Part shown: positions 1-34,844 of the stretch, piece by piece | Layout of the letters: each line of letters begins with the position of its first letter | Position numbering within the stretch: the stretch's first letter is position 1 | Assembly: GCA_018260755.1 (NCBI GenBank) | Contig: JAGTWP010000006.1 | Location: forward strand, 1 to 34,844 | From: Candidatus Altarchaeum sp. | Lineage (GTDB): Archaea; Altiarchaeota; Altiarchaeia; Altiarchaeales; Altiarchaeaceae | Length of the DNA: 34,844 nt | Direction: 5' to 3' | Made by a program: the position numbers and the translations under genes | Notes under the pieces: generated by a model | The model's input: only the letters and a program-made list of their open reading frames with translations | Databases searched by the model: none | What the model was told of the DNA's origin: nothing

Positions 1-2
1 AA

Positions 3-962
3 AGTGATTTTACAACATCTCATAATTGGTATTTAAAGGTCTATGATGCTGCTGGGGGTGATCAAGGAAGAATAGATTATTTTAAGATTGAAATATGTAG
101 TAGAATTGATGTTTGTGAAATAGAATTTGACCCCTACATAGTAGCTAGCAATGGCAATAAAGATGCTGCGAAATCTCTCTTTGATACAATAGAAACTATA
201 AAACCAGATCTAGCACACTTGAGAATGGCCAACTATAAAACTGAATGGTGCATCCCATTTATTGGTTGGTGTCTTAAGACAACTACAATAACCGACTTAG
301 AAAATAATGTAAAGAAAAACAAAAATATTGTGTTAGTGGGTGGCCCCCTAGCAAATCCTATTACAAAGGAGGTTAATGAACAATTAAAAAATGGAGTATA
401 TTACGAGGCATATATGAAAGATAATACAGAAAAAACAGAAAGAATAACTGATTTGTTTTATTTTGCAAAGGGTGGGAAATATATAGCAAGATGGCATGTT
501 TATACTGGTCCACAAATGTGTTCAAGAATGGGTTGTGTTACATCACGTTATCAAGCAGAACCAGTGGGTAATAAAAATGTAGGTATGGTGCAAAAACTAC
601 CTATGAACAACGATTTTAAGAGTGTGAGTAGGTATCGGTTTGTTGCAATAACTGCAGGAATGACAAAGAAAGATACCAAAGATTCTGTAAATACTTATAT
701 CTCTTTATTAAAAAATAAACATATTCAAGAGTCAGTACTCTATAGTGGAGGCGGCGATATAGCATTTGTGCTAAAAGATTACGGAGATGATTATGAGACC
801 TGTAAACGCAAGTGTTTGGATAGTTGGGGTTATGATTATTCTACACTTAGATATTCTGATGCAATATATTGGCAGCGCACTTATTGTGAGGAAAGTTGTA
901 GTGATGGGGTAAGTCTTGGTGATTTTGGTAAAATAATGATTGCAAAAGCATTTCAAATATAA
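3..962 (+). CDS. S-layer-like extracellular protein, 5' end outside window
   Basis: The ORF track starts this gene at a TTG (219), but the same frame is open back to base 3, so the start lies before the window and at least 319 codons are present. The upstream part (SHNWYLKVYDAAGG) looks like the end of a beta-sandwich domain. Further on, VLVGGPLANPITKEV and FVAITAGMTKKDT resemble the paired 'GGP-x-N' and 'AG-x-T-x-x-DT' motifs of archaeal S-layer-type proteins; this is inference from motif memory. Several cysteines in pairs (YETCKRKC, TYCEESC, MCSRMGC) suggest disulfides outside the cell. The stop TAA overlaps the next ATG by one base, so the two genes are probably co-transcribed. The specific function is unknown. 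Confidence 0.75.
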   Translation, partial: SDFTTSHNWYLKVYDAAGGDQGRIDYFKIEICSRIDVCEIEFDPYIVASNGNKDAAKSLFDTIETIKPDLAHLRMANYKTEWCIPFIGWCLKTTTITDLENNVKKNKNIVLVGGPLANPITKEVNEQLKNGVYYEAYMKDNTEKTERITDLFYFAKGGKYIARWHVYTGPQMCSRMGCVTSRYQAEPVGNKNVGMVQKLPMNNDFKSVSRYRFVAITAGMTKKDTKDSVNTYISLLKNKHIQESVLYSGGGDIAFVLKDYGDDYETCKRKCLDSWGYDYSTLRYSDAIYWQRTYCEESCSDGVSLGDFGKIMIAKAFQI

Positions 963-3244
963 TGGATATTTTTAATATTACTATGGATAATGTAAGTAGA
1001 AGCAAAAAGGAGAATAAACTTACAATATACATATTTTTCATTACATTAGTTATATTATTCTCCACGAATGTATACTCAAGTGATATACAATATTTATCAG
1101 AATATAAAACTAAAGATTTTGCACATTTAATAGATACAAATGCTGATTATATAGTTGTAGGAGATTATTCAGGTAATATATATCTTTTTGATAAAAAAGA
1201 GGATGTTCAATGGAAACATACAACAGATGGTGTACCTCTACAACTAAAAATAATAGATAACAAAATTTTTATATTTGTTGAAAAAGAGAAAGAATCAATT
1301 CCTACATATTTTTTGTACATTTTAGACCTAAATGGGAAATTATTGAAAAAACAAGATCTTGATATTAGAGATACTGCAATTACGTATGTTAACTCAGCCA
1401 TTATTAATAATGATTATTTAATTGTAGCAACATATGACTATCTGCATTTTTTTGACATAGATGGAAAATTAAAAGCGAAATACAATTATAAAGGAATAGA
1501 AGATATGTCTTCTTTTGATAGTTACCTACTTGCAAATTCATACGATTATTATACATATTTGTTAAACATGGGAGGAGATGTCCTATCCACATACAAAGAT
1601 ACATATTCGGCAGTTACTACTAATAATCATATAGTCACAAGTTCTAAAAATGGCAGTATAAGTTTCTTTCCTATTAACAACATATTATCCTCCAAATACA
1701 AAATGGATCATCCTGTTATGAAAACATTACCTTTAAATGGAGGTATTGTTGTTGGCATGGATGATCCAAAATCGTACAATAAAGGATATATCTATTATCT
1801 CAAGAATAATAATATAAACTGGAAACATGAATTTGACGGCTATGTTTTAGATTACTATCTTGTCAATGAAGAGCAAATCGCAATAATCTTATCTAATGGT
1901 AAAATAAATATAATTTCTAAAGAAGGGAATATAATTAGGAAATTTGATATCAAAGACAACATTAGCTCAACATACGGGCAAGATAACTTAATTGTTGTTG
2001 GTACGAAAGATACTGTTCATGTGCTAAATGATGATGGAGAAATAAGATGGTCTAAAGATATTATGAGTACAAAAGTATTTTTTTATAGTTATGGAAAAAC
2101 AAAATATGTAGTTGTTGGTGGGCAGGACTTTATATATTTCTTTGATATAAATGGGAATTTGAAAAAGTTTCATAATATTAATGGAAGTGTCACTTCAATA
2201 TATGCGTCTAATGGATATGTGGGTGTGGGCACAAAAAATGAAGCAGGCGGAGGACTGTATTTTTTTGATGATCAAGGAAAGTTAAAGTGGAATTATAGCG
2301 TTGATTATGTAATGTCTATTGATATTTCTGCGGATTATGTTGCAGTCGGCTGTAAAGATATAATTGGTGCAGGCAGTATTTATCTTTTTGATACAAAAGG
2401 AACGCTTAAATGGGAGTATTCAACAGATGCAAGAGCATATCCTGTATATCTCCATAATGATTACCTAATTGTTGGATTGGGCGAAAACCTTATGATTTTC
2501 AATATATCTGGCGAGATTATAATGAAATATCCACTTAATGATTTTTTTATATCATTTAATATTTTAGATGAGCAAATCGTTATAGGATCAATGGGTTATA
2601 AGAGAGAGATTAAAGACAATGTTCCTGTTTATAATCTTCTCGATTTTGGATACCTATATTTCTTAGATATAAATGCAATGATTGATACTTCACCTAAATG
2701 GAAGCAACAAATAAACTGCACAGGTTTTCTTGGTTGTGGCGATATTTCAATGTCTGCATCTGATGATTACTTAGCAGTAGTATCAGAATATAAAGGAGAA
2801 GTGTATCTATTTGATGCAGATGGGACACTAAAATGGATACGTGAGATAGAAAAATATCCAATTCGTACCAAACAAATTAAAATGTTAGATAAATATGTAA
2901 TTGTTGGTACTGGTGATGGATGTTATGAAACAGAAAAATACGAAAACAAAAAGATAAATTGTGATGGTTCTCTTTACATATTTGATATAAATGGAACCCT
3001 ACAACTAAAACAAAATATGGGCGAAATTACAAAAATTGGTGTTTTAGATGACTACATAATTATTGGTTCACATAAAAAATCATCGGATGATTACCTGTCA
3101 TTTTTTTTGTTATCTCCTAATGCACAGAACTCCTCATTTGTTTCACCAACAGAACCGGATCACAATCTTTTCCTGTCAATAGCATTAATTTTAATTATAA
3201 TCATATTATCTTTAATCGTAATCTGGCACAAAAAATTTAAATAA
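962..3244 (+). CDS. Membrane-anchored PQQ/WD-like beta-propeller protein
   Basis: 760 aa. An N-terminal hydrophobic segment (about residues 21-39, IYIFFITLVILFS) acts as signal or anchor, and a C-terminal membrane helix (about 735-755) is followed by a basic tail, so the propeller should be displayed outside the cell. About ten diverged blades carry the recurring motif 'fFD-x-x-G-x-lkW' (LFDKKEDVQW, FFDDQGKLKW, LFDTKGTLKW, LFDADGTLKW), typical of PQQ-like or WD-like propellers. Such folds usually serve as binding or scaffold surfaces; no catalytic motif is visible. ATG 962 overlaps the previous stop (TAATG); a second in-frame ATG at codon 8 is possible. The next gene follows after 10 bp, so this looks like an operon of surface proteins. 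Confidence 0.85.
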   Translation: MDIFNITMDNVSRSKKENKLTIYIFFITLVILFSTNVYSSDIQYLSEYKTKDFAHLIDTNADYIVVGDYSGNIYLFDKKEDVQWKHTTDGVPLQLKIIDNKIFIFVEKEKESIPTYFLYILDLNGKLLKKQDLDIRDTAITYVNSAIINNDYLIVATYDYLHFFDIDGKLKAKYNYKGIEDMSSFDSYLLANSYDYYTYLLNMGGDVLSTYKDTYSAVTTNNHIVTSSKNGSISFFPINNILSSKYKMDHPVMKTLPLNGGIVVGMDDPKSYNKGYIYYLKNNNINWKHEFDGYVLDYYLVNEEQIAIILSNGKINIISKEGNIIRKFDIKDNISSTYGQDNLIVVGTKDTVHVLNDDGEIRWSKDIMSTKVFFYSYGKTKYVVVGGQDFIYFFDINGNLKKFHNINGSVTSIYASNGYVGVGTKNEAGGGLYFFDDQGKLKWNYSVDYVMSIDISADYVAVGCKDIIGAGSIYLFDTKGTLKWEYSTDARAYPVYLHNDYLIVGLGENLMIFNISGEIIMKYPLNDFFISFNILDEQIVIGSMGYKREIKDNVPVYNLLDFGYLYFLDINAMIDTSPKWKQQINCTGFLGCGDISMSASDDYLAVVSEYKGEVYLFDADGTLKWIREIEKYPIRTKQIKMLDKYVIVGTGDGCYETEKYENKKINCDGSLYIFDINGTLQLKQNMGEITKIGVLDDYIIIGSHKKSSDDYLSFFLLSPNAQNSSFVSPTEPDHNLFLSIALILIIIILSLIVIWHKKFK

Positions 3245-3254
3245 GAATTCAAAA

Positions 3255-4061
3255 ATGCAAACCAAAAAATCAACAATTTTAATAATATTGGTAACTATTA
3301 TATGTATTTGTGTGATAGGTATTGGATATATTTATGAAAATTTTTATATCTATGATGACATAAGAAACCTTGAAGAAGAATTATCTGTTGCAAATTCTAT
3401 AGAATTATGGAATAAAAGCGAAGTAGTGGAAGATAAAAAAGAAATAGAAACCATTGTATCTAAGTTGAATAATAATATATTTTCCTATAAGGCCAAAGCA
3501 TATTTCATTGCCAAAAACGATACTAAGAAATTAGAAAGCGAGTTATATGTAGACAAAAGGAAAGAAACTAGAAAATATGTGGAGGAATGGAAGGAAGATT
3601 ATAAAATATGCAATTCTTCTGAAGGAATATGTATGATATATACAAAATATATAGATGAAAAAATTATAAAAGATATAAATAAAAGCATTGTAGCCAAAAA
3701 TATTATATGCACACAAGGACCATATTGGACGCCTCTATCAAGTTTGATAGTTGAAGAAGGTGGATACACTATCAGAAAAATGTATTACTATAATAAATTG
3801 TATTATATTTTTGGAAATAATCCACGTATTTTATTAATAACTGATAAAAATGGAATTCCATTGTTTGAGATAAGGTGTTTGTTTCCTCCAGGGCCACCAG
3901 AAAGTGTGTTTAAAAATTATGAAGAAATGAACTGTGACACTGCACAAAATGCAAAAATTATAACTATATATGCAGATGTAAATAAAGATATTGATTTTGG
4001 GGATATTTCTTGGATTAATGAAAAGAATATTTCAGTAAGAGAATTCGCAGCAAATTGTTGA
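3255..4061 (+). CDS. Uncharacterised membrane-anchored extracytoplasmic protein
   Basis: 268 aa, not recognised. A strong N-terminal hydrophobic helix (about residues 8-26, ILIILVTIICICVIGIGYIY) follows two lysines, which suggests a type II anchor or uncleaved signal. The rest is charged (many K/E) with a predicted helical start (DDIRNLEEELSVANSIELW) and a C-terminal part containing PPGPPESVF and six or so cysteines. It lies 10 bp after the propeller gene and about 30 bp before the next surface-protein gene on the same strand, so it probably belongs to the same exported-protein operon. No function is proposed. Confidence 0.75.
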   Translation: MQTKKSTILIILVTIICICVIGIGYIYENFYIYDDIRNLEEELSVANSIELWNKSEVVEDKKEIETIVSKLNNNIFSYKAKAYFIAKNDTKKLESELYVDKRKETRKYVEEWKEDYKICNSSEGICMIYTKYIDEKIIKDINKSIVAKNIICTQGPYWTPLSSLIVEEGGYTIRKMYYYNKLYYIFGNNPRILLITDKNGIPLFEIRCLFPPGPPESVFKNYEEMNCDTAQNAKIITIYADVNKDIDFGDISWINEKNISVREFAANC

Positions 4062-4092
4062 AACGATAAAATTTAAAACATTGCATACAAAT

Positions 4093-6717
4093 ATGAAAAC
4101 TAAAATTTTGATATTATTTGCTATTTTAATACTCACAACCATAGTTATAGGAACAATGCAGGCAGAACCCATTTATGATTATGGCAATTATTCTGTGAAT
4201 AACAATGTTACAATCTCAGCATGCCTTAATGTAAATGTAGATAAACTTTATGCAAATATAACAAAACCCGATAATACAATAAAAATTACATCACTTTCTT
4301 GTGGAGGAACAAATTATTGTCAACCTTCATGGATTTATTGCACAGGAATATTTAAAAATGCAAATGTTTCTGGAATTTATAATGTGAGTTTTTATAGTGA
4401 TAAGTATGAGTTAAGTAATTCCTTTAGGGGATACTTTACTGTTTTTGAAGGAACATTTTTAAATGTTACTTTTCCATTAAACAATTCATTGACAAATAAC
4501 AGAACAATAATTATCAAAGGATTAACAAATGGAACAAATGTTAGTATAAATAAAGATAGCAATAATTTTACTGCAATTGTTGTGAATGGAACTTTTTTAT
4601 TTCCTTTAAATTTAACAGAAGGAGAAAATGTAATTAACATTGCCGCTTATGGAAAATATAGATTTCAAAATTTAACCGCTTTGAGAATATTTTTAGATAC
4701 AATTCCACCAGAAATCAGATGGATAAATTACAGCAACAGCATTAGAATTTACAAAACATTTAGATTTGCTTTAAATATAACTGACAATGTAAATCTAACT
4801 TATGTTTCTGCTAATATGGTGCTTGATGACATAACAGAAAACCTTTTTATTTATTTTGTTGATGGAAATTATGTTGTTAATGTTGAACCAACAAGAACAG
4901 GAGATTGGATATTAAAAATTAAAGCATGTGATTCAGCAGGAAATTGTAATGAAAGTTCTTTCAGTTATTATGCTTATCAGGAAACAGAAAATGAAGAAAA
5001 GCCAAAAATATCAATATTGCCATCAAATAGAACAGAAAATGTAAGCAAGGATGAAAATAAAACAGAATACGAAAACAAAACGGAAAATAAGAATGAAACT
5101 CTAAAAGAGCAAATAGTTATTTACACACATGGTAATTTGACAACAACATTAAATGCTTCAAGAACAGTTCTTGAAAATATTTCAGCAACAATTTATGCAA
5201 TTCCCTCTGAAAAAGGAATAAAATTTGAAGCAAATGGAAGTGCGTTGAAAAATTTTGAGTTTTATGTAAATGGAACAAAGGTAAAGACAAATGAAGAAGG
5301 ATATATAATTGATGAAAAAAGCAAGGGGATATTTTGGGATTCTTTAAAGGAAAGCTATGAAAAAAGTTTAAAGAGAATAGAAAAATCAAAAATATTAACT
5401 CAAGAAGGCTATGCAATTGGAAAAGTAAATTCAAGTAAAGAATTACAGATAATTGATGGAACATTGGTTGATTTGGAGGGGAATCTTGTAAAGGAAGATA
5501 TAACAATAGAACTTGAAAATGGAGAAAAGATCTTGGTTAAAGGTGGAATAATTGATAAAGAAAGCATCAAAATAATTGAAAAAGCAGAGAAAGATACTAA
5601 GGAAAAGAAAGATACTAATGAAAAAATATATAAAGAAGATAATAAAGAAACAGGAAGGATAACAAATCTGGATTTTGAGAATATTGAAGAAGGTGATGTT
5701 TATGAAGCAATGGTCAGGGATAACGAAGGAAATTTGATAAAAGACGGCGTTGCAGAAATTACTCTTCCAAACGGAGAAAAGATTAAAGTAAAAACAGATA
5801 AGAATGGAAAAGTAAAATTAACTAATGAGAATGGAAAAACAGTACAAGTTGAAAAGGGAAATGCAGAACTTCCTGAAAAAATTGAAGAAGGAAAAGGAAT
5901 TGAAACAGAAGTTAGAGACAGCAGCGGAAATTTGATAAAAGACGGTGTTGCAGAAATTACTTTGCCAAACGGAGAAAAGATTAAAGTAAAAACAGATAAG
6001 AACGGAAAAGTAAAATTAACTAATGAGAATGGAAAAACAGTACAAGTTGAAAAGGGAAATGCAGAACTTCCTGAAAAAATTGAAGAAGGAAAAGGAATTG
6101 AAACAGAAGTTAGAGACAGCAGCGGAAATTTGATAAAAGACGGTGTTGCAGAAATTACTTTGCCAAACGGAGAAAAGATTAAAGTTAGAACAGATAAAGA
6201 CGGAAAGGTAAAATTAATGCAAAAAGATGGAAAAATTGAACAAATAAATGCGACAAACATAAAAATTCCAGAGATTAAAGAAAATGAAAATTATAAAATA
6301 GAAGTTAGAGATGAAAACGGGAATTTAATAAAGAACAGCGATGTTGACATTTTACTTCCAAATGGGCAAATACTGAATGTTTTAACTGATGAAAACGGAA
6401 AGGTAAACTTACAATATAAAGATGAAATTTTTTCACAAATACAAAAGCAGGAATTTGAATTTCGGTGGTATTACTTGCTGCCTTTACTTTTAATTCCCTT
6501 ACTTTTATATCTCTTTCTTAAAGAAGATGTAATTTTAAGCTACGAATTTTATAAAAAATTGAAGGAAGAAAATAAGTTAAGAGAAATTGAAAAATATGGA
6601 AAGAAATATATGCTTAAAAAATATATCTGTGAAGTTAATGACATAAAGGTGATTTTTATTGATTCTGAAAGTGAAGAGCAATTAGCAAAGAAACTAAAGT
6701 TAAAAATTTTGAAATAA
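4093..6717 (+). CDS. Repeat-rich surface protein with C-terminal membrane anchor
   Basis: The ORF track begins at TTG 4081, but ATG 4093 (MKTKILILFAILILTT...) gives a clean signal peptide, so I choose 4093 (874 aa). The N-terminal half has Ig/beta-sandwich character and many N-x-S/T sites. From about residue 535 there are three near-identical 66-residue repeats and a fourth diverged one (core DGVAEITLPNGEKIKVKTD), with a still weaker copy upstream (ITIELENGEKILVKGG). A membrane helix (YYLLPLLLIPLLLYLFL, about 790-812) is followed by a charged cytoplasmic tail of about 60 aa ending KLKLKILK. Likely a cell-surface stalk or adhesin-like protein. The near-identity of repeats at DNA level implies recent expansion or gene conversion. 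Confidence 0.85.
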   Translation: MKTKILILFAILILTTIVIGTMQAEPIYDYGNYSVNNNVTISACLNVNVDKLYANITKPDNTIKITSLSCGGTNYCQPSWIYCTGIFKNANVSGIYNVSFYSDKYELSNSFRGYFTVFEGTFLNVTFPLNNSLTNNRTIIIKGLTNGTNVSINKDSNNFTAIVVNGTFLFPLNLTEGENVINIAAYGKYRFQNLTALRIFLDTIPPEIRWINYSNSIRIYKTFRFALNITDNVNLTYVSANMVLDDITENLFIYFVDGNYVVNVEPTRTGDWILKIKACDSAGNCNESSFSYYAYQETENEEKPKISILPSNRTENVSKDENKTEYENKTENKNETLKEQIVIYTHGNLTTTLNASRTVLENISATIYAIPSEKGIKFEANGSALKNFEFYVNGTKVKTNEEGYIIDEKSKGIFWDSLKESYEKSLKRIEKSKILTQEGYAIGKVNSSKELQIIDGTLVDLEGNLVKEDITIELENGEKILVKGGIIDKESIKIIEKAEKDTKEKKDTNEKIYKEDNKETGRITNLDFENIEEGDVYEAMVRDNEGNLIKDGVAEITLPNGEKIKVKTDKNGKVKLTNENGKTVQVEKGNAELPEKIEEGKGIETEVRDSSGNLIKDGVAEITLPNGEKIKVKTDKNGKVKLTNENGKTVQVEKGNAELPEKIEEGKGIETEVRDSSGNLIKDGVAEITLPNGEKIKVRTDKDGKVKLMQKDGKIEQINATNIKIPEIKENENYKIEVRDENGNLIKNSDVDILLPNGQILNVLTDENGKVNLQYKDEIFSQIQKQEFEFRWYYLLPLLLIPLLLYLFLKEDVILSYEFYKKLKEENKLREIEKYGKKYMLKKYICEVNDIKVIFIDSESEEQLAKKLKLKILK
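5731..6400 (+). repeat. Tandem 198-bp coding repeats
   Basis: The string aatttgataaaagacgg recurs at 5731, 5929 and 6127, exactly 198 bp apart, and a diverged copy (aatttaataaagaac) sits at 6322, 195 bp further on. The first three units differ at only a few bases. All periods are multiples of three, so copy number can change without breaking the frame of the surface protein. Confidence 0.93.
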
Positions 6718-6764
6718 AAAAGTCAAAAAATTTACCTTTGATTTTTTGGGTGGCTGAATATTAA
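6718..6764 (-). mobile_element. Truncated terminus of a MITE-like element
   Basis: Read on the minus strand this is aatattcagccacccaaaaaatc... followed by aggtaaattttttgact. It aligns with the right end of the 34043-34289 element (ctattcagccaccccaaaaaattac) and with the left end of the 9570 element (…aggtaaattttttgacttttttg). The outermost bases of the terminal repeat (agtaac) are missing and the other end is absent, so this is a relic sitting at the break in the nnrE fragment. Confidence 0.6.
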
Positions 6765-6953
6765 AATTTTGCTAAAATTTTTGCATTCCTCTGCAACACA
6801 TCTTCCGGCATTTTCCATTAAAAGTAATGTGTCAATCCCGAAAAATTTTGCATTTAAATCAATACGTTTTGTTTCTTTTTCCAAGTCCATTGTAAAAAAT
6901 TTTCGTTTTGTATTTGAATTAACTTTTTGATAATAAATTTTTGCATATTTCAC
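6755..6953 (-). pseudogene. nnrE: Truncated NAD(P)H-hydrate epimerase (YjeF N-domain) fragment
   Basis: The minus-strand ORF 6732-6953 contains RIDLNAKFFGIDTLLLMENAGR, which matches the conserved start of YjeF_N/NnrE proteins (…iD..a…gi…LMENAGRAvAee), and goes on as VAEECKNFSKILIF. In intact proteins this is followed by a GPGNNGGDG loop. Here it changes abruptly to SHPKNQR and stops. The point of change (about 6760) coincides with sequence homologous to the end of the MITE family described below, so the gene was probably cut by that element and the rest lost. The product would be about 50 residues of a normal domain of over 200, so it cannot be functional. Confidence 0.75.
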
Positions 6954-7110
6954 ATATTATAAATAGATACTTCTTTAATTTATTATTTTAAATATTTAAT
7001 CTCTAAAACCTAATTTCTTTTGTTAATATTAAATCAAAATAAAATATAAAAGATTGCTAAAAATTTAAACATTTAAACAAAATTTAAAGATATAATTTAA
7101 AAAATTTAAG

Positions 7111-7659
7111 ATGAAAATTGTAGTTACCGGAATTCCGGGGACAGGAAAAACGACAGTTTTGGAAAAAGCAATTGCCGAATCAGAAAAAAAATACGCACAT
7201 GTCAATTACGGAAATGTGATGTTTGATGAAGCAAAAAGCAAGGGCTTGGTTAAGGATAGAGACGAAATGAGAAAACTTGATCCGAAAATCCAGAAAGATA
7301 TCCAAAAAAATGCCGCCAAAAAAATCGGAAAAATGGAAAATGTTATTATAGATACACATGCTTCTATCCTTACACCTAACGGATATTTGCCGGGCCTTCC
7401 GGAATGGGTTTTAAAAGAAATTATGCCAAATACTATTGTAATTCTTGAAGCATCACCCGAAGAAATTTCAAGAAGGAGAGCAAAAGATATATCACGAAAA
7501 AGAGATGCCGAGGATATCAAAGGTATAAAAGAACATCAGGAAATGAATAGGGCAATAGCAATGGCTTATGGCGTACTTACAGGAGCAACAATAAAAATAA
7601 TACAAAATCATGATAATGGCCTAGAAGAAGCGGCAAAAAATTTATCAAAAATTTTGTAA
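7111..7659 (+). CDS. adkA: Archaeal-type adenylate kinase
   Basis: 182 aa. Transfers a phosphate between ATP and AMP (2 ADP <-> ATP + AMP) in the cytoplasm. The P-loop GIPGTGKTT is at residues 7-15. Family signatures of the archaeal AdkA branch follow: VNYGNVMFDEA, VKDRDEMRKLDPKIQKDIQ, DTHASILTPNGYLPGLPEWVL, EEHQEMNRAIAMAYGVLTGATIKIIQN. The length is normal for archaeal AdkA, which is shorter than and distinct from bacterial Adk. ATG 7111 follows an A/T-only leader (tttaaaaaatttaag) without a Shine-Dalgarno motif, consistent with a leaderless mRNA. Confidence 0.96.
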   Translation: MKIVVTGIPGTGKTTVLEKAIAESEKKYAHVNYGNVMFDEAKSKGLVKDRDEMRKLDPKIQKDIQKNAAKKIGKMENVIIDTHASILTPNGYLPGLPEWVLKEIMPNTIVILEASPEEISRRRAKDISRKRDAEDIKGIKEHQEMNRAIAMAYGVLTGATIKIIQNHDNGLEEAAKNLSKIL

Positions 7660-7681
7660 GAAAAAGAAATAAAAATTTAAA

Positions 7682-7722
7682 AAAATTTAAAAATTTAAAT
7701 TTAAAAATTTAAAAAGCAAAAT
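7682..7722. repeat. A/T palindromic spacer repeat, copy 1
   Basis: The pattern aaatttaaaaatttaaattt + aaaaatttaaaa + (a/g)gcaaaat occurs here and again at about 8027-8066. It is built from AAATTT and AAATTTAAA units and is self-complementary. Each copy lies just upstream of a gene (GYD, CBS1), so it could be a promoter-proximal or terminator element. It may also simply be low-complexity sequence. Confidence 0.6.
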
Positions 7723-7737
7723 TTAAAAAAATTTAGA

Positions 7738-8016
7738 ATGGCAACTTATATAATGTTGGGCAGGTATAGCACAGAAGGAATTAAGGGAACATCTAAGGAA
7801 AGGACAAAGACGGTTGTTGATGAAATCAAAAAGAACAAGGGAAAAGTTAGTGCAATGTATGCAATGCTCGGAAATTATGATTTGTGCTTTGTTGTGGATT
7901 TTCCGACAAATAATGAAGCAATGAAGGCATCTGTAAATATTGCAAAAGCAACAGGAATTGGATTTAGAACACTTCCAGCAATGTCTGTGGATGAATTTGA
8001 CAAATTGATATGCTAA
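7738..8016 (+). CDS. GYD-domain protein
   Basis: 92 aa, soluble. It begins MATYIMLGRYSTEGIKG and contains VSAMYAMLGNYDLCFVVDFPTNNEAM, the beta-alpha-beta pattern and 'G-x-YD' motif of the small ferredoxin-like GYD family. Members are widespread in archaea and bacteria, and their biochemical role is not established. It is preceded by an A/T palindromic leader almost identical to the one in front of the next gene. Confidence 0.8.
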   Translation: MATYIMLGRYSTEGIKGTSKERTKTVVDEIKKNKGKVSAMYAMLGNYDLCFVVDFPTNNEAMKASVNIAKATGIGFRTLPAMSVDEFDKLIC

Positions 8017-8026
8017 ATAAAACAGA

Positions 8027-8066
8027 AAAATTTAAAAATTTAAATTTAAAAATTTAAAAGGCAAAA
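8027..8066. repeat. A/T palindromic spacer repeat, copy 2
   Basis: Near-identical to the 7682-7722 spacer over about 40 bp, including the trailing ggcaaaat. It lies between the GYD gene and the first CBS gene. Confidence 0.6.
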
Positions 8067-8105
8067 TAATTTCGCTAACGGTTAAATATTTTTAATAAAT
8101 TAAAA

Positions 8106-8498
8106 ATGGCAGCAAAAAAAGTTGTTAAGGCAGGGGATGTAATGACAAAGGACATAGAATATGTGGATGGAAGTGCAACAGTTGAAGAAGCGGTGAAAAT
8201 GATGAACAATAAAAAAGTGTATAGTTTGCTCGTAAATACGAGAAATACGGACGATGCTTTCGGAATTGTGACAAGAAAGGATGTTGTAAGCAAAATTGTT
8301 GCTCAGGGAAAAGACCCGAAAGCAGTAAAGGTGCATGAAATTATGACAAAGCCATTAATTACTGTATCTCCGGGATTGAGTGTAGAATACTGTGCGAGAT
8401 TGTTTGCAAAGACCGGAATCAGAAGAGCACCCGTATTTGACGGAAAGAAGATAGTAGGAATGATTAATAATACTGCATTGTTGAAAACATTGTTGTAA
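8106..8498 (+). CDS. Two-CBS-domain protein, paralogue 1
   Basis: 130 aa, made only of a CBS pair (Bateman module). CBS1 is about residues 10-65 (AGDVMTKDIEYVDGSATVEEAVKMM … AFGIVTRKDVV) and CBS2 about 75-130 (VHEIMTKPLITVSPGLSVEYCARLFAKTGIRRAPVFDGKKIVGMI). Such stand-alone CBS proteins bind adenine nucleotides or SAM and sense energy state in known examples; the ligand and partner here are unknown. It is followed 65 bp later by a close paralogue, a recent tandem duplication. Confidence 0.93.
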   Translation: MAAKKVVKAGDVMTKDIEYVDGSATVEEAVKMMNNKKVYSLLVNTRNTDDAFGIVTRKDVVSKIVAQGKDPKAVKVHEIMTKPLITVSPGLSVEYCARLFAKTGIRRAPVFDGKKIVGMINNTALLKTLL

Positions 8499-8563
8499 AA
8501 ATAAAAATATAAAAACAATAAATCAAGAAAATTTAAATAAAAATTTAAATAAAATATATAAAA

Positions 8564-8956
8564 ATGGCAGCAAAAAAAGTTGTTAAGGCAGGGGATGTAA
8601 TGACAAAGAATGTTGTATATATAGATGGAAGTGCAACAGTTGGGGAAGCAGTGAAGACGATGCTTGAAAAAAAGGTTTCGGCATTGATAGTGAATTCAAG
8701 AAATGCAGATGATGCTTTCGGAATTGTGACAAGAAAGGATGTGGTAAACAAGATCGTTGCTCAGGGAAAAGACCCAAAGGAAGTGAAGGTGCATGAAATT
8801 ATGTCAAAGCCGTTGATTACCGTATCTCCGGGATTGAGTGTAAAATACTGTGCAAGATTGTTTGCAAAGACAGGAATCAGAAGAGCACCTGTATTTGACG
8901 GAAAGAAGATTGTAGGAGTATTAAGCAACTCCGACATATTCAAGACAGTTGCATAA
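8564..8956 (+). CDS. Two-CBS-domain protein, paralogue 2
   Basis: 130 aa, same length and layout as the preceding gene. The first 14 codons after ATG are almost identical and the CBS2 half is nearly the same (KPLITVSPGLSVKYCARLFAKTGIRRAPVFDGKKIVG). The main divergence is in the middle of CBS1 (EKKVSALIVNSRNADD versus NKKVYSLLVNTRNTDD) and at the C-terminus (VLSNSDIFKTVA). Divergence concentrated in CBS1 may mean the paralogues bind different ligands or heterodimerise; this is inference. Confidence 0.93.
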   Translation: MAAKKVVKAGDVMTKNVVYIDGSATVGEAVKTMLEKKVSALIVNSRNADDAFGIVTRKDVVNKIVAQGKDPKEVKVHEIMSKPLITVSPGLSVKYCARLFAKTGIRRAPVFDGKKIVGVLSNSDIFKTVA

Positions 8957-9002
8957 TAAAGTTACACAACAAACTTTGACAAGTGCAAATTAAATAACAG
9001 AA

Positions 9003-9032
9003 TATTTTTATTTTTTTATTTATTTTTTTTAT
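9003..9032 (+). terminator. T-rich run downstream of CBS genes
   Basis: A run of T tracts (atttttatttttttatttat then ttttttttattt) lies about 45 bp after the second CBS stop codon. Archaeal RNA polymerase terminates at such T-rich non-template stretches without needing a hairpin. It is only a candidate because A/T runs are common in this genome. Confidence 0.4.
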
Positions 9033-9075
9033 TTCAAAGAAATTTAGATATTTGCTTAATATTTGCTTAATCGCA

Positions 9076-9254
9076 AATTTTACTTAACGGAGATTCATTT
9101 ATTCTATTTATCTCTTCTTTCAATTTATGTGTGCTTATTATATTTCTTTCTTTTTCTTTTCTTTCTTCCATATTTCCAGTTTTGTCATTTTTCTTTTCAT
9201 ATTTATAAGGAACATTGGCAAGTCCTGCTGAAAGAGGGGATATATATTCACAGG
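9076..9254 (-). pseudogene. Decayed copy of the C-terminal tail of the 733-aa surface protein
   Basis: On the minus strand, the part after the small ORF 9255-9380 reads as ERKEKERNIISTHKLKEE…NESPLSKI. This aligns with the tail of the neighbouring 733-aa protein (GKRKEKKERNIISADELKEE…MDESPLSKIR). It is not in an open frame with a start, and an unrelated stretch of roughly 60 bp interrupts it just downstream of the 41-aa ORF. This region and that ORF together are remnants of a tandem paralogue. Confidence 0.7.
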
Positions 9255-9380
9255 TTACCTCTCTTGTTGGTTGTCCTGATTTAATTCATTTTTAAATTTT
9301 AGGTATTCAACATATTTATATCCTATGAATGCCACAATTAACAAAAATACAAGAACAAATATAATTAATATGTTAATCAT
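9255..9380 (-). CDS. 41-aa membrane ORF, remnant of 733-aa protein anchor
   Basis: Too short for the ORF track. It reads MINILIIFVLVFLLIVAFIG followed by YKYVEYLKFKNELNQDNQQER and stop. Its membrane helix and juxtamembrane segment parallel the end of the 733-aa protein (VIVVAVLIILFIAAFIIYKYVKYQRFIRKR). It is therefore most likely a leftover of a duplicated copy, although an intact small membrane peptide cannot be excluded. Confidence 0.5.
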   Translation of the reverse strand: MINILIIFVLVFLLIVAFIGYKYVEYLKFKNELNQDNQQER

Positions 9381-9401
9381 ATAAATATCGGAATAATCTA
9401 T

Positions 9402-9548
9402 CTAACAGTTTTCGCCGGGAAAAACGCCGCATTCCCCCGCAAATACTATAACCACAATAAAAATAAAAAGCAAACCTGCAATTAATGCAAAAATCCAGCA
9501 CATTCTTAAAACATCTGTTGTCCTTTTATATTTTATGTTACTCTGCAT
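9402..9548 (-). CDS. 48-aa single-span membrane ORF with Cys/Gly-rich tail
   Basis: Too short for the ORF track. It encodes MQSNIKYKRTTDVLRMCWIF, then a helix ALIAGLLFIFIVVIVFAG, then ECGVFPGENC and stop. A positive N-terminus plus one helix predicts a cytoplasmic N-terminus and a short outside tail with two cysteines. It lies 21 bp upstream of the 41-aa ORF on the same strand. The good start context and hydrophobic design favour a real gene, but without homologues this stays a hypothesis. Confidence 0.45.
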   Translation of the reverse strand: MQSNIKYKRTTDVLRMCWIFALIAGLLFIFIVVIVFAGECGVFPGENC

Positions 9549-9569
9549 TTTATGTATTTAAAATTTTAG

Positions 9570-9659
9570 AGTAACTATTCAGTCATTCAAAAATCACAGG
9601 TAAATTTTTTGACTTTTTTGAAATTTTCATCGGGAAGTTTACACCTATTGAATAGTTAC
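9570..9659. mobile_element. Short MITE-like element, copy 2 (90 bp)
   Basis: Bounded by the inverted repeat gtaactattca (left) and tgaatagttac (right). The left 50 bp (cagtcattcaaaaatcacag + gtaaattttttgac) are homologous to the truncated copy at 6718-6764 and to one end of the 34043-34289 element. The flanks attttaga and atttttga may be an imperfect target duplication. There is no coding capacity, so any movement would need a transposase supplied in trans. Confidence 0.6.
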
Positions 9660-9750
9660 ATTTTTGACATCATTTATAGTTATGTTGTTATAAAATATTT
9701 CCCTGATATTATTCAAAATAGTATTATTCAAAATAAACAAATTTTTGATA

Positions 9751-9793
9751 ATTTCAAAAACGAAGTTTTTGAAATATCCGAGCGTTAGCGAGG
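9751..9793 (+). repeat. Hairpin-plus-tail element 1
   Basis: A perfect 11-bp stem atttcaaaaac/gtttttgaaat with loop gaa is followed directly by atccgagcgttagcgagg. The tail matches the conserved tail of the other elements (CGAACGAAGTGAG-like) while the stem sequence is its own. Confidence 0.65.
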
Positions 9794-9808
9794 TTAAAAC
9801 TCCATTTC

Positions 9809-9913
9809 CAAGCGTTCACAAAAATCTTATGGATTTTTGAGGTACTCAAAAACGCTTGAAGCATTTTTGATATACCGAGAAAATACACGAACGGAAGTGA
9901 GTGAGTGTATTTC
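9809..9913 (+). repeat. Compound hairpin cluster with tail element 2
   Basis: Nested inverted repeats: caagcgtt (9809-9816) pairs with aacgcttg (9851-9858) and encloses caaaaatc-ttat-ggatttttg; another arm pair is tcaaaaa/tttttga (9846-9870). The conserved tail follows as tacacgaacggaagtgag with flanking aaatacac/gtgtattt arms. With element 1 and the MITE this fills most of the 450-bp gap 9549-9997, where I see no gene. Confidence 0.55.
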
Positions 9914-9997
9914 ACCAACAGCGTTTTAAACAGGTGCTTTTTTATATCATAGTTTTATAAAATAGTCATCGCTTTATTATTCTTTTCCCCTTGTTCT

Positions 9998-12199
9998 TTA
10001 TCTGATTTTACTAAGCGGCGATTCGTCCATTCCGCTCATATCCTTCTCTTCTTTCAATTCATCAGCGCTTATTATATTTCTTTCTTTCTTTTCCTTTCTT
10101 TTTCCTGTTTCTTCTGTTGGTTGTCCTGATTTAACTCTTTTTCTAATAAATCTTTGATATTTGACATACTTATAGATAATAAATGCCGCAATAAAGAGAA
10201 TTATAAGAACGGCAACAACAATTACAGAGTCAAGATTATAAATATCCTTAGAAATTGTGTAGGTTAAAAAATTTTCCTTTTCTATTATAAATACATAATT
10301 TCCCCATTCATCCGGTTTAAATTTTGCCTCCCCAGTTTCATTGGTAAGTAAGGTTAAATTTTTTTTGCCCGGAAACATAACATTAAATTTAGCATTCCTG
10401 AGAGGAAGATTATTTGCTTTTGAAAATATCTTTACAATAATCTCGCCTTCCTTATAGTCAATTGTCATATTCATTTCCGCCTGCATAACTATAAATGTCC
10501 CATTTGCTGTTAAATATCCTTCTTTACTGCATGCAACAAAATACTCTCCGACAGCAGGCATGAATTCAACAAAATTTCCAGATTTTTCCATTTTTTCGCT
10601 GCTGTTTTTGTTAATGATTTTGATATTGACCTCTGTTTTTGGCTCTGTTGTTGCATAAATCGTCTGAATTTCGCCATAAGTAAGCACATTTTTATCTATA
10701 TTTATCTTATTATTTCCGCTAACTACAATTTCCTTATTTATGGAAATAAAACCTTCCTTCTTTACGGATATATTGTTCATTAAATTTTTTATTTTGTAAT
10801 ATGTATCGGCTCTTTCGTTATTTACATAAATTTCAGCATTCAGAGTGGTATTCTTTGAATCCTTTATGCGAAATCTTATAGTATCCCCGACCTTTAAATT
10901 TTTCTCATCGGGCAAAATTTCAAGAAACATCTCATTAAGTGCAAAAATTTTCACAATATTTGTTTTATGTTCTGCATCGCCAACGCTTATTTCATACTCG
11001 CCGGACATTGTCGGAGTAAAGGAAAATTTACTATCCTTTGTTGCAGGCATAGTGATTGAGCCATCAGGGCATACTATTTTAACATCAAGTGAATCAACAT
11101 AAATCACATCATCTGCAAAAATTTTTCCTGTGATAACATTTCCAACACTTACATTTTTTTGAATGTCAATATAAAGTATGGGTTTATCAATTATCTCAAT
11201 GTCCTTTGAGTCAGTCCAATAGTCATCCCCGCGGGATGATCTAATTGTGTAATGTCCCGGCAAGGTAAAATTTAAAGGGAAAGCCAGTTCTTTTGACGAA
11301 TAAGAAAGTATATTGCTTTGTTGTGTATCTTTGTTAAAAATTTCAACATTAAAGAATTCCATAACTTTTTTTCCGCCCCACCCAGAGGTTATCGGAATTT
11401 CATCCATCTTTACAAATATCTCTACTTGAGCCGAAATTTTTGCATATTGCGGAAGGTGCATAATCTCTATTTTTCCTTTAACAGGAAATTTTATGGTTTT
11501 ATCACAGTAAAATTTACCGGAAATTTTGTCATGCTTTTTGATTGTAATTGTGTATTCGCCGACACCGTAATCCGAAGGGGAAAATTTGAATAAGCCATTC
11601 ATATCTGTATTGTCTCTTTTAACTTCTTCATCATCTTTAACAATAATAATTCCGGCATTTTTTACTATGTTTCCGTTTTCATCTTTAACTAATATCTCAA
11701 TTGTATCGCTAAACGACTTTTTTCCATCCGGAGAAATTCCAATGCCAAATGTCCCTCCTTGCATTATGATTTCTTCACTATAAGTTCTTTTTTGTCCGCC
11801 AACCCATACAAAAAATGTTAGATTATGCTTTTTGCAGTCGTACAACGAATTTTTTGTTTCAACGGAAAGCATAAAATTTACTGTTTTTGTTTCATTTTTC
11901 TCTAATTCGGATTTGTCGCTTAAAATTTCTCTTTCATCAAACAGAAGATTGTATGAGAATGCAACAACTTTGCTTTCATTATTTTTAAAGTCCGCAGACA
12001 GAGAAATATCTTTTGTCAGATTTAAATTTATATTTTCGACAACAACATCAGCAGATGCAGTCGCAGAAAATATACTAAATATAAATATACTAAATATAAA
12101 TATACTAAATATAAATATTAGTGTCAAGATTAATGTCAATGTTACAAAAGACCGTGGCAATAGATGTAAATTTAAATTTTCACTATATAAGGAGACCAT
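9998..12199 (-). CDS. Large membrane-anchored surface protein with beta-sandwich domains
   Basis: 733 aa. The signal peptide contains an unusual repetitive core (IFIFSIFIFSIFIFSIF) and ends at SATASA. It is followed by an extracellular region rich in CARDB/Ig-like and carboxypeptidase-regulatory-like strands (VKDENGNIVKNAGIIIVKDDEEV, NLPLRNAKFNVMFPGKKNLTLLTNETGEAKF). A C-terminal membrane helix (SVIVVAVLIILFIAAFIIY, about 665-683) and a charged cytoplasmic tail (KEKKERNIISADELKEEKD) complete it. There is no catalytic motif. It is probably an S-layer-associated or adhesin-type protein and is transcribed divergently from gar1-tfb. A decayed partial paralogue lies just downstream (9076-9380). 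Confidence 0.85.
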   Translation of the reverse strand: MVSLYSENLNLHLLPRSFVTLTLILTLIFIFSIFIFSIFIFSIFSATASADVVVENINLNLTKDISLSADFKNNESKVVAFSYNLLFDEREILSDKSELEKNETKTVNFMLSVETKNSLYDCKKHNLTFFVWVGGQKRTYSEEIIMQGGTFGIGISPDGKKSFSDTIEILVKDENGNIVKNAGIIIVKDDEEVKRDNTDMNGLFKFSPSDYGVGEYTITIKKHDKISGKFYCDKTIKFPVKGKIEIMHLPQYAKISAQVEIFVKMDEIPITSGWGGKKVMEFFNVEIFNKDTQQSNILSYSSKELAFPLNFTLPGHYTIRSSRGDDYWTDSKDIEIIDKPILYIDIQKNVSVGNVITGKIFADDVIYVDSLDVKIVCPDGSITMPATKDSKFSFTPTMSGEYEISVGDAEHKTNIVKIFALNEMFLEILPDEKNLKVGDTIRFRIKDSKNTTLNAEIYVNNERADTYYKIKNLMNNISVKKEGFISINKEIVVSGNNKINIDKNVLTYGEIQTIYATTEPKTEVNIKIINKNSSEKMEKSGNFVEFMPAVGEYFVACSKEGYLTANGTFIVMQAEMNMTIDYKEGEIIVKIFSKANNLPLRNAKFNVMFPGKKNLTLLTNETGEAKFKPDEWGNYVFIIEKENFLTYTISKDIYNLDSVIVVAVLIILFIAAFIIYKYVKYQRFIRKRVKSGQPTEETGKRKEKKERNIISADELKEEKDMSGMDESPLSKIR
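12072..12116. repeat. 15-bp tandem repeat inside signal peptide
   Basis: Three exact copies of atactaaatataaat, in frame on the minus strand, encode repeated IFIFS units of the signal-peptide hydrophobic core of the 733-aa protein. Slippage by one unit would add or remove five hydrophobic residues and keep the frame. Confidence 0.93.
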
Positions 12200-12203
12200 T
12201 TTT

Positions 12204-12267
12204 TAATAAAATAAGTATATTTAATAAAATAAGTATATTTAATAAAATAAGTATATTTAATAAAATA
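12204..12267. repeat. 18-bp tandem repeat upstream of the 733-aa gene
   Basis: Three exact copies of taataaaataagtatatt plus a partial fourth lie in the divergent promoter region between the 733-aa surface gene and gar1. It contains TATA-like stretches, so copy number could change promoter spacing. Confidence 0.92.
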
Positions 12268-12355
12268 AAATGTAAAATAAAATATAAATTTAGGGTTTAT
12301 AAATTTAGGAATGAAATCTTATATTAATAATGTTATAAATTTAAATTTATTCAAA

Positions 12356-12745
12356 ATGAAAGGAAAGATATTAAGCGTTGTGCAGAATTCTGTTGTAATA
12401 AAGACAGATATTACTGATTCCAAAGGATCAATGAACGAAATGAATTCAAAAGGGGGCCTATATACAGACGGATCTAAACTTAATCCGAATAAACTTCTGA
12501 ATTATGAAATTTTATACAACAACAAAAGTGTCGGAAAAATTTCCAACCTAATCGGAAGGGTAAGTGATTTCTTTCTTGTAGGAACTATACGGGATAAAGG
12601 TATTACTTCGGCTATGGCCGGAGAAGATGTTGAAATTTTGAAACAAAACAAGAACGGAAAAAAACAACAGAGGTGGTCTAATCAGCCATATAAAGAAAGG
12701 GATAAAAAGCAGACAGGATGGAAGAATCAAATAAGAAGAGGGTAA
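12356..12745 (+). CDS. gar1: Gar1-like H/ACA ribonucleoprotein subunit
   Basis: The track ORF starts at 12311, but the conserved part begins at the internal ATG 12356 (MKGKILSVVQNSVVIKTD), preceded by an A/T-only leader, giving 129 aa. The core NYEILYNNKSVGKISNLIGRVSDFFLVGTIRD matches the small beta-barrel of archaeal Gar1 (…d.r.kkvG.v.dvfGpv..Pyv.v…), which binds Cbf5 in rRNA pseudouridylation RNPs. The C-terminus is short, basic and Gln-rich (KKQQRW…KNQIRRG). Its 3' end overlaps the TFB gene by 28 bp, and a gar1-tfb pair is a recurring archaeal arrangement, which supports the call. Confidence 0.82.
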   Translation: MKGKILSVVQNSVVIKTDITDSKGSMNEMNSKGGLYTDGSKLNPNKLLNYEILYNNKSVGKISNLIGRVSDFFLVGTIRDKGITSAMAGEDVEILKQNKNGKKQQRWSNQPYKERDKKQTGWKNQIRRG

Positions 12746-13800
12746 AAAAATTAAAAGAAAGCGAATCAGATGCTCTTGGAGTAGAACAATTACGTGATAA
12801 ATCACTAAAAACAGACAAGCCTGCAACAGAAGAAAAAAAAGACAAAGAAAATTATGTATATAAGTATGTTTGTCCGAACTGTAAGTCATCATTAATTATT
12901 ACGGACAAAAAACACGGTGAAATAAGATGTGATAAATGCGGTATGATATTAGAAGAACAGATTATTTTATCTGAAAAAGAGTGGAGGACATTTGATGATG
13001 ATGTATCCGGGATTCAAAGAGCCAACGGTTCAACAAAGGACTCGTTATGGGATAAAGGACTTTCAACAAAGGTAGGAGTCGGACATACCGATGCTTACGG
13101 TGTGTATATACCTACACGAACAAAAATTAAACAGTCGCGCATAAGCAAACTCCAAAACAGGACTAAATTAGTAAATACAAAAGATAGAAATTTTGTTTTT
13201 GTATTATCAAAAGTTGACAGGGTTTTAAGTAATCTTAATGTCGGAAACAATATAGAATATATGAAAGACGAATGCGCGTATATTTACAAAAAGGCAATGG
13301 AAAAACATCTTACAAAAGGAAAAAATTATCAAGGTATGGCGGCAGCGGTGATATATGTGTTGTGCAAGGTACATAAAATTCCATTTCAGTTTATTGATAT
13401 ATGCAAAGCAGCGGATGTTACAAGACAATTAGCATGGAGGTATATAAAAAATATGCAACCCGTAATTGCAGAAATATCTTCTTACAAAGCAAATACCTTG
13501 CCAGAAGATAAAAGTCAAAATAATGTAAATAACGGTATAAGAAGTATTCCCGAAGATTATCTGGGCAAATTTGCAGACCGATGGAATCTTCCTCCGGATG
13601 TTGAAGCAAAAGCAGAGGAAATTTTAAAATTGGTTGCCAAAAAAGGTGTTTTGAGCGGAAGATCGCCGGCCGGATTTGCTGCGGCTGCACTTTATCTTGC
13701 CGCAAAAGAAAAAGATATGAAGGTTAAATTATCATTAATTAAAGAAGTAAAATATCTGACATTAAAAAGCAAGATAAAATTACTGGAAAATTTGGTATGA
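12718..13800 (+). CDS. tfb: Transcription initiation factor B
   Basis: 360 aa. Bridges TBP/BRE at the promoter to RNA polymerase. The N-terminal zinc ribbon has C52-x2-C55 (VCPNCKSS) and C71-x2-C74 (RCDKCGM). The B-reader/linker includes EWRTFDDD and the basic GSTKDSLWDKGLSTKVG region. Two cyclin repeats follow (about 155-250: GKNYQGMAAAVIYVLCKVHKIPFQ; about 265-358: LSGRSPAGFAAAALYLAAKEKDMKVKLSLIKEVKYLT). The extra 40 lysine/glutamate-rich residues before the zinc ribbon are longer than usual. Start ATG 12718 lies inside gar1, so translation is probably coupled. Confidence 0.96.
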   Translation: MEESNKKRVKKLKESESDALGVEQLRDKSLKTDKPATEEKKDKENYVYKYVCPNCKSSLIITDKKHGEIRCDKCGMILEEQIILSEKEWRTFDDDVSGIQRANGSTKDSLWDKGLSTKVGVGHTDAYGVYIPTRTKIKQSRISKLQNRTKLVNTKDRNFVFVLSKVDRVLSNLNVGNNIEYMKDECAYIYKKAMEKHLTKGKNYQGMAAAVIYVLCKVHKIPFQFIDICKAADVTRQLAWRYIKNMQPVIAEISSYKANTLPEDKSQNNVNNGIRSIPEDYLGKFADRWNLPPDVEAKAEEILKLVAKKGVLSGRSPAGFAAAALYLAAKEKDMKVKLSLIKEVKYLTLKSKIKLLENLV

Positions 13801-13855
13801 ATTTATATGAATTTAGAATAGTTTATTAGAATATTTTGTTTATTAGAATATTTTA

Positions 13856-14389
13856 TTAGAATATTTTAAAATTTTTCAACTCCTTTATTTTTTCAACAAT
13901 TTTCTCACTCAAATTTATTTTCTTTTCTATTTTAAATGGAAAATTAATCCTTCCGATGAACTCAACATAAGCATTACCTTTTATCATTATATCTACTTTC
14001 CCATTATTTTTAACTATTTCATCTGTAATATTTAACAACCGGTTTAAATTTTCATACTTTATATTTACTTCGCTTCTTGCTATTTTTGTTTCATTCGGGG
14101 GAATTATTAGTTGTTCATTAAGAGTTCCATTACCTATATAAATCCCATCCAAATAAATTTCATAGTCCGCTCCGTCAAGAGTGGCGGGAATTTTATTCGG
14201 ATTATATGCTTTTAAATTTAAATTCAAAGTAATTTGCTGCAAGTCAATGTTTTTTATTTCAACACTTTCAAAATCCATTTCAACATTTTTAAATGCCTCC
14301 TTTTCCTGAATTTGTGAAAATAGATAAAGTCCTGCGATTAGCAATATGACCAATATTGCAAATATTCCTGCAATTATTTTTGTTTTCAT
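13856..14389 (-). CDS. Membrane-anchored LEA14/WHy-domain protein
   Basis: 177 aa. N-terminal membrane helix (residues 5-25, IIAGIFAILVILLIAGLYLF) followed by one LEA type 2/WHy domain (about 35-155), recognisable from VEIKNIDLQQITLNLNLKAYNPNKIPATLDGADYEIYLDG and the later IPPNETKIARSEVNI. Such domains are immunoglobulin-like folds linked to desiccation or stress in other organisms; the archaeal role is unknown. Its first codons and upstream 70 bp are duplicated at 17606-17704, at the edge of the cargo insertion. The region 13805-13862 just downstream holds degenerate repeats of tttattagaatatt. Confidence 0.85.
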   Translation of the reverse strand: MKTKIIAGIFAILVILLIAGLYLFSQIQEKEAFKNVEMDFESVEIKNIDLQQITLNLNLKAYNPNKIPATLDGADYEIYLDGIYIGNGTLNEQLIIPPNETKIARSEVNIKYENLNRLLNITDEIVKNNGKVDIMIKGNAYVEFIGRINFPFKIEKKINLSEKIVEKIKELKNFKIF

Positions 14390-15152
14390 TTCGGATAAAT
14401 TTTGAATAAATTTTTAAATTTTACAGATAAATTTAATTAAATTTGATTTAAAATATCTCTACCATACAGGAATGAAAATTTCGTTGTAGCCCAAAAATCC
14501 AAGCCCTATTTCTCCGTCTTTAACACTTGGAAGCATAGGTGATATTCCGGGAATTTCAGAGTGCATAAATATTATTTCATAAGCATGTGTTGTCAATGCC
14601 CCGAGTATAAAAGCAGGTAATCCAAATATGCTTATCAATATGGACATAGGAAGTGTTGTCAAAATTTCCATCTGTGCGTGAGGAACGAGAATTAAATAGC
14701 CCTTGGCGGTTATTGTGAATATAAGAATAGAAAAAACAACAAAGAGCAGATAATGATTCGGAAATTTTCTTATGATTACAGAAAACAACAAAACAAAAAG
14801 TAATCCAACAATAAAAAGTTCAATTGTATGAAAATTTACAAAACAGGCAAATATTCCAAATAGCAAAAATATAGCAGATAAATTTTTTGCCCTGCCTTGT
14901 GAAGATAAATATAAAGCACCTATTCCTGACAACGATGCCACAATCGCAAAGTCAGCAATAAATTTCCATCCGGGCAGTTTGCTTATTTTCTCAATAAATT
15001 TAATTCCGTATTTCGTCCTTATCAGAAAGATTATTCCTAAATATCTTTGCTCGTTTTTTCTCATTAGCAATGCAGTCCCGACAAAAAATAATAGAAAAAA
15101 TGCAATAATACCGAACATCATGTAAAAGTCCATGGTTTTTAATTAACGAATA
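14362..15152. repeat. Left copy of the S2P-locus direct repeat (with 769-bp deletion)
   Basis: By eye, 14362-14460 (99 bp) is identical to 17606-17704, and 14461-15152 (692 bp) is identical to 18474-19165. The right-hand locus contains 769 extra bases (17705-18473) exactly at the 14460/14461 junction. The left repeat is thus the right repeat with one internal deletion. It starts inside the LEA14-like gene and ends in what are, at the right copy, the last codons of the flavin-reductase-like gene. Confidence 0.93.
14459..15133 (-). pseudogene. Truncated duplicate of the site-2 protease gene
   Basis: 224 codons identical to residues 1-224 of the full S2P gene at 17692-19146. The frame ends with VW-TAG, the stop being formed by the deletion junction. 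The copy stops twelve residues before the HEISH zinc motif, so it lacks both the active site and the NLMPLSPFDGG motif and cannot be a protease. If translated it would give a stub with several membrane helices, possibly able to compete with the full protein for partners; this is speculation. Confidence 0.92.
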
Positions 15153-15784
15153 GATTTTATTTTTTCTTTGTCTTCTTCAACATACTGCTGCATTGCAGTG
15201 TATTCTGTTGTTCCAAATCTTGAGTTTTTCAATAACAATATTAGTTCATCTTTAAAGTCAAGGGATTCTTTCCAGAATTTGTTAAACCATTGTTCTCTAT
15301 TATAATCAACATACATCTTTCCTTGCTGGACTGTGTTAAGCTCACCCTCTCTTGTTAATCCCGAAAGGGTAAAGTTTGATGAACCTACAACAACTAACTT
15401 ATCGAAAATGTAAGTTTTACCGTGTAAGAAATTCTTATCGAATATTCTTATTTCAACATTTGATTTCTCAAGGAACTTAATTAAATCTGATACATTATCT
15501 TTCTTAGTAGGTGTTAAGTCAAGACCTTCAACTTCTCTCTTTATTTCCTTCAACAATACTTTGCCAAGTGTTTGTTTATTATCATTTAGTTCTGGAGTTT
15601 TTCCAAGTAATAATCTGAACTTCTTAACTTTGCCCAGATTCTCTTTTACTAAAGCAAACCCTTCTACATTAAAGAAAGCAGTTGCAATATCAAGGTTTGA
15701 TGTTGGCTCTGACTTCAGCACTTTATTTAGGAATACTGAAAGCTTTACATTGCTGTTATCAATGATGTTTTCGTCAATTATCAT
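15143..15784 (-). pseudogene. Truncated PLD-type nuclease (N-terminal module of a larger helicase-like protein)
   Basis: 213 codons from ATG 15784, which overlaps the previous stop as ATGA; the track uses an upstream GTG. It opens with KLSVFLNKVLKSEPTSNLDIATAFFNVEGFALV and contains the HKD motif HGKTYIFD followed by GSSNFT, the phospholipase-D superfamily signature. This N-terminal pattern (…DIATAFFN.eGF..l…) is, from memory, typical of the PLD module in front of large SNF2-type helicases of defence loci, where the equivalent of FGTTEYTAMQQYVEEDK leads into the helicase. Here the frame ends six codons later and its last residues (IR) and stop come from the duplicated S2P/flavin-reductase block, so the gene was cut at the cargo border. 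Confidence 0.7.
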
Positions 15785-16290
15785 TTGAATTGCCACCTCT
15801 CGTTCTTGAACATATCAATCAAGTATATACAATCGATGCCATAATCTTGACATACCAAAGGTATTTTTACCTTCTTACCAACTAATGATTCTTCTGCAAC
15901 AACTATCCTTTTTCTTATTGTTTCAATTATGGTTGTTTGCTCATCTGTTTCCATTTCTACTGCAAGAGCAATAACAAAAGGGTCTGCAACAGGTGTTAAG
16001 CTCTCTGATTTCGCTAATTTTGGATATTTCTTCAATATTTCATTCACAATAACTATCTGTTTAATGTTTAGCTTTTTAAATAGTTTCTTTTGTTTCTTAG
16101 CCCACTCCTTGAGCTCATCATCCCCTCTTTCAATCTCCATGAGCACTTCTTCAGGGGATACTAACAATCCATCTTGGATAATCTTCTCTACTTTTGTCCA
16201 AACTCCCGGAAATACTCCCATTGGATACTTTCTATTCAACTCAATCAATGATGATGTATCAATAACATAATAGTTTACTTGAGCTGTCAT
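15781..16290 (-). CDS. DUF4411-type PIN-like protein (putative toxin)
   Basis: 169 aa. YYVIDTSSLIELNRKYPMGVFPGVWTKVEKII is the start typical of DUF4411, with the first acidic PIN residue in VIDTSS; later SPEEVLMEIERGDDELKEWAKKQKKLF, VADPFVIALAVEM and a C-terminal IPLVCQDYGIDCI complete a PIN-like layout. DUF4411 genes commonly sit next to XRE/ImmA-IrrE genes and are regarded as toxin candidates. That is exactly the case here: ATG overlaps the upstream stop by four bases (ATGA), and its own stop overlaps the next ATG the same way. RNase activity is inferred, not shown. Confidence 0.82.
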   Translation of the reverse strand: MTAQVNYYVIDTSSLIELNRKYPMGVFPGVWTKVEKIIQDGLLVSPEEVLMEIERGDDELKEWAKKQKKLFKKLNIKQIVIVNEILKKYPKLAKSESLTPVADPFVIALAVEMETDEQTTIIETIRKRIVVAEESLVGKKVKIPLVCQDYGIDCIYLIDMFKNERWQFK

Positions 16291-17435
16291 TTCGTCGCCT
16301 TTGCTAATACTTTCTTCATTTTGCTTGATTTAACAGATAAGTAACTCAATGCGTCTGCATAAGTGATGAATCCTTTGTCATAGTTGTCAGCAACCAAGGA
16401 AACAAACTTCTTTCCCATCTCAGACAAACATTTTGTTTCTGCTGGAACTCCTCCTCCACCTTTACCAACCTTCTTCTCTTTTTGAGGTCTATTAAGTACA
16501 TCATTATATGTTGATTTTGAGATATAACCAAGTGAATGCATATTGTAAAGAACCATAGCTTTACTAACAGCAAATCTATTAGCAATCTTTGTCAATGTTT
16601 TTGTTTCGACAAGAGATGCTTTATCCGCATCAAAAACATATTTAGCAATAGCTTCTGGAAGAAGGAACTCTGAAGCAAAAGAGTTACACCACTTCTCAAC
16701 TTTATCATTTACAACCATAGTAAAATCAGGAATGCTAACTCCTGACTCTCCTAAAAGAACGTGAGCAAATTCGTGCAGTAGTGAAAATATTCTTGGTCTG
16801 ATTTCATCTTGAGAACTAACTACAACAACATTAAGTATTTCATCAACTAAAGCAAATCCTCTTGCATCTTTGATAGGCATAGAAATCTGGAAAGGAATAA
16901 TGTTCAATTCCTCTATCTTTTCCCTTAAGTATCCACAGAAGTTATAATCGCTCTTAAATTTTGTTTGCTTTTCTTCAGATAAATTAAAGACTTCATTTCT
17001 GAAGTAAATAGCAACATCTTTTGGATTTTCATTAAGATTGTATTTCTTTACCTTTGGCTTTAATGTTTCATTTATGTTTGCAGAAAGCTCCTGAGTAAGA
17101 TGTTGCAATATTCTTGCTTTTCTAATAGCAAGGATAGTTTTTTTATCGAATTCTCCCTTCTTCTCTGTTGAAATAACACGATAATCTTTAGGCAGTGGGC
17201 TTTCAGCCTGTGGCTCAGACAATAAGAAAGCTGCCAAAGGTCTTTTTAAAAGGTTAGCAAGTTTTTTGAGTTGGTTAATTGTTGGCTCTACAGTGCCACT
17301 AAGCCAACCTTTGAAAGTATTCTCACTAACCCTTAAACTATTCATCAGTTCTGTTTCATCCCATCCAGAACTACCTATAAGCCATTTCAATACTTTAGGT
17401 TCAACTCCAACTTTCAATATCTTTGTCTTTGCCAT
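16287..17435 (-). CDS. XRE-HTH and ImmA/IrrE metallopeptidase fusion (putative antitoxin/regulator)
   Basis: 382 aa. An N-terminal XRE-type helix-turn-helix is at about residues 15-72 (MNSLRVSENTFKGWLSGTVEPTINQLKKLANLLKRPL). The ImmA/IrrE domain has the zinc motif H221-E-F-A-H225 (LLHEFAHVLLGES) and the later EKWCNSFASEFLLPEAIA, which supplies the third ligand region. A linker PAETK with a GGGG stretch leads to a C-terminal extension. In this family the peptidase cleaves a repressor or acts as antitoxin. As first gene of the cargo operon it probably regulates itself and the downstream DUF4411 gene. Base usage is less A/T-homopolymeric than in flanking genes, suggesting transfer. Confidence 0.88.
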   Translation of the reverse strand: MAKTKILKVGVEPKVLKWLIGSSGWDETELMNSLRVSENTFKGWLSGTVEPTINQLKKLANLLKRPLAAFLLSEPQAESPLPKDYRVISTEKKGEFDKKTILAIRKARILQHLTQELSANINETLKPKVKKYNLNENPKDVAIYFRNEVFNLSEEKQTKFKSDYNFCGYLREKIEELNIIPFQISMPIKDARGFALVDEILNVVVVSSQDEIRPRIFSLLHEFAHVLLGESGVSIPDFTMVVNDKVEKWCNSFASEFLLPEAIAKYVFDADKASLVETKTLTKIANRFAVSKAMVLYNMHSLGYISKSTYNDVLNRPQKEKKVGKGGGGVPAETKCLSEMGKKFVSLVADNYDKGFITYADALSYLSVKSSKMKKVLAKATK

Positions 17436-17573
17436 TTTGATTATTTCTTTGGCTCATATTTCTTAAAGAGTAATTAATTATATTTGTTATAAATTATATT
17501 TAAAATTCATTATTTTTTTGTACTTTTTACAATGCCGGAAAAATCAGCAATTTTTGAAACTTTTCGTATAATT

Positions 17574-17633
17574 TTAAGCGTACCACTCTATTAAAAATAA
17601 GAGCCATATTCCTGCAATTATTTTTGTTTTCAT
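17574..17633 (-). pseudogene. Orphan 5' fragment of the LEA14-like gene
   Basis: The duplicated block 17606-17704 carries the LEA14 ATG and its first nine codons (MKTKIIAGI), after which the frame runs into cargo sequence (WLLFLIEWYA) and stops. This shows that the right repeat copy begins inside the LEA14 coding sequence. Confidence 0.8.
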
Positions 17634-19165
17634 TTCGGATAAATTTTGAATAAATTTTTAAATTTTACAGATAAATTTAATTAAATTTGATTTAAAATAT
17701 CTCTGAAATTATCTTTAAAATCGGAAATGCGTTAATTATGAGCAAAAATAGCATAAGCCCGATTATTGCCAGTATTATATGCCCTACAATTTCCTTATTT
17801 AAATTAAGCGAAGCAATAATTTCTTCAACCATCTTTCCTCCGTCAAAAGGAGATAACGGCATTAAATTTGTAATTCCAACCAAAAAATTTAATAAAATAA
17901 TCCATTTAAGAAGTTCAAGCAAAATACGAATAAAATTTTCAAAATTTTCCAGATCTTTATTTATCGGAAGCGAATAAGTAATTCCAACATATCCCCTTCC
18001 TTCAATGTTTGGATGTTGCCCGGTTGTAAGCGTCCGGTTTCCCTCATTTGTTTCAAGGGTTATGGTTTTATTTTGTGATAAATTTTGCAGTTGTTTCCAT
18101 GGATCTTCATTGTCAATTTTATAGATTATCATCCCTTCGCTTAAAACACCATAAGAAGGGCTGTTATTCATAACACTTCCGACGAGCATTCCGTTATCAG
18201 GACTGTATGCAGCAGAAACAATCAGGGTAAGAAGCAGCACACCAATCATTGCAACGACAAAATTTGCAAAAGAACCCATCACATAAATTTGCATTCTTTT
18301 ATAGCCCTCACATTTCTTCATTGCTTCTTCATCCGGCTCAACAAATGCACCGATTGGAATTATTCCGAATGTCAATAAGCCCGTTGATTTTAAATTTATT
18401 TTATGAACATAACTCAATATTCCGTGAGAAATTTCATGCGATGTTAAAAGAACAATTAAAGCAATTATACCATACCATACAGGAATGAAAATTTCGTTGT
18501 AGCCCAAAAATCCAAGCCCTATTTCTCCGTCTTTAACACTTGGAAGCATAGGTGATATTCCGGGAATTTCAGAGTGCATAAATATTATTTCATAAGCATG
18601 TGTTGTCAATGCCCCGAGTATAAAAGCAGGTAATCCAAATATGCTTATCAATATGGACATAGGAAGTGTTGTCAAAATTTCCATCTGTGCGTGAGGAACG
18701 AGAATTAAATAGCCCTTGGCGGTTATTGTGAATATAAGAATAGAAAAAACAACAAAGAGCAGATAATGATTCGGAAATTTTCTTATGATTACAGAAAACA
18801 ACAAAACAAAAAGTAATCCAACAATAAAAAGTTCAATTGTATGAAAATTTACAAAACAGGCAAATATTCCAAATAGCAAAAATATAGCAGATAAATTTTT
18901 TGCCCTGCCTTGTGAAGATAAATATAAAGCACCTATTCCTGACAACGATGCCACAATCGCAAAGTCAGCAATAAATTTCCATCCGGGCAGTTTGCTTATT
19001 TTCTCAATAAATTTAATTCCGTATTTCGTCCTTATCAGAAAGATTATTCCTAAATATCTTTGCTCGTTTTTTCTCATTAGCAATGCAGTCCCGACAAAAA
19101 ATAATAGAAAAAATGCAATAATACCGAACATCATGTAAAAGTCCATGGTTTTTAATTAACGAATA
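17606..19165. repeat. Right copy of the S2P-locus direct repeat (complete)
   Basis: 1560 bp from the LEA14 5' end, through the intact S2P gene, to the last codons of the flavin-reductase-like gene. The first 99 and last 692 bp are matched base for base by the left copy at 14362-15152. Between the two copies lie 2453 bp of cargo (15153-17605) with the XRE/ImmA, DUF4411 and PLD genes. Confidence 0.93.
17692..19146 (-). CDS. Site-2-type intramembrane metalloprotease (M50)
   Basis: 484 aa. Cleaves membrane proteins within the bilayer. Several N-terminal helices precede the zinc motif H237-E-I-S-H241 (LLTSHEISHGILSYVHK); FGIIPIGAFVEPDEE follows. A PDZ-like stretch (SGSVMNNSPSYGVLSEGMIIYKI-type region, about 310-385) separates this from the third-ligand motif NLMPLSPFDGGKM near residue 440. 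Its start lies 9 bp after the flavin-reductase-like stop, so the two are likely co-transcribed. It is the intact source of the truncated copy at 14459-15133. The substrate is unknown. Confidence 0.93.
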   Translation of the reverse strand: MDFYMMFGIIAFFLLFFVGTALLMRKNEQRYLGIIFLIRTKYGIKFIEKISKLPGWKFIADFAIVASLSGIGALYLSSQGRAKNLSAIFLLFGIFACFVNFHTIELFIVGLLFVLLFSVIIRKFPNHYLLFVVFSILIFTITAKGYLILVPHAQMEILTTLPMSILISIFGLPAFILGALTTHAYEIIFMHSEIPGISPMLPSVKDGEIGLGFLGYNEIFIPVWYGIIALIVLLTSHEISHGILSYVHKINLKSTGLLTFGIIPIGAFVEPDEEAMKKCEGYKRMQIYVMGSFANFVVAMIGVLLLTLIVSAAYSPDNGMLVGSVMNNSPSYGVLSEGMIIYKIDNEDPWKQLQNLSQNKTITLETNEGNRTLTTGQHPNIEGRGYVGITYSLPINKDLENFENFIRILLELLKWIILLNFLVGITNLMPLSPFDGGKMVEEIIASLNLNKEIVGHIILAIIGLMLFLLIINAFPILKIISEIF

Positions 19166-19659
19166 CTCAAATAGTGCGAACATATTCCAAATTTATTCCC
19201 TCCGATATGCAGCGGACAGAATCCTTCCTTACCTTCACATTCAACAACACTTCCGACAACCAAAACCCTGTCATTAAATTCCTTTTCAAATTCCAGTTTA
19301 CACTCAATCCATCCCGCACATTCTTTTATCCTTGGCACATTAACCTTCCCGGACTTTTCGGCGGTTAGATTCGCATAAGAAATTTTATCGTTTCTTTCAT
19401 TTCCGGAATATTGTGCGCATTTCCATAAATTTGGCAAAATTTCTTCGGCAGGAATATTTACAACAAATTCCTTTGTTTCGCGAATATTTTTTAACGTTTT
19501 CCTAGTGTTCACCGATGAAAAACCGATTAAAGGCGGATTCTGGGATACAGGCATTATAAAACTATAAGGTGCCGCATCTGAATTTCCATTGCCATCAATC
19601 GTTGAAATTAATACAACCGGTCTTGGTGCCAACAATTTATAAAAATTTTGTATTTCCAT
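19156..19659 (-). CDS. Flavin reductase-like FMN-binding protein
   Basis: 167 aa. Begins NFYKLLAPRPVVLISTIDGNGNSDAAPYSF and continues with NPPLIGFSSVNTRKTLKNIRETKEFVVNIP, the split-barrel FMN-binding fold of the flavin_reduct family. SVVECEGKEGFCPLHIGGNKFGICSHYL fits the C-terminal substrate-loop part. Such proteins reduce flavins with NAD(P)H or act as uncharacterised FMN oxidoreductases. Start ATG 19659 follows a tttaaaa leader. Its last codons form the right border of the duplicated block. Confidence 0.9.
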   Translation of the reverse strand: MEIQNFYKLLAPRPVVLISTIDGNGNSDAAPYSFIMPVSQNPPLIGFSSVNTRKTLKNIRETKEFVVNIPAEEILPNLWKCAQYSGNERNDKISYANLTAEKSGKVNVPRIKECAGWIECKLEFEKEFNDRVLVVGSVVECEGKEGFCPLHIGGNKFGICSHYLSIR

Positions 19660-19764
19660 TTTAAAAATTTATGAAATTTAAATATAAACTCATAAGTAAA
19701 TTAGGTTTTCAACAATTTATTAACGAGTTATGCGCTAAACATGTACCAAATAGTAAACAAGCAT

Positions 19765-19834
19765 CCATAACCGAACTGCAAATATATTCTACTCCACATA
19801 ACCGAACTACAAATATATTCTGCTCCACATAACG
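19765..19834. repeat. 31-bp tandem repeat
   Basis: The unit cataaccgaact(g/a)caaatatattct(a/g)ctcca occurs at 19766 and 19797 and begins a third time at 19828, with period 31. It lies within the decayed membrane-protein region and appears to have arisen there. Confidence 0.85.
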
Positions 19835-20190
19835 AACGGAAGAATTAAAGCATAAATAAAACATAAAACCAATATATCTGAAAGCAAATACCAAAGCAGT
19901 TGTCTGGCCTGTAACACATATTGAATGTGCCTTATTTTATGGAAAAATAGCAAAACATCAGTCCAATAGCGAGTAAAGGTGCATTAAAGAAATACAAAAC
20001 AATTGTTCCCGTTAAATAAGAAATTAGGATAAGTATGTAAGGAATGACTCTATCCTCTTTGTGTGGTAAATCGTATTCTGTGTTTTCATTCTTTCGCTTC
20101 TTTAATTCAACGGCTATTATTATAAATACAACAGGCAAAATAGTCCCAAAAAGAAGGTATATAAATTCTATTGCTGCAAAATGAGTTAAA
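19800..20190 (-). pseudogene. Decayed PAP2-like membrane protein gene
   Basis: On the minus strand, one frame gives GTILPVVFIIIAVELKKRKNENTEY…EDRVIPYILILISYLTGTIVLYFFNAPLLAIGLMFCYF. In another frame, after a gap, VTGQTTALVFAFRYIGFMFYLCF follows. Together they resemble the order 'charged loop - helix - NAP - helix - WKIS-x-H - T-x-ALV' of archaeal PAP2-like membrane proteins, with the conserved WKIS-x-H part missing. No start codon fits the N-terminus, and 31-bp repeats have spread in its 3' end. The rest of 19660-20335 holds nothing else I can support. Family assignment is from memory. Confidence 0.5.
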
Positions 20191-20335
20191 TTTCAGAAAA
20201 ACAAAATTTAACTTCATTCATTTTATCTGTTGTTAGAGAATAGAGAGAAAATAGATGAAAATTTATATTCCAAATTTAAATTTTTATTATAAAGCATAAT
20301 TGTTTACCTAAATATTTTACAAAAATTATAACTTT

Positions 20336-20406
20336 GCGCTTGTAGTCTAGTGGTAGTACTTCGGCCTTCCAAGCCGAAAACCCGGGTCCGAATCCCGGCG
20401 AGCGCA
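20336..20406 (+). tRNA. tRNA-Gly (anticodon TCC)
   Basis: 71 nt without encoded CCA. Acceptor GCGCTTG pairs with CGAGCGC, the D-arm contains AGTGGTA, the anticodon arm is TCGGC-CTTCCAA-GCCGA giving TCC, and the T-arm is CCGGG-TCCGAAT-CCCGG. Discriminator A. An A/T-rich ctaaatattttac lies about 20 bp upstream at the place expected for a TATA box. The 3' end is two bases from the stop codon of the convergent flavoprotein gene. Confidence 0.96.
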
Positions 20407-20407
20407 T

Positions 20408-20953
20408 TTAATCCTTAAATTTTGAAATTTCTTCTTTAACAACCCTGACAATCTCATCAATATCCGGAAATTTAACCTTATTTTCTTTAAATTTCACATT
20501 TTCAATAAACCTTATTCCGTTCCTCTTTAATTTTTCAACATTTTCAGCAACAAAAGGATTTTGATACATACTTATGTGCATTGCAGGAACGATAATAATT
20601 TTCTTTTTGCTTCCTAATGCAGTTGTTGCGAATGTTGTTACGGGAGTGTCATCTATTCCAGATGCTATTTTTGAAATAGTGTTTGCCGTACACGGACATA
20701 TCAGCAAAAGCTCGGCAATCCCCTGCACGCCGCAAAAATAAACATGTTCAACGGAACCGGAAATTTTGTCTGTAACATTATGTTCGCTTGCCCATTCCAA
20801 TGCATCTTTACCAATGATTTTTTTTGCATTTTTACTCATCACCACATACACATCAAAATTCTGTCTTTTCAATTCCCTTATTAACTTCACATCTTCAACA
20901 GCGGCAACACTTCCGCATACTCCTATAACAATTACAGATTTCTCGGTATCCAT
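20408..20953 (-). CDS. CoaC-like flavoprotein (phosphopantothenoylcysteine decarboxylase fold)
   Basis: 181 aa, single flavoprotein domain. GVCGSVAAVEDVKLIRELKR is the FMN-binding start, LLICPCTANTISKIASGIDDTPVTTFATTAL the central TAN-x-I-x-K-x-A-x-GI motif, and PAMHISMYQNPFVAENVEKLKRNGIRFIE the active-site region. Here the usual PAMN of CoaC is PAMH. There is no CoaB ligase domain, so the protein is half the size of bifunctional CoaBC. It may be a stand-alone decarboxylase in CoA synthesis or another archaeal flavoprotein of the same fold; the H for N change makes the second option real. Confidence 0.8.
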   Translation of the reverse strand: MDTEKSVIVIGVCGSVAAVEDVKLIRELKRQNFDVYVVMSKNAKKIIGKDALEWASEHNVTDKISGSVEHVYFCGVQGIAELLLICPCTANTISKIASGIDDTPVTTFATTALGSKKKIIIVPAMHISMYQNPFVAENVEKLKRNGIRFIENVKFKENKVKFPDIDEIVRVVKEEISKFKD

Positions 20954-21069
20954 ATTGTTCTTTATTAAATTTCACAAAAAGAACTAAATTTTTACAACAC
21001 ACAAAAAAATAAAAAATAAAACAAAAATTTAAAAAATTTATCCCTGTATATTTTCGGGAATATAATTTA

Positions 21070-21459
21070 TCATTGCTTCTGGACTATTTTTCTTTTTCCG
21101 ACAGCGCTAATATATGAGACCTCTGTATTTGCTTGTACTTCTATATCTGTTGGCTTTGTAACCTCAAAAACCTCAAAGGTCTTCATATCCATCAACTGAA
21201 GAGTATCTTTTGTAGCATTTAAAACCTGTGCGGTATTTTTATCCACAATAGGTACTTCAACCTTGTGACTTGCAGGGACAATAAATGATCTTCTTCTGTC
21301 ATCAAATATACCTATTCCTTCAACCCTGTATTTTGCTTCCCCGTGTTTTCCCGGTTTTGAATGGTCAATTGCTATAACCTTGCACGCTTCGTTATCTATC
21401 AAAACATACCTATTAATTTTCAGATTTCTTGCTTCTTCATAATCTATCTCGCTGCTCAT
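21070..21459 (-). CDS. eif5A: Translation factor aIF5A
   Basis: 129 aa. The hypusine loop DHSKPGKHGEAKYRVEGIGIF places the modified lysine at K38, followed by the OB-fold half (VLNATKDTLQLMDMKTFEVFEV). The factor helps the ribosome past difficult peptide bonds and needs deoxyhypusine synthase. ATG 21459 is preceded by the ttttaaaaattt leader common in this window. It lies downstream of the L39e gene on the same strand with a 38-bp gap, consistent with a translation operon. Confidence 0.96.
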   Translation of the reverse strand: MSSEIDYEEARNLKINRYVLIDNEACKVIAIDHSKPGKHGEAKYRVEGIGIFDDRRRSFIVPASHKVEVPIVDKNTAQVLNATKDTLQLMDMKTFEVFEVTKPTDIEVQANTEVSYISAVGKRKIVQKQ

Positions 21460-21497
21460 TTTAAAAATTTACAAAAATTAAAATTAAAAATTTTAAA

Positions 21498-21650
21498 TTA
21501 AAACATACTTGAGGTTTTCCAGTTTTTATGTGACTGCGGACTATATCGGACCTTCTTTGTTTTCAAAAATACCCATACAGGCGCTCTTGTTCTGGAATTG
21601 CTTCGTTCATTCAAAATTCGCTTTATAGACGATGTTTTTCTGCTTGCCAT
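21498..21650 (-). CDS. rpl39e: Ribosomal protein L39e
   Basis: 50 aa, missing from the ORF track because of its size. The sequence MASRKTSSIKRILNERSNSR then TRAPVWVFLKTKKVRYSPQS and HKNWKTSSMF matches the L39e pattern N-x-R-x-P-x-WV-x-x-KT … H-x-x-x-W-x-x-x-x. L39e lines the large-subunit exit tunnel in archaea and eukaryotes. The C-terminus (SSMF) is less basic than usual. Start ATG follows a taaaaattttaaaatgg-type leader. It sits directly upstream of aIF5A. Confidence 0.9.
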   Translation of the reverse strand: MASRKTSSIKRILNERSNSRTRAPVWVFLKTKKVRYSPQSHKNWKTSSMF

Positions 21651-21770
21651 TTTAAAAATTTTACTTTTTTTATTATTTTTTATTATATTTTATTTTTTAA
21701 TTGTATTTTACTTATATAAAATTTAGTTTAGGAATTAAAATTTTAACATTATATTTTACATTATATATTT

Positions 21771-21825
21771 GTTCCCATATTTTTTGTTCCCATATTTGTT
21801 CCCATATTTTTTGTTCCCATATTTT
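21771..21825. repeat. 12/15-bp tandem repeat
   Basis: gttcccatat occurs at 21771, 21786, 21798 and 21813, with spacings 15, 12 and 15, so two unit lengths alternate. It lies just downstream of the Mre11-like gene stop and upstream of L39e. Confidence 0.85.
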
Positions 21826-21836
21826 TTTATATCCTT

Positions 21837-23066
21837 TCAAATAATTTTTTGCCTCTGATAATTATCTTTAAATTTCTCATAAATTTTATTCATAACCTCT
21901 TTTGCACCGCTTATGTCCTTTCTTTTTTCATACAATTCATAAACCTCGTCATTATATTTGGGAAAATAACTCCTGATTACATCTCTGATATTGACATCTT
22001 TAAACGAAATTTCCGTATTTCTTTCTGTTTCGCTTATTTCTTTCGAATTAATCTCTTTCTGGACAAACAACACCTTTCCGTCTGTTGCTCTTGCTATTTT
22101 TTCATTTATTAATGAATTACCTATTTTTATATCATCTTCTATTTCCAAATAAACCCAGGGTAATTTTCCGTCAACAACACTTTTTTCTAGTTCATCAGTT
22201 AATTTTTTTAACTTGGAATCAATTGCAGAAGATAGTATTCTGTCCTTTCCTTGTAGAGATATAAATTTTCTGGATAGCTGAATTGTAATGGGCTTATATT
22301 CCTTGCTTTCCGTATCTACTATGATGATACCTGCTTCGTTATGCATTTGTTTAACTACCTCGCTTACACTTCCTATTTCAATAGATCCGGGTAAAATTAC
22401 CGTTGGTTTTTTGTTGGGTTTTATATAATGCTCCAATTTCAAAGAAATATTTCTCAAATGAAGATGTCCAACAAAAACAAAATCAAAAACATTTGGAATA
22501 TCACTTTGTGAAATTTCTTCCTCTGCTGGTGAAAATTCTTTCAACCCCTGATGTAAAAGCAGAATATTAAAATTTTTCCCTGAATTAGCATCTAACGACA
22601 TAGACGATGCGATATTGTTTAATGCTTTGACTAATGATTGTCTCTTCTCCGGAGGATGATATTCAACACCGCAAATATGGACATCGTTGTTGTTCTCATT
22701 AAATTTAAATACAGGATTTTGTTCGGAAAGTTCAATAACATTTTTGTTTATATTTTTATTCGTCTTTGGAAGTTCTATCGGACACATTCTCGTTTTTATT
22801 GAGGGAATATCGTGATTTCCGGCAATTAATATGACTTTTATGTTGTTCTTTGCAAAATTTTCAAATACATTCATGGCAACCGAAATTGCTTTAACAGGAG
22901 GATGAGAGGAATCAAATAAGTCCCCTAAAAAACAGACAATACCTGCTTTTTCATCTATCACTCGTTCACAAATTCTTAAAAATAAGTCATATATGTCGCC
23001 TTCTCTTTCAGACAGTCCTTTTTGGGCTTTTCCTAAATGGACATCACCAACTATTGCAATTTTCAT
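21837..23066 (-). CDS. Mre11/SbcD-like DNA repair nuclease
   Basis: 409 aa. Calcineurin-type metal motifs are in order: GDVHLG (D8, H10), GDLFDSS (D49), AGNHD (N84, H85), LLLHQG and VGHLH. The C-terminal 150 residues form the capping region and a charged tail. Mre11 forms a complex with the Rad50 ATPase for double-strand-break processing. No rad50 is adjacent here; instead an AAA/PIN gene pair lies upstream on the same strand (31-bp gap), so this could be either the housekeeping Mre11 or a nuclease working with that pair. Confidence 0.85.
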   Translation of the reverse strand: MKIAIVGDVHLGKAQKGLSEREGDIYDLFLRICERVIDEKAGIVCFLGDLFDSSHPPVKAISVAMNVFENFAKNNIKVILIAGNHDIPSIKTRMCPIELPKTNKNINKNVIELSEQNPVFKFNENNNDVHICGVEYHPPEKRQSLVKALNNIASSMSLDANSGKNFNILLLHQGLKEFSPAEEEISQSDIPNVFDFVFVGHLHLRNISLKLEHYIKPNKKPTVILPGSIEIGSVSEVVKQMHNEAGIIIVDTESKEYKPITIQLSRKFISLQGKDRILSSAIDSKLKKLTDELEKSVVDGKLPWVYLEIEDDIKIGNSLINEKIARATDGKVLFVQKEINSKEISETERNTEISFKDVNIRDVIRSYFPKYNDEVYELYEKRKDISGAKEVMNKIYEKFKDNYQRQKII

Positions 23067-23097
23067 ATTTTAAGAGTTATCTGCCTTTTGTTTATCT

Positions 23098-23670
23098 TTA
23101 TTTCATATTTATCTTATCATCTTTTGATGTTTGTTCTGAAGTTAGACCTTTAATATTTTGAATCGTATTTTGTATTTCTTCTTCTATGTTTGTGTTATCT
23201 CCAAATGATTGTTTCAGGTTATTTATCCATTCGCAAAAAGGTGTATCATCTGTTATCAAAGCATAAACACTATTTCCAATGGCAACCCTTGCTATTCTCA
23301 AATCTTCTTTATTACTTTTAGAAAAAATTTTATTACTATTAAAATCTTCTTCAATACACTCTGGCAATGGTTTAGCATCCTTTTTCTTATTTATTATGCT
23401 CCTATTTGAATCAGAAAGAATGTTCTTTATATATCTGATTATATGAATATCTCCACTTTCTATTTCTTTACTTTTCTTTTCTATACTTTTCCTTTCTTTT
23501 ATTCTCTTTCCATATCTTTTCCAAAGAAATTTATCACAAACAATTTTATGATGCATCTTATAAATTAGAACTATAAGGTTTGAGCATGTTTTATCATGGT
23601 GCCTCTCCTTGTTTCTTAATTCAATTGCATTACAAATAATATTTTCATCAAGAACTAATTTTTGTGCCAT
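23098..23670 (-). CDS. PIN-like nuclease, partner of adjacent ATPase
   Basis: The track start (23688) would overlap the ATPase gene; the internal ATG 23670 (MAQKLVLDENIICNAI) follows the ATPase stop by one base and fits better (190 aa). The acidic pattern LVLDEN (first strand), KEDLRIARVAIG and ALITDDTPFCEWI resembles PIN-domain active-site Asp positions, which makes this a candidate RNase. The middle is very lysine-rich (KRIKERKSIEKKSKEI). Tight linkage to an OLD/SMC-like ATPase suggests an ATPase-controlled effector, as in several antiphage systems. I do not recognise a named family. Confidence 0.6.
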   Translation of the reverse strand: MAQKLVLDENIICNAIELRNKERHHDKTCSNLIVLIYKMHHKIVCDKFLWKRYGKRIKERKSIEKKSKEIESGDIHIIRYIKNILSDSNRSIINKKKDAKPLPECIEEDFNSNKIFSKSNKEDLRIARVAIGNSVYALITDDTPFCEWINNLKQSFGDNTNIEEEIQNTIQNIKGLTSEQTSKDDKINMK

Positions 23671-23671
23671 T

Positions 23672-25060
23672 TTATTTATCTTCCTCATCGGGTTCGCTTA
23701 AAAATTCAGATAATCCTTCAATCTCTGCCTCAAAAAATCCGGGAAGCCCTCCTTTAACCTGGCCAAACTCATTAATTTCTAATTTCTTAACTTCTGCCTT
23801 TCTGTTTTTATTTTCAAAATAATATATTACTAATTCATCATTCTTTAACTCTTTTTTAGCAACCATATTTAAAAGTCCAAAAACAATATGTTCAGAATGT
23901 GTTGTTATAACAAGTTGTTTTTCCTGTTGCTTTGCAATGTTGGCAAATAATTTTGATAATTGATATTGTGCCTTTGGATGCAAATGATTTTCGGGTTCTT
24001 CAATACAGATAGTATCATTTTGCTTTGCAAGAAAAATCGGAAGATAAGTAAATAACATTTGGTGCGCTCCCAATCCCTCAAATAAAAATGGAATATTCTT
24101 TTCTTTTGACATCAGCTTAACCTCATCTTTTGTTTTTCCCAATTCCGCAAAAAATCTGACATCAATAACATCCTTTATCTTTTCGTAAATTTCATCTTCA
24201 CATAATCTGTTGTAGATAAAAAAATTGGCGACACTTTGCGCCCTTAAACCGATATTTACGTTATCGAAATTTAACTCAGTTGTTTTCTTGTCCATAGTTT
24301 TATAAGTTAAAGTTTCTAATCCTCTTATAGGATAAACGAAACCTGCGGACTTTATCAACCGCTCCGGAGAAAATAAAAGAACTGTAATAAATTCTTCCAT
24401 TGGATCGCTGGATATTCCTTCTAACAACCTGTCATATAGTTGCCAGTTTTCCGTTATATGCTTACGACGAGCATTTAGTTCCATAATTTCTTTTTCAGCG
24501 AATATATCTTTTGCTTCAATAAAAATATCGTTTGCTTTCAATTTATGTTCAATTTTTTTACCTTCAACGGTTTTTCTAATGTCATTTGTCCATTCAATAA
24601 CTTCTTTAAATTTTTTCTCCTCAAAAAGTTTATTACTATTTGAAAAATGGATTTTATGAGATAATAAGGAAAGTTTTTTATCCTGAAGAATATATGTTGA
24701 AAAAATCTCAACCTTGTCATTAGAGACAAATTTTTTGGCAGTTTCAAGTCCTGAGCGTGAAAGGAAATCCTTAAGAAATATTGTTCCTGAAATCTTTATT
24801 TCAAATGATTTTTCTCCCTGATAAATAAGAGCATCAAGGCCATCTTCAACATCAATAAATTTATCTTTAGCAGAACGCTCACTATCTACAACATGTAACT
24901 TTTCTTTTTTCAAAAAAATTTCTTTTTTCAAAAGTTGCACAGCATGGAACACACTTGACTTCCCGCTGTTATTCGGCCCTATAAATACATTGATTTTTCT
25001 AAAATCAATTGTTGTGTCTTTATGAAGTTTAAAATTCCTTAAATTTAAGGTATTGATCAT
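23672..25060 (-). CDS. AAA (SMC/OLD-like, DUF3696-type) ATPase
   Basis: The track starts at 25093, but ATG 25060 (MINTLNLRNFKLHKDTTIDF) matches the usual family start and follows an aatttttaaa leader (462 aa). Walker A is FIGPNNSGKSS at about 27-36. The family motif FEGLGAHQMLFTYLPIF-like segment (about 330-350) precedes Walker B IEEPENHLHPKAQ and the ITTHSEH switch; the C-terminal FGQVKGGLPGFFEAEIEGLSEFL is typical of AAA ATPases with DUF3696. There is no fused TOPRIM nuclease, so the effector is presumably the PIN-like protein encoded one base downstream. Confidence 0.85.
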   Translation of the reverse strand: MINTLNLRNFKLHKDTTIDFRKINVFIGPNNSGKSSVFHAVQLLKKEIFLKKEKLHVVDSERSAKDKFIDVEDGLDALIYQGEKSFEIKISGTIFLKDFLSRSGLETAKKFVSNDKVEIFSTYILQDKKLSLLSHKIHFSNSNKLFEEKKFKEVIEWTNDIRKTVEGKKIEHKLKANDIFIEAKDIFAEKEIMELNARRKHITENWQLYDRLLEGISSDPMEEFITVLLFSPERLIKSAGFVYPIRGLETLTYKTMDKKTTELNFDNVNIGLRAQSVANFFIYNRLCEDEIYEKIKDVIDVRFFAELGKTKDEVKLMSKEKNIPFLFEGLGAHQMLFTYLPIFLAKQNDTICIEEPENHLHPKAQYQLSKLFANIAKQQEKQLVITTHSEHIVFGLLNMVAKKELKNDELVIYYFENKNRKAEVKKLEINEFGQVKGGLPGFFEAEIEGLSEFLSEPDEEDK

Positions 25061-25445
25061 TTTAAAAATTTTAAAATAAAATATATTGAACAATTACGAT
25101 TTTTGTTTAATCATAAATTAGTGATACTTTAAATTGGAGAAGTATAATCTCCAGACACCTGTTGTGTCTATTAGAACTGCCATTATTTATTTATTCATTT
25201 ATTCATAATATTCTTACTACTATTTTTGTCTTTTTTGATATATTATTGGTATTTCAAGGTATTTCAACATATATGAAAAGGCAAACTTTGGACTATTTTT
25301 AAAGTTAAAATTTATGTGTATATGTTGTTATAGTGTATAAGAGGTCAAAATTTTAGTTTTCTTACAATCTGTCAATGTAATTATAAATTATATGCATACA
25401 AATTAAATTTTTAATACTATTAAAATGCATTAATTTAGCATTAAT
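25061..25445. other. Gene-free region with two adjacent short hairpins
   Basis: 385 bp without a supportable gene between argS and the ATPase gene. Two 5-bp hairpins lie side by side: ggaga-agtataa-tctcc (25136-25152) and gacac-ctgtt-gtgtc (25154-25168). The remainder is A/T-rich with tandem ttatttattcatttattcat. It should contain the promoter of the minus-strand ATPase/PIN pair. Confidence 0.5.
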
Positions 25446-27143
25446 CTACATCCTTTCAATCGTTTTAATCCCAAGTAAATTTAATCCATTTTTTAAAACA
25501 AATTTCACCAAAACAACCAGCAACAATCTTCGCTTCTTAACATCTTCCTCTGCGTTCAGCACGGGACATTTATCATAAAATTTGCTGAATAATGTTGCCA
25601 GATTGTAAATATAAGATGCGAGCAAATTTGGCCTGAATTCATTTCCTGCTTTTTCAGCAATATCGTAAAATTTAATTAAATTTCTAGCTAAATTTAACTC
25701 CGCATCATCAACATTTTGATATGAAATGCAGAGATTTTTGATTCCTTTCTCACTTATATTGCTCTTTTCAATGAGTCTACATATCCTTGCATAAGCGTAC
25801 TGGATATAACACGCCGTTTCACCTTCAAAATTTAACGCATCCTCTAATTTAAAATTTATCTGCTTTTGTGGGTCTATTTTAAGTATCGCATATTTTACGG
25901 CACCGATTCCGATATCTTTATAGCCCTCTGTTGCAAAGTTTTTTTCAAGCATTATGTTTTTTGCTTTTTCTATTGCATCGCTTATTAATTCATCTATCGT
26001 AATAATGTTTCCCTTCCTTGTTGAAAATTTCTTTCCCTCAAAATTTACAAATGAAAAGAATATTGCACTCATACTTATATTAGTAACATTAAATTTTTTC
26101 TCCAAAATTGTTTTTAACTCCAAAAATTCCTGCTTATGGTCTTCGCCAAGCACATTTAAAATTTTGCCACTGCCAAATTTATTTATTAAATTTATTTTAT
26201 ACAGATGATAAGCGATATCTCTTGCTAAATATACTGATGTTCCGTTGCTTCTCGCAATTATGATTTTTCCCTTTTCTCTTTTAATTCCGTATTCCTCTAA
26301 ATTTATTTCTGCTGGCTCATTATCTTTTCTGTCGGGACATAGGTGGTTTATAACTTCATTCACTTTCTTGTTTTCAACAAATTCGCTTTCATAGTCAAAT
26401 TTGTCAAATTTAATATCCAAATTTTCCAGTGCCTGTTTTTGTCCGTCAAGGCAAAATTTTGCCGTTTCTTTCATTAAATTTATCGGAGCTTTGTCTCCGG
26501 ATTCTGCTTTTTTTATTATCTCATCAACCTGATTTTTGAATTCCACATCGGTTTCGTAATATTCATTTCCAGCAATATAATATGGCAAAATTTCATAGTC
26601 ATTCCTGACAAAATTTTTGATGAAGTCAGACAAGTCCGCTAACTCTTTCTTTAAATTTTTCTGTCGTGCCAGTGCAATTATCGCAATCTGTTTTCCCATA
26701 TCATTCACATAATAATGTATTTCGGTTTCATAATTGCAAAATTTTAAAGTCCTACCTATACAATCGCCGATTATTGCATTCCTTATTCTTCCGATGTGAA
26801 TGGGTCCCGACGGATTTACAGAGGTGTGCTCCAAAATGATTTTTTCATCCCGCGTGTTAAATTTAAAATCAAAAATTTTTGGCAAATTTTCGCCGTAAAA
26901 TTTATCTGTCAGGTAAAAATTTAAATAACCGTTAAGGGCTTTAACTTCAACATCGTCGGCTAAATTTTTGGAAATTTGAGCTGCGATCTCTTCTGCAATG
27001 ACTGTTGGGTTTCTTTTTTCTTTTTTTGCAAGCTTAAATGCGAGCGTTGAAGTGAAGTCGCAGTGTTCTGAAAATTCAATTGACGCGTTTTCGTCAAATT
27101 TTCTCAATTCTGATAAAATTTTGGTTTTAATGTTTGAGAGCAT
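25446..27143 (-). CDS. argS: Arginyl-tRNA synthetase
   Basis: 565 aa, class I synthetase charging tRNA-Arg. The HIGH-type motif is HIGR at 116-119 within HTSVNPSGPIHIGRIRNAIIGD. The KMSKS-equivalent region appears as KKFSTRKGNIITIDEL. An N-terminal additional domain (residues 1-100) and the C-terminal DALR anticodon-binding domain ending LLGIKTIERM are present. Length is normal for archaeal ArgRS. ATG 27143 follows an A/T leader. Confidence 0.96.
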   Translation of the reverse strand: MLSNIKTKILSELRKFDENASIEFSEHCDFTSTLAFKLAKKEKRNPTVIAEEIAAQISKNLADDVEVKALNGYLNFYLTDKFYGENLPKIFDFKFNTRDEKIILEHTSVNPSGPIHIGRIRNAIIGDCIGRTLKFCNYETEIHYYVNDMGKQIAIIALARQKNLKKELADLSDFIKNFVRNDYEILPYYIAGNEYYETDVEFKNQVDEIIKKAESGDKAPINLMKETAKFCLDGQKQALENLDIKFDKFDYESEFVENKKVNEVINHLCPDRKDNEPAEINLEEYGIKREKGKIIIARSNGTSVYLARDIAYHLYKINLINKFGSGKILNVLGEDHKQEFLELKTILEKKFNVTNISMSAIFFSFVNFEGKKFSTRKGNIITIDELISDAIEKAKNIMLEKNFATEGYKDIGIGAVKYAILKIDPQKQINFKLEDALNFEGETACYIQYAYARICRLIEKSNISEKGIKNLCISYQNVDDAELNLARNLIKFYDIAEKAGNEFRPNLLASYIYNLATLFSKFYDKCPVLNAEEDVKKRRLLLVVLVKFVLKNGLNLLGIKTIERM

Positions 27144-27281
27144 TTTAAAAATCTTGTAGATTTTTTAAAGATTAAAAACTCATAGTTTTCGGTATTTTAT
27201 AAACATTTAAATTAGGATTTCATTTAAAATTTATCTTAAAATTCCTAATTTTAATAACAATTTGAAAATTTTTATTTTTTT

Positions 27282-27324
27282 CTCGTTTCACTCGGAAATT
27301 TCAAAAACCTTCTGGTTTTTAAAA
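27282..27324 (-). repeat. Hairpin-plus-tail element abutting tRNA-Thr
   Basis: On the minus strand, ttttaaaaacc-agaa-ggtttttgaaa forms an 11-bp stem (one G-T wobble), followed by ttccgagtgaaacgag, the family tail. The hairpin ends one base before the 5' end of the tRNA-Thr gene, so it lies in the region where the tRNA promoter would be. Confidence 0.55.
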
Positions 27325-27325
27325 T

Positions 27326-27397
27326 GCCTCAGTAGCTCAGTGGTAGAGCGACTGCCTCGTAAGTAGTAGGTCAAGGGTTCAATTCCCTCCTGGGGCT
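27326..27397 (+). tRNA. tRNA-Thr (anticodon CGT)
   Basis: 72 nt without CCA. Acceptor GCCTCAG pairs with CTGGGGC; the anticodon arm ACTGC-CTCGTAA-GTAGT gives CGT, which reads ACG; T-arm AGGGTTCAATTCCCT; discriminator T. The downstream HAD gene starts six bases later, so tRNA and mRNA may share a transcript. Confidence 0.94.
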
Positions 27398-27403
27398 TTA
27401 AAA

Positions 27404-28093
27404 ATGAAAATAAAAGCAGTAATTTTTGACATGGATGGAGTAATTGTAGATAGCGAGAGATATTTTCCGGTTTTAGAAAGAGAATGGTTTTCTTCATTAA
27501 TCGGAAAATACAATCATTCTGTTCGTGTATCTCCGGGACAAACCTGGAAATGGACAGAAAAAGACGAAGCAAATATTACCGGAAGAAGTGCAAGCGACAT
27601 ATACCTTGTGTTAAAGGAGCAATACGGCTTAAAGATTGCTCAAAATTTATTCCTAAAACAATACGACGAAATAGCAAAAGATGTCTATGAAAATAAATGT
27701 GAGCTTACACGAAATTTTCTCAATGTGGCAGACAATTTGAGAGAGAAAAATTTAAAAATTGCATTGGTTTCTTCATCTCCGTATTCATGGATAGAAATGA
27801 TGCTTAAACGATTTGGAATAAGGGATAAATTTGATGTTGTTATAAGTGCAGACGAACTTAACGGCAAAGGAAAACCATCTCCTGCTATATATCTGCATTC
27901 AGCAAAAATTTTAAATTTAAATCCGGAGAATTGCATCGTTATAGAAGATTCAAAAAACGGAATTGCTTCTGCAAAAAATGCAAATATGTTTTGTATCGGA
28001 TTTAGAAACGGGATTAATGAAAATCAGGATTTAAGTAAGGCAGATAAGGTAATTTACGATTTGAGTGAAATTTTGTCAATGGATATTTTTTAA
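27404..28093 (+). CDS. HAD-family phosphatase/phosphomutase (beta-PGM-like)
   Basis: 229 aa. HAD motifs: I FDMDGVIVDS (D9 nucleophile, D11), II ALVSSSPYS, III the lysine in NGKGKPSPAIY, IV VIEDSKNGIASAKNA. The helical cap (about 17-85) is of the type found in beta-phosphoglucomutase and phosphoglycolate phosphatase-like enzymes, which act on small phosphorylated sugars or acids; the substrate cannot be read from sequence. It starts 6 bp after tRNA-Thr. Confidence 0.88.
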   Translation: MKIKAVIFDMDGVIVDSERYFPVLEREWFSSLIGKYNHSVRVSPGQTWKWTEKDEANITGRSASDIYLVLKEQYGLKIAQNLFLKQYDEIAKDVYENKCELTRNFLNVADNLREKNLKIALVSSSPYSWIEMMLKRFGIRDKFDVVISADELNGKGKPSPAIYLHSAKILNLNPENCIVIEDSKNGIASAKNANMFCIGFRNGINENQDLSKADKVIYDLSEILSMDIF

Positions 28094-28098
28094 TTAAC

Positions 28099-30594
28099 TC
28101 ATACACCTGCAACAATATTGTCAATTAAAGCAAATACATCAAGTAAATTTATGTTGTCGCTGTCACTTCCAACAAATTTATAATAACTTTTTCCGTATTT
28201 ATCATACTTGGTTAATTCTGTTAAATTTTTTTCTCCGCTTAAATATTCAAGCATTTCAACAGCATCAAAAATGTCATCTGCCTTTATTAATTCATTCTCA
28301 CAAAGTCCTGCAGCAGAATAAATTCCATGTTTAGCAAACGCATTACATATAACCTTTTTATGAGGAGTTCCGTCTTCTACATTTGCATTATCGTCATCTG
28401 CTATGAGCAAATTATCCATAAATTCCGAAAAGTTATAAGCATGAGGTGTAATTCGTATCGCCTTAAAGATTAATGAGTCCGTAAGAGTATTGTTTAAATT
28501 TTTGCGAACATCCCATAATGCTCCGCTTAGAATTAAACCAAAAATATGAGGGTCAGAATTACTCCAGTTTTCCGGATACTTTCGAGTATTATTAAGATTC
28601 CTCGCAAATGACCATCCGTCTGCAAGTATAGAATCGTTATTGATAGTGCATGCAAAATAATCTGCAAATGCTTCGTGCATCGCATCTTCCATAATATTGC
28701 CACTTTCTCCAAGGTCATAAATATGGCCTACAACTGCATGCGTATATTCATGATATATTATGTCACTTCCCAACGCAGGACTTTCGCAGTTTTGTTGGGG
28801 CCCGCTAAAAGTTATTCTATCCATTCCAGGAGAATAAAGAGCATTACATTTGACGCCATTAGCTTCTACAACAGCCTTTAACGGATAATCCAGTTCGGAA
28901 AAATTAAATTCGGCAAAATAATCATGAATTTTATTTACATGGTAATATGTATTTGATTCTTCCTGTCTATAAGAAGTATCATGAGCCATCCAATTCCAAT
29001 TATGTGTTTCATTTCCGCCCCATAAAAAATCATAAAATGTATCGTTTTGTTTATCATTGTCCACATCCACATATAAACCTATTAATTCGGAATGAATATT
29101 TGTATTATTTTCTATTCTTGTAATTTCATAATATCCGTTTTTATCTGTGGCATCATATATATGACTAAAGGACTTGTTAACTACTTTAAATTTTGACAGA
29201 TTCCACTTTCCATTGTCATTTTCAGCATCATCAAAAAATGCGACTCCAGAGTCAGTTATAATTGAAATATTATCAACATAAAAGCCCTCCTTAAATTCAT
29301 ACTTATCACAAGTATATCTAAATCTTAAAAGTATTTCTCCCTTAGTATAATTGGAAATATCTATGTTTTCTTCAAGAACAATAAAACTATTTCCAGTGTA
29401 TGCAAATGAATTGTTTATCCATCCCTGTGTATAAACACCCGGATTACTATATGAACTTGTATATTTTCCTTTTAATTGTTTCCACGAATTTCCTGAATCG
29501 TTTGAAATTTCAATGTATGCAAAGTCCCAGCCCGGTTCGATATAGTATTGTGTAAGAAATGTTAAATTTGCATGAGTGGCATTAGAAAGATTTATCGGAA
29601 ATTTAATTGTCATATTGCTATCATAAAAATTTCCTTCCGTGCCGATTCCGGAGTAAAATGCCGAACTCTTTGAGGTAATATTTATTTTGATAATTTCATA
29701 ACTAAAATTTTTCTCCTGCTGAACATCATCATATTTCTTTGGATAAATCATCCCGCTAACGGTTCCATTAACATATCCAAACTTTATGCCATTATGTTTT
29801 TTGATTATTTTGCCGGAAAATGCGTCAATAAAAAATATCCAGTCGCCTAACGGGGACTCTGTAACAACAAAGACATTCCACACCAAAGTATATCTCCCAT
29901 CCTCTTTTGGAATAATCATAAGAGAAATTTCTTTAATTTTATCTTCTTTATTATTAAAATTTACATCTTCCTTTGCTATTCTTATAGCATCTCCTTTTGA
30001 AATTTTTGGTATTGTGGAAATATTAATCCCCTGCTGAAAATCGCTCCCAATAATTAAAATTCTTCCGTATCCGTCAATAGTTAAACCGACAAGACCACGA
30101 TAAACGGGAATATCTTCATAGTACTGCTGATAGGCTACATAATAGTTGTCACGGTCTGAGTCAAATTTTTTTAATTTTAAATTAGCTGAATTTACCTTTA
30201 AAAATTTTTCGTTATCAGAAATAAAATTATCGGTGATTTTTAGAATATTTCCCCCTTTTATTTTTTCTTCCTTTATTTGTTTTAAGCCAGTTTCTTTAAA
30301 ACCTTCAATTTTTGTATCTCTACCAAAAATTCTGTAAGGTTGTCCTGTTTTGTTGCTCGGGTAAAATTTTAAATTTAAATTTTCTAAATTGCTTAAATCA
30401 GAGTAATTGTTAGAAATTTTGCCATTTTCAAATAAGCAAATTATTTGAAAATATCCGAACGAAGTGAGGTTAGAAACATTAATTTCGGAACTTGTGTCAA
30501 CTGTTCTTACTTCATCAGACGTTATACTATTTTCACTAATTGTAAAAATAAAAAAGATGCACAAGACAACAAAAATCAGGACTTTATTTGCCAT
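28099..30594 (-). CDS. Secreted zinc metalloprotease (M4/M36-like) with dockerin-like end
   Basis: 831 aa. A signal peptide (ANKVLIFVVLCIFFIFT) is followed by an FTP/PepSY-like propeptide (about 60-270, KLKKFDSDRDNYYVAYQQYYEDIPVYRGLVGLTID), a beta-sandwich insert (about 290-480), and the catalytic domain with H615-E-Y-T-H619 and third ligand E641 in MHEAFADYFA. The C-terminal 70 residues contain two EF-hand-like helices, DDIFDAVEMLEYLSG and DSDNINLLDVFALIDNIVAG, like type I dockerin repeats. There is no C-terminal membrane anchor, so it may be secreted or held by protein-protein contact. Residues about 42-57 are encoded by a hairpin-plus-tail element. Confidence 0.88.
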   Translation of the reverse strand: MANKVLIFVVLCIFFIFTISENSITSDEVRTVDTSSEINVSNLTSFGYFQIICLFENGKISNNYSDLSNLENLNLKFYPSNKTGQPYRIFGRDTKIEGFKETGLKQIKEEKIKGGNILKITDNFISDNEKFLKVNSANLKLKKFDSDRDNYYVAYQQYYEDIPVYRGLVGLTIDGYGRILIIGSDFQQGINISTIPKISKGDAIRIAKEDVNFNNKEDKIKEISLMIIPKEDGRYTLVWNVFVVTESPLGDWIFFIDAFSGKIIKKHNGIKFGYVNGTVSGMIYPKKYDDVQQEKNFSYEIIKINITSKSSAFYSGIGTEGNFYDSNMTIKFPINLSNATHANLTFLTQYYIEPGWDFAYIEISNDSGNSWKQLKGKYTSSYSNPGVYTQGWINNSFAYTGNSFIVLEENIDISNYTKGEILLRFRYTCDKYEFKEGFYVDNISIITDSGVAFFDDAENDNGKWNLSKFKVVNKSFSHIYDATDKNGYYEITRIENNTNIHSELIGLYVDVDNDKQNDTFYDFLWGGNETHNWNWMAHDTSYRQEESNTYYHVNKIHDYFAEFNFSELDYPLKAVVEANGVKCNALYSPGMDRITFSGPQQNCESPALGSDIIYHEYTHAVVGHIYDLGESGNIMEDAMHEAFADYFACTINNDSILADGWSFARNLNNTRKYPENWSNSDPHIFGLILSGALWDVRKNLNNTLTDSLIFKAIRITPHAYNFSEFMDNLLIADDDNANVEDGTPHKKVICNAFAKHGIYSAAGLCENELIKADDIFDAVEMLEYLSGEKNLTELTKYDKYGKSYYKFVGSDSDNINLLDVFALIDNIVAGV
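30425..30471 (+). repeat. Hairpin-plus-tail element inside the protease gene
   Basis: A perfect 10-bp stem ttttcaaata/tatttgaaaa with loop agcaaat is followed by tatccgaacgaagtgaggtt. It is in the open reading frame of the protease, read antisense as NLTSFGYFQIICLFEN, between signal peptide and propeptide, and does not break the frame. Confidence 0.6.
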
Positions 30595-30731
30595 ATTTAA
30601 AATTAAAATTATTGTTCATCCTCCTTTGTTAAACTATTTGGTTCCTTCACAAAATGTTCTTTTACGGACATGAATTTTTCCCTACCCTTAAATGTTTGTA
30701 AAGTTTCTATTTTGAATGAATACAAAAATTG

Positions 30732-31223
30732 TTATTTCACAACACTTTTCTTAATTAAATTTAAGCACAAATTTACCGCATCCTCAGCATCCGATTTATA
30801 TAAATTTTCAAATTTTGCCTTTGAGAAGTCCAAATCATCACATATACCTTTACTTCCATTAACGAGAACAACCGGTTTATCATAGCCCAATGCAAAACCA
30901 ATCTCAGATAATGTTCCGTGTTTTCCGTTTATTGCTATGATTCCGTCGGCAGCAGAAGTTATAACGGCATTCCTTGCAAAGCCAATGCCTGTTGCTATGG
31001 AAATCTGAACATACTTATTAGCATCATCTTTATTCCCTGTCGGAAGTATTCCTATGGTTAATCCACCATTCTCGCTTGCTCCTCTGCATGCCCCCTCCAT
31101 AACCCCATTCATTCCGCCGCAAATTAAGATACATTTTGCTTTTGCTATGTCTCTTCCGATGTTGTAGCAAATTTTCTTAACCTCATCATCAATCTTTCCG
31201 TCCCTTCCGATCACGGCAAGCAT
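30732..31223 (-). CDS. LOG-like (TIGR00725-type) nucleotide-binding protein
   Basis: The track starts at TTG 31247; ATG 31223 (MLAVIGRDGKIDDEV) has a GAAAGGA stretch upstream and matches the family start, so I choose it (163 aa). Rossmann-type motifs are ILICGGMNGVMEGACRGA, ILPTGNKDDANKYVQISIATGIGFARNAV and NGKHGTLSEIGFALGYDKPVV. This is the SLOG branch often annotated as TIGR00725 protein. The PGGxGT-E motif of LOG lyases is replaced by NGKHGTLSE, so cytokinin-type activity is unlikely; it may bind a nucleotide-derived ligand. Confidence 0.85.
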   Translation of the reverse strand: MLAVIGRDGKIDDEVKKICYNIGRDIAKAKCILICGGMNGVMEGACRGASENGGLTIGILPTGNKDDANKYVQISIATGIGFARNAVITSAADGIIAINGKHGTLSEIGFALGYDKPVVLVNGSKGICDDLDFSKAKFENLYKSDAEDAVNLCLNLIKKSVVK

Positions 31224-31384
31224 AATTTTCCTTTCAGTCACTTTCAAAAAAATTATTTAAATTTAAAATTTATCAGAGATAGGATTTTCATCATTAGTTA
31301 TCAATAAATTTCAATCAGCAAATGCTAATCTCATCATCACTATGAATTAATTTTTAGAAATTAAATTTACTAAATTTTAACAAA

Positions 31385-32002
31385 TCACAAATATTTCAAA
31401 ATTTCCCTTAAGTCCTTGTTGCGAATTACAACATCGGCATTTTCTACAACACTCTCGTGTTTCGGATTAAATGCAATACTGAATCCTGCCTTTTTAAACA
31501 TAGGAATATCGTTGATAAAGTCGCCTACGGCAATGCAATCGCTTAGAGCAACATTTTCGTATCCTGCAATTTCTTCCAAAATTTTTCCCTTATTTTCAAA
31601 ATCTACCTTCATATCAACATCAAAAATTTTTTCATCCTTAACAATTATCTCGTTCAGATAACAATAGTTAAATTTATACCTTTCAAAAATTTTATTTGCC
31701 ATCTGCTTTATGCCACCGCTTATGATTGCCAGCTTATAATTTTTACTTAAATTTTCAATTATTTCTATCCCTTCCATTACGGTAACTCTTTTACTTGCTT
31801 CAAAAATTTTACTTGCCTCAATTCCTTTCCATAAACCAATATCTCGCTTTACCCATTCATTAAAAGATATATTGCCAGAATAATATTGTCTTCCGTTTTC
31901 TTCAGAAAATTTTTCCGTGCCGATAAATTTATGTAGTTCCATCCAGCTTCCTTTTCCGTCAAGCAATACGCCGTCAAGGTCAAATGCGATTAACTTCGTC
32001 AT
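31385..32002 (-). CDS. HAD phosphatase, phosphoserine-phosphatase-like
   Basis: 205 aa. Motif I AFDLDGVLLDGKGSW (D8, D10), motif II IISGGIKQMANKIF, motif III lysine in DFENKGKILEEI, motif IV AVGDFINDIPMFKKAGFSIAFNPK. The arrangement (SGG, GDFxND, 'IAFNPK') follows the SerB/PSPase subfamily. The true substrate may be phosphoserine or another phosphomonoester. Confidence 0.85.
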   Translation of the reverse strand: MTKLIAFDLDGVLLDGKGSWMELHKFIGTEKFSEENGRQYYSGNISFNEWVKRDIGLWKGIEASKIFEASKRVTVMEGIEIIENLSKNYKLAIISGGIKQMANKIFERYKFNYCYLNEIIVKDEKIFDVDMKVDFENKGKILEEIAGYENVALSDCIAVGDFINDIPMFKKAGFSIAFNPKHESVVENADVVIRNKDLREILKYL

Positions 32003-32129
32003 ATTAAATTTATATTTATTATTAAATTCACCCTATTAGAAATTTTAAAAATTTAAAAAATAAAATATTAATTGTTTAAAAATTAATTTTTAATATTTAA
32101 TTTATTACAAAAGATTAGATTTATTATAT

Positions 32130-32392
32130 GAGCTAGATCGGGTGGTCAGGCGTCACCTGTAACTCCAAACCGTCTAAAGGAGAATCGAAGTGCAGAAAAA
32201 TAGATCTTTTGTTATCTGTGATCCATAATTCAAACAATGAATTTTCGTCCTGCGAGGCAGTTAATATGAGAACCTGGTCAGACCTTGATCGGAGCAGCCA
32301 TAATCATACGAATTGTGCTTGCCGGGTAGCGGGAAGGAGGAAGGTTGTGGGTTGTCACTTATAGCAAAAGGTTTAGATTTCTGCACGCGCTC
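32130..32392 (+). ncRNA. Signal recognition particle RNA (archaeal 7S)
   Basis: The ends GAGC and GCTC can pair (helix 1). The 5' Alu part contains GGTGGTCAGGCGTCACC-TGTAAC with the conserved UGUAAY turn. Helix 5 is evident: gtgcagaaa…tagatcttttgttat pairs with atagcaaaaggtttagatttctgcac. Helix 8 is gaacctggtcag-acc…gg-agcagcca with the SRP54-binding symmetric loop CAG/AGCAG. The apical loop reads CC-TTGATC-GG instead of the usual GNRA tetraloop. Ends are approximate. It stands 215 bp upstream of SRP54, the protein it binds. Confidence 0.9.
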
Positions 32393-32418
32393 AATTGAAA
32401 TTTACCTAAAATTTAATT

Positions 32419-32502
32419 GCGGGAGTTCCCAAGCGGTCAACGGGGGTAGGCTCAAGACCTACTGTGCGAAAGCCTTCATGGGTTCGAATCCCTTCTCCCG
32501 CA
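32419..32502 (+). tRNA. tRNA-Leu (anticodon CAA)
   Basis: 84 nt type II tRNA without CCA. Acceptor GCGGGAG/CTCCCGC, anticodon arm GTAGG-CTCAAGA-CCTAC giving CAA (reads UUG), long variable arm (tgtgcgaaagccttca), T-arm GGGTTCGAATCCC, discriminator A. It lies between SRP RNA and SRP54 on the same strand. Confidence 0.96.
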
Positions 32503-32606
32503 TCAACATATTATTTCAAGCAGCAACCTTGCAACATTATTTTAAATTTTTATCTTAAATCTTAAAATTTTAAATATCAAATTTTTTCCTTAAATTTAGC
32601 TTTACT

Positions 32607-33932
32607 ATGTTTGATAAACTAAGCGACGGATTAAAGAATGCAATCACCTCATTAAGAAAGGCAGTTGTCGTAGATAAGAAAGTAATAAAGGAATTCATAA
32701 AAGAAGTCCAGAAAGCCCTGATTTCATCTGATGTGAATGTTCGGTTAGTGCTTGAAATTTCGAAGAGAATTGAAGACAGAGGACTGCTTGAAAAACCACC
32801 CGGACTTTTAGACAGAAAGGAGTTTATAATTAAAATAACTTATGATGAATTAACTTCGCTTCTTGGAAAAGGAGAGAAGATAAATTTAAAGAAAGGTGAT
32901 AAAATCTTACTTGTAGGAATTCAGGGAAGCGGAAAGACAACAACAGCAGCAAAGCTGGCAAGATACTATAGCAAGAAGGGATTTAAGGTCGGACTTATAT
33001 GTGCAGATACATTCAGAGCAGGAGCTTACACACAATTGATGCAATTAGCAGAAGAGGTCAAGGTACCTTTTTACGGAGACTCTAATGAAAAAATTTCCCT
33101 CAATATTATCAAAAAAGGACTTGAAATTTTGAAAGACAAGGATGTTATTATAATTGACAGCGAAGGAAGGAATAAATTGGATAATGATTTGATGAGAGAT
33201 ATAAATATAGTATATAAAGAGATAAAGCCGCAGCATGTTTTGCTTGTTTTGGACGGAACAATCGGACAACTGGCAGGGGAACAGGCGGAAGCGTTTAAGA
33301 GAGCATGTAATGTTACAGGCGTTATACTAACAAAATTAGACGGAACGGCAAAAGGAGGTGGTGCAATTTCTGCATGTAAAACAACTAATGCAAAGGTCTA
33401 TTTTATAGGTGTTGGAGAGCATAATAATGAATTTGAAGAATTTGATGCTCCGAGATTTGTCTCAAAAATTTTAGGCTTCGGTGATATTGAAGGGCTGCTT
33501 GAAAAGGCACAGGAAATGGAGGTTACCGATGAGATGACAAACCGGCTTATGAAAGGAAAATTTACCTTAAATGATTTATATGCTCAGATTCAGGAGATAA
33601 AGAAAATGGGCTCTTTGAACAAAATCGTTGAAATGCTCCCCACGGGAGGAATTAAAATTCCCAAGGAAGTTATGGAGATGCAGGATGAAAAATTAAAATT
33701 TTATAAATTTATAATGGATTCAATGACGAAAAAAGAAAAGGAAAATCCTGAAATTATTGATTCAAAAAGAGTAGTGAGAATTGCAAAGGGCTCGGGAAGA
33801 AAGGAGGGAGAAGTATATGAGCTGCTTAAACAATATAAAGTAATGAAAGGATATGTGAAAACAATAAACGACGAAAGAAAATTAACTGGTTTTATGAAGA
33901 AATTAGGGATGGGAAAAATAATGCACATGTAA
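32607..33932 (+). CDS. srp54: Signal recognition particle GTPase SRP54
   Basis: 441 aa. N domain (1-90) with ALISSDVNVRLV; G domain with G1 GIQGSGKTTTAAKLA, G2 DTFRAGAYTQL, G3 region IIIDSEGRNK, G4 TKLDGTAKGGGA, and the GVGE segment. M domain (about 300-441) with helices and RIAKGSGRKEGEVYELLKQYKVMKGYV, which binds SRP RNA helix 8. It targets ribosomes with signal peptides to FtsY/Sec. G3 is normally DTAGR; DSEGR here is unusual. The C-terminal methionine-rich tail is short (GFMKKLGMGKIMHM). Confidence 0.96.
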   Translation: MFDKLSDGLKNAITSLRKAVVVDKKVIKEFIKEVQKALISSDVNVRLVLEISKRIEDRGLLEKPPGLLDRKEFIIKITYDELTSLLGKGEKINLKKGDKILLVGIQGSGKTTTAAKLARYYSKKGFKVGLICADTFRAGAYTQLMQLAEEVKVPFYGDSNEKISLNIIKKGLEILKDKDVIIIDSEGRNKLDNDLMRDINIVYKEIKPQHVLLVLDGTIGQLAGEQAEAFKRACNVTGVILTKLDGTAKGGGAISACKTTNAKVYFIGVGEHNNEFEEFDAPRFVSKILGFGDIEGLLEKAQEMEVTDEMTNRLMKGKFTLNDLYAQIQEIKKMGSLNKIVEMLPTGGIKIPKEVMEMQDEKLKFYKFIMDSMTKKEKENPEIIDSKRVVRIAKGSGRKEGEVYELLKQYKVMKGYVKTINDERKLTGFMKKLGMGKIMHM

Positions 33933-34135
33933 AATTTTACCAAATCTCCTACCTGATTTTTGCGTTTTATGAAATAATATTTTAACGTTATTTTTAATTT
34001 TTGTTATTGAATTAATTTATTATTTTGTTATTGAATTAATTTAGTAACTATTCAGAGGGTACAAAAATTTACTGAAAATTTATAAATAAATTTTCAATCT
34101 TAAAAAATATTTCAAATATTTTTTAATACCTGCGA

Positions 34136-34176
34136 TTTTCAAACTTGTTTGAAAATACACGAACGAAGTCAGTGTA
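34136..34176 (+). repeat. Hairpin-plus-tail element (MITE unit a)
   Basis: Perfect 9-bp stem ttttcaaac/gtttgaaaa (loop tt) followed by tacacgaacgaagtcagtgta; the tail itself has tacac/gtgta ends. Confidence 0.65.
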
Positions 34177-34194
34177 AAATTTCAAAAAATACAA

Positions 34195-34239
34195 TTTTAA
34201 AATCTCAAAGATTTTAAAATACACGAACGAAGTGAACGC
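34195..34239 (+). repeat. Hairpin-plus-tail element (MITE unit b)
   Basis: Perfect 11-bp stem ttttaaaatct/agattttaaaa (loop caa) followed by tacacgaacgaagtgaacgc. The tail is shared with unit a for 13 bases while the stem is different. Confidence 0.65.
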
Positions 34240-34401
34240 AAAAATCAAAAAATTTACTCGTAATTTTTTGGGGTGGCTGAATAGTTACTTAATTTAATCA
34301 TAATTTTTATAAAAGAAGTAAATTTATAAAGATTATCTTATTATAAACAAATATTATTTCATAAACTATAATATCACAAACTATCATATTATAAACATAA
34401 G

Positions 34402-34695
34402 ATGGGTAAAAAAGAAGTTGTAGTAGTACACAAAGTGAGAACCCCAAAAATGGGTGAGGTTGCCGGCGAAGTGTTGCAGGTACTGGGATATACAAGAATG
34501 AGAGTCAAATGTTCCGATGGAAAAGAAAGATTGTGCAGAATTCCGGGAAGAGTCCGATGGAGAATGAGGGTTCATGATGGGGATTTTGTACTTGTTGAAC
34601 CCTGGGAGATAGAAAAGGACACAAAAGGAGATGTTATATGGAGATATGTTCCTAATGATGTGGAATGGTTGAAAGCAAAAGGATATGTAAAATAA
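34402..34695 (+). CDS. eif1A: Translation initiation factor aIF1A
   Basis: 97 aa. OB-fold (S1/IF1) protein that binds the ribosomal A site during initiation. EVAGEVLQVLGYTRMRVKCSDGKERLCRIPGRVRWRMRVHDGDFVLVEPWEI is diagnostic, followed by the DTKGDVIWRYVPNDVEWLKAKGY tail of archaeal 1A factors. ATG 34402 follows an A/T leader (attataaacataag) with a TATA-like region further up. Confidence 0.97.
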   Translation: MGKKEVVVVHKVRTPKMGEVAGEVLQVLGYTRMRVKCSDGKERLCRIPGRVRWRMRVHDGDFVLVEPWEIEKDTKGDVIWRYVPNDVEWLKAKGYVK

Positions 34696-34779
34696 ATTAA
34701 ATTAAATCAGGTAAATTTTCGGACTGTTTTTGATATTCTTCAAAAAATTTTACTAAATTTTGCCAAACGTATAGGTGTT

Positions 34780-34844
34780 CTTTAATAAATTTTTCTTTAA
34801 TAAATTTTTCTTTAATAAATTTTTCTTTAATAAATTTTTCTTTA
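34780..34844. repeat. 15-bp tandem repeat running off the window
   Basis: ctttaataaattttt begins at 34780, 34795, 34810, 34825 and 34840: four exact copies and a partial fifth cut by the window end. Copy number outside is unknown. Confidence 0.93.

Follow-up and report, generated by a model that had tools for sequence, protein, structure and literature searches.

A MITE-bounded fragment of a defence-type operon apparently lodged between direct copies of a site-2 protease segment in an archaeal genome

Several described systems resemble parts of the locus analysed here. IS1595-family elements possess inverted repeats starting with GG and generate 8-bp A+T-rich target duplications (PMC12561309). 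The literature regards DUF4411 as a toxin domain of PIN/VapC-like type (PMC8790059; PMC13273310), and pairs of an XRE/ImmA-IrrE protein with a DUF4411 (PIN) protein are represented by PDB 9VZY/9VZZ, of which 9VZY is a solved two-chain complex. RosmerTA (rmrA/rmrT) also combines a Peptidase_M78 antitoxin with a toxin. Larger operons join a IIG-like methylase with a PLD-SNF2 helicase (PADLOC HKD+Snf2, PLD_Helicase, REase_MTase_IIG). Finally, Campbell-type or IS-associated tandem duplications place cargo between long direct copies of host DNA. The present locus has the look of a recent rearrangement of a rather ordinary sort, built from such known kinds of parts, and is a clear example of one.

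The window, which is the whole stretch of 34,844 nucleotides that was analysed, comprises bases 1-34844 of scaffold C33 (39,764 bp) from G000, the metagenome-assembled genome (MAG) of an uncultivated Altarchaeum-type archaeon (1.32 Mb, 78 contigs, 85% complete). Three genus-mates, G001, G002 and G003, served for comparison. Away from the locus, the window contains three 198-bp in-frame tandem repeats (5676-6269; 88% and 74%) within the gene of an 878-aa surface-type protein, and tandem duplicated 130-aa genes (8106-8956; 85% DNA identity over 300 bp), of which G003 has three copies. The features of the locus are as follows.

13856-14389, minus strand: intact LEA14/LEA_2 gene (Pfam LEA_2, 1.4e-12; collinear in G003)
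14362-15152, minus strand: left, partial host-segment copy with the LEA14 start, truncated S2P and last FlavR codons (99/99 + 692/692 against the right copy)
14459-15133, minus strand: truncated site-2 protease (S2P), N-terminal 224 aa (ORF list; no M50 match)
15143-15796, minus strand: 5' part of a gene for a PLD-SNF2 helicase, reduced to the PLD domain (74% identity with the corresponding region of the 1068-aa L086 protein)
15781-16290, minus strand: intact gene of a DUF4411 PIN-like putative toxin (PF14367, 3.4e-32; PDB 9VZY chain D, 1e-14)
16287-17435, minus strand: intact gene of an XRE + ImmA/IrrE (Peptidase_M78) regulator, the putative antitoxin (PF06114, 3.7e-12; PDB 9VZY chain A, 8.8e-27)
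17451-17605, minus strand: predicted IS1595-type MITE, GGCTCTTATTT...AAATATGAGCC (about 25 genomic matches; target duplication in C30; Zn_ribbon_IS1595 in C63)
17606-19165, minus strand: right, complete host-segment copy (alignment with the left copy)
17692-19146, minus strand: intact site-2 protease, M50 (PF02163, 3.2e-24; 85-88% identical in G001-G003)
19156-19659, minus strand: intact flavin reductase-like gene, FlavR (PF01613, 3.1e-29)

Read along the minus strand, the order is FlavR, S2P, nine LEA14 codons, the MITE, XRE/ImmA, DUF4411, the PLD fragment, the truncated S2P and LEA14, with all genes co-directional. The first-pass annotation described this arrangement as toxin/defence cargo flanked by direct copies of a 1560-bp host segment with native outer junctions, which is borne out. 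Alignment also agrees with its count of no base differences: the left copy (791 bp) is identical to the right copy (1560 bp) over 99/99 and 692/692 bases and lacks 769 bp, with a breakpoint microhomology of 1 bp (T). The identity ends immediately at both outer sides, and a chance origin of the match is excluded. The 769-bp deletion removed the HEISH-bearing catalytic half of the left S2P, and the second copy of the first LEA14 codons (~9-10) abuts the MITE end at 17605/17606. LEA14, S2P and FlavR are each present in one intact copy.

A search of relatives for an empty S2P locus, proposed with the first description, finds one in the genus-mate G003, where FlavR, S2P and LEA14 are collinear with neither cargo nor duplication. 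Over this locus G000 and G003 diverge by roughly 12-18%, whereas the left and right copies show 0 differences in 791 bp. This comparison points to a recent event, to conversion, or to a single physical copy assembled twice, and is in line with the earlier view that the duplication is recent. We also accept as possible that recombination between the flanking copies could free the cargo.

Pfam supports the earlier naming of the cargo genes as XRE/ImmA-IrrE, DUF4411 and a cut PLD gene. By homology, the cargo derives from an archaeal operon of a known kind, of which it retains a fragment; such operons consist of a IIG-like methylase, XRE/ImmA-IrrE, a DUF4411 PIN protein and a PLD-SNF2 helicase. 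An intact operon in G003 (contig C145) encodes a 1223-aa methylase, XRE/ImmA, DUF4411 and a 1068-aa PLD-SNF2 helicase. The complete operon occurs at eight related loci (G003 (L059/L127), L086, L096, L110, L118, L120, L121 and L122), and the gene order of the cargo is the same, as in G003 C145 and the nearest locus, L086 (identities of 51% for XRE/ImmA, 65% for DUF4411 and 74% for PLD). In the contig scan, matches were obtained with an alignment as query, and a single XRE protein gave none. The PLD gene is truly cut: its homologues, 1068 aa long in two cases, continue into the SNF2 helicase, whereas the window homology stops at aa 206 without the conserved continuation K-S/T-L-Y-E-L/M-Q-K-D/E, and the reading frame ends at a stop codon supplied by the host segment at its FlavR end. 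Unlike the complete operons, the window lacks the methylase and the helicase motor; these remaining parts were found neither at the locus nor elsewhere in the 85% complete G000, where a search for further cargo copies also found none. Because both are missing, the locus alone cannot restrict DNA.

The regulator and DUF4411 genes are adjacent and are the only intact genes of the cargo. Of the 86 related loci, 79 show the order XRE then DUF4411. Each chain of PDB 9VZY has a homologue in one of the two cargo proteins, so complex formation by such a pair is documented for at least one organism. The cargo proteins keep the HEXXH motif and the PIN acidic residues; however, the homology to the 9VZY/9VZZ pairs is distant and the window pair survives from what was a larger operon. 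On these grounds the two genes can be read as a type II-like toxin-antitoxin pair with a presumed toxic partner. The regulator also matches the RmrA models of RosmerTA (2.2e-14), but for the cargo DUF4411 no RmrT model gives a match, even with the threshold at E=10, and we therefore reject membership in RosmerTA. A second, distant XRE/ImmA-DUF4411 pair is present in G000 on contig C30 (L060:2960-4563; 27%/36% identity). Another defence-like unit of the window, at 23098-25093, consists of an AAA_15/OLD-like ATPase and a small partner gene (AriA/Gabija-like PADLOC matches), and G003 has a similar ATPase/partner pair at the same flank (L041:746-2768).

At the upstream edge of the cargo, a 155-bp sequence ends exactly at the border with the host copy, its final base being the last before 17605/17606. 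It starts and ends with inverted sequences (GGCTC...GAGCC), with GGCTC(A/T)TATTT... at each end of 17451-17605. The statement in the first-pass annotation that terminal repeats are absent thus does not hold, as an element with inverted ends lies precisely at the cargo/copy junction. The stretch 17449-17608 recurs at about 25 places in G000 (25-26 matches), many of them at contig ends, and once oriented, the copies resolve into a single element with GGCTCATATTTTTAAGAGAGTGAT... at one end and ...ATTAATCACTCTTTAAGAAATATGAGCC at the other. The copies in C71 and C30 are identical (194/194), and the C30 copy has an 8-bp target duplication, AAAAATTA. Between ends of this kind, a longer C63 copy carries a stop-interrupted frame for a protein remnant that matches Zn_ribbon_IS1595 above the Pfam cut-off. 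The GG-starting inverted ends are shared with IS1595-family MITEs, and the 8-bp duplication of the one copy and this remnant would fit them too; from these sequence features 17451-17605 is classified as a putative non-autonomous IS1595-type element. The differences are that no intact IS1595 transposase or DDE domain was found in the G000 assembly as an autonomous partner, and that the window copy is flanked by unmatched sequences (AGGAATAT vs AAAGAAAT). Among the two-ended copies in G000 (C30, C71, C47 and the window) only C30 carries a duplication; since C71 and C47 also lack one, its absence at the window MITE alone proves nothing. The window copy is 73% identical to C30/C71, and because it has diverged to this extent, its own transposition may be old.

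An integron-like attC reading of the repeat was dropped in view of the inverted ends and the target duplication, and the fold of the MITE strand (z = -1.5) was given no weight as evidence. One-ended MITE transposition was also considered and set aside, since the study that might have served as precedent treats IS801/IS91, which use a different mechanism, and attributes most fragments to reorganisation (PMC3189936). In G002, another species of the genus, a MITE-like relative of the element is found immediately downstream of LEA14 (L030:3703-3785), so that elements of this type have neighboured the LEA14 locus more than once. In addition, the window contains, at 30444-30484 and 34148-34252, a short dispersed repeat whose core is CGAACGAAGTGA-like, and similar repeats lie beside elements on other contigs.

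Besides the 769-bp deletion, the locus contains only two non-native junctions. One, 17605/17606, joins the MITE to codon 10 of LEA14. The other, 15152/15153, joins the FlavR end to the helicase gene; here no homology to the aligned relatives can be seen, and the unassigned sequence amounts to about 26 bp at most. An origin in which the MITE end was joined to LEA14 at codon 10 and a single further join was illegitimate, with no circle needed, best accounts for this structure, and we give it about an even chance of being correct. From the arrangement we infer the order of events, the involvement of a transposase and the process behind the joins as follows. The starting point would be a mobile operon (methylase, XRE/ImmA-IrrE, DUF4411, PLD-SNF2) in which an IS1595-type MITE lay immediately upstream of the regulator gene; the outer end of the MITE would have become joined to codon 10 of the LEA14-like gene. 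Because this junction falls to the base on the element terminus, it is most simply explained by transposase action or by MITE copies recombining with each other, and the latter could equally have produced it. The chromosome with interrupted LEA14 would then have been repaired from, or exchanged with, an uninterrupted copy, reaching the observed structure in one more step and making LEA14 intact again. In this step a single illegitimate junction, made by unequal exchange or by a template switch in repair, would connect the 3' end of the S2P segment of the uninterrupted copy (15152) to the helicase gene just behind the PLD domain (15153). Such a join would remove the remainder of the operon, keep LEA14, S2P and FlavR in one intact copy each and place the remnant between tandem copies of the 1560-bp S2P segment. 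The redundant left S2P would afterwards have been trimmed by the loss of 769 bp. The regulator-DUF4411 pair may be expressed from the MITE, by read-through from S2P, or both, and if its toxin is active, an addiction effect may help to retain the unstable duplication.

How far the tandem layout itself can be trusted depends on the assembly. The N gaps of about 110 bp in G000 suggest that it was built from paired short reads. Many contigs, such as C60, C44, C26, C51, C68, C4 and C6 (loci L008, L011, L013, L015, L019, L021, L023 and L014), end inside or at the termini of the IS1595-type element, which suggests that several near-identical full copies broke the assembly. Up to k=693, at every k tested, the tandem arrangement cannot be distinguished by its k-mers from a truncated chromosome accompanied by a 4013-bp circle, the circle then being the carrier of the intact S2P; up to k=100 its k-mers also equal those of a wild-type chromosome accompanied by a 3244-bp circle. 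Given this equality and the gapped MAG, the layout with both copies around the cargo is likely but unproven. A wild-type or truncated chromosome and a separate cargo molecule, or two strains, might have been joined through the identical 99- and 692-bp stretches, and the fragmentation of G000, with its many contigs ending at the same IS family, would favour such an artefact or wrong phasing. Real reads would nevertheless still be required for the three novel junctions (14460, 15152 and 17605), the window is free of N, and its MITE is too unlike the other copies for a join by k-mer confusion inside it to be likely. We regard this reading as unlikely on balance, while giving it real weight. A variant in which the cargo exists as a circle of ~4.0 kb (or 3.2 kb) with the host segment, and the ImmA/IrrE-DUF4411 pair acts as an addiction module keeping the circle or the tandem duplication, appears very unlikely; in one phase of this variant the circle would carry an intact S2P and the chromosomal S2P would be truncated.

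A circle also figures in the first-pass annotation, which proposed a single crossover with a circular molecule bearing the host segment, or a tandem duplication involving the cargo. The shape does fit: Campbell-type integration of a 4013-bp circle (the 1560-bp S2P segment plus the cargo) by one homologous crossover at S2P would yield exactly the direct copies and native outer junctions without loss of a host gene. However, the need for a circle is unsupported, because there are only two non-native junctions and one of them is a transposable-element terminus. Making the circle would take two prior illegitimate junctions, so that this route explains less with more steps. Moreover, the cargo shows no replication or integration gene in the ORF list or Pfam, consistent with the earlier remark that it holds no integrase, and an exact pattern search of IMG/VR did not find the junction sequences. 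The MITE terminus at the edge and the already decaying left copy also set the locus apart from Campbell or IS-associated tandem duplications. Integration of a circle is therefore improbable in our view. Rather doubtful, too, is homology-facilitated illegitimate recombination, in which linear DNA sharing homology at one of its ends would have been taken up from a related donor whose MITE and cargo already lay beside S2P. It shares both junctions with the preferred origin and accounts for an additive duplication, but no such donor is found among the three genus-mates; we also know of no demonstration of natural transformation in this lineage, which counts against it.

The locus offers a snapshot of a defence-operon fragment lodged in an archaeal chromosome without loss of a host gene. 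Its anatomy is that of an element end on one side and an illegitimate join on the other, where the duplication would be a product of repair and the spare copy is decaying. The case also shows that repeats in a MAG can conceal a circle, and if the circle with its addiction module were real, a toxin-antitoxin pair would stabilise a duplication of host genes. If the pair retains the repeat-flanked segment in the chromosome, the locus would provide a simple natural test of whether toxin-antitoxin pairs stabilise chromosomal duplications. Its interest lies in this clear anatomy and in the testable idea of a toxin-antitoxin pair that guards its own repeat-flanked niche.

Follow-up and report, generated by a model that had tools for sequence, protein, structure and literature searches.

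The protease gene and its palindromic insert

The analysed window, i.e. the whole 34,844-nt stretch of a Candidatus Altarchaeum contig (genome G000, 1.32 Mb in 78 contigs), carries an intact protease gene in which a short palindromic element lies on the opposite strand:

28099-30594, minus strand: host gene of a secreted metalloprotease, 831 aa, intact (HEYTH motif, PepSY and InhA-like MAM matches, repeated C-terminal domain)
30424-30472, plus strand (gene on minus): two-hairpin element within the protease gene (covariance-model match of 60 bits, E 1e-8; empty site in contig L057)
30424-30452, plus strand: hairpin H1, ATTTTCAAATAA-gcaaa-TTATTTGAAAAT (DNA fold; H1 covariation among copies)
30452-30472, plus strand: hairpin H2, TATCC-GAACGAAGTGA-GGTTA (covariation and invariant positions)

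The unit runs from A to A and brings a net gain of 48 nt, i.e. the 16 residues NLTSFGYFQIICLFEN, with the reading frame preserved; the insert follows the signal peptide and precedes the PepSY propeptide, where it would act as a tolerated spacer separating the two. An earlier note had placed a hairpin-plus-tail element at 30425-30471, in frame and in a tolerated position, and had taken it to show that such an element can enter genes or be exapted as a protein linker. Its coordinates were correct to ∼1 nt, and the intact frame and the site of the insert agree with the tolerance it proposed. The hairpin is real (H1: 12-bp arms, 5-nt loop, DNA fold of −8.7 kcal/mol, z = −2.5, 2 of 200 shuffles equally good), whereas the tail, whose motif occurs three times in the window at two or fewer mismatches versus a shuffle mean of 0.20, is better described as another hairpin, which has one T.T mismatch, a tandem G.A, 2 bp and a GAA loop (H2, core 30457-30467). 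The insert is tolerated at this place, whereas its exaptation as a linker with a gained function is weakly supported. The protease C-terminal domain of ∼60 aa (residues 770-830, window 28099-28290) recurs in many places of the Altarchaeum genomes, mostly at 60-73% identity, and may serve surface proteins as an anchoring or dockerin-like module.

The alignment with close orthologues that the earlier note had proposed as a check yielded one close orthologue, 84% identical, in the congener G003 (L057); it reads SSEINVS-VKISNNY and is devoid of exactly the 16 residues, thus showing no conservation of these as a part of the fold. At the DNA level, its empty site is TTTTGAC[G]GAAAC, with the single base G instead of the unit. 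The polarity at this site is read from this one congener, the orthologue of which is broken downstream by a miniature transposable element (MITE). The latter, at L057 2530-2738 (ends GGTGCTGACCC.../...GAGTACC, 8-bp duplication AGATAATG), itself contains a two-hairpin element.

A multicopy element of the genus Candidatus Altarchaeum

The element is 37-50 nt long, encodes no gene and consists of two adjoining hairpins, the variable H1 (ATTT...AAAT) and H2 with the loop core GAACGAAGTGA, which have one T in common at their junction. G000 contains the 11-base core 78 times, versus once for the reversed control, and three Candidatus Altarchaeum congeners contain it 98, 122 and 157 times; elsewhere in the class it is rare, except in G026 (17 copies) and G016 (9 copies). 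A covariance model built from 20 chosen copies gave, with 150 candidates scored, at least 127 to at least 148 matches per genome in the four genus genomes, all metagenome-assembled and 65-87% complete, and 191 matches on 0.9 Mb of G003; outside the genus, G026 gave 14 matches and a further nine genomes searched gave none. A 15-base core had many exact matches in public genomes and viral contigs, but the two-hairpin unit was strongly matched by the model only in Altarchaeum contigs, with weak matches in L076, L205 and L197, indicating that the core alone is not diagnostic. The element is therefore a multicopy one in Candidatus Altarchaeum. The Rfam search, which found the archaeal SRP RNA in G000, returned no match for the element. 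Four further copies lie in the window, two of them within a MITE:

34044-34288, no strand assigned: MITE with two element copies, terminal inverted repeat (TIR) GTAACTATTCAG, 8-bp flanking repeat TTAATTTA (sequence, inverted repeat, 31 TIR matches in G000)
34133-34179, plus strand: second copy, within this MITE (model match)
34192-34243, plus strand: third copy, same MITE (model match)
9749-9799, plus strand: fourth copy, diverged, H2 core GAGCGTTAGCGA (model match, E 3e-5)
9861-9912, plus strand: fifth copy, weak and diverged (model match, E 0.0055)

The TIR pattern had 10-30 matches in the congeners, and a second window MITE at 9572-9659 has the same terminal repeat and an apparent 8-bp duplication. 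Other repeats of the window are exact ones of 99 and 300 nt (14362-14759 and 17606-17704/18473-18772), looking as if from recent gene-segment duplication, and three tandem 198-nt repeats (5676-6269; 74-88% alike) within the 878-aa ORF 4081-6717.

Both hairpins are conserved as structure

Across the copies, the outer ATTT/AAAT of H1 is constant while its inner pairs change freely. The 11-nt core of H2 folds into G.A, A.G, two pairs (A-T and C-G, with G-C/T-A replacements) and a GAA loop, of which the tandem G.A and the loop are near-invariant, and a single mismatch is usual in its stem, either T.T (third pair) or A.C (second pair). In alignments of 124 and 59 distinct rows (183 copies), which lean toward the structure since a model of it served both to find and to align the copies, 93.9% and 92.6% of the cells were paired and double changes occurred at 11 of the 14 pairs; none of 500 shuffles matched the paired percentage or the covariation score, and sliding the partner by 1-3 columns lowered the pairing to 21-53%. 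Wobbles in H1 were 46 G.T versus 8 A.C, pointing to the GAACGAAGTGA strand as the one on which the fold is maintained. Both hairpins are thus conserved as structure and not as sequence, with the covariation fitting RNA and single-stranded DNA alike. In DNA, d(GCGAAGC) is an extra-stable mini-hairpin, a GNA triloop closed by two pairs; H2 is built likewise (AC-GAA-GT, GC-GAA-GC, AT-GAA-AT), a likeness that is a physical analogy and not one of family.

The unit replaces a single base at empty sites

The flanks of each copy were compared between G000 and G003, and with repeated regions inside each genome, by requiring at least 21 of 30 equal flank bases on each side; this gave 40 distinct comparisons, which are not all independent as they include related MITE-internal copies. 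In 30 of the 40, the unit ATTT...GNNNA replaces exactly one base, A in 28 cases and G in two, the protease site among the latter, so the net insert is the unit length minus one. The single A fits a 1-nt duplication or an insertion beside an A. An empty site in L041 that seemed to share GAGGT with the element proved to be an alignment artefact, and is explained by the one-A model. The element inserts as an exact unit, with A at both ends, at sites that hold a single A or G when empty.

Element positions differ between the congeners, and this presence and absence demonstrates mobility. Newer copies are also nested in the hairpins of older ones, e.g. CGAACG[A]AGTGAG, CCGAGC[A]ACAGCG and AAACGC[A]GAGG, a pattern that targeting of looped single strands would produce. 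Some targets are the terminal A of another copy; insertion there would yield direct tandems sharing that A, and 48-nt arrays do exist. Two of these, at L339 4896-5145 and L367 1488-1781 of G003, consist of 5-6 nearly exact 48-nt units, and the L367 array forms an open repeat-peptide frame (MFKSAKDSNISERSEV).

Copies within genes are mostly in frame

By simple ORF calling, 246 copies were placed, 211 of them intergenic, 14 across ORF edges and 21 wholly within ORFs; the coding share of the G003 stretches is 81%. The insert length is divisible by three in 18 of the 21 in-ORF copies versus 50 of 157 distinct copies elsewhere (Fisher p 2.8e-6). The inserts add 12-16 aa, typically as LTSFGDF...EN and TSLRSDI peptides, and the hosts include GatB, the CCA-adding enzyme, AMP phosphorylase and GDP-mannose pyrophosphorylase, some of the hosts being essential enzymes. 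Homologues without the insert were found for:

DNA methylase, L025 versus L348: 14-aa insert, absent from the homologue
CCA-adding enzyme, L055 versus L328: homologue without the insert
Iron-sulfur protein, L028 versus L354/L353: two inserts of 12 and 14 aa, absent from the homologue
CBS-like protein, L041 versus L344: 15-aa insert, absent from the homologue
DUF1016 protein, L355 versus L031/L339: homologue without the insert
Further pair, L373 versus L037: homologue without the insert

The L028 protein, with Pfam matches only of Fer4 type and HTH, is presumably a carbon monoxide dehydrogenase as read from its sequence. Among solved homologues, 3h0l has a gap at the GatB insert, which separates the two Pfam domain matches, 2x5s has one at the insert of mannose-1-phosphate guanylyltransferase, and the AMP phosphorylase insert falls within a stretch not aligned to 4ga5. 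Most genic copies thus keep the reading frame, and homologues lack the ones that were compared; together with the empty orthologous site and the length bias, this bears out the claim that a palindromic element had entered the protease gene in frame. Copies also occur at gene starts (L034 3007-3053, L040 1563-1617, L041 2979-3025), where they could supply a start codon and an N-terminal extension (MTSLRSD...), e.g. to an isocitrate/isopropylmalate dehydrogenase-like gene.

That the 16 residues are native to the protease and were lost in G003, or that the hairpin arose by chance, is hardly credible: G003 does provide the sole close orthologue, in a gene that is MITE-broken, but the 60-bit model match, a family numbering well over 100 copies, the exact unit boundaries and the recurrence of the LTSFGDF..EN peptide type in unrelated proteins all argue against it. 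Another reading takes the copies as a structured RNA selected for a cellular role, such as processing or regulation, the gene copies being accidental. The strong covariation, the tolerance of G.U on one strand, the tandem G.A and the excess of intergenic copies would suit such an RNA; yet 17 of the 21 genic copies lie opposite to the gene and place the non-folding strand in the mRNA, an orientation that may only reflect stop codons, and with positions varying among congeners, copies nesting in one another and in MITEs, and no Rfam counterpart, we regard this reading as unlikely.

A probable single-stranded DNA route

We therefore favour, with a probability of roughly 0.78, a non-autonomous, gene-free mobile element of two adjoining hairpins that moves as single-stranded DNA in trans and inserts near randomly, with selection acting afterwards. 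The GAACGAAGTGA strand would fold into H1-H2, and an enzyme would recognise this fold and cut or join beside an A at both ends, in an IS200/605-like manner. Insertion would be near random relative to genes, and most genic copies would be removed by selection, leaving those that are in frame, stop-free and in tolerated loops or linkers. The single-stranded route is our best inference, as the two hairpins, exact ends, one-base target, strand-specific fold and nested targets resemble IS200/605-type elements. Counting against it, the usual enzyme for such elements is missing: no Y1 transposase (PF01797) was detected in the four genus genomes (65-87% complete), while control genomes were positive. 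In a Y2/IS91 search no control genome gave a match, and no multicopy ORF family adjoining the element copies was found.

The mover could still be a Y1 HUH transposase that the assemblies lack or that a virus or plasmid provides, with the element as a terminal-only IS200/605 derivative of the PATE or REP kind. Two near-terminal palindromes without inverted ends, a duplication of at most 1 nt, the strand-specific fold and the nested targeting all agree with this, and the 52-bp terminal-only PATEs of haloarchaea (PMC3119063) are alike, with tnpA genes mostly broken. Against it stand the Y1-free genomes, the two subfamily patterns that were searched in viral contigs with no match, and the TnpB elements, which just two of the genus genomes (G001 and G003) have and which end differently in those compared; we consider this origin a serious contender at somewhat below even odds. 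These TnpB-type elements (L387, L388 and L364 of G003; ∼95% identical, ∼1.35 kb, in a genome without a Y1 gene) have the unrelated inverted ends AGTGATTTCGCTTT...AAAGCGAAATCACT and no model match, and were rejected as partners.

Spread through an RNA intermediate and reverse transcription appears quite improbable. A structure conserved on one strand would suit such an intermediate, and one reverse transcriptase in G001 has two element copies nearby; RVT_1 was, however, found in this one of the four genus genomes and in neither G000 nor G003, and was dismissed as the mobiliser. A bolder and rather doubtful proposal is that single-stranded movement by a non-Y1 enzyme defines a new minimal class of mobile element, with two hairpins sharing one T, whose insertion target is one A within a single-stranded DNA loop and which steadily provides archaeal proteins with in-frame 12-16-aa peptides and start codons.

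Comparison with known systems

No report of such an element in Altarchaeota was found in the literature library searched, and a search by sequence gave nothing relevant. The palindromic elements of Rickettsia and Wolbachia (RPE/WPE) are multicopy palindromes that sit, with the frame preserved, in genes unrelated to one another, essential ones included (PMC10969869, PMC3767692). The Altarchaeum element is likewise palindromic, multicopy and in frame within ORFs of unrelated genes, so the likeness to bacterial elements drawn in the earlier note holds for the mode of action; at 37-50 nt it falls short of the RPE length of 100-150 bp and, as compared by description, differs in its two hairpins, defined one-base target and archaeal host. 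To our knowledge, no mobilising enzyme of RPE/WPE has been described.

REP hairpins have a conserved mismatch, as the present element has, and REP/RAYT systems share with it the short palindromes and high copy number. It differs from them in having no GTAG or CGTC tag at its ends, no Y1/RAYT (PF01797) in its genus (four genomes, 65-87% complete) and several in-gene copies, and from DDE-type MITEs in having neither terminal inverted repeats nor a multi-bp target duplication. The PATEs of Haloquadratum walsbyi (PMC3119063) are archaeal, gene-free, at shortest 52 bp, with near-terminal palindromes and no inverted ends, and target each other. The unit ATTT...GNNNA is similar in its palindromes near the ends and its lack of terminal inverted repeats. 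The ends of PATEs recur in IS605-type transposons of the same genome, while no such partner was found here, and the part of their description consulted mentions no in-frame protein insertion, unlike what is seen in Altarchaeum.

The Altarchaeum element is thus RPE-like in effect and PATE-like in build, and fits the definition of neither. So far, the insertion of palindromes in frame into proteins has passed for a peculiarity of Rickettsia and Wolbachia. That an archaeal lineage offers another case, seemingly unrelated to theirs and with exact empty sites, suggests that the enlargement of proteins by very small structured elements is a recurring process. The Altarchaeum case is also the cleaner system: its ends are defined, its target is one base, and filled and empty counterparts occur naturally, some of them in enzymes with solved homologues such as GatB, the CCA-adding enzyme and AMP phosphorylase.
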